DNA of 64,000 nt. It comes from Streptomonospora mangrovi. GTDB taxonomy: Bacteria; Actinomycetota; Actinomycetes; Streptosporangiales; Streptosporangiaceae. Under the pieces are notes generated by a model. It had not been told where the DNA came from and did not search any database. It saw only the letters and a list, made by a program, of their open reading frames with translations. Below are positions 1 through 64,000 of this stretch, piece after piece (position 1 is the first letter of the stretch; each line of letters begins with the position of its first letter). Both the position numbers and the translations under genes were made by a program. Location: the NCBI RefSeq assembly GCF_027604915.1, contig NZ_JAJAQC010000005.1, positions 1 through 64,000 on the forward strand, read 5' to 3'.

Positions 1-15
1 GGGGCGCCGCGCCGT

Positions 16-801
16 TCAGGTGAGGTCGAGGCCGCCGTCGACGGTGAGGACCTGGCCGGTGAGCCAGGTGGCGCCCGGGTCGGCGAGGCGGAGGACCCAT
101 GCGGCGACCTCCTCGGGCTCGCCCCGGCGGCCCAGCGGGATCTGGCGGGCTTCGGTCTCCTTGATGCGGCGCACGGTGGCCTCGGGCAGCCCGGCCGCCG
201 ACAGCGCCTCGCTCTCGGTGGGTCCCGGCGCCAGGGCGTTGACGCGCACGCCCTCGGGCGCGAGTTCCAGGGCCCAGCAGCGCGTCAGGTGCTCGACGGC
301 GGCCTTGGAGGCGGCGTAGTGCGCGGCGCCGGGCAGCGGCCGGTGGCCGTAGGTGCTGGACACGTTGACGATCGCGCCGCGCCGTCGGCGGAGGTGCGGC
401 AGGGCGGCGGCGGCCAGGAGGCTGGGCGCGGTGACGTTGAGCGCGAACAGGTCGTTGACGCGGGCCGCCTCGGTGTCGGCCAACGGCATCATCGCCGTGG
501 CACCGGCGTTGTTGACGAGCAGGTCGATACGGCCCCAGGCGGCGACGGCTGCCTCGGCGACCTCGGCGGGGGCGTGGGCGGAGCGCAGGTCGGCCGGGTG
601 GATCTCGATGCCGGGGTGCTGGGCGGCGGTGGCCTGCAACGCCTCGGGGCGGCGTCCCACACCCAGGACGCGGGCTCCGGCACGGGCCAGGGCTATCGCG
701 GTGGCGCGGCCGATACCTGAACCGGCTCCGGTGACGATCGCGACGCGGCCGCCGAAGAGCCCCTGCCCGCGCTGATCGTGGTACGGCGGTGTGGTCAACA
801 C
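16..801 (-). CDS. SDR family NAD(P)-dependent oxidoreductase
   Basis: A classical short-chain dehydrogenase/reductase of about 261 residues, the usual length. Seen: nucleotide-binding TGAGSGIG (residues 24-31), NNAG (97-100), the catalytic set N122, S149, Y162, K166 (YAASK) and a C-terminal TVDGG. It is presumably a cytosolic NAD(P)(H)-dependent alcohol/ketone oxidoreductase; the substrate cannot be told from sequence. I chose the GTG at 801 because AAGGGGGA lies just upstream; the TTG at 798 is equally well placed, and an in-frame extension to 837 would run through the operator. The gene is divergent from an ArsR regulator, and a 31-bp inverted repeat lies between them, so it is probably that regulator's target. 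Confidence 0.9.
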   Translation of the reverse strand: MLTTPPYHDQRGQGLFGGRVAIVTGAGSGIGRATAIALARAGARVLGVGRRPEALQATAAQHPGIEIHPADLRSAHAPAEVAEAAVAAWGRIDLLVNNAGATAMMPLADTEAARVNDLFALNVTAPSLLAAAALPHLRRRRGAIVNVSSTYGHRPLPGAAHYAASKAAVEHLTRCWALELAPEGVRVNALAPGPTESEALSAAGLPEATVRRIKETEARQIPLGRRGEPEEVAAWVLRLADPGATWLTGQVLTVDGGLDLT

Positions 802-807
802 ATCCCC

Positions 808-838
808 CTTGTTCGATGTTCGTCGAATGTCGAACAAG
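808..838. promoter_or_regulatory. Inverted-repeat operator between SDR and ArsR genes
   Basis: The 9-base arms CTTGTTCGA (808-816) and TCGAACAAG (830-838) flank a second perfect palindrome, TTCGTCGAA (819-827). The repeat covers the space just upstream of a TAGCAT -10 element (840-845) for the ArsR gene and the start region of the SDR gene. This is where an autoregulating repressor would block both promoters. Assignment to the adjacent ArsR protein is inference. Confidence 0.6.
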
Positions 839-851
839 CTAGCATGGCGGC

Positions 852-1199
852 ATGAGACGAGCGCACCACCCGGCGACAGAGGACGTGGCCCTGACCGAGG
901 TGATGGCGGCGCTCAGCGACCCCGTGCGCATCGGACTGCTGCGGGTGCTGGCCGACGGCGGCGAGCGCGGGTGGGGGGAACTCCGGGCGCCGGTGGCCAA
1001 GTCGACGCTCAGCCACCACCTGCGGGTACTGCGCGACGCGGGGGTGACCCGCACCCGCCAGGAGGGGACCCGCTGCTACGTGCGGCTGCGGCGCGCGGAC
1101 CTGGAGGCGCGCTTCCCCGGCCTGATCAGCGCCGTCCTGGCGGCGGCCGACGCCGACGAGGTAGGCAGCGGCGTCGGGCTCGCCGCCGAGGCTTCCTGA
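852..1199 (+). CDS. ArsR-family winged-helix transcriptional regulator
   Basis: A 115-residue winged-helix protein of typical ArsR length. SDPVRIGLLRVL (about residues 22-33) and the recognition region KSTLSHHLRVLRDAG (about 50-64) match the ArsR fold; GTRCYVRL forms the wing. The usual CxC metal-sensing motif is absent (one cysteine only), so it is likely a non-metal member answering a small molecule or redox cue. TAGCAT at 840-845 lies 6 nt before the ATG and no ribosome site is visible, so the mRNA is probably leaderless. The 808-838 palindrome suggests autorepression and control of the divergent SDR gene. Confidence 0.85.
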   Translation: MRRAHHPATEDVALTEVMAALSDPVRIGLLRVLADGGERGWGELRAPVAKSTLSHHLRVLRDAGVTRTRQEGTRCYVRLRRADLEARFPGLISAVLAAADADEVGSGVGLAAEAS

Positions 1200-1712
1200 G
1201 TCCGCGACCCGCCGAGCCCGACCGGCCCGATTCCCGTTGGCGCCCGGTGCGGATTCACCGGCGGCATGGATTCAGGGCGCACCCCGATGCCGCTTTCAGC
1301 CCCGCGCGGGAAAGGCCGTCGTCGGATGTATACGCGCGGCCCGGTTCAGTGCTTTGCCGATTCACAATGCCACATGAGGAATTTCCGCAGCTCAGCCGGA
1401 CGGGGAATCCATCGCCGGAAGACGAACCGCGCACAGGACGTCCGCTCTGTTCGCTGCGCCCTTTTTCGTGAGTGAAGGACGCGCTTTTTCAGCACAGGGA
1501 CGAATGGCAGGCGCCTGATGTGGACGGGGGTCCGCGTTTTCACCTCGCGCGATGGAACGCCTTCGCGGCAGAAGTCCGCGATCCGTACCGGTGAGCGCTT
1601 TCCGAACACTTGCGGCCGACGGAGTCGGCTCGTCGGTTCCGGCGGTCCGGGCGGTCTCCCCGGCGCTTCCGAGGCCGCCCAGGTGGTCCGGGCGACCGGG
1701 CGGCCCTGCGGG
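1200..1712. other. Intergenic stretch without a convincing gene
   Basis: About 510 bases between the ArsR gene and the convergent DUF4229 gene. Roughly 1250-1560 is clearly less GC-rich than the surroundings, and no open frame there has actinobacterial codon bias or a recognisable protein. I see no clean terminator hairpin, repeat or RNA gene. It could be decayed sequence. Confidence 0.4.
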
Positions 1713-2198
1713 TCAGCGCTCGGCGGGCTCGGTCGCCGCTGCGGTCGCGCCCGGGGCGCTCGACGCGCTGGACGCGCTCTCAGGAGCGTCGGCGGCACCC
1801 TCCGCGCCGCCCCGGACGGCCGGGCCGTCCGCGAGGCGCTCCGGGCTCTCAGGGCGCTCCTGGACCCCCTGCTCCTCCTCCGCCCCACTGCCGCCGGCGG
1901 TCGCGCCGGGCTCCCCCGCCTCTGCTGCGGCGGCCTTCGCCGCCGCCTGGGCGGCGTCCTCCTTGGCGGCTCCGGCCTCCAGGCGGTCGCCGATTCCGCG
2001 CATGTTGGCGATGCCTCCGGCGATGACGGCCGACACGGCGTCCCGCTGGCGGGCCAGGAGCACGTAGCTCACCATGCCGCTGATCAGCACCGCGAGGGCG
2101 GCGGCCAGCAGGCCCCGGGCGCCCAGGAGGTACAGGACTCCGAAGGCCACCGCGAACAGCAGCAGCCGGGCTGCGGTGTAGGCGACGACGCTACGCAT
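1713..2198 (-). CDS. DUF4229 family membrane protein
   Basis: About 161 residues. Two hydrophobic helices at the N-terminus (about 4-25 and 30-48) are followed by an amphipathic region and a long Ala/Glu/Gly/Ser-rich tail predicted to be disordered and cytoplasmic. This is the layout of the actinobacterial DUF4229 family, whose function is unknown to me. The ATG at 2198 (protein begins MRSVVAYTAARL) is preceded by GAGGCGGTTTTC, a usable ribosome site; an upstream in-frame start at 2222 is less likely. It is divergent from bldC across about 390 bases. Confidence 0.75.
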   Translation of the reverse strand: MRSVVAYTAARLLLFAVAFGVLYLLGARGLLAAALAVLISGMVSYVLLARQRDAVSAVIAGGIANMRGIGDRLEAGAAKEDAAQAAAKAAAAEAGEPGATAGGSGAEEEQGVQERPESPERLADGPAVRGGAEGAADAPESASSASSAPGATAAATEPAER

Positions 2199-2588
2199 GA
2201 AAACCGCCTCACAACGGATCAATCGGCAATAGATTGAGACGTGGGCGCGGCGCGCGGCCGGCGATCACCGGTGTGCGACCGCCCGCTTGAGGTGGCGTGC
2301 GGGCGCCTCCGCCCCGTCCTTGCCAGGGTAAGGGCTGGTCGGCGGCGCCTGGATCCGCCCCCGGCGGGAGGACGTGGAGCCGCTGCGGTCGGAAGGGCCA
2401 TACCGATGATGGGACCTCCGAATCCGGCACTCCGAAATGAAGGTTACGTTCCGGTCACATATCGCGCACTCGCCACCTGTTCCTCTCTGTTTTTACGAAA
2501 ACTAGGGAGGAAACGGACTAACTCATGCACACTAGGGGAGCAAACGCCCGCCTCCCCCAAACACACTTGGCGGGCCCGAAGGGGGATT
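2199..2588. promoter_or_regulatory. Upstream region of bldC / DUF4229 divergent promoter region
   Basis: Non-coding. From about 2430 to 2588 the sequence becomes AT-richer, with two ACTAGGG elements (near 2501 and 2531), and ends in the AAGGGGG ribosome site of bldC. Individual promoter hexamers cannot be fixed with confidence. The length of the leader is in keeping with a developmentally controlled gene. Confidence 0.4.
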
Positions 2589-2789
2589 GTGAAGGTGGAA
2601 AGAGGAAGCGAACGCTTGCTGACCCCTGGAGAGGTGGCATCCCTCTTCCGAGTCGACCCCAAGACCGTGACTCGGTGGGCCGCCTCGGGACGGATCAGCA
2701 GCATCCGCACACCCGGCGGTCACCGCCGGTTCCGCGAGTCCGAAGTCCGCGCCCTACTCCATGGAGAGCCAACCGAGTCCACGCCCTGA
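2589..2789 (+). CDS. bldC: BldC-type MerR-like developmental regulator
   Basis: A 66-residue single-domain DNA-binding protein. LLTPGEVASLFRVDPKTVTR followed by WAASGRISSIRTPGGHRRFR closely matches BldC of Streptomyces as I remember it: a MerR-like winged HTH without an effector domain that binds head-to-tail on direct repeats and controls entry into aerial growth and sporulation. The GTG at 2589 follows AAGGGGG at a good distance; an in-frame GTG two codons later is possible. Much longer in-frame extensions upstream have no family support. It stands alone, followed by about 175 non-coding bases. Confidence 0.88.
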   Translation: MKVERGSERLLTPGEVASLFRVDPKTVTRWAASGRISSIRTPGGHRRFRESEVRALLHGEPTESTP

Positions 2790-2966
2790 ACCGGGCACCC
2801 GTAGGCCGCCCGCTCGTCGGAGCCCCTCGCGGCGACGCGCCCGTCCACCGCCACCGGGATCCTCGTCTCGCGCATGCGCCGGGGCGACGGAGCATCCCGC
2901 TCCCGCGTGGCCACCGGGCCAATTCGTTCCGGCGCGTTCGGAAACGATCCCGGATAGGCTGAAACC

Positions 2967-3311
2967 ATGGTGTGGCTCGCTGGCCTTATCACGCTGCTCA
3001 CGATCGTGCTCTGGGTGTACGCGTTCTTCGACGCGCTCACCGCTCCCGCCGCCGAGGTGCGCAATCTGCCGAAGATCCTGTGGCTGATCATCATCGTGCT
3101 GTTCACGCCGGTCGGCCCGCTACTGTGGATCTTCCTCGGCCGGCCCCGGAACACCCCGGAGCCGCTGGACCCGCCCGTCGAGGACCCCTCGCTGGAGCAC
3201 CTGGACCCGGCGGACTTCGAGGACACGTCACCGCGCGACATCCCGCGCGGCCCCGACGACGACCCGGAGTTCCTGCGCATGCTGAACCGGCGCATCAACC
3301 CCGAGGACTAG
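2967..3311 (+). CDS. PLDc_N-domain small membrane protein
   Basis: A 114-residue protein with two transmembrane helices (about 3-25 and 37-58) and an acidic, proline-rich cytoplasmic tail. The pattern NLPKILWLIIIVLF followed by GPLLWIFLGRP is that of the PLDc_N domain, named for the N-terminal membrane anchor of cardiolipin synthases but here without any phospholipase D catalytic domain. Function is unknown. TAGGCT at 2955-2960 sits 6 nt before the ATG with no ribosome site, so a leaderless mRNA is likely. A strong hairpin follows and separates it from the convergent ccs operon. Confidence 0.8.
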   Translation: MVWLAGLITLLTIVLWVYAFFDALTAPAAEVRNLPKILWLIIIVLFTPVGPLLWIFLGRPRNTPEPLDPPVEDPSLEHLDPADFEDTSPRDIPRGPDDDPEFLRMLNRRINPED

Positions 3312-3330
3312 CGCCGCACACCGCGCACAC

Positions 3331-3367
3331 ACGTGCGGGCCGCCCCCGACCGGGGCGGCCCGCACGT
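3331..3367. terminator. Bidirectional terminator hairpin
   Basis: A perfect 16-bp stem (3331-3346 with 3352-3367) and a 5-nt loop lie between the convergent PLDc_N gene and ccsB, 20 bases after the former's stop. It fits a terminator serving both directions. Confidence 0.85.
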
Positions 3368-3413
3368 TCGCTTTTGTAGGTGTCGACGCGCGCCCGGGGG
3401 CGCGGCGCCGGGC

Positions 3414-4505
3414 TCAGGCGTAGCTGTGCAGCCCGCTGAACAGGTAGTTCACCGCGAAGAAGTTGAACAGCAGGCAGCCAAACCCGATCAGCCCGATCCA
3501 GGTGGCCTTGCTGCCGCGCCACCCGGCGGTGGCGCGGGCGTGCAGGTAGGCGGCGTAGGCCACCCAGGTGATGAACGACCACACCTCCTTGGGGTCCCAG
3601 CCCCAGAACCGGCCCCACGCCTCGTCGGCCCACACCGCGCCCGCGATGATCGCGAACGTCCACAGCGGGAACGCCAGCACGATGAAGCGGTGGGAGACCC
3701 GGTCCAGCAGCTCGGAGTCGGGCAGCTTGGCGGCCACCCCGCTGACCCGCTCCCCCGCCGCTCGGCGGATCTCGGTGCGCCGCGCCATCAGGTAGGCGAT
3801 GGCGCCCGCGCCCGCCACCATGAACCCGCCGGTGGCGATGATCGCGGCCGACACGTGGATGGCGATCCAGTAGGAGTGCAGCGCGGGGATGACCGGCCCG
3901 GCCTCGCTGTAGAGCCAGCGCGCGGCGATCCCCAGCAGCACCAGCACCGGCAGCAGCACGAACGTGCCCAGGAACCGCGCCTGGTAGCGGATCGCGGCGT
4001 AGAGGAACGCGGCGACGCTGCACAGGCAGATCGCCACCACGAACTCGAACATGTTGCCCCACGGCCAGCGGTCGGCCGCCATGCCGCGCGTGGCGATCTG
4101 GCCGGCGTTGAGCAGCAGGCCCAGCGCGGTCACCACCAGCGCGATACGCCCCACCACGTGCTGGGCGGCGCTGGGCTCGGGCTCCTCGCGGCGCATCCGC
4201 ACCCGCATGTCGTCCTCGGCGTCGAGGTCGGCCATGCCGCCGGTGCCCGGCGCCGCGCCGGAGCCCGCGGCGCCCGCGGACCCGGCGGCGCCCACGGCGG
4301 CGGGCTCGGCCGCGCCCCGCGCCGCGGCGGCGCCCGCCGGCATCAGCCGGTTGGCGCGCAGGCGCCGGCGCCGCCCGTAGGCCGCCTCCACGGCGAACAG
4401 GAACAGCGCGATCGCGTAGGCCACGATCATCGCGATGATCAGCGAGTCGCTGACCGCGGCGAGGTTGGTGTCCACCGCTGTCTCGGCGGCGAGCGTGTGC
4501 TCCAC
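3414..4505 (-). CDS. ccsB: Cytochrome c biogenesis protein CcsB (ResC)
   Basis: A 363-residue polytopic membrane protein with about eight hydrophobic helices. The tryptophan-rich heme-handling segment WGWDPKEVWSFITW lies near residues 298-312, the hallmark of CcsA/CcsB/ResC, with conserved histidines in flanking helices. With ResB it forms the system II heme-export and apocytochrome c ligation complex. A long Ala/Gly linker (about 50-95) between the first helix and the core is typical of actinobacterial members. The GTG at 4505 starts 3 nt after the resB stop, so it is translationally coupled as the last gene of resA-ccdA-resB-ccsB. Confidence 0.93.
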   Translation of the reverse strand: MEHTLAAETAVDTNLAAVSDSLIIAMIVAYAIALFLFAVEAAYGRRRRLRANRLMPAGAAAARGAAEPAAVGAAGSAGAAGSGAAPGTGGMADLDAEDDMRVRMRREEPEPSAAQHVVGRIALVVTALGLLLNAGQIATRGMAADRWPWGNMFEFVVAICLCSVAAFLYAAIRYQARFLGTFVLLPVLVLLGIAARWLYSEAGPVIPALHSYWIAIHVSAAIIATGGFMVAGAGAIAYLMARRTEIRRAAGERVSGVAAKLPDSELLDRVSHRFIVLAFPLWTFAIIAGAVWADEAWGRFWGWDPKEVWSFITWVAYAAYLHARATAGWRGSKATWIGLIGFGCLLFNFFAVNYLFSGLHSYA

Positions 4506-4508
4506 CGG

Positions 4509-6128
4509 CTACTCCTTCGTGCCTGTGTCGGTGGCGGGGGTCTCCCGCAGTCGGTCTCTCAGCGAGGTGGCGAACCGGTGGAACTCGGCGGTCAGCGCCG
4601 CGTTCTCCGTCTTGCTCAGCCCGGCGACCTCGACCACCGTACGCCCGTCCTCACTCGGCCGGGCGCGCACCCAGGCGCGGCGCGGGCGCACGAACAGGGT
4701 GGCCAGCAGGCCCAGGACCGCCGTGGCGGCCGCCGCCAGCGCGGGCACCCGCGAGGGGTCGCTGTTGACCTGCATGCTGATGTAGTCGCGGTAGCCGGTG
4801 AAGGTCACCGTTCCGGCGCCGTCGGGCAGCTCCCAGGTGTCGCCGGGCGACAGCTCCGGCGACTCGCCCAGTTCGCGCATGTCGTCGGTGTAGAGCTGGT
4901 ACACCGACTGCGACCGGCCGTCGTCCATGCCCAGGTCGCCCTGGTAGCCGGTGAGCGTGACGACCGGGTTGCGGGGGTCGGGGAAGGTCGAGACGAGTTC
5001 GCCGTCGGACCCTTCGGCGGCCGAGGGCAGGAACACCGCCGTGAAGCCCAACTGCTCCTCGCCGGCGTCGGGGACCTTGATCACGCCGTCGGAGGTGAAC
5101 GCGGTCTCCTCGCGGGCGATGAAGGGCACCGGCTGGTCGAACACCACGTCGCCCTCGGCGTTGGTGACGCGGAACTCCGGCGCGTAGCCGTGGCCGAGGA
5201 GGTAGACCTGGGCGCCGTCCACCGACAGCGGGTGGTTGACCGCGAGGTGGTGGCGCTGCTCGGGCGCGTCGGGCGCGGCCCGGTAGGACAGGTCGGCGGA
5301 GAACGCGGCGGCCTGGCCGCTGAGGTCGCCCTCCTCGATGAAGCTGGCCTGGAACTCCTCGACGGTGAAGGAGAACGGCTGGAGGTCGCCCTCGTCCACG
5401 GCGGTGCCCGGGAAGAACGCGTCGTAGGAGGTCAGCGTGTTGGCGAAACCGTCGCCCTCGACCACCAGCATGTTGCCGCGGTAGCCCAGGAACGAGCCCG
5501 CGCCCAGGGCGATCAGCAGTGCCAGCAGGGCCAGGTGGAACAGCACGTTTCCGGTCTCGCGCAGGTAGCCGGTCTCGGCCGCCAGCGCCCGGGCGCCCCC
5601 CGGCTCCTCGGCGGTGTCGATCCGGTGGCGCCGCAGCAGCGCGCGGGCGGCCTCCACCACCCGCTCGGGCGGCGCGGCGGTGGTGAACGTCGCCGAGTAG
5701 GGCATGCGCTCCAGGTTGCGCGGGGTCCGGGGCGGGCGCGCCCGCATGGCGCGGTAGTGCGCGGCGGCGCGCGGCAGCACGCAGCCGGTCAGCGACACGA
5801 ACAGCAGCAGGTAGATCGCCGCGTACCAGGGCGAGGAGTAGACGTCGAAGAGGTAGAACCGGTCCAGCCAGGGCGCGAGGTCGGGGTGCTCCAGGAAGTA
5901 GTTGCGCACCTGCTCGACGCTGACGCCGCGCTGGGGCAGCATCGAGCCGGGGATGGCGCCCACGGCCAGCAGGAACAGCAGGATCAGCGCCGTGCGCATC
6001 GAGGTGAGGATGCGCCAGGCCCAGCGCGCCCAGCCCAGGGCCGACAGGCGCGGCGCCTCGGGGCGGTCGCGGGGCGGGCGTGGCGCGGCGGTGCCGGGCG
6101 CGGTGGCGGATGCGGATTCGGTGGGCAC
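4509..6128 (-). CDS. resB: Cytochrome c biogenesis protein ResB (Ccs1)
   Basis: About 539 residues. Membrane helices near the N-terminus (the first after ILTSMRTALILLFLL, and a second about 60 residues on), a third after LRETGNVLFHLALLALLIAL, a large extracytoplasmic domain, and a final helix before VRPRRAW is the ResB/Ccs1 layout. It partners CcsB in delivering heme to apocytochrome c for the respiratory chain. The GTG at 6128 is 2 nt after the ccdA stop. A longer open frame continues upstream to 6851 but there it only shadows ccdA on another frame, so I reject it as part of the gene. Confidence 0.92.
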   Translation of the reverse strand: MPTESASATAPGTAAPRPPRDRPEAPRLSALGWARWAWRILTSMRTALILLFLLAVGAIPGSMLPQRGVSVEQVRNYFLEHPDLAPWLDRFYLFDVYSSPWYAAIYLLLFVSLTGCVLPRAAAHYRAMRARPPRTPRNLERMPYSATFTTAAPPERVVEAARALLRRHRIDTAEEPGGARALAAETGYLRETGNVLFHLALLALLIALGAGSFLGYRGNMLVVEGDGFANTLTSYDAFFPGTAVDEGDLQPFSFTVEEFQASFIEEGDLSGQAAAFSADLSYRAAPDAPEQRHHLAVNHPLSVDGAQVYLLGHGYAPEFRVTNAEGDVVFDQPVPFIAREETAFTSDGVIKVPDAGEEQLGFTAVFLPSAAEGSDGELVSTFPDPRNPVVTLTGYQGDLGMDDGRSQSVYQLYTDDMRELGESPELSPGDTWELPDGAGTVTFTGYRDYISMQVNSDPSRVPALAAAATAVLGLLATLFVRPRRAWVRARPSEDGRTVVEVAGLSKTENAALTAEFHRFATSLRDRLRETPATDTGTKE

Positions 6129-6130
6129 TG

Positions 6131-6937
6131 CTATATCACCGTCGTGTAGTCGGCCACCCAGCCCTGGAGAAGGGCGGTGAGATCGGTCCAGAGTCCGGTC
6201 GCCAGCAGCAGCCCCACCGCGACCAGCATCGCGCCCCCGGCGGCGGTGATGGCGCGGTAGTGCCGCTTGAGGCGGGCGAACGCGCCCAGCGCGCGCCGGT
6301 ACAGCAGCGCCGCGGCGACGAACGGCAGCCCCAGGCCCACGCAGTAGACCAGGGAGAGCAGGGCGCCGCGCGCGGCGCTGCCCTCGGTGAAGGCCAGCGT
6401 CTGCACGGCGGCCAGGGTGGGGCCGATGCAGGGCGTCCAGCCCAGCCCGAACACCACGCCCAGCAGCGGCGCGCCGGCCAGGCCCGCGCTGGGCAGCCGG
6501 TGGATGCGCAGGTCGCGGTTGAGGCCGGGCACGACCCCCATGAACATCAGGCCCAGCACCACCGTGACCACGCCCAGCACGCGGGTGAGGACGTCGGCGT
6601 GGTCCAGGAGCAGGCCGCCGATGCCGCCGACGAACACGCCGGCGGTGACGAACACCGCGCTGAACCCGGCGATGAACAGCAGGCTGCCCGCGAGCATGGT
6701 GCCGCGCCGGGCCGCCAGGACGTCGTCGGCGGTGGGTTCGGGGGCGCCTGGCCCCAGGGCGGCGGCGTGGGCGCGGCGGCGCGCGGCGAGGTCGGCGCCG
6801 GTCATGCCGGTGACGTAGGAGAGGTAGCCGGGCACCAGCGGCAGCACGCACGGCGACAGGAACGACGCCAGGCCGGCGGCCAGGGCGAGCGGGACGGCCA
6901 GGAGCAGGGAGCCGTGGAGGACGGTGTCGGCGATCAT
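6131..6937 (-). CDS. ccdA: Thiol-disulfide interchange membrane protein CcdA
   Basis: A 268-residue protein of six helices in the CcdA/DsbD-transmembrane fold. The two redox cysteines are in SPCVLPLVPGYLSYVTG (about residues 28-44) and GWTPCIGPTLAAV (second half). It carries reducing equivalents from cytoplasmic thioredoxin to the extracytoplasmic thioredoxin ResA, which keeps apocytochrome c cysteines reduced. The ATG at 6937 overlaps the resA stop (ATGA, 6934-6937), and the gene ends 2 nt before resB, so all four genes are probably one transcript. Linker residues 62-80, rich in alanine, are an actinobacterial extension. Confidence 0.93.
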   Translation of the reverse strand: MIADTVLHGSLLLAVPLALAAGLASFLSPCVLPLVPGYLSYVTGMTGADLAARRRAHAAALGPGAPEPTADDVLAARRGTMLAGSLLFIAGFSAVFVTAGVFVGGIGGLLLDHADVLTRVLGVVTVVLGLMFMGVVPGLNRDLRIHRLPSAGLAGAPLLGVVFGLGWTPCIGPTLAAVQTLAFTEGSAARGALLSLVYCVGLGLPFVAAALLYRRALGAFARLKRHYRAITAAGGAMLVAVGLLLATGLWTDLTALLQGWVADYTTVI

Positions 6938-7581
6938 GCGGAGTCCGCGGAGTCGCCGGAGCCGGCGCCGCCGCCGTCCTCGGCCAGCACGGTCTCGACC
7001 AGGCCGGTCAGCTCGTTGTAGCCGGTCTCGCCGATGACGCGGGCGGCGATGCGGCCCTCGCGGTCCAGCACCAGGGTGGAGGGGATCGCGGCGGGCGGCA
7101 CGGTGTCACGGAACGCCTGGGGCACCGCGCCCGGCTGGTCGAAGAGGCTGGGGTAGGCGACCTCCTGGTTCTCCTGGAAGGCCGCGGCGGCGGTGCTGTT
7201 GTCCTTGATGTTGACGCCGAGGAAGCGCAGGCCGTCGTCCTTGTGCTCGGTGTAGACCTCGTTGAGGACGGGGGTCTCCGAGCGGCACGGGCCGCACCAG
7301 CTCGCCCAGAAGTTGACGACCAGGACGTGGCCGCGGTAGTCGGCGAGGTCGACGGGGTCGCCTTCGAGGGTCTCGCCGCTGACCTCGGGCGCGGGCTCCC
7401 GGTCGGCGGGCGCGAAGGAGGTGCTGGAGCCGTCGCCCTCGATGTAGCGGTCGTCCTGGGAGCCGGAGCCGCCGGAGGAGCCGTCGCCGCTGAAGCCGCC
7501 GGCGCAGCCGGTCAGCAGGAGCAGCAGCGCCGTGGCCGCGGCGGCGGAGCGGACGCGCGCGGGCGTGGTCTTCCAGGGCAT
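6934..7581 (-). CDS. resA: ResA/TlpA-type thioredoxin lipoprotein
   Basis: About 215 residues. An N-terminal lipoprotein signal ends in the lipobox LTGC (Cys26). A Gly/Ser-rich spacer is followed by a thioredoxin fold of the AhpC-TSA/TlpA type with NFWASWCGPC (active site near 95-100) and the cis-proline loop AIPSTLVLD. It should sit on the outer face of the membrane and reduce apocytochrome c CXXCH cysteines, taking electrons from CcdA. The ATG at 7581 is the only start that gives a proper lipoprotein signal. First gene of the resA-ccdA-resB-ccsB operon; a 7-bp inverted repeat (7629-7635 / 7653-7659) lies about 50 bases upstream. Confidence 0.92.
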   Translation of the reverse strand: MPWKTTPARVRSAAAATALLLLLTGCAGGFSGDGSSGGSGSQDDRYIEGDGSSTSFAPADREPAPEVSGETLEGDPVDLADYRGHVLVVNFWASWCGPCRSETPVLNEVYTEHKDDGLRFLGVNIKDNSTAAAAFQENQEVAYPSLFDQPGAVPQAFRDTVPPAAIPSTLVLDREGRIAARVIGETGYNELTGLVETVLAEDGGGAGSGDSADSA

Positions 7582-7791
7582 GGGCGTCAACCTAGAACGC
7601 GAGGTGGCAAGGGGCGGTAAGCGGCAACATGCGTCAACGACGAAGTGTAGTAGACGCATGGCCGCGGCCACCGGCGCCCCGAGGCGGAGGGGGGCGCGCC
7701 CGCTCCGCGCGCCCGCCGGTCCGACGCCTCGTGCCCACCCGAGGGGCGATGGGCGGGGTTTCACCGCCCCGATCGGGTGGCGCCGTTGTGA

Positions 7792-7992
7792 CTACCCGGC
7801 CTCGACGAATGCCTCGCGGAGGTAGTCGTGCACGGCGCGTTCGGGCACGCGGTAGGAGCGACCCACGCGGATCGCGGGGAGCACACCGGAGTGCACCATT
7901 CGGTAGACGGTCATCTTGGAAACACGCATGATCGTGGCGACTTCGGCCACGGTCAGGAACCGGACCTCGTCAAGGGGTGCCTTCACGTTCAT
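7792..7992 (-). CDS. Excisionase-family small HTH regulator (BldC-like)
   Basis: A 66-residue MerR-type winged HTH: FLTVAEVATIMRVSKMTVYR, then MVHSGVLPAIRVGRSYRVPE. The fold is that of excisionase/BldC-like proteins, with the RVGRSYRVPE wing typical of a small regulator conserved in this neighbourhood of actinobacterial chromosomes. There is no phage context, so a chromosomal transcription factor is more likely than a true excisionase. Targets are unknown. It is transcribed towards the resA promoter region, about 210 bases away. Confidence 0.85.
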   Translation of the reverse strand: MNVKAPLDEVRFLTVAEVATIMRVSKMTVYRMVHSGVLPAIRVGRSYRVPERAVHDYLREAFVEAG

Positions 7993-8229
7993 TCTCCGAC
8001 GCCCTCACTTCCGGACGTGAGCGTAGATGTCCCAGCCTCTGTCATCCGGCGCCTTGACCCCAACGCCGCGCCGGAGTGTTCTTCGGTAACTGCTGACACG
8101 TCCGGTTTCAGAGTAGGTCCGGGCCCACCGCTTTGAAAGGGCGGTTTTGCTGTCCCTGTGGCTACATGAGAGTCGGGGGGCCGCGTGAGGTTTAGGAAGT
8201 GGGTACCCGGGTCGCGCCGCAGATGGCCG

Positions 8230-9030
8230 CTAGTCGAGGCCGGCGCGGTGCAGCACATATGCGGCCAATGGCCGGTATTCGCGGGGCGGGTATCCGTCGT
8301 CCAGGGGAACCGTTGTGAGCAGTTTTCCCTCGCATTCGGCCAGGAACAATGCGGGATCGTTGCAATCCGCAAATCCGATTGTGGGGACGCCGGCCTCGCC
8401 GGCGGCGCCGGCGAATCCGTGGTCGGCGACGACCAACTGCGGCCACTCCTGGCCTTTCTCGGCGAGGTCGGCCAGCGCCGCGCGCATGGCGAAGGGGTGG
8501 TGGCTGTGCCGGGGGGTGCCGCCGTCCATGACGAACCCGACACCGTCCTTCCAGACGAGCACCCGCCGGCTGGGCGGGTGCTCGGTGGCGACGTCGTAGG
8601 TGTAGCCGGCGCCGCCGGTGACCACCTCGCAGCCGCGGGCCTCCAGGGCGGACTTCCAGAGGCGGTAGGTGTCGGCGAGGCTCTTGGGGTGGCCGGTGGC
8701 GAACATCACCCGCTGGCGGCGGGCGGCGGCCTCGGCCAGGCGGTCGGCGACGGCGTCGAGCGCGTCGACGGTGCGGTCGGGGTCGATGGTGTCGATGCCC
8801 CACTGGTGCCCGTGGTCGGCCACCACCCCGCAGCGCTTGGCCATGAGGTCGAGCACCTCGGGGAACGACCACTCGTGGTCGAAGGTGAGGCCGAACTGGT
8901 AGTAGGGGTCCTTCTGGCACAGCCGCCGGTAGTGGCGCAGGTTGTTCTGCCGCGGTGTGTCGACGTGCCCGGCGATTCCGGTCCGCACGAGATAGGCGAC
9001 GAGTTCGGCGCGCGAGGGCGGCTGCACCAC
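8230..9030 (-). CDS. Phosphatase-like conserved actinobacterial protein
   Basis: About 266 residues, similar to proteins annotated simply as phosphatase in Streptomyces next to acuC and proC. Conserved stretches include TPRQNNLRHYRRL, MFATGHPKSL, LVVADHGFAG and GFADCNDPALFLAE. No established catalytic motif of a characterised phosphatase family is obvious to me, so the activity is unproven. GTG at 9030 (or the next codon, 9027) is chosen because GGAGGGGAAGGGGATC precedes it; the open frame continuing to 9123 lacks family similarity. A single cytosolic protein without membrane segments. Confidence 0.7.
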   Translation of the reverse strand: MVQPPSRAELVAYLVRTGIAGHVDTPRQNNLRHYRRLCQKDPYYQFGLTFDHEWSFPEVLDLMAKRCGVVADHGHQWGIDTIDPDRTVDALDAVADRLAEAAARRQRVMFATGHPKSLADTYRLWKSALEARGCEVVTGGAGYTYDVATEHPPSRRVLVWKDGVGFVMDGGTPRHSHHPFAMRAALADLAEKGQEWPQLVVADHGFAGAAGEAGVPTIGFADCNDPALFLAECEGKLLTTVPLDDGYPPREYRPLAAYVLHRAGLD

Positions 9031-9364
9031 GATCCCCTTCCCCTCCGATGCGACGGCGCGCCGCCCGCGACCCGGTGCGGCGCGGGACCCGTGGCGGCCA
9101 CGGACGATCCAAAAGGGCGTCATACCCTCTTCATGACGAATTCAACTCGGAACACCGCTGTCCATCGGCTGAACGCGGGGGTACCGCGCGGGGCGGGCGC
9201 ACGGTGCGCACGGGGCACAGGGTGCGCGCGGGACGGGTGCGGCGCGGTTGCGGACGGGTGCGGCGGATTGGGGACGCGCGGACGCCCGCGCGCCGGCGGA
9301 CCGAAACCCGGAGCGGGTCCGTCGCCCGGCGGCGGAGCGCTGCGGCGCGCCGCCGGGCGGCGGA

Positions 9365-10546
9365 TCACAGGCTGGGGTCCATGCCGTGGCTGGGGAACAC
9401 CGCCCGGCGGGTGGCCTGGATGGCCTGGTCGACGGGGTCCTCGGGGTCGAAGCCGTCCTCGAACGGGGTGAACTCGGGGTCGCGGCCGTCGGTCATGTAC
9501 AGCGGCGGGAGTTCGCCGGTGCGCTCGCGCACGAACGCCCGCCAGGAGTCGGGGGTGGCCAGGGCGGGGTCGACCTGGCCGCCGGAGGCTTCGGCCAGCA
9601 GGTGGGTCCAGGCGCGCGGCACGACCTGCACGAGTTCGTAGCCGCCGCCGCCCAGCAGCAGCCAGCGCCCGCCGGCGGTCTCGCGCGCCAGGCGGTGCAG
9701 GGCGGCGTAGGTGCGCCGCTGGCCGTCGAGGCTGAGGACGAGGTTGGCCAGGGGGTCCAGGGCGTGGGTGTCGGCGCCCTGCTGGGTGACCAGCACCTCG
9801 GGCTGGAACTCGCGCAGCACCGGCGGCACGACGGCCTCGAAGGCGCGCAGCCAGCGGGCGTCGTTGGTGCCGGCGGGCAGGGCGACGTTGACGGCGTAGC
9901 CCTCGGCGCCGGGGCCGCCGGTCTCGGTGGGGCGGCCGGTGCCGGGGAACAGGGTGACGGGCGACTCGTGGAGGCTGATGGTGAGGACGCGGGGGTCGTT
10001 GTAGAACATCGCCTGCACGCCGTCGCCGTGGTGGACGTCGACGTCGACGTAGGCCACGCGCTTGGCGCCCTGCTCCAGCAGCCAGGCGATGGCCAGGGCG
10101 GCGTCGTTGTAGACGCAGAAGCCCCACGCGTGGCGCGGCATGGCGTGGTGCAGCCCGCCGGCGATGTTGGCGGCGTGGGCGGACTCCCCGTTCCACACGG
10201 CGGCCGCGGCCCGCACCGACGCGCCGGCGACGAGCGCCGAGGCGTCGTGCATGTCGGGGAAGACGGGGTTGTCGGAGGTGCCCAGGCAGTAGGGGTCGTC
10301 GGGCTCCAAAGTCTTGCCGGCGCGCTTGACGGCCTCGATGTAGTCGGGGGCGTGGACGAGCTGGAGGAGGTCGTCGGAGGCGGGTTCGACGCCGTCGATC
10401 AGCGTGACACCGGGGCGGTCGAAGATGCCGAACTCGCGGCTGAGCGCCATGGTGAGTTCGACGCGCACCGGCGCCATCGGGTGGTCGGGGCCGAAGTTGT
10501 AGGAGGTCAGCCCGTCGTCCCAGGCGACGTGCAGTGAACAGGCCAT
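9365..10546 (-). CDS. acuC: AcuC-type histone-deacetylase-fold protein
   Basis: About 393 residues, a zinc-dependent deacetylase of the arginase/HDAC fold. Visible: FGPDHPMAPVR at the N-terminus, the metal-binding VDVDVHHGDGVQ, LHESPVTLFPGTG, QQGADTHALDPL and LLLGGGGYE. Bacterial AcuC deacetylates lysines, classically acetyl-CoA synthetase, and so reactivates acetate metabolism; no synthetase gene is nearby here. The ATG at 10546 follows GGGAGG at ideal distance, while the open frame to 10720 overlaps proC and is rejected as coding. It lies about 130 bases downstream of proC on the same strand. Confidence 0.9.
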   Translation of the reverse strand: MACSLHVAWDDGLTSYNFGPDHPMAPVRVELTMALSREFGIFDRPGVTLIDGVEPASDDLLQLVHAPDYIEAVKRAGKTLEPDDPYCLGTSDNPVFPDMHDASALVAGASVRAAAAVWNGESAHAANIAGGLHHAMPRHAWGFCVYNDAALAIAWLLEQGAKRVAYVDVDVHHGDGVQAMFYNDPRVLTISLHESPVTLFPGTGRPTETGGPGAEGYAVNVALPAGTNDARWLRAFEAVVPPVLREFQPEVLVTQQGADTHALDPLANLVLSLDGQRRTYAALHRLARETAGGRWLLLGGGGYELVQVVPRAWTHLLAEASGGQVDPALATPDSWRAFVRERTGELPPLYMTDGRDPEFTPFEDGFDPEDPVDQAIQATRRAVFPSHGMDPSL

Positions 10547-10676
10547 GTGCCCTCCCGGCCGTTGGGTCGCGTGCGTGCCGAGCACGCGGGGTGGTGTGTG
10601 CGGCGTCACCCGCGGCTCCAGCCTAGTCAACGGGCGGCGGGCGCGCGGGCGTCGGGGCCGCGGCTCACCGCCCCCC

Positions 10677-11471
10677 TCACCCCTCGGACAGCCGGCGGCT
10701 GCGGTCGCGGGCGGCCTCAAGGGCCTCGGTGAAGGCGGTGCGCACGCCGTGGCGCTCCAGTTCCCGCACCGCCGCGGCGGTGGTGCCCCCCGGCGAGGTG
10801 ACGGCCTCGCGCAGCACCACGGGATGGTTGTCGGGGTCGGCGAGCATCTCGGCGGCGCCGGTGATGGTCTGCGTGACCAGCTTCCGGGCGGCGGCGCGGG
10901 TCATGCCCATGGCGACGCCGGCCTCGATCATGGTCTCGGCGATGAAGTAGAAGTAAGCCGGGCCGCTGCCCGAGAGCGCGGTGACGGTGTCCATGTGGTG
11001 CTCGGGCACCCGCACGACGTCGCCGACCGAGCGCAGCAGGGACTCGGCGTGGTCGAGCTGGGCGTCGCCGGTGTGGGAGCCGGCCGCGATGGCGGTCATG
11101 CCCTTGCCCACCAGCGCCGGGGTGTTGGGCATGGCCCGCACCACGGGGATGTCGGCGGGCAGGTGCTTCTCCAGCAGCGCGGTGGTGATGCCGGCGGCGA
11201 TGGAGACGACCAGGCAGTCGGCGCGCAGGTGGCCGGAGAGGTCGTTGAGGACGTCGACCATGTCCTGGGGCTTGATGGCCAGGACGAGGGTGGACGCGCG
11301 CGCCGCGGAGTCCGCGAGCGGCGCGAGGGCCACCCCGTAGCGCTCGCGGAGTTCGGCGGCGCGGTCGGGGTGGGGCTCGGTGACCAGCACCTGGGTGGGC
11401 TCGTAGCCGGTGGCCAGCAGGCCCGCGAGCAGCGCCTCGCCCATCTTGCCGCCGCCGATGATCGCGATCAT
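10677..11471 (-). CDS. proC: Pyrroline-5-carboxylate reductase
   Basis: A 264-residue enzyme of usual length catalysing the last step of proline synthesis, reduction of 1-pyrroline-5-carboxylate with NAD(P)H. Seen: Rossmann motif GGGKMGEALLAGL at the extreme N-terminus, IKPQDM, RAMPNTPALVG, ALSGSGPAYFY and the family signature region REAVTSPGGTTAAAV. The ATG at 11471 is supported by AAAGGTGTGAGGAC upstream. The next gene upstream on the same strand is proline dehydrogenase, so a synthetic and a degradative proline enzyme are neighbours, 190 bases apart. Confidence 0.95.
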   Translation of the reverse strand: MIAIIGGGKMGEALLAGLLATGYEPTQVLVTEPHPDRAAELRERYGVALAPLADSAARASTLVLAIKPQDMVDVLNDLSGHLRADCLVVSIAAGITTALLEKHLPADIPVVRAMPNTPALVGKGMTAIAAGSHTGDAQLDHAESLLRSVGDVVRVPEHHMDTVTALSGSGPAYFYFIAETMIEAGVAMGMTRAAARKLVTQTITGAAEMLADPDNHPVVLREAVTSPGGTTAAAVRELERHGVRTAFTEALEAARDRSRRLSEG

Positions 11472-11661
11472 GTCCTCACACCTTTCCCGTCACTTCAACG
11501 GTAGCGAGGTGGCGGGGGTGCCGCATCCATGGCCTGGGGCGCTGTGGACGGAGGGGTGAAGGGGCGGGTGAGGGTGTGGGCGGGTCAGGGTGTGGGCGAG
11601 TGCGGGCCGCGGACGCGGGGTCCGGGCGAGGGCGCGTGTACGAGTACGAATTCGAGCGCGG

Positions 11662-12597
11662 CTAGTACCGGGTGAGCACCTGGCGGGCGGCGAAGGCGGC
11701 GTTGGCGGGGCGCTCGGCCACGCGCCGCACCAGGTAGCCGTACCAGTCGGTGCCGTAGGGGACGTACACCCGCACCCGCGCACCCAGCGAGGCCAGGCGG
11801 CGCTGCTCGGTGGGCCGGGCGCCGTAGAGCATCTGGTACTCGAAGTCGTCGTAGGTGCGCCCGTAGCGGCGGGCCAGCGTGGTGGCGATGTCGATCAGCC
11901 GGGAGTCGTGGGTGGCCACCATGGGGTAGGCCCGGCTGGTCATCAGGCGGCGCAGCGAGCGCACGAACGCGGCGTCGACCTCGCGCCGGTCGGTGTAGGC
12001 GCTGCCGCGCTCGGCCGCGTAGGCGCCCTTGCACAGCCGCACGCGCGCGCCCGGCTCGGCGGCCACGGCGGCGGTGTCTCCCTCGGTGCGGTGCAGGTAG
12101 GACTGGAGCACGCAGCCCACCCACGGGTAGCGGGCGCGCAGCCGGGCGACCACGCGCAGGGTCGCGGGGACGTTCCGGGCGGCCTCCATGTCGACGGTGA
12201 CGGTGGTGCCGACCTCGGCGGCGGCGGCGCAGATGCGGCCCAGGTTCTCGACGGCCAGGGTCTCGCCCTCCTCGCCCAGCCCCAGGCCCATGGCGGTGGG
12301 CTTGACCGACACCTCGGCCCAGGAGGTCAGCCCGGAGTCGTCCAGCAGCCGCAGCAGCCGGAGGTAGCCCTTGGTGACGTCCTCGGTGCGGGCCGGGTGG
12401 TCGGCGTCCTCGCCGAGGTGGTCGATGGAGGACAGCAGGTCGTACTCCGCCAGCTCGCCCGCCGCGCGCACGGCGTCCTCGGCGCGCTCGCCCGCCACGA
12501 ACCGGTCCACGACGCCGCGGGTGACCCGGGTGCCCGCCACTAGGGTGCGCAGCCGGTCGCTTCCCGATGCCGCCAGGAGAGTCTGCCGAAGGACCAT
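11662..12597 (-). CDS. Proline dehydrogenase (monofunctional)
   Basis: About 311 residues, the monofunctional FAD-dependent (beta/alpha)8 enzyme oxidising proline to pyrroline-5-carboxylate. Diagnostic segments: SVKPTAMGLGL, DMEAARN, VLQSYLHRTEGD, RLCKGAYAAE, FEYQMLYGARP and, near the C-terminus, YVPYGTDWYGYLVRRVAERP. The P5C dehydrogenase domain of bifunctional PutA is absent and no such gene is in the window. The ATG at 12597 has GAGGAG 6 nt upstream; the in-frame ATG at 12615 is less well placed. Membrane-peripheral, passing electrons to quinones, by family knowledge. Confidence 0.92.
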   Translation of the reverse strand: MVLRQTLLAASGSDRLRTLVAGTRVTRGVVDRFVAGERAEDAVRAAGELAEYDLLSSIDHLGEDADHPARTEDVTKGYLRLLRLLDDSGLTSWAEVSVKPTAMGLGLGEEGETLAVENLGRICAAAAEVGTTVTVDMEAARNVPATLRVVARLRARYPWVGCVLQSYLHRTEGDTAAVAAEPGARVRLCKGAYAAERGSAYTDRREVDAAFVRSLRRLMTSRAYPMVATHDSRLIDIATTLARRYGRTYDDFEYQMLYGARPTEQRRLASLGARVRVYVPYGTDWYGYLVRRVAERPANAAFAARQVLTRY

Positions 12598-12761
12598 GTC
12601 GCGCTCCTCGTTCACCGTCGTCCGGCGCCGCCCGCCGGATCCGCGTCCGATGAGTGCTACCCGCCTATCGGCCGCGGATGCCGCCCGCCCGCCGCTGTCC
12701 CCGCCGCATCCCCTATGAGGCTACGCCGAGCCGAGCTCGGCGGGCAGGGGCGCGCGGGGCG

Positions 12762-13574
12762 TCAGTCGGCGCAACCGCCGGGGCGGGCGGGTTCGGCACG
12801 CTCGGCGGGCTCGGCGGGCTCGGCGGGTCCGGTGGACTGGGCCGGGTCGGCGGGCAGCCGCGCCGCCAGGCCGTCCAGGAGCCGGTCGAGGCCGTAGTCG
12901 AAGTAGGCGTCGACGACCCGGCCGCTGTCGGTGCCGCGCTGGCCCGCGTAGACGGCGAGCAGGCGGGGGTGGTCGCGCATGGCCTCCTGGGTGACGGCCC
13001 ACAGCCGGTCGGCCGCCGCCTTCTCGTCCATCCCGCCGCGCCGGACCACCGACAGCCAGGCTGCCTCGCTGGAGACCATGCCGATGACGAAGGGCAGCAC
13101 CACGCTCATCGCGCGGTCGGCCTCCTCCAGGTCGAACCCGGCCGCCTCGAAGACCGCGAGCACGCCTTCGGAGAAGCGCGCGAGGTTGGGGCCGAGCTGG
13201 GACAGCCCCGCCTGGCCGTGCACGGCGACCACCCACGGGTGCCGCAGCGCGGCGGCGCGCAGGTCGCGCGCGCAGGCGGTGATGGCGTCGCGCCAGTGCG
13301 CGCCGTCGGCGGGGTCGGGCACCGCCAGTTCGCCGTAGAAGCGGTCCACGACCAGTTCGATCAGCTCGTCCTTGCCCGCAACATGCCGGTAGAGGGAGGC
13401 GGCCCCGGCGCCCAGGGCGGTGCCCAGTCGGCGCATGCTCAGCGCCTCGACGCCTTCGGCGTCGAGCAGCTCCACGGCGGCGGACACGATCTGGTCCCGA
13501 CTCAGACCGGGCTGGGCGCGTCCCCGTCGTGGGCGTGCCCACACCGAGGGAATCGGCGGCTCCTGGCCTGACAT
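12762..13574 (-). CDS. TetR-family transcriptional regulator
   Basis: About 270 residues. The N-terminal HTH is clear (SRDQIVSAAVELLDAEGVEA, then RRLGTALGAGAASLYRHVAG), followed by a C-terminal domain of the tetracycline-repressor type (TetR_C_1), as in regulators of drug efflux or degradation. The extreme C-terminus is low complexity (Pro/Ala/Glu). The ATG at 13574 has GGGAG 5 nt upstream. It has no tightly linked target: the next gene to its right starts 1.4 kb away, beyond repeats. Ligand and regulon cannot be inferred. Confidence 0.88.
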   Translation of the reverse strand: MSGQEPPIPSVWARPRRGRAQPGLSRDQIVSAAVELLDAEGVEALSMRRLGTALGAGAASLYRHVAGKDELIELVVDRFYGELAVPDPADGAHWRDAITACARDLRAAALRHPWVVAVHGQAGLSQLGPNLARFSEGVLAVFEAAGFDLEEADRAMSVVLPFVIGMVSSEAAWLSVVRRGGMDEKAAADRLWAVTQEAMRDHPRLLAVYAGQRGTDSGRVVDAYFDYGLDRLLDGLAARLPADPAQSTGPAEPAEPAERAEPARPGGCAD

Positions 13575-13680
13575 GGCACTCCCTTCCGGCGGCGGCGCCA
13601 CCCACCCTAGATCTTCGAGGAGGTTCGAGGGGCGAGAAGTGTCGCAGGGTGGCCAGCCACCCAGCGCAGCTCACCGGCGG

Positions 13681-13990
13681 CGGCGGATGGCTGGGGCGGG
13701 CGATCACCGGACAGCGCCTCGGCGGCTCGGGTGGGCAACGAGGCGCCGAGGGCGGGCGCGGGTCCGGGCGCGCGGTCATCGGCCAGCGAGGCGACGGGTT
13801 GGCGTGGTGACGGGGCAGCGACGGCGGCGGGTGGCCAGGGCGGGCGATCACCGGGCCGCGCCTCGGCGGCTGGGGTGGGCAACGGGGGCAGCAACGGCGG
13901 CCAGGGACGCGGGCAAGCGGTTCCCGTGCAGCGCGGCGGATGGTTGGGGTAGGCGACGGGGCGGCGACGGCAGCGGATGGCCAGTCCGGG
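13681..13990. repeat. Intergenic minisatellite, about 72-bp period (left arm)
   Basis: The 17-base core GGGCGGGCGATCACCGG occurs at 13694-13710 and 13838-13854, exactly 144 bases apart. A decayed copy, GGGCGCGCGGTCATCGG, sits midway at 13766-13782, giving a 72-base unit. Similar but weaker sequence continues to about 13990. No protein-like reading frame explains it. Confidence 0.7.
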
Positions 13991-14146
13991 CGGGACCGGC
14001 CCGGCGTGGCGGCGGCCGCGCGGCGGACGGGGCGACAGAGAGCGGGGGCCCGGGGCTCCTGGCCGCAGCTCCCGCCGTTGGTGTGCGATTGGCAGAGACC
14101 TCCTCGCCCCCAAACCGGACAGAACGGTCACCAACCCCTTGAGCTC

Positions 14147-14292
14147 TCACATGGTGAGACGAAAACGGCCTCTTTCGCCACGAGATGCGCCTACGCTTCG
14201 CCATTTTGAAGGGAAGAGCACTTTCGTCGGCCAGGAAAACCGGCATAACAGTCAAAACGGCTTGGCACGCGTCCCCGCGTCTCACCATGTGA
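14147..14292. repeat. Low-GC segment bounded by 15-bp inverted repeats
   Basis: TCACATGGTGAGACG (14147-14161) and its exact complement CGTCTCACCATGTGA (14278-14292) bound 146 bases of distinctly lower GC. Each end is itself close to a palindrome around CATGG/CCATG. It could be a miniature transposable element remnant or a pair of operator sites. I see no gene inside and no target-site duplication. Confidence 0.5.
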
Positions 14293-14559
14293 TCATTTGG
14301 GCCTCCGCGCACGCCTTCGAGCACCCCTGGGACGGCGCCGCGGAAGGATGAAAAGGACAAGACTCCACAAAGCACCTCCTTGTATACCGTCGACATGCGA
14401 GTTTCCTTCTCGGCCTCGAATCGACCGCCTCGCTGAGCCGCCTGGGGCGAGCCCAGCCCTTCTCGCAGCGCGACCCACTCCCGGCCGCGCCGACCGACGA
14501 CCGCCCGCCCGCCCGGACCACCGGTCGCGTCGCCGCCCGTCGCCCACTCCAACCACCGC

Positions 14560-14800
14560 CGGGCGGCCCGATGATCGCGCACCTAGGCCACCGGCCGCCC
14601 TCGCCGCCCCGTCGCGACCCCGGCCACCCGCCCCGCCGACCGACCACCGCCCGCCCGGACCCACGCCTGGCCTCGGTGCCCCGTCGCCCGCCCCGCCACT
14701 GGTGAGCGGCCCGGTGATCACCCGCCCGGACCACCGGCCGCCCTCGCCGCTCCCGACGCCGCCCCCGCCACCGAGGCGCGGCCCGGTGATCACCCGCCCG
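14560..14800. repeat. Intergenic minisatellite, about 72-bp period (right arm, inverted)
   Basis: The reverse complement of the left-arm core recurs: CCGGTGATCACCCGCCC at 14711-14727 and 14783-14799 (72 bases apart). Decayed copies lie near 14639 and at 14568-14584 (CCGATGATCGCGCACCT). The two arms are therefore in opposite orientation around 14000-14450. Confidence 0.65.
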
Positions 14801-14880
14801 GACCACCCGCTGCCGTCGCCGCCCCATCGCCACCTCGACCATCCGTCCCGCTGGACGACGCCCCTCCCCTTCCCCCTTGC

Positions 14881-14915
14881 CCCCTCGCCCCTCGCCCCTC
14901 GCCCCTCGCCCCTCG
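14881..14915 (+). repeat. Five tandem heptamers CCCCTCG
   Basis: CCCCTCG is repeated five times without error immediately upstream of the promoter region of the serine hydrolase gene. Such a homogeneous 7-mer array could vary in copy number by slippage. Confidence 0.9.
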
Positions 14916-14924
14916 CCAACGAGC

Positions 14925-14981
14925 GTTGCGAACAACGTTCGCAACGGGTACGGTGTTCGCACCAACGGAACACTGTTCGCA
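14925..14981 (+). promoter_or_regulatory. Putative operator/promoter of serine hydrolase gene (GTTCGCA repeats)
   Basis: GTTGCGAAC (14925-14933) and GTTCGCAAC (14937-14945) form a 9-bp inverted repeat with a 3-base centre. GTTCGCA recurs directly at 14937, 14955 and 14975. TTGCGA (14927-14932) and TACGGT (14949-14954) could be the -35 and -10 hexamers with 16-base spacing, so a bound protein would block the promoter. Confidence 0.5.
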
Positions 14982-14992
14982 TAGGAGCGACC

Positions 14993-16402
14993 ATGGCCTT
15001 CGATCCCGCCCACTGGCAGGCCCGCCTTGACGATCTGCGCGCGGCCCATCGCGTGCCCGGTGCCACCCTCGGGGTCCTCGCCGAGGGCCGTGTGCACGAA
15101 CTGGCGTCGGGGGTGCTGCACCGCGACACCGGGGTGGCCGTCACCCCCGGCTCGGTCTTCCAGCTCGGCTCGGTGGCGAAGGTCTACACCGCGACCCTGG
15201 TCGTGCGGCTGGCCGAGGAAGGCGCGCTGGACCTCGACGCCCCCGTGGCCGACGTGCTGCCCGGCTTCGCGGTGGCCGACCCCCGGGCGAGCGCCGCCGT
15301 CACCCCGCGCCAGCTCCTCAGCCACACCAGCGGCATCAGCGGCGACTTCACCCTCGACACCGGGCGCGGCGACGACTGCCTGGCCCGCTACGTGGCGGCC
15401 TGCGCCGACGTGGGCCAGGACTGCCCGCCCGGCACCGCCGTGTCCTACAGCAGCACCGGCTACGCGGTGCTCGGCCGACTCACCGAGGCGGTCACCGGGC
15501 AGGTGTGGGACCAGGCGCTGCGGGACCGGCTGCTGGACCCCCTCGGCGCGCACCACACCCTCACCCTCCCCGAGGAGGTGCTGCGGTTCCCCGCCGCCAT
15601 GAGCCACCTGGGCGCGCCCGGCGAGGATCCCGAGCCCGCGCCGGAGTGGACCGCCATGCCGCGCTCCGCCGGACCCTACGGCGGCGTGTGCGCCACGGCC
15701 GCCGACGTGCTGCTGCTCGCCCGGATGCACCTGGACGGCGGCACCGCCGCCGACGGCACCCGCCTGCTCTCCCCCGAGGCCGTCGCCGCGATGCGGCGGC
15801 CGGTCGCCGCCACCCCCGACCGCTGGACCGTCCACTCCTCGGCCTGGGGGCTGGGCTGGACCCTCTACGACTGGGCCGGGGTGCCCGGCTTCGGGCACGA
15901 CGGCGCCACGCTCGGCCAGTACTCCTACCTGCGGGTCCTCCCCGACGCGGGGGTGGCGGCGGTGCTGCTGACCAACGGCGGCGGCGCGCGGCGGATGTAC
16001 GAGGAACTGTTCGCCGAACTGCTCGGCGACCTGGCCGGGGTACGCCCGCCCGCGCCCTTCGGCCCGCCCGCGCCATCCGCCGACCCCGGCACCGGCACCG
16101 GCACCCACCCCGACACGTTCGACACCGCTCAGATCACCGGCGACTACCGGCGCGAAGGCGTGGAGATCTCGGTCACCCGCACGCCCGAGGGCACCGCGCG
16201 CATGCGCTACGCGTTCGTGGACGGCATGGCCGGTTTCGCGCCGCCGTTCGAGACCGACCTCGTGCCGGTGGAGCCGGGCGTGTTCGCGGTGCCCGGCATG
16301 GGCGCGTTCGCGGGCGAGTGGATGCCCGTGGTGTTCTCGACGCTGCCCGACGGCACCGGGTGCGTCTACATCGGCATGCGGGCCGCACCCCGGGTGCGCT
16401 GA
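14993..16402 (+). CDS. Serine hydrolase, class C beta-lactamase family
   Basis: A 469-residue penicillin-binding-like serine hydrolase. The nucleophile motif is SVAK (in FQLGSVAKVYT, about residue 60), the second motif region is SYSSTGYAVLG, and GHDGATLGQYSYL marks the third. LLSHTSGI is typical of the beta-lactamase/esterase EstB/D-aminopeptidase superfamily. A C-terminal lipocalin-like extension follows (about 380-469). There is no signal peptide, so it is probably a cytoplasmic esterase or peptidase rather than a beta-lactamase. The ATG at 14993 follows AGGAG; an open frame extending upstream runs through repeats and is not coding. Confidence 0.88.
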   Translation: MAFDPAHWQARLDDLRAAHRVPGATLGVLAEGRVHELASGVLHRDTGVAVTPGSVFQLGSVAKVYTATLVVRLAEEGALDLDAPVADVLPGFAVADPRASAAVTPRQLLSHTSGISGDFTLDTGRGDDCLARYVAACADVGQDCPPGTAVSYSSTGYAVLGRLTEAVTGQVWDQALRDRLLDPLGAHHTLTLPEEVLRFPAAMSHLGAPGEDPEPAPEWTAMPRSAGPYGGVCATAADVLLLARMHLDGGTAADGTRLLSPEAVAAMRRPVAATPDRWTVHSSAWGLGWTLYDWAGVPGFGHDGATLGQYSYLRVLPDAGVAAVLLTNGGGARRMYEELFAELLGDLAGVRPPAPFGPPAPSADPGTGTGTHPDTFDTAQITGDYRREGVEISVTRTPEGTARMRYAFVDGMAGFAPPFETDLVPVEPGVFAVPGMGAFAGEWMPVVFSTLPDGTGCVYIGMRAAPRVR

Positions 16403-16460
16403 GGCACGGGGTGCGGCGGGGACAGCGGGTTGAGACGGGCTGAGACGGGCTCAGCCGCCC

Positions 16461-17393
16461 TCAGGCGCGGCGGTCGACCGTGCCCTCGGAGCTGACCGCG
16501 AAGGTGCGCGGGGGCGGGGACTCGGCGTCGCGGCGGCGCAGGGCGATGCGCTCGCGGCGGTCGCCCCGGGGGTCGGCGGCGGGGTCGGTGTGGATTCCGG
16601 CGAAGTGCAGCCGGGTGAAGGCCAGCGCCTCGGCGAGTTCGAGGTGGCGGGTCTCGCGGTCGGCGGCCTTGCGGGTGCTGACCTCCAGCACGATCTGGCC
16701 CCGGTAGCCGGTGGTGGCCAGGTGCTCCAGCAGCTCGGCGCAGGGCTGGGTGCCCCGGCCCGGGATCAGGTGCTCGTCGAGGGTCTGGGTGCCGGTGCCG
16801 TCGGCCATGTGGACGTGGGAGAGCCGGTCGCCCAACTGCTTGGCCATCTCCATGCCGTCGGAGTGCGACATGGCGGTGTGCGACAGGTCGAGGGTGACGT
16901 CGGGGTAGTCGCGGTCGAGGGGGTTCCAACTGGGCGCGTAGGGCACGACCTCGCGGTCGCGCATGCGCACCGGGTACATGTTCTCGACCGCGAAGACGAC
17001 GTCGGTCTCCTCCTGCATGCGCTGGACGCCCAGCTCGAACTCGCGGGCGTACTCCCGCTGCCAGCGAAAGGCCGGGTGGACGACGATGGTCTTGGCGCCC
17101 AGCGCCTCGGCCATCTCCTTGGACTTCACCAGCTTGCCCCAGGGGTCGCGCCCCCAGACGCGCTGGGTGAAGATCAGGCACGGCGAGTGGACGGCGAGGA
17201 TCGGCACACCGTGGTAGTCCGACAGCCGGCGCAGCATGTCGATGTCCTGGCTCACGGGGTCGGAGGAGACCAGGACCTCCACACCGTCATAGCCGAGCTT
17301 GGCGGCGGTCTCGAACGCCGCCGGTGTTTTCTCCGGGTAGACCGACGCCGTGGAGAGGACAACCGGCGCGTCTGGAACCTGGATAGCGCTCAC
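16461..17393 (-). CDS. Sugar phosphate isomerase/epimerase (AP endonuclease 2-like TIM barrel)
   Basis: A 310-residue TIM-barrel protein of the xylose isomerase-like/AP endonuclease 2 superfamily. Metal-ligand segments are visible: [59 protein letters not shown] and IVLEVSTR. The chemistry is likely isomerisation or epimerisation of a small sugar or keto compound; the substrate is unknown. The last 40 residues are arginine-rich and poorly conserved. GTG at 17393 is the chosen start, with GGTGGA close upstream. It is divergent from the following methyltransferase gene, sharing about 60 bases of promoter. Confidence 0.85.
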
Positions 17394-17455
17394 TCCACCA
17401 AGAGTATGCGCTGTTCGCCGATCGCGGCTCCCCGCCCGTCCCTATCCTTCCTCGG

Positions 17456-18163
17456 GTGAGAGCAGCAGCGTTGGCGGGCGCGATACCGAGCCCCAACATC
17501 TGGAACAGCCCCGGCACCTACGAGCTGGAGAACGACGCCGTCGACCCCGACGGCGTGATCGACGCCGCGATGCGCGCCGTGCGCGGCCCCGCCGGCGCGC
17601 ACGTCCTCGACATCGGCTGCGGCACTGGCTACCACCTGCCGCGCTTCGCCCGCGAGGCCGAACGGGTGACCGGGGTCGAGCCGCACGCGGAACTGGCGGC
17701 GGTGGCGCGGGCGCGGGCGGCCGCCGCCGGGCTGGCCAACGTCGAGGTCCGCACGGGCGTGGCGCAGAACCTGCCGGTACCCGACGCCCGGATCGACCTC
17801 GCCCACGCCCGCTGGGCCTACTTCTTCGGCCCCGGCTGCGAACCCGGCCTGGCCGAGCTGCGCCGCGTGATGCGCCGGGGCGGTGTGGCGTTCGTCATCG
17901 ACAACGACGCCACCCGCAGCACCTTCGGCGGGTGGTTCCGCCGCTTCCTGCCGCGCTACGACCCCGAGGCCGTGGAGCGGTTCTGGGCGCGGCAGGGCTT
18001 CGCGCGCACCCCGCTGACCATGCGCTGGAGGTTCGAGCGCCGCGCCGACTTCGAGGCGGTGGTGCGGATCGAGTTCGACCGCGCCCTCGCCGAGGAGATC
18101 ATCGCCGAGCACCCCGGCCTGGAGGTGGACTACGCCGTCAACCTGTGGTGGCGCGAGTACTGA
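17456..18163 (+). CDS. Class I SAM-dependent methyltransferase
   Basis: A 235-residue enzyme with the Rossmann-like SAM fold. Motif I is VLDIGCGTGYHLP (about residues 50-62), with an acidic residue after strand 2 in VTGVEPHAEL and motif III-like RIDLAHARWAYFF; RRGGVAFVIDND follows as in UbiE/type 11 methyltransferases. The substrate is unknown. TATCCT at 17443-17448 lies 7 nt before the GTG and no ribosome site is present, so the mRNA is probably leaderless. It is divergent from the isomerase gene. Confidence 0.87.
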   Translation: MRAAALAGAIPSPNIWNSPGTYELENDAVDPDGVIDAAMRAVRGPAGAHVLDIGCGTGYHLPRFAREAERVTGVEPHAELAAVARARAAAAGLANVEVRTGVAQNLPVPDARIDLAHARWAYFFGPGCEPGLAELRRVMRRGGVAFVIDNDATRSTFGGWFRRFLPRYDPEAVERFWARQGFARTPLTMRWRFERRADFEAVVRIEFDRALAEEIIAEHPGLEVDYAVNLWWREY

Positions 18164-18244
18164 GGTGCCGGCGGTGATGCGGCCGCCGGTGCCGCCCCGG
18201 CCCCCGGCGCGCGGCTCCCCCGGCCCCTGCGCCCCGTCGCGCGC

Positions 18245-19141
18245 TCACACCAGCGGGCTGTCCGTGCGCACCCCCAGCGACGTGAGCACCCGGTCGCCGA
18301 CCTCGGCCATGCCGTCGGCGTTGGGGTGCACCGGCGCGGTCGGGCGGGTGGGGAAGATCCCCTCGACCCAGCGCTGCGAACGCGGCGCGCACATGTCGTG
18401 GCCGGGGCCGGAGGCGTCCACGAACACCGTGCCCGCCTCGGCGGCCTCCTTCTCGATCACGGCGTTGAGGTCCTCCCACACGCCGTAGAGGTAGGGGATG
18501 TCGCCGGTGGCGTAGGGCACCTGGAGGCACCCCTTGTCGGCGGGCAGGAGTTCGAGGTAGCCCACGACCGCCACGGTGGCCTCGGGGCTGCGCTCGCGGA
18601 TGCCCGCCAGGACCTCGCCGACCGCGTCGCCGGTCTCGGGGATGCGCCGGGCGAGTTCGTCGCGGCCCTGGGCGTCGGTGTAGTGGTCGCGGCACGGGTC
18701 GCCGGTGAGGTCGGTCACGCTCACCGCCAGGCACGTCAGCGCGATGTCGACGAAGCCGAGGTCGTTGCCGCCGATCCCGACCGTGACCAGGGTGGTGTCG
18801 GGGGTGAGCGCGTCGAACTGCGGCGGCGCGGTGTCCAGCGCGAGGGTCTGCGGCTCGGTCATGTGCCGGGTCTCGGCGCCCGAGCAACTGGCGTCCACGA
18901 ACTCCGCCGCGCCCAGCGCCTCGGCGACCACGTTGGGGTAGTTGTTCCGCGAGCGCAGGCACAGCGCGGGGTCGCCGTACTGCTGGGGGATGAACGGCCC
19001 GGCGGTGAAGGAGTCGCCGAGCGCGACGTAGCGGGCGGAGAGGTCCTCGGCGTGCGCGGCGGCGGGACCCAGGAGGGCGCCGGCTCCGGCGAGCGCGGCG
19101 AGGGCGGCGGCGGTGCGGCGGCGGGCGGACGGTGCGGACAC
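18245..19141 (-). CDS. Secreted SGNH/GDSL-family esterase
   Basis: About 298 residues. A signal peptide with an RRR N-region and a long alanine-rich core ends near AHAED. The mature protein shows the four SGNH blocks: ALGDSFTAG (nucleophile Ser), a Gly-bearing VASA-type loop, GIGGNDLGF (Asn) and VHPNADGMAEV (catalytic Asp/His pair). Six or more cysteines suggest three disulfides, as in the Streptomyces extracellular lipase/esterase group. It probably hydrolyses lipid or carbohydrate esters outside the cell. The GTG at 19141 has GAGGAG 6 nt upstream. Divergent from radA. Confidence 0.88.
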   Translation of the reverse strand: MSAPSARRRTAAALAALAGAGALLGPAAAHAEDLSARYVALGDSFTAGPFIPQQYGDPALCLRSRNNYPNVVAEALGAAEFVDASCSGAETRHMTEPQTLALDTAPPQFDALTPDTTLVTVGIGGNDLGFVDIALTCLAVSVTDLTGDPCRDHYTDAQGRDELARRIPETGDAVGEVLAGIRERSPEATVAVVGYLELLPADKGCLQVPYATGDIPYLYGVWEDLNAVIEKEAAEAGTVFVDASGPGHDMCAPRSQRWVEGIFPTRPTAPVHPNADGMAEVGDRVLTSLGVRTDSPLV

Positions 19142-19479
19142 GCGGTACTCCTCGTGCTGGGCGCGCCGGTCCGGCGCGCGGATGCGAAGGACGCATGCGG
19201 GGATGCGAGGGGTCTGCGGCACCGGGATCGCGGCGGGGTGCCGCACCGAATGTCAGCGCGCGCGTGCGGGCGGTCAACCGCGCGGACCGCATCCGGCCAA
19301 CGACTTGACGCGACCACGCTACTACGCAGGGTGTCCGCGGGCGGGCGGCACGCCGGAGCCGGACACGCGCCGCCGCCGGCGGGCGGCGCCGGTCCCCGCG
19401 ACGGCCCCGCCGCTCCCCGCGCCGAGCCCCGCGACGGCGGCGGCGCGGAATGTCACCGCCAGCCGCTACCGTGCAGACC

Positions 19480-20844
19480 ATGGCCAAGGCTGCGAAGACC
19501 ACGTTCCGCTGCGCCGAATGCGGCTGGACCACGTTCAAGTGGGTCGGCCGCTGCGGCGAGTGCCAGGCATGGGGCACCGTCGAGGAGGCCGGCGCCCCCG
19601 CCACCACCGTGATCGCCCCGGCCCGGGTCACCGCCCCGGCCCAGCCCATCACCGACATCAGCGTCGAGGCCGCGCACGCCACCCCCACCGGTCTGGACGA
19701 ACTCGACCGCGTGCTGGGCGGCGGCGTGGTGCCCGGCGGCGTCATGCTGCTCGCCGGCGAACCCGGCGTGGGCAAGTCCACCCTGCTGCTGGAGGTCGCC
19801 GCGCTGTGCGCCGAGGCCGGCCCGGTGCTCTACGTCACCGGCGAGGAGTCCACCGGCCAGGTCCGGCTGCGCGCCGAACGCCTCGGCGCGCTCTCGCCCA
19901 AGCTCTACCTCGCGGCCGAGACCTCGGTCGCGGCGCTGGTCAGCCACGTCGACGCGGTCGCGCCCGCCCTGCTCATCGTCGACTCCGTGCAGACCATGGT
20001 CTCCCCCGACGTCACGGGGGTGCCCGGCGGCGTCACCCAGGTCCGCGAGGTCGCCGGCGCGCTGATCCGGCTGGCCAAGGAGCGCGGCATCGCCACCGTG
20101 CTGGTGGGCCACGTCACCAAGGACGGCTCCATCGCCGGCCCCCGGCTGCTGGAGCACCTGGTCGACGTCGTGCTCCAGTTCGAGGGCGACCGCCACTCCC
20201 AGTTGCGCATGCTGCGCGCCGTGAAGAACCGCTACGGCCCCACCGACGAGATCGGCTGCTTCGAGCTGACCGACTCCGGCATCATCGGCCTGCCCGACCC
20301 CAGCGGCCTGTTCCTCACCCGCCGCAACGAACCCGTGCCCGGCACCTGCGTCACCGTCACCCTTGAGGGCCGCCGGCCGCTGATCGCCGAGGTCCAGGCT
20401 CTGGTGGCGTCGTCCAACCTCCCCCAGCCGCGCCGCGCCACCTCCGGCCTCGACACCGCGCGGGTGAACATGGTCATGGCGGTGCTGGAGCGCCGCGCGC
20501 GGGTGCGCATCGCCAACGCCGACGTCTACGCCTCCACCGTGGGCGGGGTGCGGCTGGGCGAGCCCTCGGTCGACCTCGCGCTCGCGCTGGCCGTTGCGAG
20601 TTCGGTACGCGACGAACCCCTGCCGCGCGGCCTGGTGGCCATCGGCGAGGTCGGCCTGGCCGGCGACGTCCGCGCGGTCAGCGCCGTGCAGCGGCGCCTG
20701 GCCGAGGCCCAGCGGCTGGGGTTCACCCGCGCCATCGTGCCCCGGCACAGCGAGGAGCCGGTGGAGGGCATCGAGACCGTGGGGGTCGACGACGTCGCGG
20801 CGGCGCTGCGCGCGGCCTTCCCCGCCCGCCAGCGCCAGGACTGA
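19480..20844 (+). CDS. radA: DNA repair protein RadA
   Basis: A 454-residue homologue of RadA/Sms. An N-terminal C4 zinc finger (CAECGWTTFKWVGRCGEC) is followed by a RecA-like ATPase with Walker A GEPGVGKST, the RadA-specific KNRYG motif and a Lon-protease-like C-terminal domain without the protease serine (PSVDLALALAVASS). It drives branch migration in recombinational repair. The ATG at 19480 follows TACCGT (19467-19472) by 7 nt without a ribosome site, suggesting a leaderless message; the in-frame start at 19450 is less likely. Confidence 0.94.
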   Translation: MAKAAKTTFRCAECGWTTFKWVGRCGECQAWGTVEEAGAPATTVIAPARVTAPAQPITDISVEAAHATPTGLDELDRVLGGGVVPGGVMLLAGEPGVGKSTLLLEVAALCAEAGPVLYVTGEESTGQVRLRAERLGALSPKLYLAAETSVAALVSHVDAVAPALLIVDSVQTMVSPDVTGVPGGVTQVREVAGALIRLAKERGIATVLVGHVTKDGSIAGPRLLEHLVDVVLQFEGDRHSQLRMLRAVKNRYGPTDEIGCFELTDSGIIGLPDPSGLFLTRRNEPVPGTCVTVTLEGRRPLIAEVQALVASSNLPQPRRATSGLDTARVNMVMAVLERRARVRIANADVYASTVGGVRLGEPSVDLALALAVASSVRDEPLPRGLVAIGEVGLAGDVRAVSAVQRRLAEAQRLGFTRAIVPRHSEEPVEGIETVGVDDVAAALRAAFPARQRQD

Positions 20845-20868
20845 GCCGCCCGCACACCGCCCGCCTGG

Positions 20869-20900
20869 CCGGGCCGGCCCGGCCGGGCCGGCCGGCCCGG
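20869..20900. terminator. GC-only hairpin between convergent genes
   Basis: An 11-bp stem (20869-20879 with 20890-20900) made only of G and C sits between the convergent radA and the following membrane protein gene. It probably serves as a terminator; the sequence is so self-complementary that other pairings exist. Confidence 0.5.
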
Positions 20901-20997
20901 GGCCGCGCACACCCGCGCCCCCGGCGCCGGGGCGGTGACCCGGGCGGCGGGGGCGCGGTGAATCCTTCGGGGGCGGGGGACGACGGGGGACGGCGCG

Positions 20998-21792
20998 TCA
21001 GTTGAGCCGGAACACCTGGGGTTCGGCGCCCTCGTCGTAGTCGCTGTGCAGCGTGGCCACGTAGGTGCCGGGCCGCTTGGCGTTGACCTCGTCGTCGCGG
21101 CAGTCCTTCCACGAGCGGGTGCGGTCCCAGGTGAACGTGGTGGTGTAGGGCACCCCGCGCCGCAACTGCTGGCGCTCGGCGCCCGAGCCCTCCACGCAGT
21201 CGGCCGTCGAGAACACCCGGTCCTCGCCCGAGGTGATCCGGATCTCCATGGCCTTGCGGCCGGTGTCCACCGTGCACGTCTGCTCGGCGGTGTTGACCAG
21301 GGTCAGCTCGAACTTCGGCCGGTCGTTCCAGTCGTGGTCGGACTTGGTGACCTCCATGGTGACCACGATGTCGGAGGGCCGGCAGGGGTCCTCGGCGCGC
21401 ACCGGGACGGCCACCGACCCGCCGCCGGATCCGCCGCCGTCCGAGCCGCCGCCGGAGTCGTCACCGGAACCCCCGGCGCCGCCGCCGGCGCCACCGGAGC
21501 CGGCCGCGCCGCCGGAGCCGCCGCCTTCGGCGTCCTCGCCGGCGCTCGGGGACGCGCTGGGCGAGGCGCTGGGAGAGGCCGAAGGTGAGACACTGGGGGA
21601 CGGCGACTCCTCGGGTGACGCGCTGGGTTCGCCGCCGCCGGCCGCGCCGCCGTCGTTCTCCTCCGACGACGCGCGGGTGCACGCGTAGGTGATCAGCGCC
21701 ACGACGACGAGGACACCCACCAGCACGAAGACACGCCTTCTCCAATACGTTTCGGGACTCACCGGTCCCGGATGTCCAGCACTTGACGCCAT
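20998..21792 (-). CDS. Membrane-anchored extracytoplasmic protein with Ser/Pro-Gly linker
   Basis: About 264 residues. A single N-terminal helix (RRRVFVLVGVLVVVALITYA, about 17-36) is followed by about 95 residues of low-complexity linker with PSAS repeats and glycine runs. The C-terminal domain of about 130 residues has four cysteines and is predicted to be beta-rich. The domain resembles proteins found beside radA and mutY in other actinomycetes; no function is established. The cysteine pairs and export signal imply an extracytoplasmic, disulfide-bonded fold. ATG at 21792 is chosen as the start before the helix. Divergent from mutY with about 68 bases between. Confidence 0.7.
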   Translation of the reverse strand: MASSAGHPGPVSPETYWRRRVFVLVGVLVVVALITYACTRASSEENDGGAAGGGEPSASPEESPSPSVSPSASPSASPSASPSAGEDAEGGGSGGAAGSGGAGGGAGGSGDDSGGGSDGGGSGGGSVAVPVRAEDPCRPSDIVVTMEVTKSDHDWNDRPKFELTLVNTAEQTCTVDTGRKAMEIRITSGEDRVFSTADCVEGSGAERQQLRRGVPYTTTFTWDRTRSWKDCRDDEVNAKRPGTYVATLHSDYDEGAEPQVFRLN

Positions 21793-21860
21793 GGCGCGTA
21801 GTATTCCGGGTTTCCCCGCGCCGCACCTACTCAACCCGCCGAACCCCACACCGATTGCGC

Positions 21861-22736
21861 ATGTTCGACAACCCTTACAGCACAGCGGTTCTCGCCTGGT
21901 ACGAGACCAACGCCCGCGACCTCCCCTGGCGCCGCCCCGACGCCTCCCCCTGGTCGGTGCTGGTCAGCGAGATCATGCTCCAGCAGACCCCCGTCGTGCG
22001 GGTGCTGCCCGCCTGGGAGGCGTGGATGGCGCGCTGGCCCACCCCCGCCGACCTGGCCGCCGAGCCCTCGGGCGAGGCGGTGCGCATGTGGAACCGGCTG
22101 GGCTACCCCCGCCGCGCGCTCAACCTGCACGCCTGCGCCCGCACCATCGTGGAGCGCCACGGCGGCGAGGTCCCCGACTCCCACGCCGACCTGCTCGCGC
22201 TGCCGGGCGTGGGCCCCTACACGGCGGCGGCGGTGGCCAGCTTCGCCTTCGGCCAGCGCCACGCCGTGCTCGACACCAACGTGCGGCGGGTCCTGGCCCG
22301 CGCGAGCACCGGGGTGGAGTACCCGCCCAAGACCCAGACCCGGGCCGAGGTCGCGCTCGCCGAGTCGCTGGTGCCGCCCGAGCCGGCGGTGGCCGCCCGG
22401 TGGGCGGTGGCGGTCATGGAGCTGGGCGCCCTGGTGTGCACGGCCCGCTCGCCGGCCTGCGCCGACTGCCCCATCGCCGGGCTGTGCGCCTGGCGGCTGG
22501 CCGGCAAGCCGCCCTACGACGGCCCGCCCCGGCGCGGCCAGACCTACGCCGGGACCGACCGCCAGGTGCGCGGCCGGCTGCTGGCGGTGCTGCGCGAGGC
22601 CACCACCCCGGTGCCCAAGGCGGCGCTGGACGTGGTGTGGGACGAGCCGATCCAGCGGGAGCGCGCGCTGGACGCGCTGGTCGCCGACGGCCTGGTGGAC
22701 CCCCTGGAGGACGGCACCTACGCGCTGCCCGGCTGA
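21861..22736 (+). CDS. mutY: A/G-specific adenine glycosylase MutY (short form)
   Basis: A 291-residue adenine DNA glycosylase of the HhH-GPD superfamily. Seen: catalytic Glu in SEIMLQQTPV (about 35-44), the helix-hairpin-helix LLALPGVGPYTAAAVASFAF, catalytic Asp in VLDTNVRRVLAR, and the 4Fe-4S ligands Cx6Cx2Cx5C in CTARSPACADCPIAGLC. It removes adenine mispaired with 8-oxoguanine, which matters in a GC-rich genome. The C-terminal NUDIX-like 8-oxoG recognition domain is reduced to about 80 residues with a winged-helix look. The ATG at 21861 begins at the first conserved block. Confidence 0.92.
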   Translation: MFDNPYSTAVLAWYETNARDLPWRRPDASPWSVLVSEIMLQQTPVVRVLPAWEAWMARWPTPADLAAEPSGEAVRMWNRLGYPRRALNLHACARTIVERHGGEVPDSHADLLALPGVGPYTAAAVASFAFGQRHAVLDTNVRRVLARASTGVEYPPKTQTRAEVALAESLVPPEPAVAARWAVAVMELGALVCTARSPACADCPIAGLCAWRLAGKPPYDGPPRRGQTYAGTDRQVRGRLLAVLREATTPVPKAALDVVWDEPIQRERALDALVADGLVDPLEDGTYALPG

Positions 22737-22768
22737 GCCGCGGTGCCCGGTGCGCCGGGCACGGAGGA

Positions 22769-22816
22769 CACGATGAAGGGGGGCGGGCGCCTGGGCGCCC
22801 GCCCCCCTTCATCGTG
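22769..22816. terminator. Perfect 23-bp-stem palindrome, bidirectional terminator
   Basis: Positions 22769-22791 pair without error with 22794-22816, leaving a 2-base centre. It lies 33 bases after the mutY stop and about 40 before the end of the convergent DUF3105 gene, so it probably terminates both. Confidence 0.88.
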
Positions 22817-22857
22817 GCTCCCGCCCCCGCGACCGGGGGGTGGACCGCCTAACCCGC

Positions 22858-23841
22858 CTAGACCGGCTCGCCGGTGATCCCGGTGCCGCCGCTGCACGGC
22901 GCGCCGGGCTCCAGGGTCTGGGGGCCCTGCACGTAGGTGTTGAGGAACTCGGTCAGCCGGGGGTCGTCCGCGGAGTCCAGGACGAGCTGCTTGCCCCAGG
23001 CCGAGGCGACGATCCGGCCGGGCAGGTCGTCCATCGGGCTGACCACCAGGTAGTCGCCGTCGCGGTAGAGCCCTTCGAGCGTGGCGAGGTCGGTGGCGGA
23101 CACCGAGCCGCTGTTGTAGGTGATCCACACGGCGCCGTGCTCCAGCGAGTGCACGGCGTTCTCGTCGGGCACGGGCTGGGTGTAGACGCCGCAGTCCAGC
23201 CAGATCGGCGAGTGCGGGCCGCCCACCGGCGGGTGCACCGGGTACTCCACCGGCTCCTCGGTGTGGGTGGGGTCCAGGTTGTCGAAGGTGCGCACGCCCT
23301 CGATGTCGCCGGGCTCGACACTGCCGGAATCCGCGCCCGGGGGAGGGCCGGGCGGGCCGCTCATGGACATGTAGACGACCGCGCCGCCGCCGGCGACCAC
23401 CAGCACGAGCACGACCGCCGCCGCGCCGAGGACCCACCACAGGGCGCCGCCGCCGGAGCGGCGCCGCGCGCCGCCCTGCTGCGGGGGACCGCCGTAGGGC
23501 GGTCCTCCGGGCGGTCCGCCGTAGCCGGGCGCGCCGGGGGGCGGTCCGTACTGGCCGGGCGCGCCCGGTCCGCTCGGCCCGCCCGCGGGTCCGTACTGGC
23601 CGGGGGCGCCGGGAGCGCTGGGGCCGCCGTGGGCGGCGTGCTCGCCCTGCTGCCCGGGGTGTCCCTGCGGGCCGGGCTGGCCGGGGTGGCCCTGCCGGCC
23701 GAACTGCCCGGGGTGCGGGCCGGTCGGCCCCTGGGCGCCCTGCTGCGCACCGGGAGCGCCGGCGTCGGGGGCGCCCTGCTGGTGCGGCCCCGGCGGTTGG
23801 GGCCGGTCGGGCTGCTGCGGGAGGTTGTCGGGAGAAACCAC
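22858..23841 (-). CDS. DUF3105 membrane protein
   Basis: About 327 residues. Residues 1-125 are Pro/Gly/Gln-rich with collagen-like PGQ and GAPGQYGP repeats; a single membrane helix (ALWWVLGAAAVVLVLVVAGG) follows, and the exported C-terminal part is a DUF3105 domain (HSPIWLDCGVY, HSLEHGAVWITY, ILVDAW-like SAWGKQL). DUF3105 is of unknown function; its conserved His and Cys residues suggest a metal or redox role, which is speculative. TAGGGT at 23848-23853 stands 6 nt before the GTG at 23841, so a leaderless start there is preferred to the TTG at 23847. Confidence 0.82.
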   Translation of the reverse strand: MVSPDNLPQQPDRPQPPGPHQQGAPDAGAPGAQQGAQGPTGPHPGQFGRQGHPGQPGPQGHPGQQGEHAAHGGPSAPGAPGQYGPAGGPSGPGAPGQYGPPPGAPGYGGPPGGPPYGGPPQQGGARRRSGGGALWWVLGAAAVVLVLVVAGGGAVVYMSMSGPPGPPPGADSGSVEPGDIEGVRTFDNLDPTHTEEPVEYPVHPPVGGPHSPIWLDCGVYTQPVPDENAVHSLEHGAVWITYNSGSVSATDLATLEGLYRDGDYLVVSPMDDLPGRIVASAWGKQLVLDSADDPRLTEFLNTYVQGPQTLEPGAPCSGGTGITGEPV

Positions 23842-23911
23842 GGGCAAACCCTATCGGGCCGCGCCGCCGATCCGGGTCCCCGCCCGCCTGTCCCGCCCCA
23901 CGCACGCGAAA

Positions 23912-23935
23912 GGGGCGGTCCCGTAGGACCGCCCC
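23912..23935 (-). terminator. clpC terminator
   Basis: A 10-bp stem (23912-23921 with 23926-23935) with a CGTA loop lies about 57 bases beyond the clpC stop in the direction of its transcription. Confidence 0.8.
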
Positions 23936-23991
23936 CTGGCCGCTCGCTCGGGAGCGCGGGCCGGAGCGTGCTCCGGCCGGTGCGCGCCGGG

Positions 23992-26502
<2,511 letters not shown>

Positions 26503-26755
26503 GTCTCGTCGCTCCTCACAGAGCGGTCAGGCAGGGACGGAAGCTCCGACCCTCGCTTTCCGCATTTCGGCCCCAAGGGGAAAGTTCCAGGAGGCGCATC
26601 CGCACCCCGTCCGACCCGGCGGCCGGCACGCCGACGCGCCCGACGGACACACCGTGCACGGAGGCTGCTGAATCCAACCGCCCGTGCAAGAGACTTTCCC
26701 CGACGATAGGGCGTTCACCCTCATCCAACTACCGATCGGGGCCTTCGTGTTCCAA

Positions 26756-26772
26756 GTACGCCGCAAGCGAAC
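26756..26772 (-). promoter_or_regulatory. ClgR-like binding site upstream of clpC
   Basis: On the minus strand the sequence is GTTCGC-5N-GCGTAC, which matches the GTTCGC-5N-GCG element described for the actinobacterial Clp activator ClgR. It lies 254 bases before the clpC start, so the leader would be long, or the promoter lies between. The assignment is by motif match only. Confidence 0.6.
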
Positions 26773-26811
26773 GGCCCGCGCGCCCTCGTTGAACGGGGGC
26801 ACGCGGGCCGT
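26771..26811 (-). terminator. Hairpin downstream of lsr2, overlapping the ClgR-like box
   Basis: Ten base pairs (26771-26780 with 26802-26811) plus four more after one mismatch enclose an 11-base loop. It is oriented to act on transcripts coming from lsr2 and touches the ClgR-like box. Function as a terminator is inferred. Confidence 0.45.
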
Positions 26812-26888
26812 GGTGCGCATTCGCGCGGCGCTTTGCTTTCAGCGAACACGATCGGACGCGAGCGGGCGAGCGTGAGCGGGCACCGCGA

Positions 26889-26915
26889 GCACCGTGCCCC
26901 GGGAGAGCACGGTGC
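26889..26915 (-). terminator. Probable lsr2 terminator
   Basis: A 9-bp perfect stem (26889-26897 with 26907-26915) lies about 100 bases beyond the lsr2 stop codon, ahead of the clpC promoter region. Confidence 0.55.
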
Positions 26916-27012
26916 CGGCGGGGCGGGCCCGGCAGGTAATGGCCTTGCGCGGGTCTCTCGGGTCCGGAGGGCTCCGCGCAACCGCCACTCGTCAGCGGGC
27001 GGCGCCGCGCGC

Positions 27013-27351
27013 TCAGCGCTGGGCGGCCTCGTACTCGGCCACGATGGCGGCCGGGATGCGGCCGCGCTCGTTGACCTGCTTGCCGGCGGCCTTCGCCCAC
27101 GCGCGGATCTCGGCGCTGCGCTCACGGCTGGGCGCGCTGCGCTGCTGGCGGCGGTTGGCCCGTCCCCCGCTCTTGGCCGGCGCCTTGCGGGCGGCCTCGA
27201 CGTAGGGAGCCAGCGCGTCGCGCAGCTTGCTCGCGTTGGCGGCGCTGAGGTCGATTTCGTAAGAGGAGCCGTCGACTCCGAACGAAACGGTCTCCTCGGC
27301 CTCGCCGCCGTCGAGATCGTCGACGAGAAGCACCTGAACCTTTTGTGCCAT
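27013..27351 (-). CDS. lsr2: Nucleoid-associated xenogeneic silencer Lsr2
   Basis: A 112-residue Lsr2 protein. The N-terminal dimerisation domain begins MAQKVQVLLVDDLDGGEA; a basic linker follows, and the C-terminal DNA-binding domain has IRAWAKAAGKQVNERGRIP with the minor-groove RGR hook. It binds AT-rich DNA and silences acquired genes. ATG at 27351 follows AAAGG; the in-frame frame to 27426 is not conserved. The gene is flanked by terminators on both sides, so it is a single-gene unit. Compared with the S. coelicolor protein as I recall it, the length and domain order are standard. Confidence 0.95.
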   Translation of the reverse strand: MAQKVQVLLVDDLDGGEAEETVSFGVDGSSYEIDLSAANASKLRDALAPYVEAARKAPAKSGGRANRRQQRSAPSRERSAEIRAWAKAAGKQVNERGRIPAAIVAEYEAAQR

Positions 27352-27502
27352 AGATACAAACCTTTCCAGCAGAGCGGTGCGAGGGCACCTGAATGTAAAG
27401 CTAGCCGGAGAGAAGCGGAAAGACAATTCTCGGCGCGGCGGAAACCCGGCGGAGGTATGCCCTGGGACGGCTCCCGGTGCAAATGACCGGTCAACGGCTG
27501 AT

Positions 27503-27537
27503 ACGACTCCGGTCCCCTGCCCGGGGACCGGAGTCGT
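27503..27537 (-). terminator. Terminator hairpin after small membrane protein gene
   Basis: A perfect 15-bp stem (27503-27517 with 27523-27537) lies 42 bases beyond the stop of the gene ending at 27579, insulating lsr2. Confidence 0.85.
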
Positions 27538-27578
27538 TAACGCGCGGGGCGGCCGGGCCCCTTTCCCATGCGTTGCCG

Positions 27579-27854
27579 TTAGCGGTCGGCGGAGTCGGGG
27601 GCATCGGCGGGGAGTTCCGTACGGGAACTCACCGAACCCTTTGCCCCGTCATCCGCTGCAACACCATCGGTCGCGGACGCGGTCGCCGTTGTGGCGCCCG
27701 CGGGCGCGCGGCCGGATGCGGTGTCGGTCTCGCTGACGAGGCGGCCGTCCGAAGTTCTCGGCGCCATCTCCTTACGGAGCAGCTTGATGACGAACGTGCA
27801 GAAGACCGTCGCGACAACAGCAGGGGGGATCAGCGCCGACAAAACTTCTTCCAT
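27579..27854 (-). CDS. Small single-pass membrane protein of unknown function
   Basis: About 91 residues. One helix (ALIPPAVVATVFCTFVIKLL, about 6-25) precedes a charged segment (RKEMAPRTSDGRLV) and a Thr/Ala/Ser-rich tail. Similar short proteins with an IPPxVV helix sit next to lsr2 in other actinomycetes; no function is known to me. The start may be the ATG at 27854 or the GTG at 27863, which lies closer to GGAAGGGG. A 15-bp hairpin follows it. Confidence 0.65.
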   Translation of the reverse strand: MEEVLSALIPPAVVATVFCTFVIKLLRKEMAPRTSDGRLVSETDTASGRAPAGATTATASATDGVAADDGAKGSVSSRTELPADAPDSADR

Positions 27855-27863
27855 CGAGCGCAC

Positions 27864-28478
27864 ACCCCTTCCTTGTTGTTACTTTATGCAGCAATTACCC
27901 CACGGAGGGACGCCGCGCGACACGGTTCGCCCGGAGGTGCGGCGCCCTCGCCCATACACGGGCGCGGGCAACAGCGGACATCGTCAAACACCAGCAGGCA
28001 TCAGCAAACACAGCCATCATAGACACCGTGCGCACCGGTTCGGACCCCGCCCCGAAGAAGGCTTAGGAACGCACCAAAAGCCCGCCGTATAAGGCGTTCC
28101 GGGGCGGCCCGGCGGGTGTGCCCGGCCCGGGCGGCCGGCGACCGCAACCGAATCGCCGTTGAAATGACGGCGGTTCGCGACCGCGCGCGCCCGCGGATTG
28201 GCCCGCGCGGCGCGCGGACGGTTATGGGCCGCCGGTGCGCCGCCCGGTGGAGCGCCTTGGCCGGGGTGGTCCGAGCGGTGCGCGGACTTCCCCGTCCAAT
28301 GCCCAGATTACCTGCTGCTATGTCCCGATCCCGCACCGCCTCCCGCCCCCGGGATAACCGGTGTGCGGGCCGTGGGGGTTGCCGGAACGTGGCACCCTGA
28401 CTCGGGGCGAGTCCGACATCCGCGAGTTAGCACCGCCCCGCCGGAGACGGCGACCGTGGGCATTGGGAGGTCCTCATC
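27864..28478. other. Long intergenic region upstream of the PHP-helicase gene
   Basis: About 615 bases. No frame in it looks like a protein. It should hold promoters for two divergent genes. A GGGAGG ribosome site (28465-28470) precedes the GTG at 28479. A stretch around 27960-28030 has repeated CA(T/G)CA words but no ordered repeat. Confidence 0.4.
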
Positions 28479-31946
<3,468 letters not shown>

Positions 31947-31962
31947 GGGCGGCGGGACCGGG

Positions 31963-32517
31963 TCAGCCCTCGCGGGTGTCGGCGGGCTGCGCCAGGTGGA
32001 CCAGCATGCGGGTGTTGCCAAGCGTGTTGGGCTTGACCCGGTCCAGGTCGAGGAACTCCGCCACGCCTTCGTCGTAGGAGCGCAGCAGTTCCTCGTAGAC
32101 GCGGGGGGAGACCGGGGTGCCCTGGATCGGCCGGAAGCCGTGCCGGGCGAAGAACGCGGTCTCGAAGGTCAGGCAGAACACGCGGCGCACGCCCAGGTCG
32201 CGGGCGCGGTCCAGCAGGACCGAGACGATGCGGTGGCCCACCCCGCGCCCCTGGACGGCGGGGTCGACCGCCACCGTGCGGACCTCGGCGAGGTCCTCCC
32301 ACAGCACGTGCAGCGCGCCGCAGCCCACCACCGCGCGGTGCTCGCCTTCGCCGAGTTCGGCGACGCAGAACTCCTGGATGTCCTCATACAGGGTGACCGT
32401 GGTCTTGGCGAGCACCCGGCGTTCGCCGGTGAAGGAGTCGACCAGCCGCCGGATGTGGGGGACGTCGCCGGTGCGGGCGCGGCGGACGGTGACCTGGGTG
32501 GCGTGCATGACGCGCAT
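31963..32517 (-). CDS. argA: Amino-acid N-acetyltransferase (short S-type NAGS), GNAT family
   Basis: A 184-residue GNAT enzyme very like the mycobacterial short N-acetylglutamate synthase. VTLYEDIQEFCVAE, VVGCGALHVLWEDLAEVRTV, AVDPAVQGRGVGHRIV (acetyl-CoA loop), VFCLTFETAFFARHGF and FLDLDRVKPNTLGNTRML are its diagnostic segments. It acetylates glutamate (or glutamine) at the entry to arginine synthesis, which is consistent with the lack of the kinase-like domain of classical ArgA. The ATG at 32517 lies 4 nt after the stop of the LuxR-type regulator gene, so the two are coupled; the ATG at 32508 is an alternative. Confidence 0.9.
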   Translation of the reverse strand: MRVMHATQVTVRRARTGDVPHIRRLVDSFTGERRVLAKTTVTLYEDIQEFCVAELGEGEHRAVVGCGALHVLWEDLAEVRTVAVDPAVQGRGVGHRIVSVLLDRARDLGVRRVFCLTFETAFFARHGFRPIQGTPVSPRVYEELLRSYDEGVAEFLDLDRVKPNTLGNTRMLVHLAQPADTREG

Positions 32518-32521
32518 CAGC

Positions 32522-32881
32522 TTACTTGAGCCCGCCCGGCCGGACCGGGCGCGCCGACGCGGACGGGCTGACGCGGACGGGCTGACGCGGACGGGCCGCC
32601 CAGACGACGGCCTCGATGGGGGTGTTCACGCCCAGTTGGTCGCAGATCGCGCGCAGGCGCCGCCGCAGGGTGCGGGCGCTCAACTCCAGCCGGCGCGCCG
32701 CGACGTCGGTGGTGACGCCGGTGGCGATCTCCGCCAGCAGTTGGAGTTCGTCGTCGGTCAGGCTGACCGGAAGGGGCTGGGCCCCCTCGGGTGCCGGCAC
32801 CGGTGCCGGCACGATGCCCTCGCGCATCAGGGACACGCCGGGGTCCTTCACGGCACGACGTACGAGTGTGGCCTGTTCCAC
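32522..32881 (-). CDS. LuxR-type HTH regulator without receiver domain
   Basis: About 119 residues. The C-terminal half is a LuxR/GerE-type helix-turn-helix: LTDDELQLLAEIATGVTTDV, then ARRLELSARTLRRRLRAICD and LGVNTPIEAVVWAA. The N-terminal half (about 45 residues) is short and Pro-rich; there is no receiver or sensor domain. GTG at 32881 follows GGAGG by 5 nt; the frame further upstream has no similarity to anything. It sits 4 nt before argA on the same strand. It may control arginine genes, but only gene order suggests this. Confidence 0.78.
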   Translation of the reverse strand: MEQATLVRRAVKDPGVSLMREGIVPAPVPAPEGAQPLPVSLTDDELQLLAEIATGVTTDVAARRLELSARTLRRRLRAICDQLGVNTPIEAVVWAARPRQPVRVSPSASARPVRPGGLK

Positions 32882-33471
32882 TCCGTCCTCCCTCATCCGT
32901 GGTGAGTGCGGAACATCAACTCGTCGCCGCAGCGGCCTGCACGGGGCGGAGGCGCGAGCCTCTTGGCGCGCGGGCGCCGACGTTCCCCGCGACCGGGTCC
33001 CGGCCTCCGGCAGGACCGCTTCTCTGGCACAGAAGCGGACACCGGCGGGCGCGAGGGCGCGCGGTCGCGGTCGGCGCGATCTGGGACGGACAGATCGCGC
33101 GCGGGCGCTCACGGCAAAGGACGACGGGAACGCGCCGAAGCCGTGCCCAGCCATCCTCACTCACCGTCAAGTCGATCCACTACGGCAAACCAGCGGAGGA
33201 ATACTCCGCTTGCCTCGAAACGCTAAGCCGAGGAGCACAACCCGTCAAGGTGCCGGTGACTACACAAAGTGACGAGACGATCATCGCAGGTCACAGGCAC
33301 ATTTACGAGAAAATCTCAGAGCTGAGAATGACCTGCGAAAAGAACCTTCACTACCGGGGATTTCACGCGCTTTCGGGCCGCGGACCGGTATTCACAACAT
33401 GGCCTGAAGGACAGCCCCCGCAGGCAGGGACTTTCGGAGACAACCGAATATCACGATCCCGCAACGAGGCG
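32882..33471. other. Intergenic region with lower GC and nested inverted repeats
   Basis: About 590 bases. From 33170 to about 33460 the GC content drops clearly below the neighbourhood. CGCAGGTCA (33285-33293) and TGACCTGCG (33329-33337) are exact inverted repeats. Between them lies the palindrome TCTCAGAGCTGAGA (33314-33327). I see no protein gene. It may be a regulatory region of the LuxR-argA pair, or a small RNA. Confidence 0.45.
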
Positions 33472-33510
33472 GCGCGGGGCGCCCGGAGCGTGCCGCCGGG
33501 CGCCCCGCGC
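33472..33510 (-). terminator. lysS terminator
   Basis: A 15-bp perfect GC-rich stem (33472-33486 with 33496-33510) begins 2 bases after the lysS stop codon. There is no T-run, as is common in actinobacteria. Confidence 0.82.
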
Positions 33511-33512
33511 GC

Positions 33513-35009
33513 TCACTCGGGCTTGACGAGCGGGAAGAGGATGGTCTCGCGGATGTTGCGCCCCGTAAGCGCCATCAGCACCCGGTCGATGCCCACGCCC
33601 ACCCCGCCGCTGGGCGGCATGCCGTACTCCAGCGCGCGCAGGAAGTCCTCGTCGAGCTGCATGGCCTCGGGGTCGCCGCCGGCGGCCAGCAGCGACTGCT
33701 CGGTGAGGCGGCGCCGCTGCTCGACGGGGTCGACCAGCTCGGAGTAGCCGGTGCCCAGCTCCATGCCGAACCCGATGAGGTCCCACTTCTCGGTGAGCAG
33801 GGGGTCGTCGCGGTGCTGGCGGGTCAGCGGGCTGGTCTCGACGGGGAAGTCGCGGACGAAGACCGGCTCCTGGATGGTGTGCTCGACCAGCTCCTCGAAG
33901 AGGTGCTCGATGAGCTTGCCCTGGCCCCAGGCGGGGTCCCACTCCACGCCGCGCGCGTCGGCGAGCTTGCGCACGGTCTCCACCGGCGTGCGCGGGGTGA
34001 CCTCCTCGCCCAGGGCCTCGGAGACCGTGCCGTAGAGGGTCACCGAGCCCCAGGTGCCGCCGAGGTCGTACTCGCGGTCGCCGCGCCGCACCACCGTGGT
34101 GCCGAACACCGCGCGGACCGCCTCCTGGAGGAGTTCGCGGGTGAGGTCGGCCATGGAGTCGTAGTCGCCGTAGGCCTGGTAGAACTCCAGCATCGTGAAC
34201 TCGGGGTTGTGCGTGGAGTCCGCGCCCTCGTTGCGGAAGTTGCGGTTGATCTCGAAGACCTTCTCGATGCCGCCCACAACCAGCCGCTTGAGGTACAGCT
34301 CGGGCGCGATCCGCAGGTAGAGGTCGAGGTCGTAGGCGTTGATGTGGGTGGTGAACGGCCGCGCGGTGGCGCCGCCGTGCACCCGCTGGAGCATCGGGGT
34401 CTCGACCTCCAGGAAGCCCCGGGCGTCCAGGCCGTTGCGCAGCGCGCGGACGGCGGCCGAGCGGCTGCGCACCATGGAGCGGGCCTCGGGGTTGACGATG
34501 AGGTCGACGTAGCGCTGGCGCACCCGGGCCTCGGGGTCGGTCAGCCCCTTGTGCTTCTCGGGCAGGGGGCGCAGGCACTTGGCGGTCAGCGCCCAGGAGT
34601 CGACCATGATCGACAGCTCGCCGCGGCGGGAGGTGATGACCTCGCCCTCGACGCCGACGTGGTCGCCCAGGTCGATGTCGGACTTCCACGCGGCCAGGGA
34701 CTCGGGCCCCAGCTTGTCCAGCGACAGCATGACCTGGAGGTCGCCGGTGGAGTCGCGCAGGGTGGCGAAGCACAGCTTGCCGCCGGTGCGGTAGAGCATG
34801 ACGCGACCGGTGACGCCGACGCGCTCGCCGGTGGCCGAATCGGGCGCGAGGTCGCCGTGTTTGTCCCGGACGGCACCGATGGTGGTGGTCCGGGGGAACC
34901 CGAGCGGGAAGGGGTCGGTGCCCTCCGCGCGGATGCGGTCCAGTTTCTCGCGCCGGACCCGCATCTGTTCGGGCAGGTCGTCGTACGATTCGTCCAGCAC
35001 TCCAGTCAC
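33513..35009 (-). CDS. lysS: Class II lysyl-tRNA synthetase
   Basis: About 498 residues. An N-terminal OB-fold anticodon-binding domain (about 40-150, with [20 protein letters not shown]) leads into the class II core: motif 1 FLEVETPML, motif 2 [20 protein letters not shown] and motif 3 [15 protein letters not shown]. It charges tRNA-Lys. The GTG at 35009 is chosen because TAGGAT (35017-35022) ends 7 nt before it, the leaderless pattern repeated in this window; the GTG at 35000 is possible. It is the last gene of the panC-nadBC-coaX-lysS series, with about 110 bases after coaX and possibly its own promoter. Confidence 0.95.
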
Positions 35010-35117
35010 GCCCCCGATCCTATCCGCGCCCGGAGGCCCGCTCGGCACACCGGGCGGGGCCGGGACCGGCCGGGCGGGACCGGGCGCGCGCGGTGCCCGC
35101 GCCCCGCCCCGCGCGGC

Positions 35118-35897
35118 TCAGGTGTTGCGCTGGAACACCAGCCGCAGCCCGATCAGGGTCAGCCAGGGCTCGTGCACGTCGACGGTCTCGCACTCGTCGA
35201 CCACCATCGGCGCCAGCCCGCCGGTGGCCACCACGGTGACCTCGTCGGCGTCGTCGGTCAGCTCCTGGGCCATGCGGTCCACGATCCCGTCGACCTGCCC
35301 GGCGAACCCGAACACGATCCCCGAGCGCAGCGCCTCGGTGGTGTTCTTGGCGATGACGGTGCGCGGCTTGACCAGCTCGACCATGTGCAACTGGGCGCCG
35401 CGCCGCGACAGCGCCTCCACCGAGATGTCGATGCCCGGGGCGATGGCGCCGCCCACGTACTCGCCCTTGGCGCTGACGGCGTCGAAGGTGGTGGCGGTGC
35501 CGAAGTCGACCACCACCGCCGGGCCGCCGTAGAGCTGCACGGCGGCCAGCGCGTTGACGATCCGGTCGCTGCCGACCTCCTTGGGGTTGTCCATGCGCAC
35601 CGGGACGCCGGTCTTGACGCCGGGCTCCACGATCACCGCCGGGACGTCGCCGAAGTGGCGGCGGAACATCTCGCGCATCTCGTGCTGCACCGAGGGCACC
35701 GAGCAGCACAGCGAGATGCCGTCGACGGCCCCGGCGCCGATCATCGAGCTGCCGCCGATCAGCCCCTGGAGCACCACCGCCCACTCGTCGGCGGTGCGCC
35801 GCGCCTCGGTGGAGACGCGCCAGTGCTCCAGCAGGTCCTCGTCGTCGAAGAGCCCGAGAACCGTGTGCGAGTTGCCGACGTCGATCGCGAGCAGCAT
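35118..35897 (-). CDS. coaX: Type III pantothenate kinase
   Basis: A 259-residue CoaX. It starts MLLAIDVGNSHTVLGLF (phosphate-binding loop 1 of the ASKHA fold) and shows DRIVNALAA, VVDFGTATTFDAV and GGAIAPGIDIS. It phosphorylates pantothenate, the first step to coenzyme A, needs a monovalent cation and is not inhibited by CoA. ATG at 35897 has GGAGAGG upstream; the longer frame to 35960 overlaps nadBC. It follows nadBC by 34 bases and, with panC two genes upstream, makes a pantothenate/CoA and NAD cofactor unit. Confidence 0.94.
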   Translation of the reverse strand: MLLAIDVGNSHTVLGLFDDEDLLEHWRVSTEARRTADEWAVVLQGLIGGSSMIGAGAVDGISLCCSVPSVQHEMREMFRRHFGDVPAVIVEPGVKTGVPVRMDNPKEVGSDRIVNALAAVQLYGGPAVVVDFGTATTFDAVSAKGEYVGGAIAPGIDISVEALSRRGAQLHMVELVKPRTVIAKNTTEALRSGIVFGFAGQVDGIVDRMAQELTDDADEVTVVATGGLAPMVVDECETVDVHEPWLTLIGLRLVFQRNT

Positions 35898-35931
35898 CAG
35901 TGGGGCCTCTCCTGGTCCGTTCCGGAGGATC

Positions 35932-38520
35932 TCAGTGAATGTCCCGAAGATCGAGCGCAATGTCCAGAGCTGGGCTGGAATGGGTCAGCGCGCCCACCGC
36001 GAGGAAGTCCACACCGGTGGCCGCCACGGCGGCGGCGTCGGCGAGGGTGAGGCCGCCGCTGGCCTCCAGGCGGGCCCGCCCGGCCACCAGTTCCACGGCC
36101 TCGCGCAGCCGCTCCACGGTGAAGTTGTCCAGCAGGATCTCCTCGGCGCCGGCCGCCAGCGCGGGCTCGACCTGGTCGATCCGGTCGACCTCGACCTCCA
36201 GCGGCACGCCCGGGTCGGCCCGGCGCACGGCGCGCACGGCCTCGGCCACGCCCCCGGCGGCGAGCACGTGGTTGTCCTTGATGAGGGCGGCATCGGCCAG
36301 ACCGAAACGGTGGTTCACGCCGCCCCCGCAGCGCACCGCGTACTTCTCCAGCGCGCGCAGCCCCAGGTGGGTCTTGCGGCTGTCGCGGACGCGGGCGCCG
36401 GTACCGGCCACGGCGTCGACCCAGGCGGCGGTGGCGGTGGCGATCCCCGACAGGTGGGTGAGGACGTTGAGGGCGGTCCGCTCGGCGGTGAGCAGGTGGC
36501 GGGTGCGGGCGGTGACGGTCATCAGCACGTCGCCCCGGCGGACACGGTCGCCGTCGGCCACGTGCCGGCGGACCTCCATGACGCCCTCGGTGACCTGGTG
36601 GAACACCAGCTCGGCCACGGGCAGACCGGCCACGACGCCCTCAGCACGGGCCACCACGTCGGCGGTGCGGATCTGGGCGGCGGGGATGGTGGCGGCGGTG
36701 GTGACGTCCACGCCCACACCCCCGCCGGGCAGCAGCAGGTCCTCGCGCAGCGCGGCCGCGACCCGGTCGGCCAGCGCCCGCGCCCCGCCCCCGGAGTGGT
36801 TGCCCGAGCGGACCACGTCGGCCAGCTCGGCGAGGGCCTCGGTCGGGGCGCCCACGGGGCCGCGCCGCTTCAGGGCGGTCCCCAGCGCCAGCCCCACCCG
36901 CACGTGGCCGCGCGCCGGCGTGCCCGCCGCCGCGCCGGCGGCCTCGGCGTCGGCGCGCAGGCGCCGCAGCGCCGCGCTCACCAGCAGGGTCGCCACGGTC
37001 AGCAGGTTGGCGGCCTCCCACGCGGGCGTGCCGGGCACGGCGTCGGCGTTGCGGGGGTCGGCGGCCACGGCCCGCAGCTCGGCCAGCGCGGCCTCCAGCC
37101 CGGCCTCGTCGCGGACGACCCCGGCGTGGCGGGACATCACCGCGCGCACGCGCGGCACCAGCTCGGGGGCGACCAGCCCGCCGGGGCCGTCGGGGGCGGC
37201 GGCCGGGCGGGCGCTGGCGGGCTCCCCGCCGGCGGCCAGGTCCTCGGCGACCCGGTGGGCGAACACCACGCTCTCCAGCAGCGAGTTGGAGGCCAGCCGG
37301 TTGGCGCCGTGCACGCCGGTGCGCGCGACCTCGCCCACGGCGTAGAGCCCGGCCACCGTGGTGCGCCCGCGCAGGTCGGTGCGCAGCCCGCCCGAGGCGT
37401 AGTGGGCGGCCGGCGCGACGGGGATCGGCTCGGTCACCGGGTCGATGCCGTGCTTGCGGCACGCCGCCAGGATGGTGGGGAAGCGCTCCTCCCACATGGC
37501 GGCGCCGAAGTGGCGGGCGTCCAGCAGCACGTGGTCGGCGCCGGTGTCGGCCATGGCCGCGGCGATGCCCTGGGCCACCACGTCGCGCGGCGCGAGGTCG
37601 GCCAGCTCGTGGCGGTCAGCCATGAAGCGGCGGCCCCGGGTGTCCAGCAGGAACGCGCCCTCGCCGCGCACCGCCTCGGAGATCAGCGGCTGCTGGCCGC
37701 GCGCGTGGGCGCCCAGCCACAGCACGGTGGGGTGGAACTGGACGAACTCCAGGTCCTCGGCCTCGGCGCCCGCGCGCAGGCCGGCGGCCAGGCCGTCGCC
37801 GGTGGAGACCTCGGGGTTGGTGGTGGCGGCGAACACCTGGCCGATGCCGCCGGTGGCCAGCACCACGGCGCGCGCGGCGACTCGCCCCACGCCGTCGCGC
37901 TCGCCCTCGCCCATCACGTGCACGGTGACCCCGGCGGCGCCGGCGCGGGGGCCGCCCGCCTCGGAGGCGGGGGCGACCGGCAGCAGGTCGGGCACGAAGG
38001 CGTGCTCGATGACCTCGATGCGGGGTTCGGCGGCGACGGCGGCGATCAGCGCGCGCTCGATCTCGGCGCCGGTGGCGTCGCCGCCGGCGTGGGCGATGCG
38101 GCGGGCGCGGTGGCCCCCCTCGCGGGTCAGCGCCAGGCTGCCGTCGGCGGCGCGGTCGAAGGCGGTGCCGCGCTCCACCAGCCAGCGCAGCGCCTGCGGG
38201 CCGGCGGTGACCAGGGTGCGCACCGCCGCGACGTCGCACAGCTCGCGCCCGGCCACCACGGTGTCGACCATGTGGGCCAGCGGGGCGTCGGAGGGGTCGG
38301 TGACGGCGGCGATCCCGCCCTGGGCCCAGCGGGTGGAGCCGGTGGAGAGCAGGTCCTTGGTGACCAGCACCACGCGCCCGTCCGGGGACAGCTCGGTGTA
38401 GCGCAGCGCGGTGCTCAGCCCGGCGATGCCGGAGCCCACCACGACCACGTCGGTCTCGACGGTCCAGCCCGGCGCGGGCGCCGCGAGTCTTCGCGGCAGG
38501 GCGAAGGGGTTGTCCGGCAC
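35932..38520 (-). CDS. Bifunctional L-aspartate oxidase / quinolinate phosphoribosyltransferase fusion
   Basis: A single 862-residue ORF. Residues 1 to about 565 are NadB: FAD motif VVVGSGIAGLSTAL, STRWAQGGIAAV, EFVQFHPTVLW, SEAVRGEGAFLLD, HYASGGLRTD, GANRLASNSLLESVVFAHR. From about 572 they are NadC: DVTTAATIPA, LLTAERTALNVLTHLSGIAT, DSRKTHLGLR, KYAVRCGGGVNHR, LIKDNHVLAAGG, EILLDNFT, EASGG. NadB makes iminoaspartate from aspartate, and NadC converts quinolinate to nicotinate mononucleotide. The middle enzyme, NadA, is not in the window. The usual NadC motif RKTxPGLR reads RKTHLGLR here. No stop, internal ribosome site or frameshift is visible at the junction. Confidence 0.9.
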   Translation of the reverse strand: MPDNPFALPRRLAAPAPGWTVETDVVVVGSGIAGLSTALRYTELSPDGRVVLVTKDLLSTGSTRWAQGGIAAVTDPSDAPLAHMVDTVVAGRELCDVAAVRTLVTAGPQALRWLVERGTAFDRAADGSLALTREGGHRARRIAHAGGDATGAEIERALIAAVAAEPRIEVIEHAFVPDLLPVAPASEAGGPRAGAAGVTVHVMGEGERDGVGRVAARAVVLATGGIGQVFAATTNPEVSTGDGLAAGLRAGAEAEDLEFVQFHPTVLWLGAHARGQQPLISEAVRGEGAFLLDTRGRRFMADRHELADLAPRDVVAQGIAAAMADTGADHVLLDARHFGAAMWEERFPTILAACRKHGIDPVTEPIPVAPAAHYASGGLRTDLRGRTTVAGLYAVGEVARTGVHGANRLASNSLLESVVFAHRVAEDLAAGGEPASARPAAAPDGPGGLVAPELVPRVRAVMSRHAGVVRDEAGLEAALAELRAVAADPRNADAVPGTPAWEAANLLTVATLLVSAALRRLRADAEAAGAAAGTPARGHVRVGLALGTALKRRGPVGAPTEALAELADVVRSGNHSGGGARALADRVAAALREDLLLPGGGVGVDVTTAATIPAAQIRTADVVARAEGVVAGLPVAELVFHQVTEGVMEVRRHVADGDRVRRGDVLMTVTARTRHLLTAERTALNVLTHLSGIATATAAWVDAVAGTGARVRDSRKTHLGLRALEKYAVRCGGGVNHRFGLADAALIKDNHVLAAGGVAEAVRAVRRADPGVPLEVEVDRIDQVEPALAAGAEEILLDNFTVERLREAVELVAGRARLEASGGLTLADAAAVAATGVDFLAVGALTHSSPALDIALDLRDIH

Positions 38521-38557
38521 CGGGGTCCTCCTTGTCCGCCGCCGCCCCTCGCCGAGG

Positions 38558-39418
38558 TCACAGGGTGAGCGGCACGTTGTCGATCAGCCGGGTGCGGCCC
38601 ACCCGCGCCGCCACGAGCAGCACGGCGTCGCCCCGGTGGTCGCCGGCCACCTCGGTGAAGGTGGCGGCGTCGACCAGGGCCAGGTAGTCCACCGTCACCG
38701 GCGGAGTGGCCTGAGCTGCCTCGTCGAGGACCGCGCGGGCCGCACTGAGGATACCCACCGGTCCGGTGACCGAGGCGTCCGCCCCGGCCAGCAGCGCGCG
38801 GGACAGGGCCAGGGCGCTGCGCCGCTCCTCGGGGCTGAGGTAGGCGTTGCGGCTGGAGGAGGCGAGGTTGTCGGGGTCGCGCATGGTGGGCGCCGCCACG
38901 ACGGTGACGGGCATGTTGAGGTCGCGCACCATGCGGCGGACCAGGGCGAGCTGCTGGGCGTCCTTCTGGCCGAAGACCGCGATGTCGGGGCGCACCAGGT
39001 TGAACAGCTTGTTGACGACGGTGAGGACCCCGCCGAAGAACCCGGGGCGGAACGCCCCCTCCAGCACGGCGCCCATGGGGCCGGGGTCGACCCGCACGAT
39101 CTGCTCGCCGGGGTACATGTCCTCGACCGAGGGGGCGAAGACCAGGGCCACGCCCTCCTCGGCGCACACGGCGAGGTCGGCGTCGAGGTCGCGGGGGTAG
39201 CGCTCGTAGTCCTCGCCGGGGCCGAACTGGAGCGGGTTGACGAACACGCTGACGACCACGGCGTCGGCGTGCTCGCGCGCGGCGGCGATGAGGGAGCGGT
39301 GCCCGCTGTGCAGGGCGCCCATGGTGGGCACCAGGGCGACCCGTCCGAGCCGGGAGCGCAGCCGGCGGAGCTCCTCGGGGGTGCGGGCGAGCGCGGGGGC
39401 GGGGATGGGGTCGGTCAT
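38558..39418 (-). CDS. panC: Pantothenate synthetase
   Basis: A 286-residue pantoate-beta-alanine ligase. [14 protein letters not shown] (HIGH-like nucleotide-binding), [35 protein letters not shown] and [12 protein letters not shown] (KMSKS equivalent) are present in order. It condenses pantoate and beta-alanine with ATP. The ATG at 39418 has GAAAGAGCCCCCG upstream, a weak ribosome site. It lies 43 bases after the DUF2520 gene and 37 before nadBC, which supports cotranscription. Confidence 0.96.
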
Positions 39419-39460
39419 CGGGGGCTCTTTCGTGGGGTTCCGGGTGCGGGGCCGGCCGCC

Positions 39461-40357
39461 TCAGTCCTGGAGCACGTCCAGCAGGCGCTCGGCGTCGTGC
39501 GGCTTGAGCAGTCCGGCGGCCAGCGCGCGGTCGGCGGTCAGCCGGGCGAGCGCGATGTAGGCGGGCACGCTCTCGGGCGAGTGCCGCCGCAGCTCGCCGA
39601 TGTGGGCGGCGACGGTGGCGGTGTCGCCGCGCAGCACCGGCCCGCTCAGCCCGTCCATGCCCAGGCGCAGCGCGTTGTCCAGCGCGGCGCCCAGCAGCGG
39701 GCCCAGCAGGCGGGCGGGGTTGTCCACCCCGGCGGCGCCCAGCAGGGCGGCGCTCTCAGCGACCAGGGTGACCAGGTGGTTGGCGCCGCCGGCGAGGGCG
39801 GTGTGGTAGAGGGTGCGGTGCTCCTCGGGGATCCACACGGGTTCGGCGCCCATCTCGACCACCAGGGCCTCGGCGATGGGGCGCAGGGTGTCGGGGGCGG
39901 TGACGCCGAAGGAGGCGCTGGCCAGCCGTTCGACGTCCTCGTCGCGGCCGGTGAAGGTCATGACGGGGTGCAGGGCCAGCGGCAGCGCGCCGACGGCGGT
40001 GGCGGGCGCCAGCACCTGGTAGCCGTGGGCGCCGCTGGTGTGCACCAGGAATGTGCCGGTGACGTCGGCGCCGGTCTCGACCAGGCCGCGCACGAGGGGT
40101 TCCAGGTCGTCGTCGGGGACGGTGAGCAGGACCAGGTCGGCGGAGTCCACGACGTCGGAGGGGTCGGTGATGCGGGCGTCGGGCAGCCGGGTCTCGGCCA
40201 GGCGGCGGGAGCGCTCGGACACCCCCGAGGCGGCCACCACCTCGTGTCCGGCCCGCGCCAGGGCCGCGCCCAGCGCGGAGCCGACCCGGCCGGCGCCGAC
40301 GACGCCGACGCGCAGCCGCGCCGGGCGTTCGGTGTTCTCCTGGGGCCGCATCGGCAT
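39461..40357 (-). CDS. Rossmann-like / DUF2520 protein
   Basis: A 298-residue protein with an N-terminal NAD(P)-binding fold (LRVGVVGAGRVGSALGAALA, about 15-34) and a C-terminal all-helical DUF2520 domain, an architecture like ketopantoate reductase or 3-hydroxyisobutyrate dehydrogenase. YHTALAGGANHLVTLV lies at the domain junction. Position directly before panC suggests a redox role in pantothenate synthesis, possibly ketopantoate reduction, but that is inference from context. The ATG at 40357 or the one two codons later may be used. First gene of the panC-nadBC-coaX series. Confidence 0.85.
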   Translation of the reverse strand: MPMRPQENTERPARLRVGVVGAGRVGSALGAALARAGHEVVAASGVSERSRRLAETRLPDARITDPSDVVDSADLVLLTVPDDDLEPLVRGLVETGADVTGTFLVHTSGAHGYQVLAPATAVGALPLALHPVMTFTGRDEDVERLASASFGVTAPDTLRPIAEALVVEMGAEPVWIPEEHRTLYHTALAGGANHLVTLVAESAALLGAAGVDNPARLLGPLLGAALDNALRLGMDGLSGPVLRGDTATVAAHIGELRRHSPESVPAYIALARLTADRALAAGLLKPHDAERLLDVLQD

Positions 40358-40690
40358 CGCACCTCGTTCCAGTCCACTCGGGTACCGGACATTGTGCGGC
40401 CAGCTTACTGAGCGTCCTCAACCGCCGGGGCCGCGCCACCCCGGTGCGGCGCGCGGGGCCGGGCGGTGCCGGGCGCTGTCCGGGGGGCGGTGCCGCGCGG
40501 GCGACCGCGCGGTGATGGGGCCGGCAGCGTGCCCGGTCGGGCGCCCTGTCGGCGGCGGGGCGGGGGCGGCGGGCCTGGCCCGGGGACGCGGCCGGCGCCG
40601 GCCCCGCTGAGGGGGCCGGCGCCGAAGCCCGCGTGCGGGCACGGATTCCGCGCGCGGGCGCCCGAGGCGCGCGCTGCGCCGCGCGGCGGC
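40358..40690. other. Intergenic region, nothing distinct found
   Basis: About 330 bases of extreme GC content between the DUF2520 gene and the first chaplin gene, both minus strand. It should hold the promoter of the panC operon (AT-richer bases near 40385-40415) and the 3' end of the chaplin transcript. No gene-like frame. Confidence 0.4.
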
Positions 40691-40933
40691 TTACTGGTTG
40701 CTGATGATGACGCCGGAGTTCCAGCAGTTGGCGCCGGCGTTGCCCAGCACGGCCACCGCGTTGCCGCAGCCGTTGACCGGGATGTCGGCGTTGACGACGG
40801 CCTGGTTGCCGGCGACGACGCCGCCGTTGCCGGCGCTCTGCACGTAGTCGGAGGCGAACGCGGGGGTGCCCATCAGGAGGACGCCGGCGGAGGCGGCGGT
40901 GACGATACCGGCGGCGAAAGTCTTCTTCAGCAC
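40691..40933 (-). CDS. Chaplin family protein (short)
   Basis: An 80-residue precursor with a Sec signal peptide (LKKTFAAGIVTAASAGVLLM, cleavage near AFAS) and one chaplin domain of about 50 residues: SAGNGGVVAGNQ, NADIPVNGCGNAVAVLGNAG and ANCWNSG. The two cysteines are those that form the intradomain disulfide in chaplins. Chaplins self-assemble to amyloid-like surfactant films that let aerial hyphae leave the aqueous medium. Short chaplins are secreted free, since there is no sortase signal. The GTG at 40933 follows AGGGGAATCCAC. It resembles the next gene in both coding and leader sequence, so the two are paralogues. Confidence 0.92.
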   Translation of the reverse strand: MLKKTFAAGIVTAASAGVLLMGTPAFASDYVQSAGNGGVVAGNQAVVNADIPVNGCGNAVAVLGNAGANCWNSGVIISNQ

Positions 40934-40951
40934 GTGGATTCCCCTATTCCA

Positions 40952-40974
40952 GGCCGGACTGGGGTGGACCGGCC
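40952..40974 (-). promoter_or_regulatory. 5' UTR hairpin upstream of chaplin gene 1
   Basis: GGCCGG (40952-40957) pairs with CCGGCC (40969-40974) in the leader, 18 bases before the start codon. Equivalent in position and sequence to the hairpin in front of the second chaplin gene. Confidence 0.6.
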
Positions 40975-41081
40975 GTCGCGGTTGGTTCCTGAGCACGCGC
41001 TGTGCTCGCCACCCATCTACGCACACCGGGGGCGGTTCGCGCCGCCGCCCACCAGCAAGAATCACATTAAGGAACGATGAT

Positions 41082-41096
41082 GCGACGCAGCGTCGC
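41082..41096. promoter_or_regulatory. Palindrome GCGACGC-A-GCGTCGC in chaplin 1 upstream region
   Basis: A perfect 7-1-7 inverted repeat about 150 bases upstream of the first chaplin start, inside the 534-base stretch between the two chaplin genes. The rest of that stretch has no gene. The palindrome is a candidate operator for a developmental regulator. Confidence 0.4.
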
Positions 41097-41390
41097 CGAA
41101 CATTTCCGGATTCGACGCCGTGTACCCGGCGGTGTCCACGGTGACATGTGAGCCAGGACACATGCGGTGTGCCCGGTTTCGCCCGCCGCTTATCCGGCTT
41201 TCCGGCGGGAAGAGTACCGACCCGGTTCCGGCCGGGGCGAAAACCGCACAGGCGGACGCGCCTTGCGAATCCACAGCAACCTGGAACCGATGACCGCAGG
41301 ATCGGACACATGTCGCGGGTCGCGGCTGTGGGAGCGGCGCCGGGGGCGGCCGACGCCAAGGGGCCGGCGCGCGGGGGCCGGCAACGCGAA

Positions 41391-41421
41391 GGGACCGGTG
41401 CCGCCGTGCGGCACCGGTCCC
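41391..41421 (-). terminator. Terminator of chaplin gene 2
   Basis: A 14-bp perfect stem (41391-41404 with 41408-41421) with a 3-base loop, 46 bases beyond the chaplin stop codon. Confidence 0.85.
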
Positions 41422-41467
41422 GACCGGGCGGCGGCTCACCGGGAGGGTAAGCCGCGGCTGACGTCGC

Positions 41468-41710
41468 TCAGTTCTTGACGACGGCGCCGGAGTGGTCACA
41501 GTCGGCGCCGGCGACACCGATGATGGCGACGCTGTTGCCGCACACGTTGACGGGCACGTTCAGGTCCAGGCCGAGCTGGTTGCCGCCGAGGATGCTGCCG
41601 TTGCCGGAGGTCTCCTGCTCGACCTCGGCGGAGGCGGCGGGCGCTCCGGCGATGAACGCACCGGCAGCGGCGGCGGCGATGGCGCTGGCGACCAGGGTCT
41701 TCTTCAGCAC
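41468..41710 (-). CDS. Chaplin family protein (short)
   Basis: An 80-residue precursor, the same length as its neighbour. The signal peptide (LKKTLVASAIAAAAAGAFIA, cleavage near ASAE) is followed by one chaplin domain: TSGNGSILGGNQLG, DLNVPVNVCGNSVAIIGVAG and ADCDHSGA, with the two conserved cysteines. It is a secreted surfactant protein of aerial growth. The GTG at 41710 follows GGAGGGGAAACCAC. The mature domain is more acidic than its paralogue, so the two could play different parts in the film. It is followed by its own terminator. Confidence 0.92.
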   Translation of the reverse strand: MLKKTLVASAIAAAAAGAFIAGAPAASAEVEQETSGNGSILGGNQLGLDLNVPVNVCGNSVAIIGVAGADCDHSGAVVKN

Positions 41711-41725
41711 GTGGTTTCCCCTCCA

Positions 41726-41747
41726 GGCCGGTCGGACACGACCGGCC
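41726..41747 (-). promoter_or_regulatory. 5' UTR hairpin upstream of chaplin gene 2
   Basis: GGCCGGTCG (41726-41734) pairs with CGACCGGCC (41739-41747), loop of 4, ending immediately before the TGGAGGGGAAACCAC ribosome-site region. The first chaplin gene has the matching structure. Confidence 0.65.
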
Positions 41748-41807
41748 GGCGTCGTTGACTATGCGTAGGAACACGATCACACATCGCGTCCAAAACTCAA
41801 TCTAGTC

Positions 41808-41825
41808 ACACGCGGTTACGCGTGT
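41808..41825. promoter_or_regulatory. Inverted repeat upstream of chaplin gene 2
   Basis: ACACGCG (41808-41814) and CGCGTGT (41819-41825) with a GTTA centre lie about 100 bases before the chaplin start. Possible operator. The surrounding 41748-42050 is non-coding and AT-richer around 41790-41880, as expected of a promoter region. Confidence 0.4.
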
Positions 41826-42050
41826 CCCGGATTTCCACCAAACCCGCGAATGTGAATAACCAGGGGGAATCATTCGGCCACGTGCCTTGCCCGAGTTTGT
41901 CCGGACATTCCCTCCGATAACTCTGCGTGCTGACGGGGCCGCGCCTCCTCGCGCGTGATACACGCCACACCGAGCCGTGCCGCCGTGTGTCGGCGCTCCC
42001 CCGGCGGGCGGCGCTGTAGGGGTGCGGCCAGAGAGGTTCGCGCCGGCGGG

Positions 42051-43037
42051 TCACCTCCGCCCCGCGCCCTCGGGCTCCTCGGGCTCTTCGGCGTTGGCGG
42101 CGTACAGCTCACCGAGTCGACGCACCAGGGCCTCGCGCACGCTCTCGGGCGACAGGACGCGCAGCGGGACGCCCAGGCGCAGGAGATAGCAGGCCAGCCC
42201 GTCGGCGTCGGGGCCGCCGACCTCCACGACCGTGGCGTCGGGGCCGTCCGCGCGGCGGGTGCCGACCGAGTCCGGAACCAGCCGCGCGGCCCGCTCCGGC
42301 GGCACCGCCAGGCGCGCCACCGCGTGCACCGGGTAGGTGGCGGCGGCCCGCGCGCGCGAGACCAGCAGGCCGGGGTCGGGCGGTTCGGCCGGCGTCGCGG
42401 GCCGGCCGGTCGGCTCCACGACCTGGACCCGGTCGCCCCGGAAGGTCCGCCACTCGTCCTTGGCCGCGTCGCGGGCGACGAGGTACCAGCGCCGCCCGGC
42501 ACGCACCAGGCGGTAGGGGTCGACCTCGCGGACCGTGGCGCGGCCCGCGCGGTCGCGGTAGGACAGGCGTGCCCGCTCGCCCCGGCGGCACGCGGCGGCC
42601 AGGTCCAGCAGCATGCCGGGGGCGATCTGCGGCTCGGCGATCCCGGGCACGTGCACCAGCGCGGCGTCCATCGCGCCCAGCCGCTCGGCCACGACCCCCG
42701 GCAGCACCTGGCGCAGCTTCAGCAGAGCCGACAGCGCCGCCTGGTCGCCGCCGAGGACACCGCTGAACGCGGCCTCGCGCAGGGCCACGGCCACCGCCAG
42801 CGCCTCCTCCTCGTCCAGCGCCAAGGGCGGCATCCGCCGGCCGACGCCGAGGCGGTAGCCGCCCCACGGCCCGGGTTCGGACTCCACCCCGTAGCCCAAC
42901 TCCCGCAGCCGGGCGATGTCGCGGCGCACGGTGCGCTCGGTGACGGCCAGCCGCGCGGCGAGTTCGCCGCACGTCCACGACGGGCGCGCGGCCAGCAGCG
43001 CGACGAGGTGGAGCAGGCGGGCGGAGGTGCTGATCAC
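42051..43037 (-). CDS. WYL-domain transcriptional regulator (HTH_11 type)
   Basis: About 328 residues. The N-terminal DeoR-like HTH (LAARLAVTERTVRRDIARLR) is followed by a linker and a WYL ligand-binding domain with the literal motif RRWYLVARD and DEWRTFRGDRVQVV, then a C-terminal WCX dimerisation domain. WYL proteins bind nucleic acids or small nucleotides and switch transcription. The start is uncertain: GTG at 43037 (MISTSARLLHL) begins just before the HTH, while GTG at 43055 adds six residues; neither has a good ribosome site. It is divergent from a VOC-family gene 45-60 bases away, its most likely target. Confidence 0.87.
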   Translation of the reverse strand: MISTSARLLHLVALLAARPSWTCGELAARLAVTERTVRRDIARLRELGYGVESEPGPWGGYRLGVGRRMPPLALDEEEALAVAVALREAAFSGVLGGDQAALSALLKLRQVLPGVVAERLGAMDAALVHVPGIAEPQIAPGMLLDLAAACRRGERARLSYRDRAGRATVREVDPYRLVRAGRRWYLVARDAAKDEWRTFRGDRVQVVEPTGRPATPAEPPDPGLLVSRARAAATYPVHAVARLAVPPERAARLVPDSVGTRRADGPDATVVEVGGPDADGLACYLLRLGVPLRVLSPESVREALVRRLGELYAANAEEPEEPEGAGRR

Positions 43038-43099
43038 GTTACGAGTGTGCGGCACGACCAGGACAGACGCCGTCCGGGTCGGCTTCTAGGGTCCCTCCC

Positions 43100-43516
43100 A
43101 TGAGCATCGAAGCCGTATCCGCGTCCGTGTCCGCACCCACTCCCGCGCCCGCACCCGCCTTCCGCTACGCCGCCGTAACGTTCGACTGCGCCGACCCCGC
43201 CGAGATGGCCCGCTTCTACGGCGGTCTCCTCGGCCTGCCGGTCGTCTACACCAGCGACCACTTCGTCATGCTGGGCCGGGAAGGCGCGCCGGGGCTGGGG
43301 TTCAACCGCCTCGCGGACTACCGGCGCCCGACCTGGCCCGACCCGGCCCAGGAGAAGCAGGCCCACATCGAACTGGGCGTGGACGATCTGGACGCCGCGC
43401 AGTCCCACCTGGTCGCCAACGGCGCCGCCGCACCCCCGTTCCAGCCCGACCCGGATCGCTGGCGGGTGCTGCTCGATCCGGCCGGGCACCCGTTCTGCAT
43501 CTCGACCATGGTCTGA
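43100..43516 (+). CDS. VOC (glyoxalase-like) family protein
   Basis: A 138-residue protein with the vicinal oxygen chelate fold: FDCADPAEMARFYGGLLGLP, HIELGVDDLDAAQSHL and a C-terminal LLDPAGHPFCI. These are paired beta-alpha-beta modules as in glyoxalase I and bleomycin-resistance proteins. The substrate is unknown. The first 20 residues are a Ser/Ala/Pro tract of no family similarity. TAGGGT at 43087-43092 lies 7 nt before the ATG, so a leaderless mRNA is likely. Divergent from the WYL regulator, which probably controls it. Confidence 0.82.
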   Translation: MSIEAVSASVSAPTPAPAPAFRYAAVTFDCADPAEMARFYGGLLGLPVVYTSDHFVMLGREGAPGLGFNRLADYRRPTWPDPAQEKQAHIELGVDDLDAAQSHLVANGAAAPPFQPDPDRWRVLLDPAGHPFCISTMV

Positions 43517-43594
43517 GGGCGCGCCGTCGGCCGTCCGCGCCGGGGCGGGGACGGCGGACAGCCGGAGACGGCAGTCGGCGTCGGCCGGCGGCGG

Positions 43595-46500
43595 TCAGTC
43601 CCCGGAGGTGTCCGCGTCGCTGCGCGTGGCCCAGCGCTCGGGGCCGGGCGTGGTGCGCCTGGCCTCGTGGCCGTAGGCGGCCATGCCGTCCACCACGCGG
43701 CGCGCCTCGGTGATCTCGCGCCCGGTGGCGCGCGCCCGGATGGGCCCCGGCGGGGTGTCGACGTCGACCTCGGCCACCCCGCGCCGCCGGGCGAGCGGCC
43801 CGGCGCTCATCCGGATCGTCTGGGTGCGCGCGTGCGGCACGATCTCGGTCACCTCGCAGAACCGGCCGCGCCGGGCGACGTAGAGGTGCTCGTCCACGCC
43901 AAGGGCGCCGTCGCGGGGGCGGCCGGTCAGCGCCGGGTGCAGCGCCACGCTCCGGGCGTCGGTGCCGGGGAAGAGTTCGTCGACCAGGGCGTAGGCCAGT
44001 TCGCGCGGGGCCACCGGCAGCAGCGTGGAGGAGTCCATCTGGCGCTCGCCGACGTAGCCGGCGACGTTTGCCTCGACCCGCACCACCCCCAGCGAGCGCC
44101 ACAGCAGCGGCTCCACGATCCGCACCGCCTGCACGCGGTCCGGCGGGACGGTCTGCATGCGCGCCTGGAACACGCCGTAGCGCAGGCGCAGGCCGTCCGG
44201 CGACAGGGACGCGTAGAAGTCGGTGTAGCGGGTGAGGGGCCCCAGGAAGCCGCGCATGAGGCCCAGCATCAGCGGGATGGCGCCGCCGAGCACCCCGGGT
44301 TCGGCCATGGCGAATCCGGTCACCACCAGGACGAGGAACAGCATGGAGGCGCCCAGGACCGGCAGCCGGAACGTCATGGCGGCCAGCAGCAGCCCGAACG
44401 GGAGCTTGTAGAAGGGCGACTCGGGCGCCTCGGGCGTGCTGCCGGACAGCCCGGCGGCGTGGGCGAGCAGCGCGGCGCGGAAGCGCTCGGCGGTCTCCCA
44501 GCGCAGGTAGCGCAGCCGGATCTCGCTGGCGTCGCCCCCGGCCAACTCGACCCGGAGTTCGGCCAGGCCGAGGACCTGCATCAGCAGCGGGCGGACGACG
44601 TCGACCGCCTGGAGGCGGCTCAGCGGGATCTCGCGCGAGGAGCGGCGCACCAGCCCGGAGTGGACCACGAGGTGGTCCTCGCGCAGGCCGAACGAGGACT
44701 GCCACCAGGACAGCAGCGCGAAGGCGGTGGTGCCGCAGGCCAGGGCGAGGGTGGCCAGGAACAGCCAGGTCAGGCCCAGTTCGCTGAGCAGCGGGCCGGG
44801 CAGGGCGAGGAACACCGTCGTCACCAGGACCACCTGGAAGGGGACGGCGGCCCAGTGGGTGCGGTGCGCGCCCCGGGTGACGTCGGGCTCGGGTCGGCGC
44901 GGCCGGTCGGGCTGGTGGGGCTGCCCCGGCCCGCCGGGACGGCCGTGGGGCGGCGTCGGCCCTCCGGCCGTGGGCGGCAGGAACCGCACGGGCCCACCGC
45001 CGTAGGCCCCGCCCGGGCCGCCGCCCGGCCCACCGGGCCGCGCGGCGGCGAACCCCGCCGGACTCGCGGGGTGGGCGACGGGGTGAGAGGGACCGTACGC
45101 GGCGGCGGAAGCCCCAAGGGGGTACGGCGAGCCGAGCGGGTGCGGGGTACCGGGCGGCGTGGGCGGCACGGGACCTGCTGGGCGCGGGGCCGGACCGGTC
45201 CGCCAGGAACCGGTGCCTATGGGGGCCGGTCCGGCGCCGCCGCCCGACGGCGTGGAAGGTGTGGGGTGCGCGGAAGGCGCGGAGTGCGTGGAGTCCCCCG
45301 ACGACCGCCCCGCCCGCGGAGACCCGGCGGCCCAGGTGCCACCGGCGCCCGCAGGGCCACCGGAGGCAGGCGGTTCGCCGGAGAGGTCGGAACCCCCAGA
45401 GCCGGTCGTCCCCCCGGAACGCCCGATATCGGACGGCGAGCCGGGGCGTCCAGTGGCCACCGGGTTCCCGGCGTCAGGAGTGGTACCGCCGTGCCCGGAA
45501 GCCGGAGGGGAGCCGGGCCGCCCAGGGGCCACCGGACTCCCCTGGCCAGGCGTGGTGCCGGAGCGCCCGGAAGCGGGCGGATGACCGTGGCCGGTCCACG
45601 GCCCGCCGGGAACGGAGGGATAGCCGTGCGGCGAGGGGAAGCCGTAGGGCGTCGGCCCTTCCGGCGCGCCGGAAGGGCCGTTGGACGCCGGTTGCCCGGC
45701 CGCCGCCGGGCCGGTCCACGTGCCGGTGGCCTCCCCCGCTCCCGGACCACCCGGCGGCCGCACGCCCGGAGCGCCGGGCGGCCGCCCGGAGGGTTCGCCG
45801 GACGCGGGGTACGGTCCCGCGTACGCGGCGGGCACCGGGTAGGGACCTGCGATGGGGGGTCCGCCGGCGGCGGGCACCAGCCGGGGCCGCCGGGGCGCAC
45901 CGGGCTTCGACGGACCGGCGCGGTCGAAGTCGTCGGCGGCCCACAGCCCGCCCGCGGCGTCGGCGGGACCACCCCCCGGGGTGCCCCGGTACCAGGTCAC
46001 CTCGGCGCCGCCCTCGCCGCCGTCGTCGGCACCCCCGGCGGCCGCCCGGCCCGCCCGGGCGCCCTGGGCGGCGCGCGCACCGGCGTCCGCGTCTTCAGCG
46101 GGCACCCCGCGACCGCCGCCCGGCTCCGCCTCCGGAACGCCTCCGCCCGACGACGAGGAGGAGGTCCGACCCGCCCGCGGCCCTCCGGCCGCACGGGCGC
46201 CGCCATCAGCCGCGCCCGACGCGGGCTTCTCCCCCGAGGCCCCGCCGGCGGCACCACCGGAACCGCGCGGACCCCGCGACGCGGCGTCCGCCTTCCCGTC
46301 CCGGCGCCGCGCGTACGGACCGACCCCTTCATCTGAAGGGTCGGCACCGCTCTGCATGAACGCCTCAGCCGCCGGGGAGTAGAACGGCCGATCCACCACC
46401 GGCGGCGGCGCGGCCAGATCATCACCGTCCGCGCCGCTCTCCACGGCTCCAATCGGGCCGCCCTCGGCGTCCGCCGACGCAGCGGTCCGCTCGCCCGGAG

Positions 46501-48001
46501 CACCGCCGGTGCGACCACCCGGCGCGGATCTCAGCCCTTCGGCTGTGCCTCGCGCAGCGGTCTCAGCGGTCGGCGCCGACGGACCGTCAACGTCCCCCGC
46601 GCGGACCTTCCCCGCGCGGTCCTCCGCGTCCGCCACCTCGCGCGCTGGGACGGAACCGCGCCCCGACCGCTGATCGGCGCAAGCCCGATCGGCGGCCGAC
46701 CCTGCGGCACCGCCGCCGGCGCCGTCCGCCCGCTCCTCGGCGAGCCCTTCGGCTGCGCCGGAGCCACGTCGGCGCTGCGCGCCCTCGGCGCCGGAAGGCG
46801 AAGACACCTCTCCACCTGGTGGCGCGGACCGGGCAGGCAGCCCTGTCCGCGACTCCTCGGGATCGGGGCCGCTCTGCATGAACGCCTCAGCCGCCGGAGA
46901 GTAGTACGGCCGATCCACGACCGGCGGCGGCGCGGCCAGATCGTCGCCGTCCGCGTCTCCAGCCGGGCCGGCCTCGGCGTCCGGCACCGGGAAGTCTTCA
47001 GCGGCCCCCGTGCGGCCCTGCCCCTCGCCGCCCTTCTCGTCCACCGCCTCGGGCGCTGGAACGGAACCGCGCCCAGCCGACCGGTCGGTGGAACGTCCGT
47101 CGCTCGCCCCGCAGGACGATCCCGTCCGTGGCTCATCGGGGTCGGGACCGCTCTGCATGAACGCCTCGGCCGCCGGTGAGTAGTAGGGCCGGTCAACGGC
47201 CGGAGGGCGGGCGATGTTCTCGGAGCGGTGGGTGTCGGTGGGTGCGGTGACCGGGCGCAGGCCCGAGGGGTCGGGCGAGCCCGGGCGGTCGGTGAACCAT
47301 GCCAGGGATCCACCGCCGGGGCGGCCCTTCGCGTCGTTCCAGTCCGGGGCTTCGCCTCCGTCTCCGGCACGCCGCGCGCGGACGCCGCCCCCTGCCTCGT
47401 CCGTGGGGGCGGGCTCGGCCGCGTGTGCGGCGGCCGAGGGCTCGGCGCCGCCGGGAGCGTCCGGTGGCTCCACCTCCTCGGCGGCCGGGCCGGGCGCGGC
47501 GGTGTCCGGCGGACTACCGGGTTCACCCGGCGCCGACGCGCCCGGAGGGGTGGCCCGCGACTCGGCGCCGCGCCCGGTACCCGGACCGTCGGGCGCAGCC
47601 GCCTCCGCCCCGGCTCGCACCGCGCTCGGGTCGCCGGGGTCTGCGGCCTTCGTCGTGTTGCCGGACCGGGGGCTCTCGGGGCGCTCAGAACTCTCGGGCT
47701 TCGCCGGTGCCGCTTGCGGTTGCGCGGCCGGTGCCGCCTGGTCGGGCGCCTCCGGGGCGGCCGGGGCGGGCTCCTCCGCTCGCTCCTGGTTTCGGACACC
47801 AGGATCGCCCGGTTCCGGTTCGCCGGATACGCGGGCTCCGGTGGGGTCCGCCGGTTGTTCGCCGACGCCACCGCCGACGCCCTCGGGGTCGCCGAACCAG
47901 CGCGCGTCGGGCGAAGGCTCCGGCTCCCGCCCGCGTCCGCGCCCGCGCTCGTCGTCGGGTTCGCGCGGGTCGGACGCGGCGTTGTCCTTGGCGTCGCTCA
48001 C
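43595..48001 (-). CDS. Giant bacterial PH-domain (YdbT-like) membrane protein with disordered N-terminus
   Basis: A 1468-residue ORF. Only the last 430 or so residues are the conserved part: two membrane helix pairs and bPH2 domains (FGLREDHLVVHSGLVRRSSR, IPLSRLQAVDVV, YTDFYASLSPDGLRLRYGVF, VPPDRVQAVRIVEPL, DEHLYVARRGRF), the YdbT arrangement. Residues 1 to about 1040 are Pro/Gly/Ala/Glu-rich and disordered. Three copies of VDRPYYSPAAEAFMQSG or its PFY variant occur there (coding 47150-47200, 46870-46920, 46350-46400). GTG at 48001 follows GGGGAGGAAG. The smaller partner PH protein is encoded just upstream. Function unknown; in Bacillus the pair is linked to envelope stress. Confidence 0.8.
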   Translation of the reverse strand: MSDAKDNAASDPREPDDERGRGRGREPEPSPDARWFGDPEGVGGGVGEQPADPTGARVSGEPEPGDPGVRNQERAEEPAPAAPEAPDQAAPAAQPQAAPAKPESSERPESPRSGNTTKAADPGDPSAVRAGAEAAAPDGPGTGRGAESRATPPGASAPGEPGSPPDTAAPGPAAEEVEPPDAPGGAEPSAAAHAAEPAPTDEAGGGVRARRAGDGGEAPDWNDAKGRPGGGSLAWFTDRPGSPDPSGLRPVTAPTDTHRSENIARPPAVDRPYYSPAAEAFMQSGPDPDEPRTGSSCGASDGRSTDRSAGRGSVPAPEAVDEKGGEGQGRTGAAEDFPVPDAEAGPAGDADGDDLAAPPPVVDRPYYSPAAEAFMQSGPDPEESRTGLPARSAPPGGEVSSPSGAEGAQRRRGSGAAEGLAEERADGAGGGAAGSAADRACADQRSGRGSVPAREVADAEDRAGKVRAGDVDGPSAPTAETAARGTAEGLRSAPGGRTGGAPGERTAASADAEGGPIGAVESGADGDDLAAPPPVVDRPFYSPAAEAFMQSGADPSDEGVGPYARRRDGKADAASRGPRGSGGAAGGASGEKPASGAADGGARAAGGPRAGRTSSSSSGGGVPEAEPGGGRGVPAEDADAGARAAQGARAGRAAAGGADDGGEGGAEVTWYRGTPGGGPADAAGGLWAADDFDRAGPSKPGAPRRPRLVPAAGGPPIAGPYPVPAAYAGPYPASGEPSGRPPGAPGVRPPGGPGAGEATGTWTGPAAAGQPASNGPSGAPEGPTPYGFPSPHGYPSVPGGPWTGHGHPPASGRSGTTPGQGSPVAPGRPGSPPASGHGGTTPDAGNPVATGRPGSPSDIGRSGGTTGSGGSDLSGEPPASGGPAGAGGTWAAGSPRAGRSSGDSTHSAPSAHPTPSTPSGGGAGPAPIGTGSWRTGPAPRPAGPVPPTPPGTPHPLGSPYPLGASAAAYGPSHPVAHPASPAGFAAARPGGPGGGPGGAYGGGPVRFLPPTAGGPTPPHGRPGGPGQPHQPDRPRRPEPDVTRGAHRTHWAAVPFQVVLVTTVFLALPGPLLSELGLTWLFLATLALACGTTAFALLSWWQSSFGLREDHLVVHSGLVRRSSREIPLSRLQAVDVVRPLLMQVLGLAELRVELAGGDASEIRLRYLRWETAERFRAALLAHAAGLSGSTPEAPESPFYKLPFGLLLAAMTFRLPVLGASMLFLVLVVTGFAMAEPGVLGGAIPLMLGLMRGFLGPLTRYTDFYASLSPDGLRLRYGVFQARMQTVPPDRVQAVRIVEPLLWRSLGVVRVEANVAGYVGERQMDSSTLLPVAPRELAYALVDELFPGTDARSVALHPALTGRPRDGALGVDEHLYVARRGRFCEVTEIVPHARTQTIRMSAGPLARRRGVAEVDVDTPPGPIRARATGREITEARRVVDGMAAYGHEARRTTPGPERWATRSDADTSGD

Positions 48002-48049
48002 CGTGGGCTTCCTCCCCGTACTGGCGGGCCTGCTCGGCGGCCGCTGGTC

Positions 48050-48373
48050 CTACCGGTCGGCGGCATCGGCGAGGCCGCTCCGCTCGCGCCGCGTCCGGGC
48101 CGACCGGCCCGGCGCGTGCCCGGGCACCTCTACCCGACCTGCCGCCCCGGCGGTGCCCCGCCCCTTCCGGACGGGAACGCGCGGCACCCCGCCCACGGTG
48201 CCCGATGAGGCGCCGCGATCCGGCGCGGCACGCCGCTCGGCCCCGCGCTCCCCGCCGCGACCGGCGGTCCCGCCCCCGTCCCCGTCCCCGGGTACGGCGG
48301 CGGGTTCGGCGCCCGCACGCGCCGTCGGCGCGGCGGCGCGTGCGCGGCGCGGCGACCCGGCGGCGGGCGGCAC
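48050..48373 (-). CDS. Doubtful small ORF between the two PH-domain genes
   Basis: A 107-residue low-complexity frame (Arg/Gly/Ala/Pro). Its GTG comes 3 nt after the stop codon of the small PH protein gene, and it ends 49 nt before the large one. The position would suit a coupled gene, but the composition is what any open frame in this GC-rich DNA gives, there is no recognisable domain, and the segment may be mere spacer. I list it because the 375-base gap is otherwise unexplained. Confidence 0.2.
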   Translation of the reverse strand: MPPAAGSPRRARAAAPTARAGAEPAAVPGDGDGGGTAGRGGERGAERRAAPDRGASSGTVGGVPRVPVRKGRGTAGAAGRVEVPGHAPGRSARTRRERSGLADAADR

Positions 48374-48376
48374 CGG

Positions 48377-48994
48377 CTACAGCCCCGTCGAAAAGGTCTC
48401 GCTGCGCGCCGCGAGGCGGTCGCGCAGGCGGACGGCGTCGTCCAGCGGCAGTCCGGGGATGCGGGTGTCGGCCGTGGTGGCGGCCGTGCGCACCCGCACC
48501 GTGGCCAACCCCAGCGACTGTTCCAGCAGGTTGGAGGTCACGTCCACGACCTGCATCCGACCGTAGGGGATGACGACGAGCTGGCGCGTGACCACGCCGT
48601 AGGTCAGGTAGAAGTCGGTCCCGCCCTCGGCGTAGCCCCACGACGCGCACACCCGCTCGGCGAGCACCCAGCCCCCGGCCGAGGCGCCCGCGACCAGACC
48701 GATCCACACCAGGCCCCAGGGCCAGCTCCAGACCCACAGCGCGGCGCCGCCCAGCAGGAGCGCGGGCACGGCCACGGCGAGGAGCACGATGCGCCGGTAG
48801 AGCGTCAGCGCGGCCGACACGCGGTTCCACGAGGTGCCCTCGGGGGCCGCGAAGGCGGTCTCCAGCGCGGCGCGCGCGGCGGCGGCGCCGTCGGGCTCCT
48901 CGGCGGACGCGGCCGCCGGGGACGCCGACGCGTCCTCGGAGCGCGGCTCGGATTCGGTCCGCTGCGATGCTGGCTCAGACGCGGCAAAGTCCAC
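48377..48994 (-). CDS. Bacterial PH-domain membrane protein (YdbS-like)
   Basis: About 205 residues. An Ala/Glu-rich disordered N-terminus is followed by two helices (YRRIVLLAVAVPALLLGGAA and WPWGLVWIGLVAGASAGGWV) and a bPH2 domain: FYLTYGVVTRQLVVIPYGRM, then VDVTSNLLEQSLGLATVRVR. This is the YdbS member of the YdbS/YdbT pair, and the YdbT-like partner follows downstream. The start is uncertain: GTG at 48994 or TTG at 49006, neither with a strong ribosome site. The pair is probably cotranscribed. Confidence 0.82.
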   Translation of the reverse strand: MDFAASEPASQRTESEPRSEDASASPAAASAEEPDGAAAARAALETAFAAPEGTSWNRVSAALTLYRRIVLLAVAVPALLLGGAALWVWSWPWGLVWIGLVAGASAGGWVLAERVCASWGYAEGGTDFYLTYGVVTRQLVVIPYGRMQVVDVTSNLLEQSLGLATVRVRTAATTADTRIPGLPLDDAVRLRDRLAARSETFSTGL

Positions 48995-49182
48995 GATTCC
49001 AGTCAATCATCCCGATGCGTCTCCGTGGCGGCACGGCGCACATACGCCGCCGGACGGGCGTGTTCCGCCCGTGTCGCCGCCGTCCACGGCAGGCGACCCG
49101 GGTATGCGCACGCACCGCGTTGGCGGACGGGGAGCCGCGCGCGGGCGCGCGGGCGACGGCTCCCCATGGTCCGCCGCCGGGG

Positions 49183-49653
49183 TCAGCGGGGACCGGGGGC
49201 GAGCGCGCGCCACGCGGTGAGTGTGGCCCGTGCCCAGTCCGCCACCCGGTCCGCGTAGCCCTCGGCCGGGAACGTGCCGTCGCGGGCGACGTCGGCGATG
49301 GTGACGTCGAACGACGTGGGCGGCGCGGCCGCCACGGGCACGCTCGCACCCGGGTTCAGGGCCGGAAGCGCCGCGTCGCGGTTGCGGTGGGAGTTGGCGC
49401 GGCGGGCGCGCTCGGTGATCCGCGCGGCGGCGTCGAGGCCGCCGTCCAGGTAGGCCGTCAGGACCGCCCAGGCCCGGTTCCGCTCGGTGGCGGGCCACTG
49501 TCCAGAGTGCTGGAGCAGGTAGCAGGACACCGTGACACCGTGCAGCGGTCCCCAGGGCGGCCGACGCGCGTGGTCCAGGGCGAGCACGGCGTGGAACAGC
49601 TCCTCGCACGAGTGCGGCCGCGCCGGGGCGCCGCAGTGGGGGCACCGCGCCAT
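49183..49653 (-). CDS. DUF5946 family protein with N-terminal CxxC
   Basis: About 156 residues. It begins MARCPHCGAPARPHSCEE, a zinc-knuckle-like cluster (CxxC plus a third Cys), followed by a helical domain with LDHARRPPWGPLHGVTVSCY and a C-terminal FDVTIADVARDG module. This matches the DUF5946 family; function is unknown. ATG at 49653 has GGAGG nine bases upstream, better than the start at 49680. It stands alone upstream of the PH-domain gene pair on the same strand, separated by about 190 bases. Confidence 0.72.
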   Translation of the reverse strand: MARCPHCGAPARPHSCEELFHAVLALDHARRPPWGPLHGVTVSCYLLQHSGQWPATERNRAWAVLTAYLDGGLDAAARITERARRANSHRNRDAALPALNPGASVPVAAAPPTSFDVTIADVARDGTFPAEGYADRVADWARATLTAWRALAPGPR

Positions 49654-49801
49654 GAGACACCGCCTCCGATCATCCGCCACGGGCTGCGCCGCCCCGCAAG
49701 CCCGGCCGCGCTGCCCGCCAGGCTAGAGCCTCCCCTCGCTGGAGGCTCAACCGGCGCAGGGGGCCGGACGGCCGGGGCCGATGGTCGGAGCCGACGGCGT
49801 G

Positions 49802-49929
49802 GGCGGGCGGTCAACGCGCCGCATCGCGGATGGCGGCGGTTGTGCCGGGGCGGCGACGGCGGCGGGCGGTCAACGCGCCGCATCGCGGATGGCGGCGGTT
49901 GTGCCGGGGCGGCGAAGGCGGCGGGCGGT
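49802..49929. repeat. Tandem 59-bp minisatellite
   Basis: GGCGGGCGGT recurs at 49802, 49861 and 49920: two nearly perfect 59-base units and the start of a third. Units contain GGCGACGGCGGCGGG and GGTCAACGCG. These resemble the 72-base units at 13.7 and 14.7 kb with about 13 bases missing. Confidence 0.85.
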
Positions 49930-50006
49930 TCAGGTCCGCGGCCGACGAGTCGCGGGGCGGACAGGTGTCGCCCCGCCTCGGCGCCCCGGCGCCTCCGCCG
50001 AGCCCC

Positions 50007-50630
50007 TTACGTCCGGGGGCCGCCCGGGGGCTTCTCGCCGGGGACTCGGCAGGCGTGCTCCAGGAACAGTGCCGCACCCAGCAGCAGCACGCCCGACGCC
50101 AGGGTGCCCGACGCCGTGATGGCGTCGGCGCGGACGTCGGTGGCGGTGAGGCGGTCGGCCAGGACCACCAGCATGCCGCCGAAGGCGCCGACCACCACCG
50201 AGGCGAACACGGCGCTGGCCTTGGCCAGCGCCACCAGGCGGGCCGCGCTCAGCGGGTCCATCGGCTCGGTGCCGGGGACGCGGCGGATGCGGCGGCGGGT
50301 GTGCACCGCCGTGATGCCCTCGCCCACGGCGAGCAGGCCCAGCGTGGGGATCGCCGTCCAGGGCAGCAGCGGGATGTCGCCGTAGAACCGGTCCACCAGC
50401 AGGTACCCGGCCAGCGCGCTGAGCACGATCACCACCACCGGCATGCGCCACCCCGTGGGCCGCACCCGGCCGCCGCCCGGCGGCTCGCCTCCCGCGCCGC
50501 CGCGCTCGGCGTCTGTGGACCCCGGCCCGCCCGGCTGCCCGGGCCCGCCCGGCTCGCCCGGCTCCCACGCGCCGCCGTGCATCGCGTGCCAGTGCCCGCG
50601 CGCGGCGCGCCGGTCGTCATCGTGGTACAT
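50007..50630 (-). CDS. DUF3180 membrane protein
   Basis: A 207-residue protein with four helices: RMPVVVIVLSALAGYLLVDR, PWTAIPTLGLLAVGEGITA, LAKASAVFASVVVGAFGGM and TLASGVLLLGAALFLEHACR. A Gly/Pro-rich cytoplasmic N-terminus precedes them. This is the DUF3180 layout, a family almost always found directly after folK in actinobacterial folate operons. Function unknown; a transport or anchoring role for pterins would be speculation. ATG at 50630 is 5 nt after the folK stop. Confidence 0.85.
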   Translation of the reverse strand: MYHDDDRRAARGHWHAMHGGAWEPGEPGGPGQPGGPGSTDAERGGAGGEPPGGGRVRPTGWRMPVVVIVLSALAGYLLVDRFYGDIPLLPWTAIPTLGLLAVGEGITAVHTRRRIRRVPGTEPMDPLSAARLVALAKASAVFASVVVGAFGGMLVVLADRLTATDVRADAITASGTLASGVLLLGAALFLEHACRVPGEKPPGGPRT

Positions 50631-50635
50631 ACGCC

Positions 50636-51187
50636 TCAGTCCGGAAGCCGCAGTTCAAGGTCGTCGCGCCGCCGCAGCTCCTGGTCGGCGACGGCGGCCA
50701 GCAGGTCGCGCACCGCGCCGCGCCCGGGGATCTCGGCGGCGGGGTCGACGTCGGCCCACGGCGCCAGCACGAACGCCCGCTCGTGCGCCCGGGGGTGCGG
50801 CAGGGTCAACCGGGGGTCGTCGCTGCGCTCCCCCGCCACAGCGATGATGTCGATGTCCAGCGTGCGCGGCCCCCAGCGGACCTCGCGCACCCGCTGGAAC
50901 GCCTCCTCCACCGCCAGCGCCCGCTCCAGCACCGCCTCGGCGGGCAGCGCGGTGTCGGCGGCCACGACCGCGTTCAGAAACGGCCCCTGCTCGGGCCCGC
51001 CCACCGGCGCGGTCTCGTAGACGGGCGACACCGCGCGCGGCACCAGCGGCCGCGCCTCGAACAGCGCGTCGACCCCGCCCTGGAGGGCCGCCATGCGGTC
51101 GCCCAGGTTGCTGCCCAGCGCCAGCACCACCCGCCGCACCGCCGGCCGCCCCACCGCGCCCCGGGCCGCCGCCGGCCCCGCGCTCAC
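50636..51187 (-). CDS. folK: 6-hydroxymethyl-7,8-dihydropterin pyrophosphokinase
   Basis: About 183 residues. ALGSNLGDRMAALQGGVDAL, FLNAVVAADT, REVRWGPRTLDIDIIAV (HPPK signature) and LTLPHPRAHERAFVLAPWAD are present. It transfers pyrophosphate from ATP to hydroxymethyl-dihydropterin, giving the substrate of FolP. The GTG at 51187 overlaps the folB stop in GTGA (51184-51187), so the two are coupled. An N-terminal tail of about 18 residues is not conserved. Confidence 0.95.
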   Translation of the reverse strand: MSAGPAAARGAVGRPAVRRVVLALGSNLGDRMAALQGGVDALFEARPLVPRAVSPVYETAPVGGPEQGPFLNAVVAADTALPAEAVLERALAVEEAFQRVREVRWGPRTLDIDIIAVAGERSDDPRLTLPHPRAHERAFVLAPWADVDPAAEIPGRGAVRDLLAAVADQELRRRDDLELRLPD

Positions 51188-51555
51188 GCCGCGCTCCGCA
51201 CGACCGTGACCGCCACGTCGTCGAAGGGGTGCGCGATGGGCGCGTGCGGCTTGTGCACGGTGACCTCGGCCTCGCGCACGCGCGCATCGGCCAGGCACAC
51301 CTGCGCCAGCCGCTCGGCCAGCGTCTCGATCAGGTCCACCGGCTCGCCGCCGACCACCGCCACCAACCGGTCGGCGAGTTCGCCGTAGTGCACGGTGGCG
51401 GCGAGGTCGTCGGTGCGCCCCGCCTCGCGCAGGTCCAGGGCGAGCGCCACGTCAACCGTGAACTCCTGGCCCTCGGCCCGCTCCTGTGGCAGCACCCCGT
51501 GGCGGCCGAACGCCCGCAGCCCGGTGAGCCGGATGCGGTCGCCGCCCGCGCTCAC
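51184..51555 (-). CDS. folB: Dihydroneopterin aldolase
   Basis: A 123-residue tunnelling-fold enzyme. IRLTGLRAFGRHGVLPQERA, EGQEFTVDVALALDL, LIETLAERLAQVCL and VTVHKPHAPI are the conserved segments with catalytic Glu and Lys. It cleaves dihydroneopterin to glycolaldehyde and hydroxymethyl-dihydropterin. The GTG at 51555 overlaps the stop of the NTF2-like gene (GTGA, 51552-51555), and its own stop overlaps the folK start. Confidence 0.94.
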   Translation of the reverse strand: MSAGGDRIRLTGLRAFGRHGVLPQERAEGQEFTVDVALALDLREAGRTDDLAATVHYGELADRLVAVVGGEPVDLIETLAERLAQVCLADARVREAEVTVHKPHAPIAHPFDDVAVTVVRSAA

Positions 51556-51998
51556 GCGGGCTCCTCGTCGGCGTCCTCGTCGTCCAGCAGCACCGGAGAG
51601 GCGTGGTGGGACCACATCCGCCACCCCTGGGGGGTGCGCACGAACATGTTGGTGGTGACCACCTGGCCGCCCGCGACGAACCCCGGGGTGTCGTCCTCGG
51701 CGGTGAGGACGTTCTCCTCGCAGGTCACCATGGCGACCTCGCCGCTGACGCCGATGTGGGTCTCGGTCAGCACGTACTGGATGTAGGGGACGTTGGCCAT
51801 GATCAGCGCCCAGGCGCGCATGATCTCGGCGCGCCCGCGCAGCAGCGGCCAGCCGGGGTTGACGCACACCAGGTCGGGGGCCTCGTCCTCCTCGGCCCAC
51901 ACCCGGCGCATCAGGTCGATGTCGCCGTTCTCGATGGCCTCGTAGAACTGCGCGTTGGCCTCGGCGACGCGCTCCATGACCTCCTGCCGCGATCTCAC
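51552..51998 (-). CDS. NTF2/SnoaL-like protein embedded in the folate operon
   Basis: About 148 residues of the cone-shaped NTF2-like (SnoaL_3) fold: ANAQFYEAIENGDIDLMRRV, VCVNPGWPLLRGRAEIMRAW, AMVTCEENVLTAE, GQVVTTNMFVRTPQGWRMWS and HHASPVLL. Such folds act as ketosteroid isomerase-like enzymes or binding proteins; this member's role is unknown. The GTG at 51998 overlaps the folP stop and its stop overlaps the folB start, both in GTGA. Coupling to both neighbours argues for a function in pterin/folate metabolism rather than chance position. Confidence 0.85.
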   Translation of the reverse strand: MRSRQEVMERVAEANAQFYEAIENGDIDLMRRVWAEEDEAPDLVCVNPGWPLLRGRAEIMRAWALIMANVPYIQYVLTETHIGVSGEVAMVTCEENVLTAEDDTPGFVAGGQVVTTNMFVRTPQGWRMWSHHASPVLLDDEDADEEPA

Positions 51999-52963
51999 AG
52001 GCCGCCCCGGCCCACGAGTTCGCCGCGCCCGGCGTCGAGGTCGGCGCCGCCGCTGCGCCAGGCCGCCGCGACCCGCACCGCGTCGGCGTTGGGCCGCACG
52101 TCGTGGACGCGCACGCACCAGGCGCCCCGGTCGGCCGCCAGCGTGGTCAGCGCGACGGTGGCGTCGTCGCAGGCGGTGAAGTCGCGCGGGCGGTCCTCGG
52201 CGTCGCTGAGCAGCCGACCCAGGAAGCGCTTGCGGGACCCGGCGACGAGCAGCGGCCGGCCCAGGTCGGCGAAGCGGTCGAGGTGGGCCAGCAGCGCCCA
52301 GTTGTGCGCGTGCTCGGGCCGCTTGGCGAACCCGAGCCCGGGGTCCAGGACGATCTGGGCGGGGTCGACGCCCGCGTCCACCACGGCGGCCATGCGGTCG
52401 CGCAGCTCGTCGTGGACCTCCCGGACCACGTCGGCGTAGACCGCGCGGTCCTCCATGCGGTGGCTGTGGCCGCGCCAGTGCATCAGCACGTAGGCGACCC
52501 CGGTGGCGGCGACCAGCCGCGCCATGGCGGGGTCGGCCAGCCCCCCGCTGACGTCGTTGACCAGGCGCGCCCCGGCCGCCACGGCGCGGTCGGCGACCTC
52601 GGCGCGCATGGTGTCGACGCTGACGGCCACCCCCTGCCGGGAGAGTTCGCGGACCACCGGCTCGACGCGGCGCAGCTCCTCCTCGCCGGAGACGCGCTGC
52701 GCGCCGGGGCGGGTGGACTCCCCGCCCACGTCGACGATGTCGGCGCCCTGCTCGGCGAGTTGCAGGCCGCGCTCGACGGCCTTGCCGGTGTCGAACCACG
52801 CGCCGCCGTCGGAGAAGGAGTCGGGGGTGACGTTGACGACCCCCATGACCAGGCACCGCCGCCGCTCGGGCAGCCCGGGCAGGCCGCGGCCCGGCGGAAG
52901 CGGGGCGGCCGGGCCCCGCTCGGCCTCGCCGCGGTCCGGTGTGCGCCGTCCGTGCGCTTCCAT
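51995..52963 (-). CDS. folP: Dihydropteroate synthase
   Basis: A 322-residue TIM-barrel enzyme. GVVNVTPDSFSDGGAWFD, DIVDVGGESTRPGAQRV, LVNDVSGGLAD, LDPGLGFAKRPEHN-like LGFAKRPEHAHNW, AGSRKRFLG and RVHDVRPNADAVRVA are present. It condenses p-aminobenzoate with the pterin pyrophosphate and is the sulfonamide target. The first about 35 residues are a non-conserved Arg/Pro tail, so a start inside it is possible. It follows folE with 168 bases between and is linked by GTGA overlap to the NTF2-like gene. Confidence 0.95.
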   Translation of the reverse strand: MEAHGRRTPDRGEAERGPAAPLPPGRGLPGLPERRRCLVMGVVNVTPDSFSDGGAWFDTGKAVERGLQLAEQGADIVDVGGESTRPGAQRVSGEEELRRVEPVVRELSRQGVAVSVDTMRAEVADRAVAAGARLVNDVSGGLADPAMARLVAATGVAYVLMHWRGHSHRMEDRAVYADVVREVHDELRDRMAAVVDAGVDPAQIVLDPGLGFAKRPEHAHNWALLAHLDRFADLGRPLLVAGSRKRFLGRLLSDAEDRPRDFTACDDATVALTTLAADRGAWCVRVHDVRPNADAVRVAAAWRSGGADLDAGRGELVGRGGL

Positions 52964-53131
52964 AGCCGTGATGGTGTTCCCCTCCGCTCGTGCCGCGCCG
53001 CGTGACCGGCCGACCCCCTGCCGCGCCGAGGGGATCTTGCCGATCAGCCTACGAGACGCCCCCGCGCCGCTGCGACCCGCCCGGACGGTGATCTTGCGGA
53101 AAACGCGGCCGCGGCCCGGCGCCGGCCGGGG

Positions 53132-53747
53132 TCAGCCGCGCCCCAGGATGAGGCTCATGGCCTCGGCCCGGGTGCGGTCGCGGTTGCGGAAGTCGCCGCG
53201 TACCGCCGAGGTGACGGTCTTGGCGCCGGGCTTGCGCACTCCGCGCATGGTCATGCACAGGTGCTCGGCCTCGATGACGACGATGACCCCGCGCGGGTCC
53301 AGGTGCGTCATGATCGCGTCGGCCACCTGCGTGGTCAGCCGCTCCTGCACCTGCGGCCGGCGGGCGAAGACGTCGACCAGCCGCGCGATCTTGGACAGCC
53401 CGGTGATCTGGCCGGTGCTGTTGGGGATGTAGCCCACGTGCGCGCTGCCGTAGAACGGCACCAGGTGGTGCTCGCAGGTGGAGTACAGCTCGATGTCGCG
53501 GACCAGCACCATCTCCTCGTGGCCGGCCTCGAACACGGTGGTGAGGACGTCCTCGGGGTTCTGGTGCAGGCCGGCGAACTGCTCCTCATAGGCGCGCGCG
53601 ACCCGCGCCGGGGTGTCGCGCAGGCCGTCGCGGTCCGGGTCCTCACCGATGGCCAGCAGGATCTCCCGGACCGCCTTCTCGATCCGCGGCTGGTCCACCG
53701 CCTTGTGGGTGGGGACCACCAGCGGGATCTCGTCGGGGCCTGGTCCC

Positions 53748-53758
<11 letters not shown>
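53132..53758 (-). CDS. folE: GTP cyclohydrolase I
   Basis: A 208-residue type I enzyme. [44 protein letters not shown] (zinc Cys and His), [20 protein letters not shown] and [15 protein letters not shown] (second zinc Cys) are visible. It opens GTP to dihydroneopterin triphosphate, the entry to folate. The ATG/GTG region at 53758 overlaps the ftsH end by 11 nt, so it is translated from the ftsH transcript. Confidence 0.96.
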
Positions 53759-55856
<2,098 letters not shown>

Positions 55857-56236
55857 CTATCCGGAACCCCGCTGGGTCCGTCCCTCCTGACCAGGCGGCC
55901 CGCGCACCGTGGAGCGCACGGGTGCGGCGGGGCCGCGGCTCCCGGCCCGGCGCGCGCGCCTTGCCGGACTCCACCGCCCCACCGGCGGGCCCATGCGGCC
56001 ACCGGAAAGCGGAACCTATCGGACACTTCCTGTGCGGTCGGCCGCGGTGGACCCGCGCTCCGTCCGCAGTCTCCCTACTGCAACGCCGGGATATTCGACG
56101 GTACACCCCGTTCGTGACCGGGTGCACTCGCGCACCCCCGCGTTCGCTGCCGGTGTACAGCCGTTCGCCAGACCAACGCGCGGGACGGGTCGGGTTGTTC
56201 CCCGGACGCCCCGGGACGGGTCGCGCGCCGTCCGCC
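55857..56236. promoter_or_regulatory. Upstream region of ftsH
   Basis: About 380 non-coding bases between hpt and ftsH on the same strand, long enough for an independent ftsH-fol promoter. I cannot assign hexamers with confidence. AT-richer bases lie around 56010-56130. No terminator hairpin for hpt is evident. Confidence 0.4.
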
Positions 56237-56791
56237 TCAGCGCTGGTAGACGTGCTGGGCGAGGGTGCCGATGAAGGGGAGGTTGCGGTACTTCTCGGCG
56301 TAGTCCAGGCCGTAGCCGACGATGAACTCGTTGGGCAGGTCGAAGCCGACGTAGCGCACCCGCAGGTCGACGTCCAGGGCGAGCGGCTTGCGCACCATGG
56401 TGCAGATTTCGACCGAGGCCGGACCGCGCGAGCGGAGGTTGCCCACCAGCCACGACAGGGTTAGGCCGGAGTCGATGACGTCCTCGACGATGAGGACGTT
56501 GCGGTCCTTGATGTCGGTTTCGAGGTCCTTGAGGATGCGCACCACGCCCGAGGAGGTGGTGCCGGCGCCGTAGGAGGACACCGCCATCCAGTCCATGGAG
56601 CAGGGGTGGTGCAGGGCGCGGGCGAGGTCGGCCATCACCATGACCGCGCCCTTGAGCACGCCGACCAGCAGCAGGTCGCGGCCCGCGTAGTCGGCGTCGA
56701 TCTCGGCGGCGACCTCCGCCAGCCTGGCGCTGATCTGGTCTTCGGTGACCAGGATCTTCTCCAGGTCCGCGCCCATGTCTTTCGCGTCCAC
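56237..56791 (-). CDS. hpt: Hypoxanthine phosphoribosyltransferase
   Basis: About 184 residues. [59 protein letters not shown], the PRPP motif [19 protein letters not shown] and [20 protein letters not shown] are characteristic. It salvages hypoxanthine and guanine to IMP/GMP. GTG at 56791 has GAGG upstream; the ATG at 56776 (MGADLEK) is possible, and any longer frame is unconserved. It sits between tilS and ftsH, the order seen across firmicutes and actinobacteria. Confidence 0.95.
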
Positions 56792-57171
56792 GCTGACTGA
56801 CCTCGCTGATCGCACTCCGGGTTGGCAGAACGCCCCCAGAATAGACGCGCGCGGCGCCCGGCCCGCGCCTGGCCGCCCCCTCGGGCGGGGCGCGGTCGGG
56901 GGCGGGGTGCCCGGCTCGCCCTGCGGCGCCGGGGCCGAGCGCGCCGCGTCGCCCGTTCGCCGGTGGGCGCGGGTGTGAGCGCGATCATGCCCGCGCGGGC
57001 GCGGCGGGGCGGAGGCGAGGCGGCGCCGGAGCGGAGGCGGGGCGGGCCGGATGACCCGGGGCATGCGTTCGTCGGGGATGCGGAGGGCGGGCGCCCGCCG
57101 GGAGTCCGGGGTGCGCGCGCCCGGAGCGGGTGCGGGGTGCGCGCTTGCCGGGCAGCGGGGCGCGGCCCGAA
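56792..57171. other. Intergenic region between tilS and hpt, nothing distinct found
   Basis: About 380 bases of GC-rich sequence with open frames on both strands but no protein-like one. Repeated GCGGGGCGGA-like words occur around 57000-57060 without a regular period. Confidence 0.35.
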
Positions 57172-58164
57172 TCAGCCCTCGGGTTCAGGGGCGGGGGCGT
57201 CGATGAGCACCCGGCCCCCGGCGCGGCGCCCGCGCCGTCCACCCGGCAGGTCGACGTGGGCCTGGCCGCGCCACGCGGTGACCAGCCGGTCGAGTCCGGC
57301 CACGTGCACCGCGCCCAGCGCGCCCGCCGGGCAGCCCGCCGCGACGGCGGCGCGGCGCAGCAGCCGGGTGCGGACCGCGCGCGGCAGCCGGGCCAGCGCG
57401 GCGGCGTCCAGGCCGGGGCCGTCGGCGCGCGCCTCCGCCTCGGCGCGGTCGGCCCACTCCTCCAGGGCGTCGGCGTCGTCGCGCAGCAGGTCGGCGGTGC
57501 GGGCCAGGGACTCGGCGATGCCGGGGCCCAGCGCCTCCTCGAGCGCGGGCAGGGCCGCGTGGCGCACCCGCGACCGGGCGTAGGCGAAGTCGGCGTTGTG
57601 CGGGTCCGACCACGGGGTGAGCCCCATGTCGGCGCAGGCGGTGTGCACCTGGGCGCGCGGCAGCCCCAGCAGGGGCCGCAGGTAGCGCCCGCTGGCGGCG
57701 GGCATGCCCGCCAGCGAGCGGGCGCCCGAGCCGCGGGCCAGCCGCAGCAGCACGGTCTCGGCCTGGTCGTCGCGGGTGTGGCCGAGCAGGACGGCGGCGG
57801 CGCCGTGGCGGCGGGCGGCGGCCTCCAGCGCGGTGTAGCGGGCGGTGCGCGCGGCGCCCTCGGGGCCGCCTTCGGCGCCCACGCGCACGGCCACGTGGTC
57901 GGCGGGGTCCAGGCCGAGGTCGCGGAGGGTGGCGGCGACGGCGGCGGCGCGCTCGGCCGAGCCGGGCTGGAGCCCGTGGTCGACGGTGACGCCGCCGGCG
58001 CGCAGCCCCATGCGGGGTGCGGCGAACGCGGTGGCCCCGGCCAGGGCGAGGGAGTCGGCGCCGCCGCTGCACGCCACCAGCACGAGGTCGCCGGGGGCCA
58101 GCCCGGCCAGGGCGTGGCGCACGGCGCGGCGCACCGCCGCCACCGCGGGCGGGGGGCCGGTCAC
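57172..58164 (-). CDS. tilS: tRNA(Ile)-lysidine synthase
   Basis: A 330-residue N-type PP-loop ATPase: [19 protein letters not shown] (P-loop SGGADS, residues 33-38), [36 protein letters not shown] and [20 protein letters not shown]. It modifies C34 of the CAU-anticodon isoleucine tRNA to lysidine, changing it to read AUA. The C-terminal domain is short, as in other actinobacterial TilS. It lies 28 bases after the metalloprotease gene and upstream of hpt. Confidence 0.94.
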
Positions 58165-58192
58165 GGCCGGGCCCCCGCCGCAGCGGCGGGGC

Positions 58193-59308
58193 TCACTCCT
58201 GCGCGGATCCGCCCGCCGGCCCGGCGTCGGGCAGCGCGGCGGGCCGCACGACCCGGTCGATCCAGGCGCCGGGGTCGCGGATCTCCTTGAGGGTGGGCAG
58301 GTTCTCGGGGGACTCCCACACGCGGTTGAAGTCGGCCATGCCGACCTGGGCGACCACGTGGCGGACGAACGCCGAGCCTTCCTCGTACTGCTTCATCTTC
58401 AGCTCGATGCCCAGGAGCTGGCGGATGACCTTCTCGATGGGGTTGGCGCCCTCGCGGCGGCGCTGGAAGCGGCGCCGGATCTCGGTGACCGTGGGCACGA
58501 CCTCGGGTCCGACGGCGTCCATGACGTAGTCGCCGTGGCCCTCGGCCAGGCTCATGACCGCGGTGATGCGGTCCATGATCTCGGTCTGCTCCGGGCTCTG
58601 GAACGCCTGGATGAGGTTGGAGTCGCCGCCGCGGACGGCGTCGGCCACCGCCTCGCCGGCCGCGCGCAGCCGGGTGAGCAGCTCGCCGGCGTCGACGTTG
58701 GCGGTGAGCAGCATCTCCTGCATCTGGGTCTGCACGTAGTCGCGCAGCCAGGGGCTGGCGGTGAACTGGACGCGGTGGGTCTCCTCGTGGAGGCACACCC
58801 ACAGCCGGAAGTCGTGCGGGTCGACGTCGAGTTCGCGTTCGGCGTGCACGATGTTGGGCGCGACCAGGGTCAGCCGGCCGGTGGGCGCGGCGCCGCTGGG
58901 GTCGGGCGGAAGGAACAGCTCGTACTGGCCGAGGACGCGCCCGGCCAGGTAGGACAGCACGGCGCCGAGCTGGACCCCGGTGACGCGGGAGCCCACGGCC
59001 GTGGTGAGGTTGGCGGCGGTGCCGTTGCCGGCGCGCTCGCGGCTGAGTCGGTCGAGGATGGGTTCCAGCACGACCCGGAACCCGTCGACGTTGGCCTTGA
59101 TCCAGCCCGGACGGTCCACGATGACCGCTGGTCCGGCCGGTTCAAGGGGTTGCAGACGGGTGAACTCGCGCACGTGCCCCTGGGCCACGGCGGACAGCTC
59201 ACGGAGCTGGGCGACGGCCTGGCGCGCGTCGGCGAGGTCCACCTGCGGCCCGGGCCGCACGAGGCGGACACCGGTGTTGACGGCTACGTCCCAGTCGATC
59301 AGATTCAC
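58193..59308 (-). CDS. Zinc-dependent metalloprotease, DUF2342 family
   Basis: A 371-residue protein of the DUF2342 (putative zinicin-like) family found between dacB and tilS in actinobacteria. [20 protein letters not shown] carries the HExxH zinc motif (HEETH near 173-177), with an additional conserved [10 protein letters not shown] just before and [16 protein letters not shown], a probable third zinc ligand region, after it. Neither signal peptide nor membrane helix is present, so it should be cytosolic. Substrate unknown. ATG at 59308 follows GGTGAAGTCGTGA. It runs 96 bases after dacB. Confidence 0.87.
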
Positions 59309-59404
59309 GACTTCACCGTACCCACTGATGTCGCCGGGGCGCGGGTGCGCGCGGCGAATTCCGGGATTCCTCAGGGATCGGCCCGAGGGGGGCGCCCGGG
59401 GCGG

Positions 59405-60790
59405 CTAGGAGCAGCCGCACTCGGCGAGGACGCTGGTGAAGGTGTCCAAAGTGCTGGCCATGGCGGCGGGGTCGTTGGCCATGAAGGCGAACGCCAGCAG
59501 CCGGCCGTCGGCGGTCTGGGCGGTGCCGGCCAGCGTGCTGACGCCGTTGAGCGTGCCGGTCTTGGCGTGCACCACGCCGGCGCCGGCGTAGCTGCCGCTC
59601 TCGGGGGAGTAGCGGCTGTCGAGGGTGCCGGTGAAGTGGGCGGTGGGCAGGCCGGAGAGGGTGGCGTGCAGGCCGGGGTGCTCGGGGTCGGCGGCCAGCA
59701 GGACGAGGTCGACCAAAGCCTTGGGGGTGATGCGGTTGTTCACCGACAGGCCGCTGCCGTCCTCGATGTGGACGTCGTCGACCTTCAGCTCGGTCATGAT
59801 CTCGTCCACGGCCTCGGTGCCGCCCGCGGAGGAGGCGTCGTGGCCCTGGGCCAGGGCGACCTGGCGGAACAGCGCCTCGGCGATGTTGTTGTCGCTCTCC
59901 AGCAGCATCCACTCCACCAGCTCCGACAGCGGCGGGGACTGCACCGAGGCGATGGGGTCGGCGTTGTCGGGGGCCTCGCCGGGGGCGGGGTCGCCGGTGA
60001 CCTCGATACCGGCCTCCTCCAACTGCTCGGCGAAGGCGTCGGCGGCAACCGAGGGCGGGTCCTCGACGCGCTCGCTGTAGTGCTGCTCGGGGTGGACGCG
60101 GCCGCCGTCGAGCATCAGGGCGTGCACGGTGGCGGCGCTGCCCTCGGTGACGTAGGTGGGCTTCCAGCCGGGGGGCATGTCGGAGCCGCTGTAGAGGGAC
60201 TCGTCGTAGGCGAGGCTGACGGAGTCGGTCCCGGACTCGCGCAGCGCGGCGGCGGTCTCGATGGCGAGGTTTTCCATCGTGGCGGGCCGCGGGTAGTGCT
60301 CGAAGGTACCGTCGGTGGAGATGGTGGGGTCGCCGCCGCCCACGAGGACGATCCCGCCGTTGTCGTCGCGCACGACGTCGGTGGACAACCGCGCGGAGGG
60401 GCCCATGGCGTGCAGGGCCGCCACGGCGGTCACGATCTTGGTGGTGGAGGCGGGGACGGCGGTCTCGTCGCCGTCGCGGGCGAAGAGGCGGTCGCCGGTC
60501 TGGGCGTCGGCGACAAAGGCCGTGAGCCCGTCGGCGAAGCCCGAATCCGACATGGGATCATCGAGCTTGTCTGCGAGCCGCTCGGGGTCCACCCGGGGGG
60601 CGTCCTGCGGTGCCGCGTCGGGCGCGTCCTCGGCGAAGGCGACAGGGTAGGGCATGGTCGCCGGTGGCCGTGATCGCACCACGTCAAGGGCGACAAACCC
60701 CGCGACCAGCACGAATATGTTGAGGACGGCCAAGCAGAGCAGCGCTCGGGCCCGTACCTGCCGCACCCTGGACCTGCCTTCCATTGGCAT
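59405..60790 (-). CDS. dacB: D-alanyl-D-alanine carboxypeptidase/endopeptidase (PBP4, DacB type)
   Basis: A 461-residue class C low-molecular-mass penicillin-binding protein. An N-terminal helix ([20 protein letters not shown]) acts as signal anchor. The active-site motifs are STTK (115-118), SDN in [12 protein letters not shown], and KTG in [16 protein letters not shown]4-type insertion domain (about 165-300) separates the first two. It trims or cleaves peptidoglycan stem peptides outside the membrane. ATG at 60790 follows AAAGG by 7 nt. It is divergent from ppa, 57 bases away. Confidence 0.94.
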
Positions 60791-60847
60791 GCGACGACCT
60801 TTGAGACTGATGTAGCGACACTAGCCGTAGAGGAAGCCGAGATCAGC

Positions 60848-61369
60848 ATGGAATTCGACGTCACCATCGAGATCCCCAAGGGCGAGCGTAATAAATATGA
60901 GATGGATCACGAAACAGGGCGGATCCGTCTCGACCGGATGCTGTTCACGTCGACGAGCTACCCGGCGGACTACGGGTTCATCGAGGGCACGCTCGGCGAC
61001 GACGGCGACCCGCTCGACGCGCTCGTCCTGCTGAAGCACCCGACGTTCCCGGGGTGCCTCATCCGGTGCCGCGCCATCGGCATGTTCCGCATGCGCGACG
61101 AGGCGGGGGGCGACGACAAGCTGCTGTGCGTGCCGGCGACCGACCCGCGCATGGAGCACCTGCGTGACATTCACCACGTCAACGAGTTCGAGCGGCTGGA
61201 GATCGAGCACTTCTTCACCGTCTACAAGGACCTGGAGCCCGGCAAGTCCGTGGAGGGCGCCACCTGGGTGGGCCGCCACGACGCCGAGCAGGAGGTCATC
61301 GCCTCGGTGAAGCGCGCCGAGGAGGCCGGGGTCCACGGCGACACCTCGCACATCAAGGTGGACGAGTAG
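60848..61369 (+). CDS. ppa: Inorganic pyrophosphatase (family I)
   Basis: A 173-residue soluble enzyme: [40 protein letters not shown] and the family signature [11 protein letters not shown] with metal-binding aspartates. It hydrolyses pyrophosphate and so drives biosynthetic reactions forward. ATG at 60848 has GAGGAAGCC about 15 bases upstream. It is divergent from dacB, an arrangement shared by many actinomycetes. No clear terminator follows; about 190 bases separate it from the convergent gene. Confidence 0.96.
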
Positions 61370-61563
61370 CGGACCCCGACGACGCGGGCGACGGGGGCGA
61401 GCGGCACGACGGCCGAGCGCCTCCGGCACGCGGGAGGGGGCACGGCGCGAAGCCGCGCGCGCCGGCGCCGTCAGCCGGGTGGCCTCGGGCGTGTCGCAGC
61501 TCGACGCCGCCTCGGGCGGCCCGGTGGGCGCTCGGTTGGGTACCGCCTCGGGGCCGTCGCGGC

Positions 61564-62241
61564 TCAGTAGACGAGCGGCTGCGCGGGCGGCTGGTCGGTG
61601 CCGCGCCGGGACAGGTCGGCCCCGGTCAGGTGGACGAGGCCGATCAGGAGCAGGACCGCCAGGGTCACGGCCAGGGCGGGCGCGAGTTGGCGCAGCGCCC
61701 CGCGCGGGCCGGAGCAGGCGTGCCGGCGGGGGAACCCGTGGCGGTCGAGGTCGGCGGCGCGCGCCGCGACATGCCGGCGGTAGCCGTCGGTCCCGGGGCC
61801 GGTGACGGCGCTGAGGACGCGGACCCGCAGGGAGGCCGGGGGCACGGGGGGCACGGGAGCGGTGCGGGTCGGGGCGGATCCGCTGTGCACCGGCCGGCCG
61901 GGACGGCCGGGGTGTCCGAGGTTTTCGTTGCGGCCGGAGAGCGCCTTGCCGCCGGAGGCGGGGGCGTCGGCGGGGGCAGGGCCGTGGGCCGTGGGCACCC
62001 GGCGGCACTCGGCGCGGGCGATGGCCAGCAGCCACTCGCGCAGCAGGTCGGGGTCGGCGAGCCGGTCGGCGTGGGCGGCGGCGACCACCAGCGTGTCGCG
62101 CAGCGCCGCCTGGGCGGCCTCGGCGTCGCCGAGCAGCCGCAGGCACTCGGCGTGGACGTCGCGGCCGTAGGCGTCGAAGAGCCGTGCGCAGGCGCCGTCG
62201 GCGCGCGCACGGAGTGCGGCCACCAGCTCCCGATCGGTCAT
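61564..62241 (-). CDS. Membrane protein with sigma-70 region 2-like N-terminus
   Basis: About 225 residues. Residues 3-85 (LVAALRARADGACARLFDAY, AHADRLADPDLLREWLLAIA, RAECRR) match region 2 of ECF sigma factors. No region 4 follows: instead there is a Pro/Ala/Ser linker, a short HTH-poor stretch and a single membrane helix (LAPALAVTLAVLLLIGLVHL) near the C-terminus. It may be a membrane-tethered or degenerate sigma factor, or a sigma/anti-sigma-like hybrid. The ATG at 62241 is chosen as the first codon of the conserved block; the longer frame overlaps the next gene. Function unknown. Confidence 0.65.
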   Translation of the reverse strand: MTDRELVAALRARADGACARLFDAYGRDVHAECLRLLGDAEAAQAALRDTLVVAAAHADRLADPDLLREWLLAIARAECRRVPTAHGPAPADAPASGGKALSGRNENLGHPGRPGRPVHSGSAPTRTAPVPPVPPASLRVRVLSAVTGPGTDGYRRHVAARAADLDRHGFPRRHACSGPRGALRQLAPALAVTLAVLLLIGLVHLTGADLSRRGTDQPPAQPLVY

Positions 62242-62443
62242 GTCCCCATGGTCGCGCGCCCGCCCCGCCGATGGCGGTGTTCCGCCGAAACACGTGTCCG
62301 CGCGGCGGTCGGGGGAGCCGTCCGGCGGCCGGGCCGGGGTCGGGCGCCCGATAGCGGGATGGTCGGACGTCCTTCGCCCGGGGGCGGTGCGGGAACGCGG
62401 GCCGGGCGGCGGGGCCGGCCCGGCGCCAGGGCCGGGTGCGGGG

Positions 62444-63037
62444 TCAGGAGCGGTGGCGCTCCACGAGTCTTCGGACGTCGGCGTCGTCCAGGGCCTCGGG
62501 TCTGCCCAGGATGTGCCGCACGGCGTCGCGCGGGCGCGCCACCAGCACGCGGCCCAGCCGCACCACCGGCTCCGGCAGGCGGCCGGTGACCAGGACCACC
62601 GGGACCACCTCGGTGCCCAGGACGCGCTCCTGGCGGGCGGCGTGGGCGGCGGCGCGTTCGGCGACCCGCTCGGCGGGGACTCCCCCGATGCGGCGGCTCG
62701 GCGACACGGGGTCGAGCCGCGCGAAGACGAGGTAGACGCCGCCGGGGCCGACCGCCAGGTAGCGGTGGGGGCCGTCGCGCAGCAGGCGGTAGCCGGCGCC
62801 GCGCAGCGACCGCAGGGAGCGGGCGCCGTCGGCGCGGGGGACGGTGTCCAGCAGCACATAGGTCAGCAGGGTCAAGCCCGCCACGAGCACGCCGGCCCGC
62901 CAGTCGAGGAAGCCCGCCGCCATCACCCCCAAGGCGGCCGCGACGGCGCCCCGGACGGCGAACCGCACCACCCGGGCGCCGGGCGCGGCGGAGGATGCCC
63001 CGGTTGACCCGGGCCGGCTGTGGCCCCCGCCCCCCAA
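62444..63037 (-). CDS. Membrane protein with degenerate NERD-like domain
   Basis: About 197 residues. Two close helices (VRGAVAAALGVMAAGFL and AGVLVAGLTLLTYVLLDTV) are followed by a domain resembling nuclease-related NERD (HRYLAVGPGGVYLVFARLDP, EVVPVVLVTGR). The Asp and ExK residues of active NERD nucleases are not seen, so it is probably non-catalytic. The start is TTG at 63037 because GGAGGTGATCG, an almost full match to the 16S anti-SD, precedes it. It is 200 bases upstream of the sigma-like gene on the same strand. Function unknown. Confidence 0.6.
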   Translation of the reverse strand: MGGGGHSRPGSTGASSAAPGARVVRFAVRGAVAAALGVMAAGFLDWRAGVLVAGLTLLTYVLLDTVPRADGARSLRSLRGAGYRLLRDGPHRYLAVGPGGVYLVFARLDPVSPSRRIGGVPAERVAERAAAHAARQERVLGTEVVPVVLVTGRLPEPVVRLGRVLVARPRDAVRHILGRPEALDDADVRRLVERHRS

Positions 63038-63314
63038 CGATCACCTCCGGCGCGATCCTCATCGGCAGACGCCCGCTCAGACCTGTGTTCAGCGCGCGGT
63101 TTTGGTCCCTGGCGGTTTCTTATGCCATCACCGAAACCCTCGGTATCGCAACGCGTTTGCCGAAATTTGGTCCGGACAGATCCCTGTATTCCGGGCACCG
63201 ACCGAGGCCCTCGACCTCCACTCCCACCCGGTGCCACGACGATCGGGTGGCAGCGCCGGACCGGTGCCTGCAACGGGCGGGTGGGTGAGGGCGGTCTCGG
63301 GCGGAGGGGTTGGC

Positions 63315-63343
63315 TTGACATGGGGCGGCGGGGCTGATCTGCT
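63315..63343 (+). promoter_or_regulatory. Candidate promoter of the Cys-rich leader ORF
   Basis: A perfect TTGACA (63315-63320) is followed after 17 bases by TCTGCT (63338-63343), a weak -10, which ends 7 nt before the ATG of the leader ORF. The spacing fits a leaderless transcript. Confidence 0.45.
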
Positions 63344-63350
63344 GTGACGC

Positions 63351-63467
63351 ATGCATCCGCGCACCCTTTCGGTTCGATCCACCATGGCTCGCAGCGCCGT
63401 CGGCGCTCGCCGTGTGGTCGGTGCGCCGTGCCTGTGTTGCTGTCCGCGCTGCCGCGACTGCCGCTGA
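63351..63467 (+). CDS. Cysteine-rich 38-residue leader peptide (uORF)
   Basis: ATG at 63351 to TGA at 63465-63467 encodes 38 residues ending APCLCCCPRCRDCR: six cysteines among the last 12. The rest is Arg/Ser/Val-rich without a domain. Short Cys-rich upstream ORFs that sense cysteine supply by ribosome stalling are known in mycobacteria. Here the ORF is followed by alternative hairpins and a T6 run (next entry). It lies 254 bases before the partial gene at 63721. It is probably a regulatory peptide rather than a functional protein; expression is inferred. Confidence 0.6.
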   Translation: MHPRTLSVRSTMARSAVGARRVVGAPCLCCCPRCRDCR

Positions 63468-63536
63468 TCCCAGCGGTGCGCTAGGCGCCGCGCCCTCGGG
63501 GCGTGGGCGCGTGCACCGCGTCCCGCTTCCTTTTTT
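63461..63536 (+). promoter_or_regulatory. Candidate transcription attenuator after the Cys-rich uORF
   Basis: Three stems can be drawn. CCGCTG/CAGCGG (63461-63466 with 63471-63476) overlaps the uORF stop. A stem of about 11 bp with one bulge uses 63485-63495 and 63499-63510. A third, GGGCGCG (63505-63511) with CGCG-T-CCC (63517-63524), is followed at 63531-63536 by TTTTTT. The second and third share 63505-63510 and exclude each other, as antiterminator and terminator would. Confidence 0.5.
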
Positions 63537-63720
63537 CCGGGTCCCCGGCTTCCGCGCCGCCGCGTCGTCTGCCTCCGGCCGCCCCGCTTTGTGCGCTCTG
63601 CTTCACGGTGGCCGGTGCCGACGCGCTGATGCGCGGACCCGAGCCGGTCGGCCCTTCTCCGACTCCGCGCCGCCGGTTCCCGCGTGTCCGGCGCCGCCCA
63701 GCCTGAAGGACCTCGACTCA

Positions 63721-64000
63721 TGTCCTACGACGCCGCCACCGCGACCGCCGCCGCGAGCACCACGGCCACCTCCACCGCGACCGCCACCGCGACCGCCGCC
63801 GCGACGAGCACGCTCGGCCGCTCCTCACGCGCCCTCGACCGCACCGCTCTCACGGTCGTGGTGCCGATGGTGCCCAGCCTGCCCGTCACCGACCCCGCGC
63901 CGACCCCGGCGCCCGCGTCCCCGGCCGCGCGGCCCGCCCCCGCCGCGCCGTCGCCCGATGGCATCGGCGACATCGTCTCGGCCGGGGAGGCGTCGCCCTA
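63721..64000 (+). CDS. Partial gene, N-terminus only (runs off the window)
   Basis: ATG at 63721 follows GAAGGACCTCGACTC and opens a frame that stays open to the last base. The first about 30 residues are almost all Ala and Thr (MSYDAATATAAASTTATSTA), then SSRALDRTALTVVVPMVPSL and a Pro/Ala stretch. No family can be recognised from this part. An antisense frame (63725-63973) is equally open, so coding sense rests on the start context and on the upstream leader ORF. If the Cys-rich leader controls it, it should belong to sulfur or cysteine metabolism. Confidence 0.45.

Follow-up and report, generated by a model that had tools for sequence, protein, structure and literature searches.

A conserved cysteine-codon leader ORF precedes the gene for a predicted cysteine dioxygenase-fold cupin in Streptomonospora mangrovi and its relatives

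A cysteine-codon leader ORF is located at 63351-63467 of the analysed window, 64 kb at the beginning of a contig of 255,762 bases from Streptomonospora mangrovi. It is probably a cysteine-responsive leader controlling the next gene, which encodes a cupin derived from cysteine dioxygenase (CDO). Judging from sequence comparison the regulator is most likely a translational attenuator, and by analogy with mycobacterial sulfur genes it would most likely let the cell tune the cupin gene to its cysteine supply. The leader ORF, its Cys tract and its promoter are conserved among relatives, whereas the terminator and the T6 run are not. The features are given below in window coordinates.

63315..63320 (+), the -35 hexamer TTGACA of the leader promoter, read from the sequence; the TTGAC spacing is kept in relatives
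63351..63467 (+), the leader ORF of 38 codons, MHPRTLSVRSTMARSAVGARRVVGAPCLCCCPRCRDCR, presumably leaderless, from the sequence and the conserved leader family
63429..63461 (+), the Cys tract TGC CTG TGT TGC TGT CCG CGC TGC CGC GAC TGC, the presumed stalling site
63461..63476 (+), a 6-bp hairpin over the leader stop codon, seen in the sequence and not conserved
63490..63536 (+), two mutually exclusive stems with 63505-63510 in common, followed by CGCTTCC and T6 (63531-63536), the proposed terminator
63539..63544 (+), GGGTCC, predicted from the single sequence only to pair with the Shine-Dalgarno GGACC(U) of the window species
63706..63710 (+), the Shine-Dalgarno sequence AAGGA of the downstream gene, from the sequence
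63720..64000 (+), the gene for a 230-aa protein, a predicted CDO-fold cupin without the three His ligands, ending outside the window with a stop codon at contig position 64412

The initial annotation had described a perfect TTGACA and a 38-codon ORF whose last 12 codons include six for Cys, and both were recovered from the sequence. The leader starts with the ATG at 63351, 36 nt downstream of the first T of TTGACA, and the stop codon occupies 63465-63467. This spacing is as expected if the transcript starts at the ATG, and the leader is probably leaderless. The last 12 codons are those of the Cys tract followed by CGC. Among the 416 short ORFs of the window (15-60 codons), the last 12 codons hold no Cys in 316, one in 83 and two in 16, and the leader is the only one with more than two. 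The start of the downstream gene had been given as 63721, one nucleotide too far; its ATG begins at 63720. Scanning the window against Rfam yielded 0 matches at gathering thresholds. A GC hairpin inside the leader ORF (63377-63419 in the window) recurs in relatives with other letters and in a shifted register, and is not claimed as an element. Its stability does not exceed that of synonymous recodings (mean z -0.49; below -1.5 in 4 of 22), and RNAalifold showed little covariation (-0.57 kcal/mol), with both sides changed in 4 of 13 pairs.

Streptomonospora belongs to the family Nocardiopsidaceae in NCBI. An 11-row profile of the downstream protein was searched against 200 genomes of the family and gave matches at E <= 0.001 in 51; 50 loci of this search were in hand (L021-L070). 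In 40 of the 41 strong-hit loci (E <= 2.7e-23; L021-L060, window included) a Cys-ending ORF of 31-39 codons precedes the homologous gene, with TTGAC 36-37 nt before its ATG. TTGAC is missing at -36 of the Cys-rich ORFs in L061, itself a strong hit, L063 and L064. Among the nine weak-hit loci, eight carry a Cys leader, six of them with TTGAC at 36-37 nt, and one with a canonical CDO gene has no leader. Two further weak profile matches, G194 and the second of G151, fall outside the locus set. The comparisons below use 47 loci, with gene starts picked by a Shine-Dalgarno rule; the set omits L037 (no Shine-Dalgarno sequence by the rule), L061 (no gene start assigned) and the leaderless canonical CDO locus L068. 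Cys codons clustered near the ORF end are conserved across the 47 leaders, bearing out the earlier suggestion to look for them in relatives. The closest relative, L011, keeps four of the six Cys codons of the window leader. The interval between leader and gene is 117-285 nt in the strong-hit loci measured. In addition, a pattern joining promoter and MHPR start, TTGACA-N30/31-ATGCAYCCGCGNAC, occurs once each in 10 of 61 genomes, in all 10 cases upstream of the cupin gene homologue by coordinates, and its reversed control had no match in the genomes listed.

Most leaders also share an M-x-P-R-T-like start and, in the middle, an AR..A stretch, as would fit a small functional Cys-rich peptide, for example a metal- or thiol-binding one, rather than a sensor. 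However, the number of Cys codons ranges from 2 to 6 across the 47 leaders (the window leader has 6) and their spacing is variable, the ORF lies directly before one gene with the spacing of a leaderless start, and the rare TGT codons also speak against a functional peptide, which we consider extremely unlikely. The codon choice was compared between the leaders, which come from many genomes, and 16 long ORFs of the window, which come from one: the 47 leaders use 148 TGT and 27 TGC, and the long ORFs 2 TGT and 52 TGC (Fisher p 9e-29). In 26 cluster representatives of the leaders the counts are 79 TGT versus 11 TGC, and in the window leader 2 of the Cys codons are TGT and 4 are TGC (p 0.046).

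The Cys codons are complementary to the Shine-Dalgarno sequence of the next gene in many relatives, which points to translational attenuation. In 21 of the 47 loci the predicted probability of pairing between the Shine-Dalgarno sequence and the Cys tract is above 0.5; in the other 26 it is not. Perfect complementary runs between the two are GUGUCCUUCGUGU in L063 (13 bp) and GUCCUUCGUGU in L066, L067 and L070. In L031 the leader and the Shine-Dalgarno context depart jointly, CCUUCAUG occurring with CAUGAAGG where CCUUCGUG occurs with CACGAAGG elsewhere. The complementarity exceeds that of synonymous recodings, made with the leaders' own codon usage, in 8 of the 26 cluster representatives (p <= 0.05) and not in 18, with a Fisher combined p of 6e-4 if the clusters were independent; since the clusters are defined by shared 8-mers and not by a tree, counts over them are not independent events. 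Five of seven further loci reached p <= 0.05 in the same test, and against dinucleotide shuffles 14 of the 47 loci did so. When leaders and Shine-Dalgarno regions were swapped between clusters, the matched pairs averaged -16.4 kcal/mol versus a permuted mean of -15.5 kcal/mol (p 0.023), a small cost and a weak effect. Three of the four other non-sister Streptomonospora loci (L021-L023) have GCUGUCC in the Cys tract complementary to GGACAGC at the Shine-Dalgarno site, a 7-bp pairing that is not beyond synonymous recodings (p 0.55, 0.14 and 0.14).

In the window species the match between Cys tract and Shine-Dalgarno sequence is just 4 bp (p 0.87 against recodings), with a pairing probability of 0.00. 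Its Shine-Dalgarno sequence is instead predicted, from the single sequence, to pair with 63539-63544, at a probability of about 0.93 for five pairs and 0.51 for the sixth. A modelled stalled ribosome leaves the openness of the site unchanged there, at 0.34 in the free RNA and 0.34-0.37 in the stalled state. Averaged over the 47 loci, the fold model gives an openness of 0.28 for the free RNA, 0.42 with a ribosome at a Cys codon and 0.41 with a ribosome at the stop codon. The two ribosome positions open the site alike, so that the direction of the switch does not follow from the fold model. On this comparative evidence, sequestration of the Shine-Dalgarno sequence by the Cys stretch appears better supported across the relatives than the terminator, though not in the window species.

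Based on these comparisons, we propose the following course of translational attenuation. Transcription would start at the leader ATG, as the promoter spacing suggests, and ribosomes would load on the 5' AUG and translate the Cys codons that close the ORF, for which the relatives mostly use the rare UGU. A shortage of Cys-tRNA would make the ribosomes pause at these codons; in many relatives a paused ribosome would free the Shine-Dalgarno sequence that is complementary to the Cys stretch, and the next gene could be translated. Ribosomes moving unhindered would leave the leader, and the Shine-Dalgarno site would close. We infer both the direction of this response and the use of the same type of switch by the window species, in which the partner of the Shine-Dalgarno sequence would be 63539-63544 and not the Cys tract.

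The initial annotation had read the locus as ribosome-mediated attenuation of the classical kind, in which the stem of 63505-63523 and the T6 run terminate transcription unless a ribosome stalled at the Cys codons favours the stem of 63490-63510. The idea of an attenuator stands, and the design with terminator and antiterminator is not supported. The hairpin over the stop codon and the two stems are present in the window, and the latter exclude each other, 63490-63495 pairing with 63505-63510 in one and 63505-63510 with 63518-63523 in the other. In addition, a permissive terminator scan of 62900-64000 found 2 sites versus 0.4 expected and flags the last stem. However, the pairs decay in the five genus relatives: out of six, the stop hairpin keeps 6, 5, 3, 2, 2 and 3 and the terminator stem 6, 2, 3, 3, 2 and 2 in the alignment of the window and the five relatives, the closest relative among them. 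The T6 run starts 7 nt past the last stem, with CGCTTCC between, and therefore this is not a canonical intrinsic terminator. A U-run directly after a conserved stem was accordingly not found. A T6 run occurs in the intergenic region of 1 of the 47 loci, the window's own, and five or more T in 2 of 47. Nor is such a run as rare as had been thought for DNA of this GC content, as 0.41 are expected on both strands of the window and 29 shuffles out of 100 contain at least one. The local fold (63344-63560) does not stand out either (z -1.33) and was equalled in 17 of 200 shuffles. Classical transcription attenuation is thus very unlikely in our estimate.

Rho-dependent attenuation was also considered, in which the position of the ribosome on the leader decides whether Rho loads on the C-rich untranslated stretch between leader and gene. 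C exceeds G in this interval: the mean skew over the 47 loci is 0.205, compared with 0.119 for the downstream genes and 0.046 (sd 0.118) for windows elsewhere in the same loci. In addition, a passage of Seliverstov et al. 2005 (PMC1262725) contains a weak prediction of this kind for mycobacterial cys leaders without terminators. However, the skew in the window is just 0.13, a value reached by 12% of the window's 238-nt windows, and Rho would leave the complementarity between Cys tract and Shine-Dalgarno sequence unexplained. We therefore regard the Rho-dependent mechanism as unlikely and retain translational attenuation as the preferred reading.

The protein encoded at 63720 has no match in Pfam or NCBIfam, and neither has the leader peptide. 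The gene of the protein is present in 11 of 41 genomes, its own included; named relatives of the protein include those of Streptomonospora alba and Streptomonospora sp. PA3. Among the 11 core proteins there are weak matches to Cupin_1 and Cupin_2, those to Cupin_1 in three proteins with a best E of 0.00063, and no CDO_I is listed. The remote family members L065, L069 and L070 match PF05995 CDO_I above the cut-off, and the core-family profile aligns with the proteins of four CDO-like relatives over 139 columns at 97% probability (E 7.8e-11). An AlphaFold model was available for the core of the Streptomonospora sp. PA3 relative, not for the window protein itself, with a pLDDT of 80.5. Foldseek comparison of this core with the PDB ranked 4z82 (rat CDO) first, with E 3.2e-6, a TM score of 0.63 on the query and an rmsd of 4.6. 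Seven of the first 10 Foldseek rows are named cysteine dioxygenase; the others include cupins and one plant peptidase entry, and further cupins follow closely. According to this model, the protein family has the CDO cupin fold. The gene is thus not one of sulfur assimilation, the target still being linked to cysteine through the cysteine dioxygenase fold predicted for its product. The gene after the cupin gene (MPDQQLSPDWPESVHPPG..., L009:2542-2919) is in tandem with it in the window genome; in S. alba and S. sp. PA3 (L121, L013) the two were judged by eye to converge, a local rearrangement.

The iron ligands were compared in an alignment of 47 proteins and two canonical CDOs. The window protein has none of the three iron-ligand His residues. 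Throughout its kind (41 proteins: 39 from strong hits, L062 and L063) the HxH motif is absent (41/41), and the third His is kept in 25. All three His ligands are intact in five of the six remote relatives, and Cys leaders also precede the genes of some of the remoter relatives in which the ligands are intact. The CDO-like protein of L066 has HES in place of HDH and is perhaps an intermediate between the active-looking and the ligand-free proteins. A true CDO with HDHAG is encoded separately, on contig 74 of the window genome (L101), and the filter found no Cys leader in the stretch upstream of it, which ends at the contig end.

A class-wide search with a CDO-like profile found matches in 146 of 296 genomes. 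A separate sample of 50 CDO loci of the class (L071-L120) was inspected for leaders. The 13 best of these 50 (L071-L083), all from one other genus that we take to be Streptomyces, have a leader ending in GCVCRPSC or alike, with TTGAC at -36 in 11 of 13. In 9 of these 13 canonical-CDO loci an exact CCGUCCU at the leader end faces AGGACGG at the Shine-Dalgarno site. Two more loci of this genus, L119 and L120, have another Cys leader before the CDO gene, and the CDO genes of this one genus of the same class thus carry at least two unrelated kinds of Cys-rich leader. In the other 35 loci the filter found a Cys-containing short ORF in nine (L089, L091, L095, L098, L099, L103, L112, L113 and L114). 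The one in L098, from the genus of the 13 and the only one of the nine with -37 spacing, may be real; the eight others were set aside by eye, leaving no convincing Cys leader in the other 34 loci of the class sample. Among open-licence papers, no account of a leader peptide before a cysteine dioxygenase gene was found.

The initial annotation had taken this type of leader to be isolated in such organisms. However, the NCBIfam leader model NF042934 finds eight matches in the window genome at E <= 1, of which one exceeds the cut-off; in 14 control genomes, 6 have matches at E <= 1 and none over the cut-off. Three loci of the window genome, L129 (C61), L131 (C56:218650-218703) and L133 (C46), hold ORFs of an RRHxDL...C type, with L129 over and L131 and L133 below that cut-off, and are perhaps part of a wider set of cysteine leaders. 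From the look of their neighbours, we take L129 to precede a symporter gene, L131 a (thiosulfate) sulfurtransferase gene and L133 a sulfite reductase gene.

A switch of the mycobacterial type would, by analogy, mean that the cupin is made when cysteine is short. This stands against the preferred reading, as a cysteine-burning dioxygenase would be expected on when cysteine is high; production at cysteine shortage is a misfit with such an enzyme and could fit an inactive, cysteine-binding descendant. It is possible, though on balance doubtful, that the leader senses cysteine and controls a dead CDO in Nocardiopsidaceae and their relatives: a protein which lost its iron but kept the Cys-codon switch, and which therefore may bind cysteine and act as a sensor or regulator in its own right. 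As active-looking CDO-like genes of other actinobacteria also lie behind such leaders, cysteine attenuation would then extend to the use of cysteine in addition to its synthesis, possibly with reversed polarity. If the polarity were reversed, ribosomes finishing the leader, and not stalled ones, would open the gene. The preferred reading would extend cysteine-codon leaders from sulfur assimilation to dioxygenase-type genes, add a leader family missed by the NCBIfam models scanned, and assign a role in cysteine homeostasis to a dioxygenase relative that is conserved and apparently inactive. The polarity of the switch would tell whether one leader type serves both cysteine saving and cysteine disposal.

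The polycysteine leaderless short ORFs of mycobacteria reportedly act by translation attenuation through the ribosome-binding site. The term translation attenuation is applied to them in a passage that cites Canestrari et al. 2020 (doi 10.1111/mmi.14498), and Cys leaders of mycobacteria had been proposed earlier, in a passage of PMC4633059. Similar to the mycobacterial ORFs, the window leader is a short ORF, probably leaderless, with Cys codons clustered near its end and a position upstream of the gene it would regulate. Unlike theirs, its target is a CDO-derived cupin gene and not one of cysteine synthesis or sulfate assimilation, and neither of the NCBIfam models that carry the names Ms5788A and Ms4527A matches the leader. 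Seliverstov et al. 2005 (PMC1262725) predicted Cys leader peptides for mycobacterial and Propionibacterium cys operons and for Bifidobacterium cbs. These resemble the present family in their runs of Cys codons near the stop and, in the mycobacterial set, in lacking a conserved terminator; as described there they differ in having biosynthetic targets, where a CDO-derived cupin is found here. A passage of PMC8079986 gives the S. lividans 'metL' leader upstream of metNIQ, which ends in ARCMCRRMCAF with three Cys codons near its end; from this ending, it could be taken for a cysteine leader as readily as for a methionine leader.

Among the NCBIfam leader models scanned, the window leader has no match up to E 10, NF042934 and its curated cut-off included. 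That model (cis_reg_atten, 'putative leader peptide') covers short Cys-ending leaders of similar appearance, and it matches the leader of L063 with 27.7 bits (cut-off 27) and a CDO leader of the other genus with 37.1 bits; by contrast, the window leader and four other scanned leaders of its kind are without a match. The downstream protein is like Cysteine dioxygenase type I (PF05995) in the modelled fold of its relative and in the profile match to CDO-like relatives, and unlike it in the missing HxH of its kind and in having no Pfam match of its own. The leader is of a known kind; what is new is its sequence family and its unexpected target, a cupin without iron ligands.
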